From: a virus
Strand: one strand, 5' to 3'
DNA: 33,051 bases
Virus record (IMG/VR): IMGVR_UViG_3300042384_001260
Span: 1 to 33,051 of that record
Shown here: positions 1 through 33,051 of the stretch, one piece after another
Numbering within the stretch: the stretch's first letter is position 1
Layout: each line of letters starts with the position of its first letter
Program-made: the position numbers and the translations under genes
The notes under the pieces: model-generated
Databases searched by the model: none
What the model saw: the letters and a program-made list of their open reading frames with translations, nothing else
Told to the model about the DNA's origin: nothing

Positions 1-36
1 AAAGTATTCGCTGGGTCTGTATTGGATGCTTTTTAA
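1..36 (+). CDS. 3' end of an upstream gene (partial)
   Basis: Frame 1 is open from the window edge and reads KVFAGSVLDAF before a TAA stop at 34-36. The stop sits inside the TAAGGAG that serves as ribosome binding site for the next gene, the tight packing usual in a phage operon. Only eleven residues are visible, so the product cannot be identified. It could be a chance open frame. Confidence 0.4.
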   Translation, partial: KVFAGSVLDAF

Positions 37-50
37 GGAGAAAAACAAAG

Positions 51-542
51 ATGTATTCAATTACGAAAAAGGCGATAATTCTTGCTATTCTAATAATAAT
101 ATCTAAAGCGAGTTTCGCAGAATCGTTAATAGACGAATCAGAAAAAACGTGCTTGGCTAAAGTAATTTATAATGAGACCAGAGGAGAACCTTTATCTGGT
201 AAAAAAGGTGTAGCTAAAGTTGTCTTAAATCGAAAATCAGATAAACATTTTCCCAAAACAATATGTTCAGTAGTTAATGAAATTACTACTCGTAAAGGGA
301 GAAAAGTCTGTCAATTTTCATGGGTTTGTACCCGACCCAAAATTAAATGGGGTAGTGCTGAGTGGAAAAATAGTTTAGAATTATCTAATGATATTCTAAG
401 CAACAAGGTTTCTCTTCCAGACTTTGGTTTAAATGTATTGTTCTTCAGAAGTATTAACTGCAGACGAGGGTTTGGAAAGGGTAATTACAAGCTAGTGTCA
501 AAACTAGGTAAAACTAACTTTTATACAAAGAAGATTGCTTAA
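51..542 (+). CDS. Secreted SleB-type cell-wall hydrolase (probable endolysin)
   Basis: The 163-aa protein resembles the SleB/hydrolase_2 family, which cleaves peptidoglycan glycan strands. Residues 1-23 look like a Sec signal peptide: KK at 6-7, a hydrophobic stretch at 8-18, and a possible signal-peptidase site after S-F-A (21-23). The family motif YNETRGE spans 40-46, with E42 the likely catalytic glutamate, and QFSW lies at 88-91. Five cysteines (34, 72, 87, 93, 137) would suit an exported, disulfide-bonded enzyme. AAGGAG at 35-40 lies 10 nt before the ATG and supports this start. The stop overlaps the gp33 start by one base (TAATG), so the two are translationally coupled. Probable role: lysis, or remodelling of the wall from the periplasm. 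Family is fairly sure; lysis role is inferred. Confidence 0.8.
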   Translation: MYSITKKAIILAILIIISKASFAESLIDESEKTCLAKVIYNETRGEPLSGKKGVAKVVLNRKSDKHFPKTICSVVNEITTRKGRKVCQFSWVCTRPKIKWGSAEWKNSLELSNDILSNKVSLPDFGLNVLFFRSINCRRGFGKGNYKLVSKLGKTNFYTKKIA

Positions 543-766
543 TGGAAAACTTTGAAGAAATGCATAAATTCTCGAATATTATTTTTGATAAAGTAAAATC
601 GAGTAAACTAGAGTATCTAGATGCAATTGTATCGTACTGCTCGGAAAAGGAATTGGAAGTTGATTCGATTATATCGCTGATATCTCCAGCTCTTAAATCT
701 AAAATGGAAGAAGAAGCTATTGGGCTGAGGTTGATAAAAAATTCATCTCCGCGCTTGACTTTTTAA
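542..766 (+). CDS. gp33: Late-promoter transcription co-activator gp33
   Basis: This 74-aa protein matches the short form of T4 gp33 found in marine T4-like phages. T4 gp33 is longer, about 112 aa. In T4, gp33 bridges host RNA polymerase to the gp45 sliding clamp and, with sigma factor gp55, activates late transcription. The recognisable core is the helical stretch around residues 24-66 (IVSYCSEKELEVDSIISLI, then KSKMEEEA). The protein ends in a short hydrophobic tail, RLTF, where the T4 protein carries its clamp-binding motif. Its start overlaps the stop of the hydrolase by one base. The partner gp55 is not in the window. The last codons contain the -35 box of a promoter for gp59. Confidence 0.75.
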   Translation: MENFEEMHKFSNIIFDKVKSSKLEYLDAIVSYCSEKELEVDSIISLISPALKSKMEEEAIGLRLIKNSSPRLTF

Positions 767-783
767 AAGTAGTATAGTATAAT
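755..783 (+). promoter_or_regulatory. sigma70-like promoter for gp59
   Basis: TTGACT (755-760) and a perfect TATAAT (778-783) are separated by exactly 17 bases. The -35 box lies inside the last codons of gp33. Transcription would start near 790, just ahead of the gp59 ribosome binding site AGGTG (792-796). This would give the replication genes expression by unmodified host polymerase, separate from the late gene upstream. Seen in sequence; activity is inferred. Confidence 0.55.
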
Positions 784-803
784 TATTGAGTAGGTGAAAC
801 AAA

Positions 804-1400
804 ATGTCAGGATATACAGCTTGTTGCTTATATCGAGCCTTAAAACTACATTTTACAACAGATTATGATTTCAATAAGTATAAAGGAAAAGTAAAATATA
901 CTCCTGCGCAGTTTGATAAAAATTCACATAAATATGTGTATGAAAAACTTGCAAAGAAATTTAGCGATGAGGATCTTAAAAAATTCTTTATCGCTAATTT
1001 TTTGCAAAACGAAAACGTATGGGTTCAAGACTTGTTATCGCAGGAAGCATATGAAAATTTCGTAAAGTTTAATACGAAATGTCAATCATTATCTTATGTA
1101 TTTGAAGGTGAGTTAATATCAATTTTTGGTGAAGAAAATCATAAATTGTTATTCAAATCAAATAGTGATGACCTTCCGTTATTGTTAACGAAGTTATTAC
1201 GAAATGAAGTTTCTCCGGAAACTATATTAATTATGAATGAGTTTTTGCATTTTCTACCTAAATGGGAAGTAAATATTAAAGATGAATTCGTTTGGCCGAA
1301 AGTTAAACTTAAATTGTTTAAATATAGGTCGTTTTTAGAGTATGATAAAAGTAAATTCAAAAAGACATTTATTAATACAGTCAAAGAATTTACCGAGTGA
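804..1400 (+). CDS. gp59: Loader of DNA helicase gp59
   Basis: The 198-aa protein matches T4 gp59 (217 aa), a small two-domain helical protein that binds fork DNA and gp32 and loads the gp41 replicative helicase. The N-terminus has the family pattern: SGYTACCLYRALKLHF, then YDFNKYKGKVK and a FxxKxxKY-like segment, followed by KLAKKFSDEDLKKFFIANF. Adjacency to gp32, its physical partner, is the usual arrangement in T4-like phages; here a homing endonuclease gene lies between them. AGGTG upstream supports the ATG. Transcription probably begins at the sigma70-like promoter just upstream. Confidence 0.85.
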   Translation: MSGYTACCLYRALKLHFTTDYDFNKYKGKVKYTPAQFDKNSHKYVYEKLAKKFSDEDLKKFFIANFLQNENVWVQDLLSQEAYENFVKFNTKCQSLSYVFEGELISIFGEENHKLLFKSNSDDLPLLLTKLLRNEVSPETILIMNEFLHFLPKWEVNIKDEFVWPKVKLKLFKYRSFLEYDKSKFKKTFINTVKEFTE

Positions 1401-1401
1401 A

Positions 1402-1410
1402 ATAAGACAA
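1402..1410 (+). repeat. Left arm of an inverted repeat flanking the HNH gene
   Basis: ATAAGACAA here is the exact reverse complement of TTGTCTTAT at 2271-2279. The arms sit just after the gp59 stop and just after the HNH stop, so they bracket the homing endonuclease. They may mark the insertion junction or be coincidental in AT-rich DNA. Confidence 0.4.
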
Positions 1411-1418
1411 GGAAAGTT

Positions 1419-2258
1419 ATGTATAATTTAATGTTTATCGAAAACCAAATAAAATTAAAATTAAATATAGAAGATCATATTAATGTAAAAAAATATATTA
1501 ATTTTATTTGTTCTATTGTTGAGCGTGATCTTGGAGTTTTTGTAGAATCGCATCATATATTACCAAAATGCTATTTTCCGGAATTACATATAGATAACGA
1601 TAATTTAGTTTGGTTAACTCCTCATGAACATTATATTGCACATAAATTATTGGCATTTATAGGTAAAAATAATAAACTTTGGTATGCATTTAATATGATG
1701 AAAAATACTAGAGAAGAAAATAGGTTATTTGATGATGCTGAATATAATTTATTTAAAATTAAAATATATTCTGAATTAAGCGAATATAATAAAATAAATT
1801 CTATATTTGTTGATTTAGGTTTTCAAAAAGAAATGAATCGACGTAGATGGAATAAAATTGATGCGAAAACAAATCAATCGTTATTATTAAAAAATAATAA
1901 TCCTATGCGGTTAGAAGAAAATCGAATCAAAGTTTCATTATCTAAAATTGGTAAACCTCGTTATGATATGCGAGGAAGTAATAATATTATGCATTTAGAA
2001 AAAAATAAAGAAAAATTTAGAGGTAAAAATAATCCAAAGTATATTGGATTTATTGAAAATAAATTAACAAATATTAAGCATTATTCTAAAGATTCATTTA
2101 TAAAAGAATTACAATCTTTAGATATTTGTAGCGAATATAGTATATATTTTCTGAAGAAAATATATAATTATATATTAGGAAAAGAAATTTTCTTAAAGGA
2201 TAGAGATAAAGCTATTGTTATAGATATTTCTAAACAATATCATTTTATTTCAAAATAA
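1419..2258 (+). CDS. HNH homing endonuclease with NUMOD3-like repeats
   Basis: The 279-aa protein has an HNH nuclease core: SHHILPK with the HH pair at 45-46, N60/N62 in DNDNLVWLTP, and HEHYIAH (H69, H71, H75). The second half (about 157-215) has repeated NUMOD3-like DNA-binding motifs around KNNNPM, RGSNNIM and RGKNNPKY. This layout is typical of free-standing phage homing endonucleases, which cut an allele lacking the gene and spread by repair. The gene interrupts the usual gp59-gp32 pair, is visibly more AT-rich than its neighbours, and is bracketed by a 9-bp inverted repeat. AAGGAAAG sits very close to the ATG; Met5 is a possible alternative start. It probably does no essential phage work. 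Family is confident; homing activity is inferred. Confidence 0.85.
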   Translation: MYNLMFIENQIKLKLNIEDHINVKKYINFICSIVERDLGVFVESHHILPKCYFPELHIDNDNLVWLTPHEHYIAHKLLAFIGKNNKLWYAFNMMKNTREENRLFDDAEYNLFKIKIYSELSEYNKINSIFVDLGFQKEMNRRRWNKIDAKTNQSLLLKNNNPMRLEENRIKVSLSKIGKPRYDMRGSNNIMHLEKNKEKFRGKNNPKYIGFIENKLTNIKHYSKDSFIKELQSLDICSEYSIYFLKKIYNYILGKEIFLKDRDKAIVIDISKQYHFISK

Positions 2259-2270
2259 AAGTGCGTTAAG

Positions 2271-2279
2271 TTGTCTTAT
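2271..2279 (+). repeat. Right arm of the inverted repeat flanking the HNH gene
   Basis: TTGTCTTAT is the reverse complement of 1402-1410. It lies in the 56-base leader of gp32, where it also forms the loop and 3' side of a small local hairpin (2264-2282, one bulged base). Confidence 0.4.
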
Positions 2280-2314
2280 ACGTTGTTTAAATCAATTGTT
2301 TATAGAGGTAGTAT

Positions 2315-3244
2315 ATGGATTTCAGTAAATTAAAAAAATCTTCTGGTTCTAACTTAGAAAAAATGGCCAAAGCTGTTGAACAAATGGCAGGCAGTAACCA
2401 AAATTCTGATGCTGATCAATATTGGAAATGTGAATTAGACAAGTCTGGAAATGGATATGCAATTGTGAGGTTTCTTCCAACATCTCCAAAAGATGCTGAA
2501 TCAGATGGTCTTCCCTGGATTAAATTTTATGATCATGGATTCCAAGGACCAGGTGGTTGGTATATCGAGAAATCTTTAACGTCAATCGGTCTTGACGATC
2601 CGTTAGGAAAATATAATAGCGAACTATGGGAATCAGGAATTGAGGCTAACAAGGAGCAAGCACGTAAGCAAAAACGTCGATTGCACTATGTCTCTAACAT
2701 TTATATCGTTAAAGATACAAAACATCCTGAACACGAAGGAAAAGTATTTAAATATACTTATGGTAAGAAAATTTTTGAGAAAGTTACTCAAGCCATGAAT
2801 CCTCAGTTTGAAGACGATAAACCAATCGATCCATTTGATTTCTGGGCAGGCGCGAACTTTAAATTAAAAATTCGTAAAGTTGACGGTTACCAAAATTACG
2901 ATTTAGCTGAATTTGATAGCGCAGCTCCATTGTTTGATGACGATGATAAGTTGGAAAAAATTTGGAAATCACAATATTCTTTACAGGAATTATTGGAACC
3001 TAAAAACTTTAAATCTTATGCGGATTTAGATGCTAGGTTAAAAAGAGTTTTAGGTCAAACTAATCAATCAAAATACAAAACTGCTGAAGATTATACAGCA
3101 AAATCTCTTGATGAGGTTGAAGATGAAGTATTTGTTCAAAGCGTAGTTGAAAAGAAAACTACTGCTTCATTTGCTGCAGCCGTAATTGATGACGAGGAAG
3201 ATGACGATATGTCATATTTCTCTAAACTTGTAGGTGATGATTAA
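2315..3244 (+). CDS. gp32: Single-stranded DNA-binding protein gp32
   Basis: The 309-aa protein matches T4 gp32 (301 aa), which coats ssDNA cooperatively during replication, recombination and repair. It has the three expected parts: a basic N-terminal tail (FSKLKKSSGSN) for cooperativity, an OB-fold core (about 35-235, including YWKCELDKSGNGYAIVRFLP and WAGANFKLKIRKVDGYQNYD), and an acidic C-terminal tail (DDEEDDDMSYF) that recruits partner proteins. The T4 zinc-finger cysteines are absent: where T4 has CPVC this protein has DPLG, and its only cysteine is C39. The same region (SLTSIGLDDPLGKYNSELW) resembles my recollection of marine relatives. AGAGGTAG lies upstream of the ATG. A strong terminator follows. 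Confidence 0.93.
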   Translation: MDFSKLKKSSGSNLEKMAKAVEQMAGSNQNSDADQYWKCELDKSGNGYAIVRFLPTSPKDAESDGLPWIKFYDHGFQGPGGWYIEKSLTSIGLDDPLGKYNSELWESGIEANKEQARKQKRRLHYVSNIYIVKDTKHPEHEGKVFKYTYGKKIFEKVTQAMNPQFEDDKPIDPFDFWAGANFKLKIRKVDGYQNYDLAEFDSAAPLFDDDDKLEKIWKSQYSLQELLEPKNFKSYADLDARLKRVLGQTNQSKYKTAEDYTAKSLDEVEDEVFVQSVVEKKTTASFAAAVIDDEEDDDMSYFSKLVGDD

Positions 3245-3250
3245 ATAAGA

Positions 3251-3275
3251 AAGGGAGCTTCGGCTCCCTTTTTTT
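3251..3275 (+). terminator. UUCG-tetraloop intrinsic terminator after gp32
   Basis: AAGGGAGC and GCTCCCTT form a perfect 8-bp stem around a TTCG loop, followed by five more T's (3271-3275). It lies seven bases after the gp32 stop. The opposite strand has a T-rich but interrupted tail, so it may also stop the convergent tape-measure transcript, less efficiently. Confidence 0.9.
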
Positions 3276-6200
3276 ATGCCATTGAGCCACCTTGCGTACT
3301 CCACATACTTCCTTCTTCCATCATTTTTATAGTTGGATCATCGTTTCTTACCCCAGGAACAGATTTTCCTGTTCCTGCTGGAGCAGGTGGAGGAGGAGTT
3401 TGTTGGGCTTGCTGTTGTGGAGGTGCTGCAGGTTTAGGTGAAGTTTGTCCATTTTGATTTCCTGCTAAATTATTACGTTGTTCGTTTAATGAACTCATTT
3501 CTGTGTGAATATCAGATAAACGATCTAGTTGTTTATCCATTGTTTCTTTATCAACATTAACTCCAGATTGACCAATTTCATTTCTTTCGTTTTCTAGAGT
3601 AGCTTTTTGTCTGTCAATTTCCGCAACCTGTTCTTCTGTGTCAGTATTTTTTACAGGAGATGCAGTATCTTTTCGACCTTCTAATATGTCACCTGGACCT
3701 ACTTCTTTGCCATGCCTCATATAATATCCAGGTTTTCCTGGAATTGGAGTTGTATGATATTTAGCCAAAGGATCTGGGTTGTTTACTGGATCTTTTTCGT
3801 GTGCTTCTGCTGCTTTATCTAACTCAGTTGGTTGATATTCTTCCGCAGTTCTTGTTGTAACTCCTCCTCCAGTTGTTACTTCTCTATGTTTATTAGTCGT
3901 AGTAGTATATTGCGACGTTTCTATTGTTTCTTTTGGAGAAACACGGTGTTCGTTTGCTGTAGTAACATTTTCCACAGTTTCAACGTATGGGGAAGGGTTT
4001 TCTTTGTTTATTCTATTAAATTCAATATTATTTCGTTCTCTACTTATTTCACTATTTTTCGCATTTATTTCGTCAACTGTTAGGTTTCCTGGATTTTTAG
4101 CAAGTTCTTCTGCTTGTTGTGCAAGTTCCTCTTCTCTAATTTCATCTGGAGAAGCATTTGACATATCTTTTTTTGGCGCATATCTTGTTGCATGTTCTGT
4201 AACAGTTGATGAAGAAGCAGTTTTTGTCGTTACTTCGTCTTCTGCAGGAACATCATACGGGCTAGATTTTTCCTCTTCTCCTGGAGCTATAAAATATGGA
4301 TTTCTTGTTCTATCTCCAGTAAGTTCTACTCCTTTTATTACAGGTTTTGCTGAAGAAGTTTCTTTTTTATCAGGTAAACTTTTACCCATAAGTTTTTCGG
4401 CATTTCTTACTCTTTCTGAAGAATGCCCTCCATGCATACTTGCTGCAGTTATTTCGTATTTTCTTTCAACAGATTTAGCAGCTCCTTCAGCAGTAGTTTG
4501 TTTTCGAAGGTCGTTTCCTGCACTTTTATGTGAATTATTTAATTCCCAATCTACAAATTCTAACTGATCTTCGAGAGAAGCTCCAACTAAATCTTTATGC
4601 ATTATTTCTTTAAATTTAGCTTGGCGATCTGGGTGCCATTGAGCTATCCCTACTGCTTTGCCTCCATCTCCGCGTCTTTCTCCTGATATTACATCTTTGT
4701 TAAAATTTCCTGATTCTCCTTGTAAGTTTCCGACAATTCCTGCAGCTTGTTCTTCTGTATATCCCTTATTCATAAAGAAGTTTTTTGCATATGCTGCTTT
4801 ATCATCTCCTCCATTTAATAACTCAGCTCCAACAACTGCTCCGCCAACTCTTGCTGCTGTTGGAGCAACAGCTTTAGCTGCGCTGCCCGCAGCTTTAGCG
4901 CCACCTAAAATTCCTCTTCCTATTTTTGAGAGTAAGCCAACTTTTTTTGCTGGATTTAGCGCAGAAACAGCAGCTGCGCCTGCAGCTTTAGGGTTAATTT
5001 TACCCAATAGTTTTGACCAGAAACCTTTATCTGCTTCACCCATTCCTCCTTCTTCTCCGCCTAAACCTCCCCCGCCTCCGCCATAAATGGGGGTTGCAGA
5101 TCCCATTTCATTCTGACGAGCTTGCATATTTGCAGAATTTAAATCATTTGTAGCATTTTGTTGTGATTGTGATCGCGTTAACGAAGAAACATCTCTAGAT
5201 ATTGAATTAATAGTATCATTTGTTTTTGCTAATACATTATAAATTTTATTTAATACTTCAATTGCAGATTTTCCTTGAACGTCTCCGCCACCGAAATGAC
5301 TTTCACCGATTCTACCAGAATCCCCGCCAGAGGGCATTGAATTAAATGTTGACCCAATTGAACCTCCGCCAGTAAATAATGATCCCATCCCTGCACTAAT
5401 CCCCCTGAATGGATTTGACCCCTTTCCAACAGCTGCTCCTAATGCTCCACCTGCTACATCTCCTAATAAATTACCTGCTCCTTTTTTTATATCTTCCCAT
5501 GCTTCTCCTGGATGATCAATTGCATTATCAACCCAATCTACTCCCTTTTGAGCTTTTTCTTGCCATTTGGTTTTTTCTTCGTCAGATAAATTTTCATAAT
5601 ATTCGCCTGCTGGTATTCCAATAGCAGCACCTAATCCTGCTCCTTTTAATGTAGTTTTACCTAAACTTGCAATTCCACTACCAACAGATTTTGCTCCCTC
5701 GACAACCTTTCCGCCAGCCCAATCTGCGCCCTGAACAATTTTATTTTTAGTCCAATCTGCAACTTTACCAAAAATACTTTGTTCTGGCGGCGGAGTTATT
5801 GTTTCTTGAACAGTTTCCGTCGCTCTTGTTGTGTTACTTCTAAATGGAGTTTCTGTAGCAGTGGAATTTGTTGCAGTTCTTGCTTGCTGCTGTTCTGCTT
5901 GCGCTCTTTGAATAGATTCCTGTGCGCGTTGTTCTCGGGCAGCTGCTCTTGCTGCCCGCTCTGCAGATAATGCTTCGTCTGCTTTATCTGCAGCACTTTT
6001 AAATACATTACTTACTTTTTTTAATGAAGGAATATTTTCGCCAATTACTTCAGCAGCACCCTTAAACAATTTTGGAGCAGCTTTAAATGTAGCTTTACCT
6101 GCTGCTCCTCCAAGTGCAGTAGTAGCAACATCTCCTGCAAAAGATGCTATTGCTCCTCCTTGACCTTTTAATGCTTGGCTATATAATTTTTCTGCACCTT

Positions 6201-6444
6201 GTCTATCACCAGCAGTTGCTGCTTCAACAAATTTCATTGCATCATCAGCGCTGGATATGTATTTTAATTGTTCTTTTTGACTTAAAGTTAAATTATTTAA
6301 TTTACTTTCTCTTTCAACAATCCAATTTCTATCTTTGCTATTTTGACTTACGCGAGAAAATTCATCTTTTGTTTGATTATATGCATTACTTGCATATTCT
6401 TTTGCATTATCTAAAAATGATGTATCTGAATTATTAGTTGCCAT
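3274..6444 (-). CDS. Probable tail tape measure protein with embedded tail-lysozyme domain
   Basis: This 1056-aa protein follows the gp26/gp51-like chaperone genes, the position of a tape measure (functional counterpart of T4 gp29, 590 aa). The N-terminal ~390 residues are Ala/Gly-rich with charged helical stretches (SAERAARAAAREQRAQE) and hydrophobic glycine-rich segments near 270. A coiled-coil-like stretch follows at about 390-430. Residues about 548-690 match the phage tail lysozyme family (Phage_lysozyme2): AAGIVGNLQGESGNF with a likely catalytic Glu near 577, then GIAQWHPDR and QLEFVDWEL. The remaining ~360 residues are hydrophilic and low complexity, ending in a Pro/Gln-rich stretch. 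The ATG directly follows the gp51-like stop (TAGATG). Lysozyme domain is confident; tape-measure role rests on position and composition. It could instead be a hub-associated lysozyme. Confidence 0.7.
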   Translation of the reverse strand: MATNNSDTSFLDNAKEYASNAYNQTKDEFSRVSQNSKDRNWIVERESKLNNLTLSQKEQLKYISSADDAMKFVEAATAGDRQGAEKLYSQALKGQGGAIASFAGDVATTALGGAAGKATFKAAPKLFKGAAEVIGENIPSLKKVSNVFKSAADKADEALSAERAARAAAREQRAQESIQRAQAEQQQARTATNSTATETPFRSNTTRATETVQETITPPPEQSIFGKVADWTKNKIVQGADWAGGKVVEGAKSVGSGIASLGKTTLKGAGLGAAIGIPAGEYYENLSDEEKTKWQEKAQKGVDWVDNAIDHPGEAWEDIKKGAGNLLGDVAGGALGAAVGKGSNPFRGISAGMGSLFTGGGSIGSTFNSMPSGGDSGRIGESHFGGGDVQGKSAIEVLNKIYNVLAKTNDTINSISRDVSSLTRSQSQQNATNDLNSANMQARQNEMGSATPIYGGGGGGLGGEEGGMGEADKGFWSKLLGKINPKAAGAAAVSALNPAKKVGLLSKIGRGILGGAKAAGSAAKAVAPTAARVGGAVVGAELLNGGDDKAAYAKNFFMNKGYTEEQAAGIVGNLQGESGNFNKDVISGERRGDGGKAVGIAQWHPDRQAKFKEIMHKDLVGASLEDQLEFVDWELNNSHKSAGNDLRKQTTAEGAAKSVERKYEITAASMHGGHSSERVRNAEKLMGKSLPDKKETSSAKPVIKGVELTGDRTRNPYFIAPGEEEKSSPYDVPAEDEVTTKTASSSTVTEHATRYAPKKDMSNASPDEIREEELAQQAEELAKNPGNLTVDEINAKNSEISRERNNIEFNRINKENPSPYVETVENVTTANEHRVSPKETIETSQYTTTTNKHREVTTGGGVTTRTAEEYQPTELDKAAEAHEKDPVNNPDPLAKYHTTPIPGKPGYYMRHGKEVGPGDILEGRKDTASPVKNTDTEEQVAEIDRQKATLENERNEIGQSGVNVDKETMDKQLDRLSDIHTEMSSLNEQRNNLAGNQNGQTSPKPAAPPQQQAQQTPPPPAPAGTGKSVPGVRNDDPTIKMMEEGSMWSTQGGSMA

Positions 6445-6651
6445 CTATTGCATATTCCTTTTAGCTTCTTGTTGTTTTCGTCTTTCTTCTTTGTCTTTTA
6501 GATACTGCACCAATAAACCAACATAAACTTCCCTTTCCCAAGGGATCATCTCTTCCAACTCATGTAATCTGTATCCATGATGTTGCATCATGTTAAAATT
6601 TGTTTTATAAAAAGTTGTAAGATCAACATTACCAAGAATTAAATAAAAAAA
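6445..6651 (-). CDS. gp51: gp51-like tape-measure chaperone frame, reached by -1 frameshift from gp26
   Basis: A 68-codon frame lies between gp26 and the tape measure, opening immediately after an in-frame TGA at the gp26 3' end and closing with TAG at 6445-6447. Its translation contains NMMQHHGYRLHELEE, MIPWEREVYVGLL and a charged C-terminal helix ending RNMQ. This resembles the short baseplate/tape-measure-chaperone type (T4 gp51 class). There is no ribosome binding site before its internal ATGs at 6589-6591 and 6586-6588. The frame overlaps the end of gp26 only across a seven-T run. The simplest reading is a gp26-gp51 fusion of about 306 aa made by -1 slippage, like lambda gpG-T. Reality of the coding frame is fairly sure; expression by frameshifting is inferred. 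Confidence 0.72.
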   Translation of the reverse strand, partial: FFYLILGNVDLTTFYKTNFNMMQHHGYRLHELEEMIPWEREVYVGLLVQYLKDKEERRKQQEAKRNMQ

Positions 6652-7364
6652 TCAAAAATATCTCGTACTTCTATAGAATGATCAAATCCGCATTTATTAC
6701 ATTTAATACCTAATTTTTTAACGATTTTTGGTTCATTTGCAAAAAATTCTTCTATTTTTACATATTTTTCTGGAGGTAATTCTCCAATCCAATCAACAAT
6801 ATTTTGTAATGGAACATCTTTTGCGCTATAAGCTGAATTATCGTCATAAATAAATTCAACGTTTTTAGCAATTATTTCAAGAATTTGCTGCGGAGTAGGT
6901 AATGCATCACCAATAGCATCTTTTTCAAATCTTTGATAACGTAATTTTAATCCAACTTTATCTGTTACTTCAATAATAGGAGAAATATCTGGTTTAATTA
7001 TTTCCAATGCAGTCAAAAGATTTAATTCGTGTTCCATAATATTATTACATTTTTTATCTTCTTCTGTTATATTTTCGCATCTATATTTTAATTCAATGAT
7101 TTCAGATTCAGATCTTGCTCGTAATTGATAAAATAAAAATTCAACATCATTTAATGGTAAATCAGCAACTTCTGTTGAATCAACACAACAATTTTGTGCT
7201 ATTTGAATTATCGCATCAACTAATGAATTATTATCTCCTGATTCTTTAGCCATGGCTAGAATCTTTTGTTCTTTTACGTTGTAAGGTCTATATTTTACAG
7301 TTAATTCTGATATTGGTAATTTAACTGTATATGTTGGCATATCAATTTTTGGTAACAAACTCAT
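6639..7364 (-). CDS. gp26: gp26-like baseplate hub / tape-measure chaperone
   Basis: The 241-aa protein matches the T4 gp26 family (T4 base plate protein, 208 aa in T4), needed for hub assembly and thought to chaperone the tape measure. The N-terminus (LPISELTVKYRPYNVKEQKIL, then SLVDAIIQIAQNC) is characteristic. Two cysteine pairs, C96/C106 and CNKC at 222-225, could bind one zinc ion. The gene ends GAT TTT TTT ATT TAA, a slippery run leading into the gp51-like frame, so two products are likely: the 241-aa protein and a longer fusion. It lies 17 bases downstream of gp54 in the same leftward operon. Confidence 0.82.
   Translation of the reverse strand: MSLLPKIDMPTYTVKLPISELTVKYRPYNVKEQKILAMAKESGDNNSLVDAIIQIAQNCCVDSTEVADLPLNDVEFLFYQLRARSESEIIELKYRCENITEEDKKCNNIMEHELNLLTALEIIKPDISPIIEVTDKVGLKLRYQRFEKDAIGDALPTPQQILEIIAKNVEFIYDDNSAYSAKDVPLQNIVDWIGELPPEKYVKIEEFFANEPKIVKKLGIKCNKCGFDHSIEVRDIFDFFI
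6645..6651 (-). promoter_or_regulatory. Putative -1 programmed ribosomal frameshift site (T7 run)
   Basis: On the minus strand the seven T's read T TTT TTT in the gp26 frame, two phenylalanine codons able to re-pair one base back. In the -1 frame a TGA ends immediately before the run; in the gp26 frame a TAA ends four bases after it. The switch must therefore occur within this small interval. The +1 frame closes within eight codons, so only -1 gives a product. Confidence 0.65.
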
Positions 7365-7381
7365 ATTTTATTAATCCTATT

Positions 7382-8251
7382 TTATCTTAATCCAGATGAT
7401 ATTGTAAAGTTCGACAACCCAAGATTAGGCAATGTCGATGTCGCAGCTACAGGATTTCCACTTTTGAAAGCTCCTTTTATGCTATTTATTGTTGCAGCAG
7501 TTTGAATTGCTGTTCCTAATAATTCTCCTAATGGACCTCGCGAATAGTTCCCAGTTCCTTCTACTGATAAGAAATTGTATGAATATTCTGTGTATGCAAA
7601 TGTAACATTTAATGATTGGGCTTCATTTTGAGCTGACCAAGATAATGGTACTTGATTTATTGATACGGGAAATGCATCATATAATGTTACTTCTACCAAT
7701 GGATCTCCAGTAATAGCAAAATGTGTAATTTTTACTGTCCCAACATAATCTGCTTTGTATTGTACATTATATGTTGTTTCTTGTACTTTTTTACCTCTAT
7801 AATTTATAGTTTCTGCTCTTCCTGTTATAAAAGAAATCCATTTTTGAAAAAATTTTCTAGTAATTTCTACTCCAGATCCTCTTGTATAGAATGCTAATGT
7901 AATATCGTTATATCCAGTCATAACTGAAAATTTTTCAGTAACTCCATATATTTTCTGTGTTACTGTTGCAGTAGATTCTCCAGGTAATTCTGCAGAATGA
8001 CATAAAAATGATAAACTTTTTTCTGATGAACTGCCTCCCGATATAGTAAAATTTCCAGAAGATTGATCGGGGGGTATTTGTGAAAATATTTCAACTTTAA
8101 AATATGCAGTTCTACCAACATCATATTTTCTTAATTCAGCTATTCCTTCTGCCATATTATTTTTTGTTGCTGGACCCGACCCATTCATTAAAGTATTAAA
8201 ACCGCTTTTAATACTTCCGGCTGTATCTGATAGTGTATCGAAAAATGACAT
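7382..8251 (-). CDS. gp54: Baseplate tail tube initiator gp54
   Basis: The 289-aa protein matches the gp54 family (T4, 320 aa), which sits on the hub with gp48 and nucleates polymerisation of the gp19 tail tube. It shares the tube-protein-like fold: LSFLCHSAELPGESTATV, then KIYGVTEKFSVMTGYNDITL, a helix RKFFQKWISFITGR, and the C-terminal QVPLSWSAQNEAQSLNVTF segment. Its position beside gp26 and close to gp48 suits this role. It is 12 bases downstream of the 210-aa gene and part of the same leftward operon. Confidence 0.85.
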   Translation of the reverse strand: MSFFDTLSDTAGSIKSGFNTLMNGSGPATKNNMAEGIAELRKYDVGRTAYFKVEIFSQIPPDQSSGNFTISGGSSSEKSLSFLCHSAELPGESTATVTQKIYGVTEKFSVMTGYNDITLAFYTRGSGVEITRKFFQKWISFITGRAETINYRGKKVQETTYNVQYKADYVGTVKITHFAITGDPLVEVTLYDAFPVSINQVPLSWSAQNEAQSLNVTFAYTEYSYNFLSVEGTGNYSRGPLGELLGTAIQTAATINSIKGAFKSGNPVAATSTLPNLGLSNFTISSGLR

Positions 8252-8263
8252 TATTGTTTTCCT

Positions 8264-8896
8264 CTAAAGTGTCATATCTTGTGTAGCCATAGATTCTTTC
8301 CATACATATTGTTTTGATTTTTTCATAAATGATTCAATTGGAAGAGAAGCTGCGAACCCCCAATCTTCAGGGGGAATTAATTTTATTTCTGATCTAATAT
8401 TAGATTTTAAATATTGTTTAAAGCAAGGTTCAAAAAATGCAAATTCTTGAACTCCTTTTAGATTTTCGTATTTAATGTTTAATCTATCTAATTGTCCATC
8501 TTTAGTAACTGATTTTTGCATTAAATTGCTCAACAAAATTAATCTTGGTTCTGGTGGTAAATAATGTAAATTTAATCCAGTAAATCCGCCTTGATGTATT
8601 CCTGTTAAAAAAATTAATGGAAATGTATCGTAATATGGTAAACTTTTTCTTCCTTTTGGATCATAATGAAACAAATACATTTTACCAACTTCGAACATAT
8701 TAGTTTTATTAGCGCCAGGAGCCAATAAATCTTTTTGTTTTGGAATATGTTCTGATTTTTCTTTTGATCCTATACTTTGTAAAGATTTTATTTCATTTTT
8801 AAACCACGTTATTGCTTCAGTAACATTTCTTAACGTAAATTTAAAATGAAATTTTGAATCTAAAGGTTCAGCTGGTCCAGGTTGCATATTATTCAT
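8264..8896 (-). CDS. Conserved T4-like structural protein of uncertain role
   Basis: This 210-aa protein carries MYLFHYDPKGRKSLPYYD, FPLIFLTGIHQGGFTGLNLHYLPP and a C-terminal KSKQYVWKESM. I recall the pattern YDPK-LPYYD-FPL-GxNLHYLPP from many T4-like and larger myoviruses. Its ATG directly follows the gp4 stop (TAAATG), and gp54 follows 12 bases later. In T4 the gene next to gp4 is gp2, the DNA end protector, so gp2-like is one candidate; a baseplate or neck component is another. I cannot decide from sequence alone. There is no signal peptide or membrane segment. Confidence 0.7.
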   Translation of the reverse strand: MNNMQPGPAEPLDSKFHFKFTLRNVTEAITWFKNEIKSLQSIGSKEKSEHIPKQKDLLAPGANKTNMFEVGKMYLFHYDPKGRKSLPYYDTFPLIFLTGIHQGGFTGLNLHYLPPEPRLILLSNLMQKSVTKDGQLDRLNIKYENLKGVQEFAFFEPCFKQYLKSNIRSEIKLIPPEDWGFAASLPIESFMKKSKQYVWKESMATQDMTL

Positions 8897-9340
8897 TTAT
8901 AACCCTAAATCCTTTTCTGTTAATACTTTGAATTCCCATTTTCTATCCATACAATATTCTCTTGCTGCTTTCCATTTAGCTTGATTTATTGCATAGGTGC
9001 AAACTTCTGTTATATACTGTTTAGTTATTCGTTTTTTAACTTCTGGAGCATTTGCTTGATATTCCGGTTTAATCTCTAATAAATATGTCTTAATTCTACC
9101 ATCAGCTCCTTTTACTTTTGCCCAAACATCTGGAAAATATCTATGTAGCTTATTATCTACTGGAGATTTATATGGAATAACGCATTCTTCTGATGCCCAT
9201 TCCAACACTGATGGGTTATCGTCCATCCATTTAAATACTCGCAATTCCCATGAAGATCTAGATATTATATTATCCCAATCCCCTTTATATTTTGCTTTGT
9301 TCTTTGGAACCCATTTCCTTGGTTTAGGATATCTACTCAT
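8897..9340 (-). CDS. gp4: Head completion protein gp4 (nuclease fold)
   Basis: The 147-aa protein matches T4 gp4 (also called gp50/65, about 150 aa), which acts at head completion before the tail joins. The family signature is clear: PKPRKWVPKNKAKYKGDWDN followed by SRSSWELRVFKWMD. The fold belongs to the PD-(D/E)XK/TnsA-N-like nucleases, and here the motif is intact: E32, P70-D71 in YFPDVW, and E89-I-K91 in LLEIKP. It is the first gene of the leftward block and is divergent from gp48 across a 73-base gap. Confidence 0.88.
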   Translation of the reverse strand: MSRYPKPRKWVPKNKAKYKGDWDNIISRSSWELRVFKWMDDNPSVLEWASEECVIPYKSPVDNKLHRYFPDVWAKVKGADGRIKTYLLEIKPEYQANAPEVKKRITKQYITEVCTYAINQAKWKAAREYCMDRKWEFKVLTEKDLGL

Positions 9341-9370
9341 AAAATAATCAAAAAAGTTTATAAAATAACA

Positions 9371-9378
9371 TATAAATA
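9371..9378 (+). promoter_or_regulatory. T4-type late promoter for the gp48 operon
   Basis: TATAAATA matches the T4 late promoter consensus exactly. It lies in the only divergent gap of the window, 36 bases before the gp48 ATG. It would be read by polymerase carrying gp55, gp33 and the clamp, consistent with gp33 being encoded here. Confidence 0.75.
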
Positions 9379-9413
9379 GTATTTAGTTAATCCAACAAAA
9401 AAGAAATAAAAAT

Positions 9414-10796
9414 ATGTCAGTAGATCCTAATTCGCCGTTAAAAGCTCTATATGCTAGTAAAAATGATATGCCTGTATTATCATATCCAAATTCATTGGGT
9501 AGTTCAAGGCAAGGGCATTTCATTACATTTTCTGTGTTGATACCAACAAAATCAACATACCAAGAAACTGGGATTGTTTCTTCTAAAGGAGCAGATTATA
9601 TATCTTCTGGGCATTTTGATGCTCTAGCTAATATACAAAAAGTCGCAAATCAAGCATCTTCAGCCGTATCATCTGTTACTGATACAATAGGAGCAGTTGC
9701 TGGTGTAGCTAATAAAGCTCTTAGTACAGCAAATCAACTTGCGGGAACAGCTGCTTCTGTAGTTGGCGTTGTATCTGGAGCAAAAAGTATTATTACTGGA
9801 GGTTTTTCTGCTGGTTCCCCATTAACCGCGTTATCTGGAGTTGTTGGTGGGATAAATGGATTATCTTCAATTGCATCAACAGCAAGTTCAATTCCTGGAG
9901 TTTCTAGTTTCTTAAAAGATCCAATGGGGTCTGCAACTTCTGCTTTTAATTCTATAAAAGATTTTTTAAATGACCCTGCAAAAGCATTTAGTTCAGCAAG
10001 TTCAACCCAACAAGGAAAAGATCAAACTAATGGTCCAGTTTTTAAACCATCATCTGTTAAACCTAGTGGGTATATAAATTTATACATGCCGGATACCGTT
10101 TCTATGAGTCAGCATGCCGCATATAATGATTTAAAAATGACTGATGCATTAGGTATGACTGGAGGGGTTGCAGAAGGAATGAAGGAAGCCGAAGGAATAA
10201 AGAATAGTGCTGCTTCATTATATGATTCATTTAAAAACCAAAAAAACGGTTTAATGTCATCAGATACAATAAAAACAATAAAAGAAAATGATTATAAGCC
10301 TCTTATGTTAGAAGGAGCTGGGCAAGCAGCAGGTGCGCTTGGTATTGTAAACGATGGAGCTGCTGTTGGAAAATATCTTTTAAGTAAAGCTGGATATGCA
10401 ATCAACCCTCAATTTGAAGTTGTTTTTTCGGCAATGGATATGAGAACATTTCAATTTGACTTTACGTTTACACCAAAAAGCCCAAATGAAGCTGAAACAG
10501 TTAGAGAAATCATAAAATTGTTTAGAAAACACGCTGCTCCTAATTTGTATGGTGGATATGAAGGTAGATATTTTGACGTTCCTTCAGTATTTCAAATTGA
10601 ATATATGCACCTAGAAAAAAGAAATGAAAATTTACATAAATTTGCTCCTTGTGTATTAACAAGTATTGTTGTTGATTATGCACCAGAAGTTGGTTGGGTT
10701 ACATATAATGATGGTATGCCAGTTAAAACTCGATTGACGTTGATGTTTAAAGAAACTGAAATTTTAACAAGAGATAAAATAGATCAAGGATATTGA
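9414..10796 (+). CDS. gp48: Baseplate tail tube cap gp48
   Basis: The 460-aa protein matches gp48 (T4, 364 aa), which with gp54 forms the platform between hub and tail tube. The tube-like C-terminal half is diagnostic: AINPQFEVVFSAMDMRTFQF, then DFTFTPKSPNEAETVREIIKLF and EVGWVTYNDGMPVKTRLTLM. Residues about 60-180 form an unusual Ala/Gly/Ser/Val-rich helical stretch (VSSVTDTIGAVAGVANKAL and similar) that largely accounts for the extra length. It is the first gene of the rightward baseplate operon. Its stop is followed three bases later by the gp53 ATG. Confidence 0.85.
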   Translation: MSVDPNSPLKALYASKNDMPVLSYPNSLGSSRQGHFITFSVLIPTKSTYQETGIVSSKGADYISSGHFDALANIQKVANQASSAVSSVTDTIGAVAGVANKALSTANQLAGTAASVVGVVSGAKSIITGGFSAGSPLTALSGVVGGINGLSSIASTASSIPGVSSFLKDPMGSATSAFNSIKDFLNDPAKAFSSASSTQQGKDQTNGPVFKPSSVKPSGYINLYMPDTVSMSQHAAYNDLKMTDALGMTGGVAEGMKEAEGIKNSAASLYDSFKNQKNGLMSSDTIKTIKENDYKPLMLEGAGQAAGALGIVNDGAAVGKYLLSKAGYAINPQFEVVFSAMDMRTFQFDFTFTPKSPNEAETVREIIKLFRKHAAPNLYGGYEGRYFDVPSVFQIEYMHLEKRNENLHKFAPCVLTSIVVDYAPEVGWVTYNDGMPVKTRLTLMFKETEILTRDKIDQGY

Positions 10797-10799
10797 TAT

Positions 10800-11804
10800 A
10801 TGTCTTCATTTTTTTCAAAATATCCATTACTTAATATTAATAGTAAAATTGTAACTGATATTGTTACAAGAATAGCAATTAGACAAAAATATTCAAATAA
10901 ATTGTCGATGTATTATCCATATGATATGCAAGAAGGGGATACTCCAGAAATTATTGCAGCAAAATATTATGGAGATCCTGAGCGTCATTGGATTGTAATG
11001 TTAGCCAATGATACAATTAATCCGTTTTTTGATTATTCTTTAGATTATCCGGTATTTTCAAAATATCTTATGGATAAGTATAAAAATGAAGGAAATAGCA
11101 CAAAACAATGGAAAGAAGGTAATTGGAGAGGTGAATGGGATGCAACTGATATAGATATTGTTGCTGAATACAATGTAAATAATATTATCGTTACAAGTAA
11201 TACAGCATTTATATGCGCAAATACGCACAAACCTGCGCGAATTGGAACGTTTAAAGATGCGTTAGCTAAAAAATATTGGAATAGAATTTATGATGGGGCT
11301 TATTGGAAAGGGGATTGGCAAAATAATATACAATACAATACAGATGATGTTACAACGTATAATGGGATAATTTATATTTGTAAACAAAATAATACATCAA
11401 ATTCTATTAATGGAATAACTATTTCTAATGCAGATTATTGGAAAACTTACACTAATGGCTTGGAATATACGTTAGTTACAAGAAATAAAGATCCATTTGG
11501 ATATAGAGCAACTATTACTACAACTGATGTTCTATCCGGAAAAGAATCTATAGAAACAATTTATATTGATGAAAAAGCTTATAACGGCGGAGAAAATGGA
11601 TATGACTATCCTATATTTAATTACGCATCACAACCAACGCAATCAGAAAATATTGAGATCTCAATTACAAAAGATAAATTATCTATTTACGATTATGAAC
11701 TTGAACAAAATGAAAATAAACGCACAATTAATTTAATTAGAAGAGAATATGTACCGCAAATTGAACAAGAATTAAAAGTTTTAATGAGAACATATTATGG
11801 CTGA
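10800..11804 (+). CDS. gp53: Baseplate wedge gp53 with inserted carbohydrate-binding-like modules
   Basis: The 334-aa protein is an enlarged gp53 (T4, 196 aa), the clamp joining wedge and hub. The N-terminus has the LysM-like gp53 core (YDMQEGDTPEIIAAKYYGDP, then HWIVMLANDTINPFFDY), and the C-terminus has the usual LSIYDYELEQNENKRTINLI and REYVPQIEQELKVLM. Between them lie two modules resembling CBM5/12 chitin-binding folds: about 106-162 (GNWRGEW to KKYW) and about 165-217 (YWKGDWQNNIQYNTDDVT, YNGIIYIC, ADYW). The insertion may decorate the baseplate surface with a sugar-binding domain. The stop overlaps the next gene by eight bases. Confidence 0.85.
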   Translation: MSSFFSKYPLLNINSKIVTDIVTRIAIRQKYSNKLSMYYPYDMQEGDTPEIIAAKYYGDPERHWIVMLANDTINPFFDYSLDYPVFSKYLMDKYKNEGNSTKQWKEGNWRGEWDATDIDIVAEYNVNNIIVTSNTAFICANTHKPARIGTFKDALAKKYWNRIYDGAYWKGDWQNNIQYNTDDVTTYNGIIYICKQNNTSNSINGITISNADYWKTYTNGLEYTLVTRNKDPFGYRATITTTDVLSGKESIETIYIDEKAYNGGENGYDYPIFNYASQPTQSENIEISITKDKLSIYDYELEQNENKRTINLIRREYVPQIEQELKVLMRTYYG

Positions 11805-13152
11805 TGGATTATTACATATACAAGATGTATCAATTGTATCTTGCAAAATTGTTGGCGTTTCTGGACACCCAACTGATGTTTCAGCTATGGTTGTTGAGAT
11901 AAATTATTTTGAGGATATTTTTTCTAATTTTGTTAGTGGAGCATTGGTTATAAATGATTCTGTTGGCCTTATTCAAATGTTTCAATTTCAAGGACAAGAA
12001 GTATTAATTCTTGAAATAGATAAACCTGGACTAGATGATCCATTAAAAAAGACACTTAGAATTTACAAACATAGCGGAAGATCTCAAACAAAAACTTCAA
12101 ATGAAAATTATATCATACATTTTTGTTCAGAGGAAGCGTATTTAAATGAACAATACAAAATATCTAAGTCATATAAAAATATGATAATTGCGGATATTGT
12201 TCATGGTATTTTAGAAAATGATTTAAAAATTAATCCGGACCTTTTAATAAATTTTGATAAAACTTCTGGAGTTCATGATATTTTAGTTCCAAATTTAAAA
12301 CCATTTCAAGCAATAAACTGGTTAACAACATTTGCACAAGCTGATCAAGATAAAAATGCAGGAGCATTTTTTCTATTCTACGAAGATAAATATGGATTTT
12401 CTTTTAGATCAGTTTTAAATTTGTATAAACAAAAAACTGCAAGAAAATACAAATACGAAGAAAAGAATTTGAAATCAACACAAAATGATTTAATTTCTGA
12501 CGTCAATAAAGAATTCGTAAATGTTATTGCGTTTGAACATATAAGCGCATTTGATTCTATTTCTGCAGTTAAACAAGGAACGATGGCAAGTAAGACAATA
12601 ACAATCGATCCATTAAGGTTGAAATTTGGAGAAAATGCTCATGATTATAATGAATATACCAAAAACGTCCAATCATTAGACTATGCCTCTCTTCCTAATT
12701 CAGCAGAAAATAGAATGGGAGATACAATGAATAAAACTACAGGAGCTGTTAAATTTGTAATATCAACTTCTGGCCAAAGCGAAAATAAATATATTAAAGA
12801 TAAAGAAGTTCCAGTTAACGAGTTTTCTCCAGAGAAAACTACTTCAGTTAGATCTTCGCAGTTATCTCTTATGTGGTCTAATAGAATAAAAATTATTATT
12901 CCTGGAGATATTGGTTTAACTGTTGGTATGATTGTTGATTTTGATAAACCAGAAATAAGCTATAATAATCCACAAAGCAAAGAAAAAACTTCTGATCCAA
13001 TTTATTCAGGAAAATATCTTATTACTGCATTAAGACATATAATAACACAAGAAAATAGATTTACTACGATATTGGAACTATGTAAAGATTCTTATCCTAA
13101 TAAAACATTTAAATATGACAATACTAATCCAGGTTGGAAAGAAGTAAGATAA
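11797..13152 (+). CDS. gp27: gp27-like baseplate hub protein
   Basis: The 451-aa protein resembles the hub protein family of T4 gp27 (391 aa), whose trimer forms the torus at the centre of the baseplate and holds gp5. Supporting stretches are INYFEDIFSNFVSGALVIND near the N-terminus, IIHFCSEEAYLNEQYKISKS, PFQAINWLTTFAQ, and a tube-type C-terminal domain with GKYLITALRHIITQENRF. It overlaps gp53 by eight bases and is followed one base later by gp5, its structural partner. Assignment rests on fold-like motifs and context. Confidence 0.78.
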   Translation: MADGLLHIQDVSIVSCKIVGVSGHPTDVSAMVVEINYFEDIFSNFVSGALVINDSVGLIQMFQFQGQEVLILEIDKPGLDDPLKKTLRIYKHSGRSQTKTSNENYIIHFCSEEAYLNEQYKISKSYKNMIIADIVHGILENDLKINPDLLINFDKTSGVHDILVPNLKPFQAINWLTTFAQADQDKNAGAFFLFYEDKYGFSFRSVLNLYKQKTARKYKYEEKNLKSTQNDLISDVNKEFVNVIAFEHISAFDSISAVKQGTMASKTITIDPLRLKFGENAHDYNEYTKNVQSLDYASLPNSAENRMGDTMNKTTGAVKFVISTSGQSENKYIKDKEVPVNEFSPEKTTSVRSSQLSLMWSNRIKIIIPGDIGLTVGMIVDFDKPEISYNNPQSKEKTSDPIYSGKYLITALRHIITQENRFTTILELCKDSYPNKTFKYDNTNPGWKEVR

Positions 13153-13153
13153 T

Positions 13154-14140
13154 ATGAGTAATAATAGAAGAGGAAATTTCATAGGCCATAATGGATTCGT
13201 TTGGTGGATCGGCGTTATCGAAGATAGAATGGATCCATTAAATCTTGGTCGGTGTAGAGTAAGAATACAAGGATTACACGAAGGAACAAAAGCGCAAGTT
13301 CCAACAAATACATTACCTTGGGCGCAACCATTATTTTCTATTAATGGGTCAACGTCTACTCCTTCTACGCTACAAGAAGGGGATTTTGTAATGGGTTTTT
13401 TTATGGATGGCGCATCAAGCCAATATCCAATAATTATGGGTATGTTTCATGGAATACCAGAAGATAGCCCTGACAGAGAAAAAGGTTTTAATGACCCAAG
13501 AACTGACGAACAATTAAAAGCTGCTCCGAGAAAACCGCAGACAATTGATTATTCAACTAAAGGTGGCGCAAAAATTACTGAGCACCCAGCAGCAAATACT
13601 TATCCAAATAGACTTGACCAACCTACTACAAGTAGACTATCAAGGAATGAAAGTATAGATACAACTATTGTTAAAGCAAAAAATGATTCTGTTAAAAAAG
13701 CTAAAGGACCAAAAGGTGCAACTGCTTGGACTGAACCTAATTCTCCTTATAATACAAAGTATCCATACAATCAAGTTGTAAGCACTGAATCAGGACATTA
13801 TTTCGAGCTTGACGACTCTCCTGGGCATGAACGGATACATTTGTATCATAGAAGCGGAACGTTCTCTGAGACGCATCCAGATGGTTCACAGGTCGAGAAA
13901 ATTGTTAAAGATAGATATACTGTTGTATTAAATAATGATAAAGTATCTATTTCTGGAGATTGCTCAGTTACAATTGAAGGAAGTAATAAAGTTTATATTA
14001 TTGGTAATTGTGATACAACTATTGATGGGAATTATACTATGACGATTAATGGAAATATGACAACAACTGTTGCTGGAACTATAAACCAAACAAGTAGTGG
14101 AGCAACTAATATTAAAGGTTCACCAATAAACTTAAACTAA
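13154..14140 (+). CDS. gp5: Baseplate central spike gp5, lacking the lysozyme domain
   Basis: The 328-aa protein has the gp5 OB-fold (about 1-105: GFVWWIGVIEDRMDPLNLGR, RCRVRIQGLH, YPIIMGMFHGIPED) and a C-terminal triple-stranded beta-helix (about 260-328: KVSISGDCSVTIEGSNKVYI, NGNMTTTVAGTINQ). T4 gp5 (575 aa) has a T4-lysozyme-like domain between these parts. Here about 130 residues of unrelated linker fill that space, with no lysozyme motif. The spike can still pierce the outer membrane, but peptidoglycan cutting must come from elsewhere, plausibly the lysozyme domain of the 1056-aa tail protein. It sits between the hub gene and gp25. Confidence 0.88.
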   Translation: MSNNRRGNFIGHNGFVWWIGVIEDRMDPLNLGRCRVRIQGLHEGTKAQVPTNTLPWAQPLFSINGSTSTPSTLQEGDFVMGFFMDGASSQYPIIMGMFHGIPEDSPDREKGFNDPRTDEQLKAAPRKPQTIDYSTKGGAKITEHPAANTYPNRLDQPTTSRLSRNESIDTTIVKAKNDSVKKAKGPKGATAWTEPNSPYNTKYPYNQVVSTESGHYFELDDSPGHERIHLYHRSGTFSETHPDGSQVEKIVKDRYTVVLNNDKVSISGDCSVTIEGSNKVYIIGNCDTTIDGNYTMTINGNMTTTVAGTINQTSSGATNIKGSPINLN

Positions 14141-14141
14141 T

Positions 14142-14546
14142 ATGAAATCTACAGAAATAAAAAATTTTAGCGGATATTCTGATTTGGATATGACATTTCA
14201 ACCACATCCAGCTAAAAAAGATTTAATGCTTTCCACTGGGGAATTAGCTGTTACTAGGGCGTTGAAAAATTTATTATTGACAAATTATTACGAAAAGCCA
14301 TTTCAGCCAAATTATGGGTCAAATCTTCGTAAATTGTTATTTGAACCAATGAGCCCAATTACATCTTCTGCATTAACAAAAGAAATAACTTATGTAATAA
14401 AGAATTTTGATTACAGAGTTACATTAACTTCTGTTAACGTTGAAGCGTTATATGATTATAACTTATACCAAGTAACTATATCATTTTATATTAATAACTT
14501 GGTTCAACCATTTACAGCAGATTTTATTTTATCAAGACTTAGATAA
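14142..14546 (+). CDS. gp25: Baseplate wedge gp25
   Basis: The 134-aa protein has the size of T4 gp25 (132 aa). Gp25 belongs to the GPW/gp25 family and starts sheath assembly on the wedge. It shows the family patterns RALKNLLLTNYYEKPFQPNY, GSNLRKLLFEP and a C-terminal beta segment ending FTADFILSRLR. It starts one base after the gp5 stop. With gp6 and gp53 it forms the core bundle of the wedge. Confidence 0.93.
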   Translation: MKSTEIKNFSGYSDLDMTFQPHPAKKDLMLSTGELAVTRALKNLLLTNYYEKPFQPNYGSNLRKLLFEPMSPITSSALTKEITYVIKNFDYRVTLTSVNVEALYDYNLYQVTISFYINNLVQPFTADFILSRLR

Positions 14547-14549
14547 ATA
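14542..14549 (+). promoter_or_regulatory. Near-consensus late promoter for gp6
   Basis: GATAAATA differs from the T4 late consensus TATAAATA only at the first base. It overlaps the gp25 stop and lies 26 bases before the gp6 ATG, with AGGGGA as ribosome binding site in between. Confidence 0.45.
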
Positions 14550-14575
14550 CTAATAAAAGGATTTAGGGGAAAATA

Positions 14576-16618
14576 ATGGCCAGTGCCAATTCATCAGTTA
14601 ATATTGCAGAATTAGATTTTGACGCAATTAAAAATAATTTTAAAAACTATTTGCGCGGTCAAGATAAATTTAATGATTATGATTTCGAAAGTTCAGTTAT
14701 TTCTACTGTATTAGATTTACTAGCATATAATACTCATTATAATGCATATTATCTTAATATGGTTGCTAATGAAGCATTTTTAGATACTGCAGTAAAACGT
14801 GGATCAGTTGTATCTCATGCTAAATTACTTAATTACGTTCCATCTTCAGCAAAAGCATCAACGGCGCATATTGATTTAAAATTTAATGGAACTACATCGG
14901 CTGATTTTACTATTCCAAAATATACTAAATTTTCTTCGCAAGCAATTGATGGCGTGAATTATCCATTTGTTACATTGGAATCGGTTACAGTAACTGCAAA
15001 TAATAATACTGCGCAATTTTATTATGTTCCAATATATCAAGGGAACCCAGTAAGATACACATATTCGGTTAATAATTTCCAGAATGAATCATCAACCTTT
15101 ACTATTCCAGATAGCGAAGTTGATACGACATCTCTACAAGTTTTGGTTTATGAATCATCACAGTCGACAGTTTTTACTAAATTTGAGTTGGCTTCTAACC
15201 ATTTAACTTTAGATGATACTTCTAAAGTATATTTCCTTCAAGAAGGGTTATCTGGTTTATTTGAAATATATTTTGGTGATGGTATTTTAGGTTCTTCATT
15301 AAAAACTGGTAATGTTATTGTTATAGAATATTTAACAACTAAAGGTGAAGCTCCAAATGGCGCATATAAATTTACGTTAATGGATAAAATCGGTAATTAT
15401 TCTGGAGTTATTATTACTAGTAGCGGGGATACAGCAACTGGCGGTAGCGCAAAAGAATCGATTGAATCAATTAAATATTCTGCACCTAAAGCATATGCGT
15501 CTCAAAATAGAGCTGTTACTAAAAATGATTATTTAGAACTACTAAAAAGAGATAACCCAATAATTCCAATAAAAGCTGTTAATGTTTGGGGCGGAGAAGA
15601 TATAGATCCACCTGAATATGGTAAAATATTTATTTGTATTAAACCAAATGGTGGATATAATTTATCTGAATTGCAAAAATATAGATTAATTAACGAATAT
15701 ATAAAACCATTTAACGTAATTACAGCTATAACAGAAATAGTTGATGTTGATTATACATTTATAAAAATAAACACAAATGTATTTTTCGATAAACGAAAAT
15801 CTATTTATGATCCATATCAAATAGCAAGTTTAGTAAAATTATCAATACTAGATTTTTGTAATACACATTTAGATACATTTGATTCCGTGTTTATACTAGC
15901 AGATTTAATAACGAAAATAAAAAATACAGATGCAGCAATTATAACGTCTGAATCATCAATTTCGCTAGAAAAAAGGTTTATTCCAATATTTGGGAGCGAT
16001 AATTCATATACATTTAAATTTGAAGTTCCATTAAAAAAAGGAACTGTAGATAGTGGATATTTTGATTGTATTGCTTCTAATGGTTCGTTATATCAAAATG
16101 TAAAAATTGAAGAATCGCCATCAGTTTTTAATACATTAGAATCTATACAAATATTAAATGGAGGTAGCGGATATTCTTTTACTCCAACAATTATAATTTA
16201 TGGTGACGGAACTGGAGCTACAGCTGCAGCAGATATTACAAATGGTAAAATAACTTCAATTACTATTACTTCAGCTGGATTAAATTATACTCAAGCTGTT
16301 GCAGTGGTTACAGGAGGAGGCGGAACTGGAGCAGTAATTGTCCCAATTTTAACTGGAAATACAGTTAAATTAAGAAGTTATTATTATGTTAATAATATAA
16401 AAACGGTAGTTCAAGATAATATAGGTCTAATTAATTATACGACAGGAGAAATTAGCATAAATAATTTTAATCCATATAATATAAATAATGTATTAGGGTA
16501 TTTCTCAATTTCCGCGATTCCAGAATCTACGATATTTTCTTCTACAAAAGATAAAATAATAACGTTAGATGTTATGGATGATACGTCAATAATTACTAAT
16601 ATACAATCTAAAATTTAA
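14576..16618 (+). CDS. gp6: Baseplate wedge gp6
   Basis: The 680-aa protein matches gp6 (T4, 660 aa), whose ring of dimers ties the wedges together. The N-terminus is diagnostic: NIAELDFDAIKNNFKNYLRG followed by YDFESSVISTVLDLLAYNTH and YYLNMVANEAFLDTAVKRGS. The central KAYASQNRAVTKNDYLELLK region is the baseplate J-like core. Residues about 520-590 carry an added glycine-rich beta module (LNGGSGYSFTPT, ITSAGLNY, GGGGTGA) that recurs in the next baseplate genes. The stop overlaps the next start by one base (TAATG). Confidence 0.92.
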   Translation: MASANSSVNIAELDFDAIKNNFKNYLRGQDKFNDYDFESSVISTVLDLLAYNTHYNAYYLNMVANEAFLDTAVKRGSVVSHAKLLNYVPSSAKASTAHIDLKFNGTTSADFTIPKYTKFSSQAIDGVNYPFVTLESVTVTANNNTAQFYYVPIYQGNPVRYTYSVNNFQNESSTFTIPDSEVDTTSLQVLVYESSQSTVFTKFELASNHLTLDDTSKVYFLQEGLSGLFEIYFGDGILGSSLKTGNVIVIEYLTTKGEAPNGAYKFTLMDKIGNYSGVIITSSGDTATGGSAKESIESIKYSAPKAYASQNRAVTKNDYLELLKRDNPIIPIKAVNVWGGEDIDPPEYGKIFICIKPNGGYNLSELQKYRLINEYIKPFNVITAITEIVDVDYTFIKINTNVFFDKRKSIYDPYQIASLVKLSILDFCNTHLDTFDSVFILADLITKIKNTDAAIITSESSISLEKRFIPIFGSDNSYTFKFEVPLKKGTVDSGYFDCIASNGSLYQNVKIEESPSVFNTLESIQILNGGSGYSFTPTIIIYGDGTGATAAADITNGKITSITITSAGLNYTQAVAVVTGGGGTGAVIVPILTGNTVKLRSYYYVNNIKTVVQDNIGLINYTTGEISINNFNPYNINNVLGYFSISAIPESTIFSSTKDKIITLDVMDDTSIITNIQSKI

Positions 16619-19317
16619 TGTCAACAAAATATTCTACAATTTTTGCTTCTAAACTTCCTGCATTTATTGCAGATGATCCTGCATACTCAAGATTTGTTCA
16701 ATTTTTTGAAGCATATTATGAATGGTTTGATGATACGTATGATATTTATGGTCTTGATGGTAAATTAGATATTGATTCTGGATTTGAACAATTTTACCCG
16801 TATTTTGCTCAAGACTTTTTACCGTATTTCCCTGATATAGATACAATTGCTGCAGATAAAGTAAAATTAATAAAAATAGTTAAAGAGTTATACAAAACTA
16901 AAGGTATTCCTGATTCTTTTAAATTTTTATTTAGAGCATTATTTAATGCTCATGCAGATGTATATTCAACTAGTCAATTTATATTACGACCTAGTTATGG
17001 TAGATGGTTAGTTCCAAAATCTATAAAAATTAAATCCACGGATTCAGATTTTTTAAAAATTAATAATTTTAAAGTTTTCGGTGAAACTTCTAAATCTATT
17101 GCAGTTATAGAACAAAGTAAAGTTAACGGAAAATTTATACAGATTTATTTATCTGATATTAGAAGATTGTTTATTTCCGGTGAAGTTATTACAATATTAG
17201 ATTATGATAATAATCCTGTGTATTTTTTAAATGGCGAATATATTCCCTATAGCAAAAATTTACCTGTTACTGCAAAAAAATTAACATCAAAAATTATTGG
17301 TTCTCTTTCTAATGTTGATATAGTTTCAACTAGAAGGGGGGCGTATTATAAAGTAGGCGATCCTGTAGTTTTTACTAGTGGACTTAATACTCAACTAGTT
17401 AATCCAATTGGAGCTAAAGCAATAGTTTCTGAAACTACAACTGGACAAATTCAAGATGTTGTTGTTACTAATGGCGGATATGGCTATAGAGTTTCGCCTA
17501 ATTCAAGTATAAGTGTTCCTAATGATACTTCAGGAAAAGCTGATTGCCGCGTTTCTGTTATTGATGGATCAAAAGGTTCTAATGTTGCATATATTTCAAA
17601 TGATTGTATTGAAAATCAATTATATGTAAATATCGGGAATTCTAATTACAATTTTTCTAGCACAGCAAATGCAAATACAATATTAAGCAATTTTTTAAAT
17701 TTTGTTGAATTTCCAACATACCCTATTACCGCAATAACTGTGGTTAATGGTGGCGGTGGGTTTGACGCAGAGCCAATTTTAACTGTTGAATCAACATTTG
17801 CAGCAAATACAAATATTCAAACTTATTCTCAAAATTTAAAAGATCTTGGAATTCTAGCTTCTATTGAAATTATTAATCCTGGACATGGATATACTGTACA
17901 TGACTCCATAACAATTTCTGGCGGAGATGGTAATTTTGCGTTTGCAAAAATTAATTCAGTTAATACATCTACAGGTGCAATAACTAGTGTTGGTTATTAT
18001 TATAATGCAAATACTCCTTATGGATTAGGAGGAATGGGTTATACCAACACAAATTTACCAACAGTAAATGTTAATACATCTACAGGCGCAAATGCTGTAT
18101 TAACAATACCTGCAATATTAGGAACTGGCGTTGAATATACCGTTGATACTGATAAAATTGGAGCTATTACCAAAATAACACTAACAGAAAACGGTGAAGA
18201 TTATATAACTGCTCCTAATGTATCTTTAAGGGTTCAAGATATAGTTATATCTGGAATAGATATCCCTAGTGAAATTGATACAACAAATTCAATTTTATAT
18301 CAAGGAAATTATGCTTTACCGACATTTATTAGTAATGTTAATTCAGTTGAATCTGTATATTATAATCCATTAACTTCAGAAAAATTATTTTCTATTAGAG
18401 TTTATGATTATATTGGAACTATATCTGCAAATAATTCTGTATTATATGTGTATAATATTGATAAAAATCAAACAATTGAATTAGTGCTACAAGAAAATTA
18501 TACAGATACCAAATTCACTAAGGGTATAAAAATATATGGTGATGGTTCTGCTAAAGCAACAGCTAAATTTTTAAATGGGCTAATAGAGGATTCAGGAAGA
18601 TATTTAAATAATGACGGACAACTTTCTTCATACTCAGTAGTTCAAAGTGACATTTATAACCTATCAACATATGTTATTGCAACTGAAAAAAGTTATGATT
18701 CTTATAAAAATATATTAGACAATTTAATGCACCCAATTGGTAGTAGATTAGTTACTAAAAATTTATTAAAATCAAATGCATCATATACTTTTTCGCAAAA
18801 TTCTTCTGTTAATATGGGAACCACATTAGCCAATGTTAGTTCATTGCTAATTCAAAATGTAAATTCGTATTATACCAATACAGTACAAATTATTACCGAT
18901 TTAGATATCGATACAATTTTTACAGTTAATACACATATTTATATTTCTGGTCCTACTAACCTTAATGTTTATTCAACAATTGCCAATATTAATATTGATA
19001 GCAATTTATTAACTCTTACTGATTTCGTTCAATATAAATTTCCTAATGTTTATAGCGGTTTTACTCAAGGAAATACTATAATACTAACAAATGGTAATAA
19101 TTATAACATTGATAAATATTCTGTAAATACATTTATTCGCGTAGGAGACGCAATTTCTACTCCAAATAATAGCCCACAAGAAATTATTAATATTGCAAAT
19201 AATATAATTTATTTTACAAATCAATTAAATTTAAGCGGTAATACTTCAAATTCAGCATATATTACTGTGATTAAAGAATTATTATCAAATACTATTACAA
19301 CTTATACAACGGTGTAA
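16618..19317 (+). CDS. gp7: Baseplate wedge gp7-like
   Basis: The 899-aa protein occupies the gp7 position between gp6 and gp8 (T4 gp7, 1032 aa). The N-terminus (KLPAFIADDPAYSRFVQFFE, AYYEW, then IKIVKELYKTKGIPDSFKFL, FRALFNAHADVY) is the recurrent domain of the gp7-like proteins of marine T4-like phages. The middle (about 240-545) contains at least four copies of the glycine-rich beta motif: TNGGYGYRVSP, VNGGGGFDAEP, INPGHGYTVHD and TENGEDYITAP. The segment near 680-720 (EKSYDSYKNILDNLMHPIGS) is also conserved. Gp7 forms an outer arm of the wedge and contacts gp8 and gp10. It is fairly sure as a wedge protein. Confidence 0.8.
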   Translation: MSTKYSTIFASKLPAFIADDPAYSRFVQFFEAYYEWFDDTYDIYGLDGKLDIDSGFEQFYPYFAQDFLPYFPDIDTIAADKVKLIKIVKELYKTKGIPDSFKFLFRALFNAHADVYSTSQFILRPSYGRWLVPKSIKIKSTDSDFLKINNFKVFGETSKSIAVIEQSKVNGKFIQIYLSDIRRLFISGEVITILDYDNNPVYFLNGEYIPYSKNLPVTAKKLTSKIIGSLSNVDIVSTRRGAYYKVGDPVVFTSGLNTQLVNPIGAKAIVSETTTGQIQDVVVTNGGYGYRVSPNSSISVPNDTSGKADCRVSVIDGSKGSNVAYISNDCIENQLYVNIGNSNYNFSSTANANTILSNFLNFVEFPTYPITAITVVNGGGGFDAEPILTVESTFAANTNIQTYSQNLKDLGILASIEIINPGHGYTVHDSITISGGDGNFAFAKINSVNTSTGAITSVGYYYNANTPYGLGGMGYTNTNLPTVNVNTSTGANAVLTIPAILGTGVEYTVDTDKIGAITKITLTENGEDYITAPNVSLRVQDIVISGIDIPSEIDTTNSILYQGNYALPTFISNVNSVESVYYNPLTSEKLFSIRVYDYIGTISANNSVLYVYNIDKNQTIELVLQENYTDTKFTKGIKIYGDGSAKATAKFLNGLIEDSGRYLNNDGQLSSYSVVQSDIYNLSTYVIATEKSYDSYKNILDNLMHPIGSRLVTKNLLKSNASYTFSQNSSVNMGTTLANVSSLLIQNVNSYYTNTVQIITDLDIDTIFTVNTHIYISGPTNLNVYSTIANINIDSNLLTLTDFVQYKFPNVYSGFTQGNTIILTNGNNYNIDKYSVNTFIRVGDAISTPNNSPQEIINIANNIIYFTNQLNLSGNTSNSAYITVIKELLSNTITTYTTV

Positions 19318-19319
19318 AT

Positions 19320-20690
19320 ATGAGTCAAGGTTTAATTCCTTATTCTGCTTTTTCTAAAGAAATTTTAAAATATTATTATTCTCCAGATTTAATTTTAAAA
19401 AACACAGGAGAAGATTTTTTAAATTTATATTGTTTTATCGCAAAAGTTGATGCATGGGCTAACGAAGAAAGTCCACCTTTGCCTGAAAATTCAGATTATT
19501 ATCTAAAAAACATATATAAAAATTTAATAGCCGTTAAAAAAATAAATTCTAACGATATTTGCCCTGTAATAAAAAGAATTGATTGGAAAACAGGAATAAC
19601 TTATGGACAATATTCTTCTAATAGAATAGGTGAAATTAATTATTATGTAAGAAATTCGTATGATCAAATATTTAAATGTTTATATAATGGAGAATCCATA
19701 AATAATGTAAATGGTATTCCGTCAACAATTGAACCAATAATAGATTATACTGTTAATTTTACAAATAATATTATTTTTACTGGCGATGGATATAAATGGA
19801 AATATCTATACACAATAGATCCTGGAGCAAAATTAAAGTTTTTTGATGAAAATTGGATTCCATTGCCTGTTGTTGGGCATAGAAAGTCTTTATCAACAAG
19901 CACAGTTGGATCTGGAGATATTTCAGTTATAAACATTTATGATACTGGGTCGAATTATATTGATGATATTGGTAATAGTACAACAACAACCATACAAATA
20001 GACGGCGATGGCGTTGGAGCTACAGCAACAGCAATTATATCAGGTAATGTGTTAACTAAAATATTAGTTACCAACTCAGGAAATAATTACACTTATGCTA
20101 GCGCCAATATATCGCCGAATTTTGGTTACACTGGTAACGGAGCAATATTAATTCCTGAAGTTTCCCCCGTTGGCGGTCATGGATATGACCTAATTTCTGA
20201 ATTGGGATGTAAAACTATAATAATTACTTCAGAATTTAATAAAGATGAAGGAATTACATTACCAACAGATATAGATTATAGACAGATTGGATTAATATCT
20301 AATCCAGAAATAACTATTGGAACAACAACGCAATTTGCGAATTCTAGTATTTATCGCCCTACCCATGACGTTACCGTAGCACAAGGTTCTGGAGAATATG
20401 TTCAAGATGAAATAGTATATCAAGGTTCATTGTCTAATCCAACATATTCTGGAATGGTTTTAAATTTTGATTCGACAAATAATTTATTATACCTTATAAA
20501 TACTTATGGAACGATAACTACAAATCAACCATTATATGGCGATACATCAAAACTTATTCGTTTGGCATTACAAGAAACGATTGAACAATTGATACCATAT
20601 ACTGGAAATATTTTATATATTGAAAATAGAAAGAAAATACAAAGAAATTCTTCTGGATTAGAACAATTTAGATTAACACTTAATTATTAA
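19320..20690 (+). CDS. gp8: Baseplate wedge gp8
   Basis: The 456-aa protein matches gp8 (T4, 334 aa), a dimeric wedge component linking gp7 and gp10. Conserved stretches are PVIKRIDWKTGITYGQY, INYYVRNSYDQIFKCLYN, and FTGDGYKWKYLYTIDPGAKL followed by WIPLPV. A glycine-rich beta module inserted at about 200-280 (INIYDTGSNYIDD, IDGDGVGATATA, LVTNSGNNYTYA) accounts for most of the extra length. The C-terminus (IRLALQETIEQLIPYTGNIL, NRKKIQRNSSGLEQFRLTL) closes as in gp8 relatives. It starts two bases after the gp7 stop. Confidence 0.9.
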   Translation: MSQGLIPYSAFSKEILKYYYSPDLILKNTGEDFLNLYCFIAKVDAWANEESPPLPENSDYYLKNIYKNLIAVKKINSNDICPVIKRIDWKTGITYGQYSSNRIGEINYYVRNSYDQIFKCLYNGESINNVNGIPSTIEPIIDYTVNFTNNIIFTGDGYKWKYLYTIDPGAKLKFFDENWIPLPVVGHRKSLSTSTVGSGDISVINIYDTGSNYIDDIGNSTTTTIQIDGDGVGATATAIISGNVLTKILVTNSGNNYTYASANISPNFGYTGNGAILIPEVSPVGGHGYDLISELGCKTIIITSEFNKDEGITLPTDIDYRQIGLISNPEITIGTTTQFANSSIYRPTHDVTVAQGSGEYVQDEIVYQGSLSNPTYSGMVLNFDSTNNLLYLINTYGTITTNQPLYGDTSKLIRLALQETIEQLIPYTGNILYIENRKKIQRNSSGLEQFRLTLNY

Positions 20691-20702
20691 GGTTTAAAAG
20701 GC

Positions 20703-23700
20703 ATGTTAAATTTCAATACAAAACCATATTATGATGATTTTAACGAAGATAAAAATTTTCATAAAATTTTATTTAAACCTGGAGTCGCAGTTCAAGCAAG
20801 AGAATTGACGCAAATGCAATCAATATTGCAAGATCAAATCGGTAAATTTGGTAAATTTGTTTTATCCGATGGTTCTATTGTTAGTGGCGGAAATTATTCT
20901 ATAGATACAAATGTTAAATCTTTAAATTTAGCTAATGAAGGTAATATTGCTACTGATATCGTAAATTTTTCCGGTATGTATGTTGTTGGAGAAACTTCTA
21001 GATGTATTAGTTTAATTACTTCTATTGATGTATTAAATTATTATCTTGTAGTAAAATCTGTACAGAACGCGCAAAATAATTATATTCAAAATGAAGTATT
21101 AAACATCTTTTCTAGAAAAGATGTTGCTTTCCAATATATTCAAGATAGTACAATATTACCAGATTATACAGCTAAATTAAATCTAGATGTAATAACAACC
21201 ATTAATAACTGCTATGGTTCCATAAATTCTACTGAATTTACCATTAATTCGTCAATCGTTGACGTTGGTGATGTAATTACAGCAGAAGTTGATAATTATT
21301 TAGTTAATTATATTGTAACTGATGTTAAATCAAATTCTATAGTCTCTGTAGATAAACAATTAACTACAGATTATACTAACGTTCCAGTAAAGATATCAAA
21401 ATTTGCATCAAGAATTGTATTAGAAGTAAATGTAGATACTGGAGTATATTTTACAAATAATACTTTTGTAAAATCTTTACCGCAATCTATAGTCCCAAAT
21501 AGTAAAACTCAATTCCCATCGTGTGTTATTGGATTTGAAGTTATAGAATCTATGGTAGATTTTATAGACGATACTTCATTATTAGATCCAGCGCAAGGTT
21601 CATATAATTATACAGCTCCAGGGGCTGATAGGTATAAAATTTATTTAAATTTAGTATCAAAACCATTGTTTGCTGGATCAATAAATCCAACAGACATAAC
21701 AACAACTAAATTTATTGAATTATTAAGAATAAAAGGTGGTATTGTTATTTCAGACAACACGGATCCAACTTTAGGGGATTTAGAAAATGTTTTGGCTAAA
21801 CAATTATATGATCATGCCGGAAATTTTATTGTTTCCCCATTTACATTATCATTTAACAATTCTAAATTTACAAACGAAGAAACGAAATTAAATTGCAGCG
21901 TTTCTTCAGGGAAAGCTTATGTATTTGGTTATCCAATAGATTCTAAATTTCCTACTAATATTGTAGTAGATAAAACTAGAGAAACAGCAAATTCAGGTTC
22001 AAAAATATCAAATTCATATTATGGAAATAGTATAAGAATTAAAGATTTAAGCGGACTAATGCTTGCTCCTACATTAGGAGCAAAAGTAGGATTATATTCT
22101 ACAGTAAAAGGTGCCGCAACTCCAGTATTATTAGGATATGCATTTGTAAGAAATATTGATTATACAACAACAAATGAATATGGGTTATATTTATATAATT
22201 TTACAATCCCTAAATCTGATATAGTAAATATAAAATCAGTATTAGCAATGGGGACAACAGGATTTTCTGCTAATACAGTATTAAATAATTCTGCACAAAC
22301 AGTTTTAACAGATCCTACATTTGATAAATTAATATTTAAATTAGAATACACAAACCCTTCTTCTGTAAATATTACTAGCACAACATTAGATTTATTTAAA
22401 ACATTATCGGTAACATCTAATGTTGCTACAATTTCAACAGATTCCGTTTTTAAACAATTTCCTGTTGGAGTATCGGCATCATTATCAACCGAAGATAAAA
22501 ATCAAAACTTTATCATTGTTACTAAATCTAATAGCGGAGCATATTCTGCCGGGCAATTTGTTGATTTATTAGAAGTTACTATTGAAACTAAAGCTATTAG
22601 CGGTGGATATCAAGCTATAATTACATTTAATAATGGATATTCTGGCCAAATTGATGTAAAATATTCAATTAATTATTCTTCTCCTCAACAAAAAATTAAA
22701 ACTTTACATCTTGATCAAGTAGTTAAAGTAAATGCTTCAGTATTACCAACTAGTATTGGATATTCGGATATTGCTAGATTTAAAAGTATATTTAAAACTT
22801 CAAATTCCGCCGACACAACATATGCCGGAGATTGGGGCAGCGGAGTAATTTATACGAAAAATGATGTGGTCAGGCAAGGACGTAATATATTTGTATCTAC
22901 GCAAGATTCTAATGTTGGAAATATACCGTCTTCTTCGTCAGGATATTGGAATATATTACAAAATGTTTCGTCTAGATATAAAGTAAATACTGGACAAACA
23001 GAATATTTATATGATTTTGGCTATATTTCAGCAAAAAGCACTGCTGATACTGGAAGCGTTTTTGTATTATTTGATTATTATACGCACTCAACGGATGGAG
23101 AATATATTGCATTTGACTCTTATCCTGTTACATATAATAAAATACCACGAGTAACTATTAATAATACAGAATATGCGTTAAAAGATTATATTGATTTTAG
23201 ACCTCGTAGAAAAAATTCAACTAACATAGATAATATTGAATTTGATGATTATAGAATTCCATCATCAGTTACAGATTCAAATTTAACATATAATATGTCA
23301 TATTATCTTGGTAGAACTGATAAATTAGTTTTAACTAAAGAAAAACAATTATCTTGGTTAAAAGGCGTATCTTCGTATAAAAATTGGATTCCACCAAAAG
23401 ATTTGTCTGATGCAATGACTATTGCAACAATAGATTTTGAACCATATTGTTCTGATATTACTTCTATACGAATTAAATATGCAAAACACCGTAGATATAC
23501 AATGGATGATATTGGTAATTTAGAAACTAGATTACAAAATGTTGAATATTATACTGCATTAAATATAGCAGAAAAAGCTACATTAGCAACAAATATTAAT
23601 GACCAATATGGAGCAAGATTAAAAAACGGATTTATTGTTGATTCGTTTACTAATTTTAATATTGTTGATTTATCAGCAAATTTTAGAAATATTTGTATAG

Positions 23701-26700
23701 ATTTAGAAAATAATTTAGCACGCCCATCTTTTGGTAAAGGCGAATTTAAGTTATATCCATTTTTCGTTACAGGAGAAGCTAAATTAACAAGAAAATCAAA
23801 TTTAATTTCGTTCAACTATACTGAATTTCCAATTACAGTTCAAAATCAAGCAACTTCATGGACTAGAGTTAATCAATTTGATGTAATTGCATATAACGGG
23901 GATTTAGTTTTAGAACCGCAAAGAAGCGTATTTGTTGAAGAAGCTGGAGTAACATATAATATTACTAACGATACAGCTGATCTTATGAATGCTTCTGAAA
24001 TTCCAGGATTAGTTTATAATGATTGGAATACATATTTTTCTGCTCATCCATATATTGCGGATCCTACTGCATCAAGCATAGCTGTAAGCTATAATAATGT
24101 AAATTATGATATTAAAACAGTTCTTGATGTAACCAAAACGGCAAAAATTGACGTTTTAGCGCAAAATATAATACCTAAATCAAAATCTACTAGTATTAAA
24201 TTTACTGCAACTGGTTTAGCGCCATATACGCGAATGTTTGTATATGTTAATGGGCGTTTAATGAATGCAGCAGTAATACCAGATAAAAATCCATTAGGGC
24301 TTATAACTGGAATTAATCTTGTTAACCCAGGAAGTGGATACAGTAGTTCTGGAGTAACTGCGACTCTTTCTGCTACAGCAAATACTATAGCGCAATTTAA
24401 TGCTTCTGTTGTAGGTGGATCTATTGAATATGTTACTATAAGCAATCCAGGAAAAGGTTATTCTATAACCGAAGATAAATTGCTCACAATTACTGGAGCA
24501 AATACAAATACTGCAATAATTCAAGCAAAAACAACTCCTGTTAAAGGGATGACTTTATATTCAAATAAATCTGGAACATGTTCTGGAATAATAGAACTAA
24601 CTAATGACTTGATAAGTTTTGATGCAGGAGACCTATTAGTTTCAATAGTAGATACTCCGCATTATAATATATCTAAAGCAATGTCTGTATCTAATGGAAC
24701 TTTTTATGCAAAAACAAATTATTATCAAACTATTATAGATTCTATTAGAAAACCATATATTTCTAAAACAGGAAATATAAATCCAGCTCTACCAGACCAA
24801 ACTGCTGGAATAATTGTCCCGATAACTGTAGATTATAAAGTTGTTGATTATAGTTTAGATTATGAAACAATAAAATCTGGCTATCTTACAATTCCAGTAT
24901 CTTTAAATAAACAACCAAATACAACTGTTACTGTTTCTGTTTTGCTTAATGCATCAGAAGATATGTCATCAAATGCATCAATATCGGCGGATCATTCTAC
25001 ATTAACATACACAACAACTAATTGGTCTACTCCACAAAATTTAACTATAACATATAATTTAGGCGATAGAATCCAAGTTACTGATAATATTGCAAATACA
25101 TTTCTTGATAATAATTTACCATCTCGTATTGAATTTTATTCTACTTCTTCTGATCCGCAATATAATTATGGTGGAACATCAATACCATTAAGATCTTGGT
25201 TAATGAGATCTCAACCAAAAGGTGTTACGTCAACTCATTTAGTTCCATACAAAAAATTTGATCCAAATGTAGGTCCAGCTGCAGAAACTACGCCATTTAT
25301 TTCGGTTTCTCCTGTGTCAGTATCAAATGTTGCTGGACAATCATTTTTTACGGTATCATATGGCGGAGGAAATGATATTGGATGGTGGACTGATTCAACA
25401 TCTACATATCCATTAAAATTTACAGCAAATGTTGCAAATACAAATATAACGCAAGTAACGCATTCTATATACGAAGATTATGAAACTTCAGATATAATTT
25501 CTGATAATGAGAGAACTATATTAAAGTCTGATCAAGAAATATTAAAGTTTACATATTGGCTTACAGGTATAGCTCAAGGAAATACAACTGTTACAGTTAA
25601 AACTCAATCATCTAATCCAAATTGGAATAACCTTACTGCAACGTCTCCTATTAATGTTGGACCAGAATTATTAACACCATTACCTGCAATTTTTTCTCAT
25701 CAAAATGCAGAATTAACGTCAACTAATGGAGTTATTTTAAATGCTCCTAGAATTACAACTTCTCTTGGAACAACACAAGTTATTGACGTATCATTAACTA
25801 GACGTCCAAATTCAAATGTTATTATAACGGCAACTTCAGATAATGAAGTTGGAGGCGGTATAATTTATCAAGTTTCTGAGGATGGATTAACTGCAGTTTC
25901 ATCGAATACAATAGTATTTACTCCAGGTCGATGGAACATAATGAAAACTGTTATTGTTAAAGGCGTAGCTGATGCCAATTTACACCATGAAGCAATTACA
26001 GATTATAATATTACATTAACTTCATCTTGCGCTAATACTGAATGGAATAATTTAACAACTGTAGTTCCAATGAAAAATAAAGATTCAGGGAATACTATAA
26101 ATGTTATTTGGCCAACTGTTAGCATTTCTACTTATGCGTATAAAACAGAATATAATAATCATAGACAAGATGCTCTATTTTTTATTAAATTAGAATCTCC
26201 TCCAGTTGATGGAAATGTAATAGTTACTATGTCTTCATCAGACCCAGTTAAAGGGGGAACAGTATATCCTCCTGAAAAAAATAGTATAACATTAACTTCA
26301 CAAAATTGGAATTGGGGTAATAATGTTCTTTCGATGACAGGAGCTCAACTTCCAGGATATACAATATCTTCATACAAAGCAGTTTTTGATTATACTGGAG
26401 GAGTTAGCCCAAGAGATGCTAATCATGCTGAATTTGAATTATTAAATGGGTTAACATATATTCCACCTGAACCAGTTCCGTATATTTATTATCCAGATCC
26501 AGATCCAACACCTACTCCAACACCTACTCCAACACCTACTCCAACACCTACTCCAACGCCTGGACCTGGACCAACGCCTACTCCAACGCCTACTCCAACG
26601 CCTACTCCAACGCCTACTCCAACGCCTACTGAAATAGTAACAGTATGCGAATTACCAACTCTCAGAACTACAACAAAAACTGAGGTAATATATGTAGCTG

Positions 26701-27695
26701 AACATGTTCCGAAACCTGCTATTAGTTTAAATGTAACAGGAGCAACTGTATCTGACGTAACGCAATTATCTAATGGAACTTGGGTAGCAAAGTTAGAATA
26801 TGGAGTTACATCTGTAGTTCAAAAAGGAAAGGGCGGAAGTTTAGAAGCTGAAAGCGGAGCAGGATATTTTGGAGGAAGCGGAACATGTTCAGTTGAAATT
26901 ATTGATGCAAATGGAATAACTGATGTTACTAGCGCTACAATAAAAGTTGTAGATGCAGGAACTCCTCTTGACAAGTATACTAATGCCCGAGGAATGAAGT
27001 TTTATGGTGACGTTAACGCATCAGTTGATCCAATAACAAAAACTGTAGCAACAGGAGCTGTAACAGATACTGAAGTGATTCCTGCGTCATTTTATGTAAG
27101 TTCACAAATAGCTACGAAAAATACACTTTTAACAAAAGAAGTTACTGGCTCTGACAAATATACAGCAGGAGCAGTGGCAACAACGCCAGTTTATACATAT
27201 ATTGAGATTTCAGGCGTAGGAGCAGATTTAAATAAAGCTACAACAAATCAAATTACTACAACAAAAACCACCACAGAACTTGTTTTTGGCGGAACAGTAC
27301 TTGAGTCAACAGTAGCTACAGAAGTTAAAAAAGATGAAGTTCCTGTTACTTTAAATCCAGCTGCAACTAATTCTGTTACTACTTTAGCAGCTGAACAACA
27401 AGCAGATGCTGCTAAATCACTAGCTTTAATGGGTCCAGTTTACAGCGTTAGTTCTGCTCCTCCACTAGTAACAAATTTGGGTTTACAAACTGTAACTGGA
27501 GTAGTCGGAGTAGCCGTAACTCCTGGATTGGGAGTTTTAGCTCCAAATTATCAACCAATGGGTCCATTCTTAACCGAAGTATCGCCTCCAGCTGTAGCAG
27601 ATAAACCTCAAGCTATTACAGTTGGTTGGTTTACTGCTTTTGGTTATACCAGCGAAGAAGAAGCGTTCGAAAACTGGGAGTATTCTTCAAATTGA
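20703..27695 (+). CDS. Giant DUF4815-type baseplate/fibre protein with Calx-beta-like domains
   Basis: This 2330-aa protein begins with a DUF4815-type domain (FNTKPYYDDFNEDKNFHKIL, KPGVAVQARELTQMQSILQ) known from large virion proteins of marine T4-like phages. Its place after gp8 is that of T4 gp9/gp10, so it is probably the outer wedge or fibre-attachment protein. Later parts: a CBM5/12-like module at about 706-755 (GDWGSGVIYTKNDVV to GYW); a glycine-rich GSGY module at about 1200-1280; Calx-beta-like repeats at about 1380-1450, 1683-1785 and 1810-1920; a Pro-Thr linker at 1935-1976; and a Thr/Val-rich C-terminal region I do not recognise. AAAGG precedes the ATG. The frame is intact throughout. 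Receptor-facing role is inferred. Confidence 0.8.
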   Translation: MLNFNTKPYYDDFNEDKNFHKILFKPGVAVQARELTQMQSILQDQIGKFGKFVLSDGSIVSGGNYSIDTNVKSLNLANEGNIATDIVNFSGMYVVGETSRCISLITSIDVLNYYLVVKSVQNAQNNYIQNEVLNIFSRKDVAFQYIQDSTILPDYTAKLNLDVITTINNCYGSINSTEFTINSSIVDVGDVITAEVDNYLVNYIVTDVKSNSIVSVDKQLTTDYTNVPVKISKFASRIVLEVNVDTGVYFTNNTFVKSLPQSIVPNSKTQFPSCVIGFEVIESMVDFIDDTSLLDPAQGSYNYTAPGADRYKIYLNLVSKPLFAGSINPTDITTTKFIELLRIKGGIVISDNTDPTLGDLENVLAKQLYDHAGNFIVSPFTLSFNNSKFTNEETKLNCSVSSGKAYVFGYPIDSKFPTNIVVDKTRETANSGSKISNSYYGNSIRIKDLSGLMLAPTLGAKVGLYSTVKGAATPVLLGYAFVRNIDYTTTNEYGLYLYNFTIPKSDIVNIKSVLAMGTTGFSANTVLNNSAQTVLTDPTFDKLIFKLEYTNPSSVNITSTTLDLFKTLSVTSNVATISTDSVFKQFPVGVSASLSTEDKNQNFIIVTKSNSGAYSAGQFVDLLEVTIETKAISGGYQAIITFNNGYSGQIDVKYSINYSSPQQKIKTLHLDQVVKVNASVLPTSIGYSDIARFKSIFKTSNSADTTYAGDWGSGVIYTKNDVVRQGRNIFVSTQDSNVGNIPSSSSGYWNILQNVSSRYKVNTGQTEYLYDFGYISAKSTADTGSVFVLFDYYTHSTDGEYIAFDSYPVTYNKIPRVTINNTEYALKDYIDFRPRRKNSTNIDNIEFDDYRIPSSVTDSNLTYNMSYYLGRTDKLVLTKEKQLSWLKGVSSYKNWIPPKDLSDAMTIATIDFEPYCSDITSIRIKYAKHRRYTMDDIGNLETRLQNVEYYTALNIAEKATLATNINDQYGARLKNGFIVDSFTNFNIVDLSANFRNICIDLENNLARPSFGKGEFKLYPFFVTGEAKLTRKSNLISFNYTEFPITVQNQATSWTRVNQFDVIAYNGDLVLEPQRSVFVEEAGVTYNITNDTADLMNASEIPGLVYNDWNTYFSAHPYIADPTASSIAVSYNNVNYDIKTVLDVTKTAKIDVLAQNIIPKSKSTSIKFTATGLAPYTRMFVYVNGRLMNAAVIPDKNPLGLITGINLVNPGSGYSSSGVTATLSATANTIAQFNASVVGGSIEYVTISNPGKGYSITEDKLLTITGANTNTAIIQAKTTPVKGMTLYSNKSGTCSGIIELTNDLISFDAGDLLVSIVDTPHYNISKAMSVSNGTFYAKTNYYQTIIDSIRKPYISKTGNINPALPDQTAGIIVPITVDYKVVDYSLDYETIKSGYLTIPVSLNKQPNTTVTVSVLLNASEDMSSNASISADHSTLTYTTTNWSTPQNLTITYNLGDRIQVTDNIANTFLDNNLPSRIEFYSTSSDPQYNYGGTSIPLRSWLMRSQPKGVTSTHLVPYKKFDPNVGPAAETTPFISVSPVSVSNVAGQSFFTVSYGGGNDIGWWTDSTSTYPLKFTANVANTNITQVTHSIYEDYETSDIISDNERTILKSDQEILKFTYWLTGIAQGNTTVTVKTQSSNPNWNNLTATSPINVGPELLTPLPAIFSHQNAELTSTNGVILNAPRITTSLGTTQVIDVSLTRRPNSNVIITATSDNEVGGGIIYQVSEDGLTAVSSNTIVFTPGRWNIMKTVIVKGVADANLHHEAITDYNITLTSSCANTEWNNLTTVVPMKNKDSGNTINVIWPTVSISTYAYKTEYNNHRQDALFFIKLESPPVDGNVIVTMSSSDPVKGGTVYPPEKNSITLTSQNWNWGNNVLSMTGAQLPGYTISSYKAVFDYTGGVSPRDANHAEFELLNGLTYIPPEPVPYIYYPDPDPTPTPTPTPTPTPTPTPTPGPGPTPTPTPTPTPTPTPTPTPTEIVTVCELPTLRTTTKTEVIYVAEHVPKPAISLNVTGATVSDVTQLSNGTWVAKLEYGVTSVVQKGKGGSLEAESGAGYFGGSGTCSVEIIDANGITDVTSATIKVVDAGTPLDKYTNARGMKFYGDVNASVDPITKTVATGAVTDTEVIPASFYVSSQIATKNTLLTKEVTGSDKYTAGAVATTPVYTYIEISGVGADLNKATTNQITTTKTTTELVFGGTVLESTVATEVKKDEVPVTLNPAATNSVTTLAAEQQADAAKSLALMGPVYSVSSAPPLVTNLGLQTVTGVVGVAVTPGLGVLAPNYQPMGPFLTEVSPPAVADKPQAITVGWFTAFGYTSEEEAFENWEYSSN
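26505..26630 (+). repeat. Tandem 12-bp PTPT-coding repeat in two arrays
   Basis: Four copies of CCAACACCTACT (26505-26552) are followed by an 18-base spacer coding PTPGPG and five copies of CCAACGCCTACT (26571-26630). All units encode Pro-Thr-Pro-Thr. The arrays differ by one synonymous base and are uniform inside, which points to separate expansion by slippage or unequal exchange. The encoded Pro-Thr stretch is a stiff linker. Confidence 0.95.
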
Positions 27696-27699
27696 TTCA

Positions 27700-27707
27700 C
27701 ATAAATA
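27700..27707 (+). promoter_or_regulatory. Possible late promoter before the 497-aa gene
   Basis: CATAAATA differs from TATAAATA at the first base and is in the 21-base gap before the next gene. The ATG is only nine bases further, so a transcript from it would have almost no leader. GAAGG at 27708-27712 is the ribosome binding site. It may be coincidental. Confidence 0.3.
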
Positions 27708-27716
27708 GAAGGTTTT

Positions 27717-29210
27717 ATGGCAACACAAGATAAAGGGTTAATTCACGCGTATGTTACAAATAAATTTGTAACATCGCCTTATATAAAAGAAAGAAAATAT
27801 CCGGATCCTAATGCAGATATAAAATATTACCCAGAGGAAATTAGTTATTGGGTTAACCAAATAACTAATTCCAACTGGGAATTAAGTGTATTTGATTCTG
27901 AATTTGATGCAACATATTCAATAGATCATGATAGATCATTAACTAATGCAGCAAGTTTTTATAATGATTATATTGGACAAACATTTTTAATTGATGGGAA
28001 ATCATATCCTAAAGGGATGTTTTTATCAAAAATAACAATATTTGTTCGTCAAGAATCTCCAAACGAAACGATAACTCTTGACGTTAGGCCATTGGTAAAT
28101 GGAGTTCCTGGAGATCCTATTCCAATGTCAAAAGTTGTAGTAGAACAAACTACTGAAGAACCACAAACACATGAATGGAACCCAAATTCTGACCCTACAA
28201 GTCAATTTTCTAAATTGGATTTTACATTCGATTTTCCTATATATCTTTCTGCTGGGTATTATTGCTTTACATTAAAAACTAATTCATTTAATTTTTCTGT
28301 TTTTATATCTGAAAATGGTATAGCAGCTTTAAACTCTGATAAAGTAGTTGTTAATCCTTATTTAGGCGATTTTATTTATTCCAATCAAGGAACTTCATGG
28401 GTTGTTGATCCGACTAAAGATATGTGTTTTATTTTATATCAAGCAGTTTTTGATGTTGGCGATGCAACGTTATATCTTAATACTAAAGATAGACCTACTT
28501 ATGATTTTGATACTGTTACATTAGCAACAGCAGTAAAAGAATTTAGTGAGATATCGTATATAAGCGATTGTCAAGTTGGATCTTATGACTATTATACTGA
28601 CATTGCAACTCAAGTTCCTGTAATATTAAATAGTAATGTAAATATGCCATCGCATTCCAAAATACACGAAACTGATGGAGTTCCATTTACATTAACATTA
28701 AAAAATACAGATAAAAATTTAACTCCGCTTATAGATTTAGATGCTACTGGAGTTAAACTTATTAAAAATCAAATTAACGAATATAGTTTAGCAATATCTG
28801 AATCTGAATTAACCGTATCAGAAGGGCAAGCTTATGCTAAATACGTTTCAAAAGCTGTAACATTAAATGAAGATTTTGATGCAGATGGTATAACGTTATA
28901 TGTTGACGTTAATAAACCAATTGGAACAAGTATTGAAGTATTTTATAGAGTATTAAATAGATACGATAATAATTTAGAATTAAATGAAACAATATGGTAT
29001 CGATTAACAAAAAAATCCAGCATAACTCCAACATTGCTAGCTTCTGATTATATTGAAGAACTGTATGAAGATTTAAATATATCATATTCCGGAGTAAATG
29101 GAGTACGATATGATTCGTTTAATAGATTACAAGTTAAAATTGTAATGTATTCTGAAGATAAAGCAAAAGTCCCATCTATTAAAAATTTAAGAGTTATTGC
29201 TACTGTATAA
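27717..29210 (+). CDS. Virion protein, companion of the DUF4815 protein
   Basis: The 497-aa protein contains YPKGMFLSKITIFVRQ, ITLDVRPLVNGVPGDPIP and FDFPIYLSAGYYCFTLKTNS, followed by WVVDPTKDMCFILYQAVF. In marine T4-like phages similar segments occur at the C-terminal side of DUF4815-type proteins, so this gene may be a separated domain of that protein or a co-assembling partner. The C-terminal half (from about 330) is beta-rich: KAVTLNEDFDADGITLYVDV, then YRLTKKS and VNGVRYDSFNRLQVKIVM. Sitting between the giant protein and the fibre, it plausibly connects them. No enzyme motif, signal peptide or membrane segment is visible. Exact role is unknown. Confidence 0.7.
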   Translation: MATQDKGLIHAYVTNKFVTSPYIKERKYPDPNADIKYYPEEISYWVNQITNSNWELSVFDSEFDATYSIDHDRSLTNAASFYNDYIGQTFLIDGKSYPKGMFLSKITIFVRQESPNETITLDVRPLVNGVPGDPIPMSKVVVEQTTEEPQTHEWNPNSDPTSQFSKLDFTFDFPIYLSAGYYCFTLKTNSFNFSVFISENGIAALNSDKVVVNPYLGDFIYSNQGTSWVVDPTKDMCFILYQAVFDVGDATLYLNTKDRPTYDFDTVTLATAVKEFSEISYISDCQVGSYDYYTDIATQVPVILNSNVNMPSHSKIHETDGVPFTLTLKNTDKNLTPLIDLDATGVKLIKNQINEYSLAISESELTVSEGQAYAKYVSKAVTLNEDFDADGITLYVDVNKPIGTSIEVFYRVLNRYDNNLELNETIWYRLTKKSSITPTLLASDYIEELYEDLNISYSGVNGVRYDSFNRLQVKIVMYSEDKAKVPSIKNLRVIATV

Positions 29211-29211
29211 T

Positions 29212-29454
29212 ATGGAAAAACTAAAAGTTAAAGATGTTCCAGGTTGGGTCAAAGATCCAACCTCTAAGGCTGTATTGAATAACGATAAATCCGCTCTAGA
29301 AGCACACAAAGCGAATAGAAGAAAAAATATACTAATAAATAATATGGAAAACGATCTTAATGGCGTAAAAACTGAAATTGAAGAATTAAAATTAGACATT
29401 AAAGATATTAAAGATATTTTACTACAGTTTATAAATTCTAAAACTGGATTATAA
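29212..29454 (+). CDS. Small conserved coiled-coil virion-associated protein
   Basis: The 80-aa protein starts MEKLKVKDVPGWVKDPTSKA and continues VLNNDKSALEAHKANRRK. The last 40 residues form a predicted coiled coil (ENDLNGVKTEIEELKLDIKD). I recall similar VPGWVKDP-type small proteins beside fibre or structural genes in related phages, without a defined role. The ATG at 29212 lies one base after the previous stop. An upstream ATG at 29197 would overlap the previous gene and has no advantage. Translation is probably coupled. Confidence 0.7.
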   Translation: MEKLKVKDVPGWVKDPTSKAVLNNDKSALEAHKANRRKNILINNMENDLNGVKTEIEELKLDIKDIKDILLQFINSKTGL

Positions 29455-29457
29455 ATA
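29450..29457 (+). promoter_or_regulatory. T4-type late promoter for the tail fibre
   Basis: An exact TATAAATA overlaps the stop codon of the 80-aa gene and lies 33 bases before the fibre GTG start. This gives the fibre its own late transcript. Confidence 0.65.
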
Positions 29458-29490
29458 TTGTTGTAAAAATTTATTTTAAGGGAATAACAA

Positions 29491-32400
29491 GTGGCTATAT
29501 CACCGATTACATATTCTAATACATTTTCTCACTGGATGATAACAACAAATCAACTAGTGACAAATATGAACAACCTTCTTACCGGAGATTTCTTTAAAAA
29601 TCTCGGAACATTATATTTAAATTCTCCTAATACTGGTTTATATGTAGCCAATTCTTCTATTTTCGGAGGTAATGTTTCAATCTCAGGAACTTCAGGAAAC
29701 CTTGTCGATATACAAAGCCCAACAATAATGTATGATACGCTTAGTATTTTTAAAAATATAAGTATATCCGCATCAGGAAGTATTACTAGTAATACAGTTA
29801 TTTCTTCTAATAATCTAATTTCGCAAACAGCCAAAGTAAATACTTCTTTTGTTGCTGCTAATTCTATTAATTTATCCGGATTAATTTTAATTTCTGGAAA
29901 TACAATTTTATCTGGAAATACCTATTTAACTAACAATACCTATTTAACTGGGCTAATTACTACTTCTGGCATTACACGATTATCTGGAAATACTAGTTTA
30001 GCTGGTAATACATATGCTTCTGGTAACACATATCTTTCTGATAAAACTTATTTAAATGGCTTAGTATCTGCTTCTGGTAACATAACATTAGCTGGCAATA
30101 CAAGTTTAGATGGAACTATTTCTACTTCTGGTAATACCAGTTTAACCGGAAATACATATGCTTCGGGTAATGTATATTTATCTGGAATTATTTCTACTTC
30201 TGGAAATACAAGTTTAACCGGAAATACATATGCTTCGGGTAATGTATATTTATCGGGAACTATTTCTACATCAGGTAATACGAGTTTAGCGGGTAATACG
30301 GTTGTAAATGGAAAAATTAATTTATCTGGAAATACTAGTTTAGCTGGTAATACATATGCTTCTGGTAACACATATCTTTCTGATAAAACTTATTTAAATG
30401 GCTTAGTATCTGCTTCTGGTAACATAACATTAGCTGGTAATACAAGTTTAACTGGAAACACAACATTATCAGGAACTATTTCTACTTCTGGTAATACCAG
30501 TTTAACCGGAAATACATATGCTTCGGGTAATGTGTATTTATCAGGAACTATTTCTACTTCTGGAAATACAACATTAGCTGGTAATACAAATCTATCTGGA
30601 TTAGTATCTATTTCAGGTAATACAACATTAGCTGGAAATACTAATTTAACAGGTAACACAACTTTATCTGGAATTATTTCTACTTCTGGTAATACAAGTT
30701 TAACCGGAAATACATATGCTTCGGGTAATGTATATTTATCGGGAACTATTTCTACATCAGGTAATACAAGCTTAACCGGAAGAACTAGTTTAAGCGGAAA
30801 TACAACGTTATCTGGTAATACAAGTTTAACAGGAAACACAACATTATCAGGAACTATTTCTGCTTTATTGACTGGAAATACAAGTTTAACTGGAAATACT
30901 AGTTTATCTGGAAATACATATGCTTCGGGTAACGTGTATTTATCAGGAACTATTTCTACTTCTGGTAATACAACTTTATCTGGAAACACAAATCTATCCG
31001 GTAATACTATCTTAATCGGATTAGTATCTGTTTCTGGAAATACAAGTTTAACAGGGAATACAACATTATCAGGAACTATTTCTACTTCTGGGGACACAAC
31101 ATTAGCTGGTAATACAAGTTTAACTGGAACTATTTCTACTTCTGGGAATACAACATTAGCTGGTAATACAAGTTTAACAGGAAATACAGCATTATTAGGA
31201 TCTATTTCCGCTTCCGGTAATACAACTTTATCTGGTAATACAAGTTTAACAGGAAACACAACATTATCAGGAACTATTTCTGCTTTATTGATTGGTAATA
31301 CAAGTTTAATAGGTAACACAACTTTAACCGGAACTATTTCTACTTCTGGAAATACTAGTTTAACTGGAAATACAACATTATCAGGAACTATTTCTACTTC
31401 TGGTAATACAACATTAGCTGGTAATACAAGTTTAACTGGAAACACATATGCTTCTGGTAATACAACATTAGCTGGTAATACAAGTTTAACCGGAACTATT
31501 TCTACTTCTGGAAATACATATTTAAACGATAACACATATTTATCTGGAAATATTGTATTTTATAATACAATTAAATCAACAAATGCAAATTCAATTTTCA
31601 CAGATGGATCAATTGTTTCTAATACAAGTATTTCAAGTTCAAATATATTTACTAATATTTTAAAAGTAAATAATACAATTTTTGCGACTAATGCTTCTAT
31701 AGATACACTATCAACGTCAAATCTATATGTTACTGGAACATTTATAAACTATGGAGCGACGGTAACAGATTCAAGCCAGTATATATTCCAATCCAATACA
31801 GGCTCAACTATTACTGGAAATACGGAAATTATAGTAAATAGATCAGTAGATAGTGGAGCTAATGCTATATTTAGATGGTATAATGCAGGAAAAGAATGGC
31901 AATTAAGAGATGTTGATAATCCAACTGTATTTAATAAAATAACAACAAAGAATGAATTAGATGGAGCTAATACATTCTTATATGATTATATTAATAATAA
32001 AATTAATAATAATATTTCATTTGGTAGTGATGTTGTTATTTCTGGAAGTTTAACTGTAAATGGACCAACAACAACTTTAAATACAAATACATTATCAATT
32101 GATGATAAAAATATAACTTTAGGCGATGTAGTAGCTATTGCTAATATACAATTATATGCGACTTCTACATCAAATGCAACAGTACTAATATCTGGCTCAA
32201 ATACTGTTGTTGGGTTGATTCCAGGCATGACTATTGTAAAAATAAATGCAGGTACTGGTTCTCCAGCAGGTGGCGCAACTATTTTATCTATTGATTCTGC
32301 TAACAATAAATTAACATTAAGTGGAAATAGTCAAATTCCAGGAGCATTTGATGCTAGTATTAGTGCTGCTTCTGATAATACAGCTAATGGCGGTGGTATT

Positions 32401-33051
32401 ACCATTAAAGGAACAACTGACAAAACTCTTAACTGGGTTGGTGGAACTGCTAATGCGTGGACTAGTTCAGAAAATATTGCATTAAATAGCGGAAAAATTA
32501 TAACTCTAAATGGTTCTTCTAGTGGATATATTAATATTCAAACAAATGCAGTTGCAAATAATGCGACATTAACTTTACCTGGAAATACCGGAACATTAAT
32601 TTCTACTGGCGATAGCAACACAGTTACGTCTTCAATGATTTCTGGAAGAACTGGAACAGGAAGTACTGTTGTATTAGCAAGTAATGCGTTATTAACTACT
32701 CCTAGTTTTTCGGTTGCAAATGGTACTGCACCTTTTTCTGTTGTATCTAATACTAACGTATCAAACCTTAATGCAGATTTACTTGATGGACAGCATGGAA
32801 CATACTTTACAGATTTAAGTAGTTCTGCGTTTACTAAAGCTAATACTGGAGTAACAGTTGCCCAAGCAGCGTTTGCTGCTGCTAATACAGGTTTAGTAGC
32901 TCAAGCTGCATTTGGTCAAGCTAACTCTGCTTACACTCAAGCTAATACTGGAGTAACAATTAGTCAAGCTGCATTTGGTCAAGCTAATACTGGAGTAACA
33001 ATTAGTCAAGCTGCATTTGCTAGAGCAAATACAGAAACTATAGGTCAAGCT
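29491..33051 (+). CDS. Tail fibre protein with hexapeptide-repeat shaft (3' end beyond window)
   Basis: A GTG-started frame preceded by AAGGG (29478-29482) stays open for 1187 codons to the window end. It begins MAISPITYSNTFSHWMITTN. Residues about 127-687 are tandem hexapeptides of pattern L-[ATS]-G-N-T-[TSY], a likely beta-helical shaft. Then come domains usual in marine phage fibres: IFRWYNAGKEWQLRDVDN (about 791-808), LTVNGPTTTLNTNTLSIDDK with NITLGD (about 854-880), NGGGITIKGTTDKTLNWVGG (about 967-986), and NADLLDGQHGTYF (near 1095). The last ~70 visible residues are AAFxxANT repeats of coiled-coil type. Role: host adsorption. The receptor-binding tip lies outside the window. Antisense ORFs here are shadows of the repeat. 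Confidence 0.9.
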   Translation, partial: MAISPITYSNTFSHWMITTNQLVTNMNNLLTGDFFKNLGTLYLNSPNTGLYVANSSIFGGNVSISGTSGNLVDIQSPTIMYDTLSIFKNISISASGSITSNTVISSNNLISQTAKVNTSFVAANSINLSGLILISGNTILSGNTYLTNNTYLTGLITTSGITRLSGNTSLAGNTYASGNTYLSDKTYLNGLVSASGNITLAGNTSLDGTISTSGNTSLTGNTYASGNVYLSGIISTSGNTSLTGNTYASGNVYLSGTISTSGNTSLAGNTVVNGKINLSGNTSLAGNTYASGNTYLSDKTYLNGLVSASGNITLAGNTSLTGNTTLSGTISTSGNTSLTGNTYASGNVYLSGTISTSGNTTLAGNTNLSGLVSISGNTTLAGNTNLTGNTTLSGIISTSGNTSLTGNTYASGNVYLSGTISTSGNTSLTGRTSLSGNTTLSGNTSLTGNTTLSGTISALLTGNTSLTGNTSLSGNTYASGNVYLSGTISTSGNTTLSGNTNLSGNTILIGLVSVSGNTSLTGNTTLSGTISTSGDTTLAGNTSLTGTISTSGNTTLAGNTSLTGNTALLGSISASGNTTLSGNTSLTGNTTLSGTISALLIGNTSLIGNTTLTGTISTSGNTSLTGNTTLSGTISTSGNTTLAGNTSLTGNTYASGNTTLAGNTSLTGTISTSGNTYLNDNTYLSGNIVFYNTIKSTNANSIFTDGSIVSNTSISSSNIFTNILKVNNTIFATNASIDTLSTSNLYVTGTFINYGATVTDSSQYIFQSNTGSTITGNTEIIVNRSVDSGANAIFRWYNAGKEWQLRDVDNPTVFNKITTKNELDGANTFLYDYINNKINNNISFGSDVVISGSLTVNGPTTTLNTNTLSIDDKNITLGDVVAIANIQLYATSTSNATVLISGSNTVVGLIPGMTIVKINAGTGSPAGGATILSIDSANNKLTLSGNSQIPGAFDASISAASDNTANGGGITIKGTTDKTLNWVGGTANAWTSSENIALNSGKIITLNGSSSGYINIQTNAVANNATLTLPGNTGTLISTGDSNTVTSSMISGRTGTGSTVVLASNALLTTPSFSVANGTAPFSVVSNTNVSNLNADLLDGQHGTYFTDLSSSAFTKANTGVTVAQAAFAAANTGLVAQAAFGQANSAYTQANTGVTISQAAFGQANTGVTISQAAFARANTETIGQA
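29983..30108 (+). repeat. 126-bp direct repeat, copy 1
   Basis: This segment recurs at 30325-30450 with one mismatch that I can see (C at 30096, T at 30438). The offset is 342 bases, exactly 19 hexapeptide units. Confidence 0.85.
30325..30450 (+). repeat. 126-bp direct repeat, copy 2
   Basis: Second copy of 29983-30108, encoding the same hexapeptides including the rarer LSDKTYLNGLVSASGNIT variant block, so it reflects a recent duplication and not just the general repeat consensus. Confidence 0.85.
32836..33051 (+). repeat. AAFxxANT coiled-coil repeat of the fibre
   Basis: Units encoding QAAFGQANTGVTIS recur, with one 42-base unit at 32965-33006 followed directly by the start of another. Ala-rich repeats of this kind are common in fibre trimer stalks. 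The array continues past the window edge. Confidence 0.85.

Follow-up and report, generated by a model that had tools for sequence, protein, structure and literature searches.

We propose that gp26 and gp51 of a T4-like phage lineage very probably represent one tail assembly chaperone gene that is read in two ways through a -1 frameshift. The window, meaning the whole stretch of DNA analyzed here, comprises positions 1 to 33,051 (33,051 bases) of the IMG/VR record IMGVR_UViG_3300042384_001260. Profile searches identified several T4-type genes within it, namely gp32, gp4, a DNA end protector, a gp19-like tube protein, and homologues of gp48 and gp53. The initial annotation had suggested that a -1 frameshift of the lambda gpG/gpG-T kind may operate at gp26/gp51 in this lineage, and the suggestion is supported by the conservation of the slippery heptamer, by selection on the -1 frame, and by the chaperone fold of gp26. 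The features concerned are the following:

6639 to 7364, minus strand: gp26, predicted short form of the tail assembly chaperone, 241 aa (PF12322, PHROG 150, AlphaFold2 model)
6645 to 6651, minus strand: slippery heptamer T_TTT_TTT in the gp26 reading phase (sequence and conservation)
6639 to 6641, minus strand: 0-frame (gp26) stop TAA, one sense codon past the heptamer (sequence; same spacing in 198 of 203 heptamer loci)
6652 to 6654, minus strand: TGA closing the -1 frame immediately 5' of the heptamer (sequence)
6448 to 6651, minus strand: -1 frame of 68 codons, the gp51 domain and putative C-terminal extension of the long form (PHROG 634, C-terminus of PHROG 150, tblastn, AlphaFold2)
6445 to 6447, minus strand: TAG stop of the -1 frame, adjoining the next ATG at 6444 (sequence)
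6661 to 6664, minus strand: GAGA, a weak trace of the SD-like element that relatives carry 5' of the slip (anti-SD duplex, comparison)
3274 to 6444, minus strand: probable tape measure with a tail lysozyme domain, 1056 aa (PHROG 9570, PF18013, position)

On the minus strand, the 3' end of gp26 reads GAT (6653-6651) TTT TTT ATT TAA (6641-6639), and the run of seven T with which the gene was said to end is found at 6651-6645. The TGA of the -1 frame lies just before this run, at 6654-6652, as had been noticed earlier. The 68-codon gp51-like frame indeed reaches the base before the next ATG (6651-6448, followed by TAG at 6447-6445 and the ATG at 6444). The gp26 stop had been placed four bases past the run; the distance is corrected here to three bases, or one codon. 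The +1 frame, described as closed, is shut three codons beyond the gp26 stop. The -1 frame has its earliest ATGs at codons 21-22 (6591-6586), and inspection by eye revealed no SD sequence ahead of them, in line with the earlier statement that the gp51-like frame has no ribosome binding site. The predicted fusion would comprise 306 aa, with the junction ...DFF-YLILGN... and 66 residues gained past the slip.

Profile searches matched gp26 to PF12322 (T4_baseplate) with an E-value of 2.1e-47 and 162.1 bits (cut-off 24.5), and to PHROG 150 with an E-value of 1.1e-48, residues 3-240 aligning with positions 6-232 of 282. The -1 frame matched PHROG 634, annotated as "baseplate hub assembly catalyst" (E 3.5e-26), and additionally positions 231-281 of PHROG 150 (E 1.2e-5), directly after the stretch matched by gp26. 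Since gp26 and the -1 frame match adjacent stretches of PHROG 150, the two frames represent successive portions of a single family of known proteins.

The AlphaFold2 model of gp26 (66 sequences) reached a pLDDT of 91.9, and that of the gp51 domain (44 sequences), which is all helical, a pLDDT of 85.2. The best structural matches of gp26 in the PDB were 3fgx (Z 7.8), the HK97 tail assembly chaperone 2ob9 (Z 7.2), and YqbN 3klu (Z 6.9), all below 8, a range for which the tool warns that values can mean a common arrangement. After these three, the matches fall to 5ir0 at Z 4.5, with unrelated rows at or below 2.6. By these models, gp26 matches an HK97-type tail assembly chaperone fold, which spans about residues 1-88. 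Foldseek alone, run with the gp26 model, returned no significant match (2ob9 at E 0.59), the gp51 domain showed no clear match among PDB structures (best Z 3.5), and sequence searches of the PDB yielded nothing useful. In the models, the final helix of gp26 comprises residues 236-240, and the gp51 domain opens with a helix at residues 2-7. The two adjoin at the slip, and one unbroken helix across it is plausible in the fusion.

Conservation was surveyed in loci from IMG/VR and annotated phages that were fetched with gp26 queries and not with the slip. Among 228 loci, 223 with a gp26 match were retained; those omitted were L005 and L046 (T4, RB43), L033 (a repeat of the window), L215, and L228 (KVP40 stretch without the gene). 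A Phe-Phe pair, sought in the last 12 gp26 codons irrespective of codon choice, was present in 203 of the 223 loci and was written T_TTT_TTY in every one of them (203/203), with TTC as the second Phe codon in 184 and TTT in 19. In sequence terms, this recurrence of the slip site is far beyond chance. These 203 loci consist of 14 named records and 189 IMG/VR loci, and 120 remain once near-duplicates are removed. The second slip-site Phe is TTC in 107 of the 120 dereplicated loci, which were drawn from loci already selected for the heptamer, compared with 38.5 expected; elsewhere in the same genes, Phe is encoded by 792 TTT and 365 TTC codons. One sense codon separates the heptamer from the gp26 stop in 198 of the 203 loci, two in three loci, none in one (Milchi), and eight in one (Mosig). 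In the Pelagibacter phage Mosig (L034, around 2990-3034), the heptamer is kept and the gp26 frame reads on for these 8 sense codons.

The -1 frame is complete in 199 of the 203 loci and measures 55-77 codons there. A gp51-domain profile made from 44 of the -1 frames matches every one of these 199, as well as the four frames truncated at the locus end. The alignment of homologous loci that had been proposed as a check thus returned the heptamer, its phase, the nearby stop, and the open -1 frame in 203 of 223 loci. The 20 loci without the heptamer comprise 19 Ackermannviridae and the interrupted locus L161, where an early in-frame stop breaks gp26 (...GAC GGC GAC TAA). KVP40, which was read separately, carries the slip region GAT TTT TTC GTA TAA. 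Furthermore, a tblastn search with the -1 peptide reached 557 phage records, and 59 of 60 among the matches listed align from residue 1, which is the slip itself.

The pattern of substitution was examined in 60 independent pairs, over the region from the gp26 stop to the MQHH motif or first common ATG. In this region, 221 of 349 changes affect the third base of a -1 codon, and the codon changes comprise 185 synonymous and 110 non-synonymous cases. On the 5' side of the slip, it is the third base of gp26 codons that shows the excess (949 of 1505 changes). The third-position excess therefore changes frame at the slip, which indicates that reading moves there from the gp26 frame to the -1 frame. 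Judged by these substitutions, the -1 frame evolves as a protein from the slip onward.

Upstream of the slip, an SD-like element was detected. Across the 120 dereplicated loci, the bases 8-15 ahead of the slip pair with the anti-SD at a mean of -6.4 kcal/mol, against a background of 0.2 +/- 1.1, and a duplex of -5 kcal/mol is attained in 98 of the 120. A second, shallower anti-SD dip, of about -2.7 kcal/mol, occurs at -36 to -29 in the same loci. Synonymous choice within the element is skewed toward Val GTG (23 of 43, 4.1 expected), Glu GAG (47 of 96, 22.3 expected), and Gly GGA (53 of 110, 26.8 expected), and this codon bias points to selection on the RNA beyond the amino acids. The relatives L014, L142, and L143 carry GAGGATATT at the SD-like position. 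In L006, which is near-identical to the window, the best anti-SD duplex is -3.0 kcal/mol, and four of the 120 loci, L006 included, are that weak or weaker. The element of S-RSM4, L031, and Ps15 is no stronger than that of the window. An SD stimulates -1 frameshifting in dnaX. Leaving aside what Vladimirov et al. 2022 cover, our literature search found no description of an SD-like element for a T4-like tail chaperone, and its occurrence before the chaperone slip may be new to the literature.

A downstream hairpin was also considered as a general stimulator. Windows of 60 nt starting at slip+12 gave a mean folding z of -1.28 (n = 118), compared with -0.04 to -0.65 in the gene body (p 2e-8). Two gene-body offsets also fold low, however (z -0.65 and -0.59), and the window lineage shows no downstream hairpin, with z about 0 in L006, L010, and L143. 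Covariation was weak. In the cyanophage hairpin A5, 94.2% of cells are paired and one pair is changed on both sides, a count equaled by 320 of 500 shuffles; in A6, 82.9% are paired with two double-changed pairs, and a +1 slide outscores the actual structure in covariation. The hairpin was rejected as a general stimulator on these three grounds, namely the low body offsets, the lineage of the window, and the covariation, while downstream hairpins in some cyanophage clades are plausible.

In the mechanism that we propose, most ribosomes would terminate at the gp26 TAA, giving a short form of 241 residues. Others, with tRNA-Phe paired to both codons of T_TTT_TTT, would slip back by one base into the -1 frame and produce a long form of 306 residues that bears the helical gp51 domain. 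If the two forms work like lambda gpG and gpGT, the short form may coat the tape measure, and the extra domain of the long form may recruit tail tube subunits; on the same analogy, neither form need be in the virion. The comparisons above establish the signal, its conservation, protein-level selection in the -1 frame, and the fold of a chaperone; the slippage, its efficiency, and this division of labour we infer.

The -1 frame could alternatively encode a separate gp51 protein, made from an internal start or by coupled re-initiation after gp26, which we consider very unlikely. A separate gp51 is annotated in S-RSM4, P-HM2, and S-PM2, but the annotated proteins are small and disagree in length (45 aa in S-RSM4 and 31 aa in P-HM2). 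An ATG is found 4-6 codons into the -1 frame in 32 of the 120 dereplicated loci, and a TAATG stop-start overlap occurs in two Ackermannviridae (L040 and L043). However, the first ATG mostly lies about 21-22 codons in (54 of the dereplicated loci at index 21 and 11 at index 20), and no SD-like signal appears between the slip and the early ATGs in these loci. Selection on the -1 frame starts at the slip, ahead of the putative internal starts, and a separate start would leave the constrained heptamer unexplained.

Polymerase slippage on homopolymers is established, and the run in the window contains seven consecutive T, so that transcriptional rather than ribosomal slippage could give rise to the -1 product. 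We regard this origin as extremely improbable, since 184 of the 203 loci have only six T, terminated by C. The fixed phase relative to the gp26 codons and the preference for TTC at the second codon fit tRNA re-pairing and not polymerase slippage, and the upstream SD-like element acts on ribosomes. Homopolymer runs are also prone to error, and PHROG 150 includes sequences with both parts in one frame, as would be expected if a sequencing or assembly error had divided one gene into two frames. Such an error is barely conceivable given the identical two-frame layout in 14 named phage records, 189 IMG/VR loci, and KVP40. Ribosomal -1 frameshifting within one chaperone gene is the reading that we retain.

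Other members of the T4 superfamily differ in arrangement. T4 (NC_000866) encodes gp26 (208 aa) and gp51 (249 aa) from genes on opposite strands, and both proteins match PF12322 (8.8e-64 for gp26 and 3.9e-52 for gp51). T4 gp51 carries the gp26 domain and the gp51 tail in one frame, running through the end of PHROG 150 into PHROG 634. T4 gene 26 ends in GAG TTC TTT GAG TTA CTA TAA, without the heptamer and with the -1 frame closed. Among 20 records searched, two PF12322 genes were found in T4 and RB43 and one in each of the other 18, including KVP40, Asswx_1, and S13, where the single gene carries the heptamer. The window record holds one PF12322 copy within 33 kb, possibly a genome fragment. 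From gene content, T4 and RB43 thus appear to carry the short and long forms on two separate paralogous genes (26 and 51). In the gp26 tree, the nearest row to the window is L143, with 57% identity. The T4 and RB43 branches are long and the root is the midpoint, so the tree is no proof of ancestral frameshifting.

In the Ackermannviridae, the -1 frame matches the gp51 domain in all 19 loci (E 1e-7 to 1e-4) without a heptamer. The site reads ATT TTC ATT TAA, or GCT TTC ATG TAA in YC, and the stop is overlapped by ATG in L040 and L043 and by ATT in the others. Either a single-tRNA slip or re-initiation would suffice to produce the domain. These observations can be combined into a broader reading, to which we give an even chance. 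Much of the T4 superfamily would share a three-part recoding cassette. Its first part would be a GTGGARGGA-like element that binds the anti-SD from 8-15 bases ahead of the slip; U_UUU_UUY and a 0-frame stop one codon further would make up the rest, and certain clades would have added downstream hairpins of their own. The cassette would have given way on two occasions, with separate genes (a short 26 and a fused 51) taking its place in T4/RB43 and a heptamer-less signal (a single-tRNA slip at U_UUC or re-initiation at the AUG/AUU overlapping the stop) in the Ackermannviridae. The lineage of the window would have kept the slip and nearly lost the upstream element. If this reading is true, frameshift efficiency, and hence the short-to-long ratio, would be lineage-tuned.

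The gene downstream of the -1 frame is probably the tape measure, going by sequence matches. This earlier identification stands in part, by virtue of a match to PHROG 9570 (tail length tape measure, 6.3e-30) that covers residues 508-743 only; the identity is otherwise reached by inference, with limited direct support. Residues 549-686 match PF18013 (Phage_lysozyme2, 2.4e-26). A tape-measure PHROG match was obtained for three of eight downstream ORFs in relatives (L038, L036, and L003), and the next annotated gene in the Ackermannviridae locus L040 is a hub/lysozyme.

Elsewhere in the window, a homing endonuclease (1419-2258, plus strand; PHROG 655, 4.4e-30) is flanked by a gp59-like helicase loader (804-1400) and gp32 (2315-3244). 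The gp53-like baseplate wedge protein at 10800-11804 (plus strand) contains a probable carbohydrate-binding module at residues 173-200 (PF02839, CBM_5_12; E 1.4e-5, 25.5 bits, under the 26.2 cut-off). A gp4-like head closure protein at 8897-9340 (minus strand) matches the PF08722 TnsA-like endonuclease N-terminal family (2e-23). Additionally, an endolysin-like protein (PHROG 14642, 4e-12) is encoded at 51-542 (plus strand); by eye, its N-terminus may hold a signal segment. The largest ORF of the window, with 2330 codons, occupies 20703-27695 (plus strand).

Relatives with the predicted frameshift show how the short/long pair of chaperones would arise from one gene. In many records gp51 is mis-started or absent, so that proteomic searches would miss the long form. 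Among the stretches examined, the gp51 domain is unannotated, leaving a gap after gp26, in Se_EM3, ACP17, Asswx_1, S13, and MDA2066 (L041, L042, L044, L045, and L226). Slip stimulators differ between lineages, which opens the short-to-long ratio to direct testing.

A passage of a 2016 review (PMC5009743) describes the G-T frameshift as widely conserved "except T4". According to the sentences in which they cite Vladimirov, Gautam & Davidson 2022 (Virology 566:9-15), some T4-like phages carry one short and one fused gene (PRFect paper, PMC10885494), and the TAC-N genes of T4-like phages contain poly-T -1 frameshift signals (Adele paper, PMC12846349). The initial annotation named no description for gp26/gp51; these citing passages suggest an earlier one. 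Frameshifting of the T4-like chaperone as such is probably already in print, with the window as a further example.

The systems of Vladimirov et al. 2022, as cited in PMC10885494 and PMC12846349, resemble the window in that they concern the gp26/gp51-type chaperone of T4-like phages. In the Vandenendeviridae/Andersonviridae chaperone, as presented in part of PMC12846349, a T-run -1 slip likewise occurs at the end of TAC-N and the second frame is usually annotated as a separate ORF; these are other families, and the motif reported there is GTTTTT. In lambda gpG/gpGT, as outlined in the review passage (PMC5009743), ribosomes slip by -1 close to where the short gene ends, just 5' of the tape measure, and two products come from one start; the window is predicted to do the same, ahead of a probable tape measure. 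No sequence match was detected between the window proteins and lambda proteins. The slip sites differ, the window heptamer being T_TTT_TTY, unlike that of lambda. HK97 2ob9 and YqbN 3klu share the fold of gp26 residues 1-88 at about 10-13% identity, the C-terminal part (about 90-241) being uncovered by these structures. Of the T4 proteins, gp26 resembles the predicted short form of the window and gp51, with its gp51 tail, the long form, but T4 uses two genes, on opposite strands, and the end of its gene 26 lacks the heptamer.
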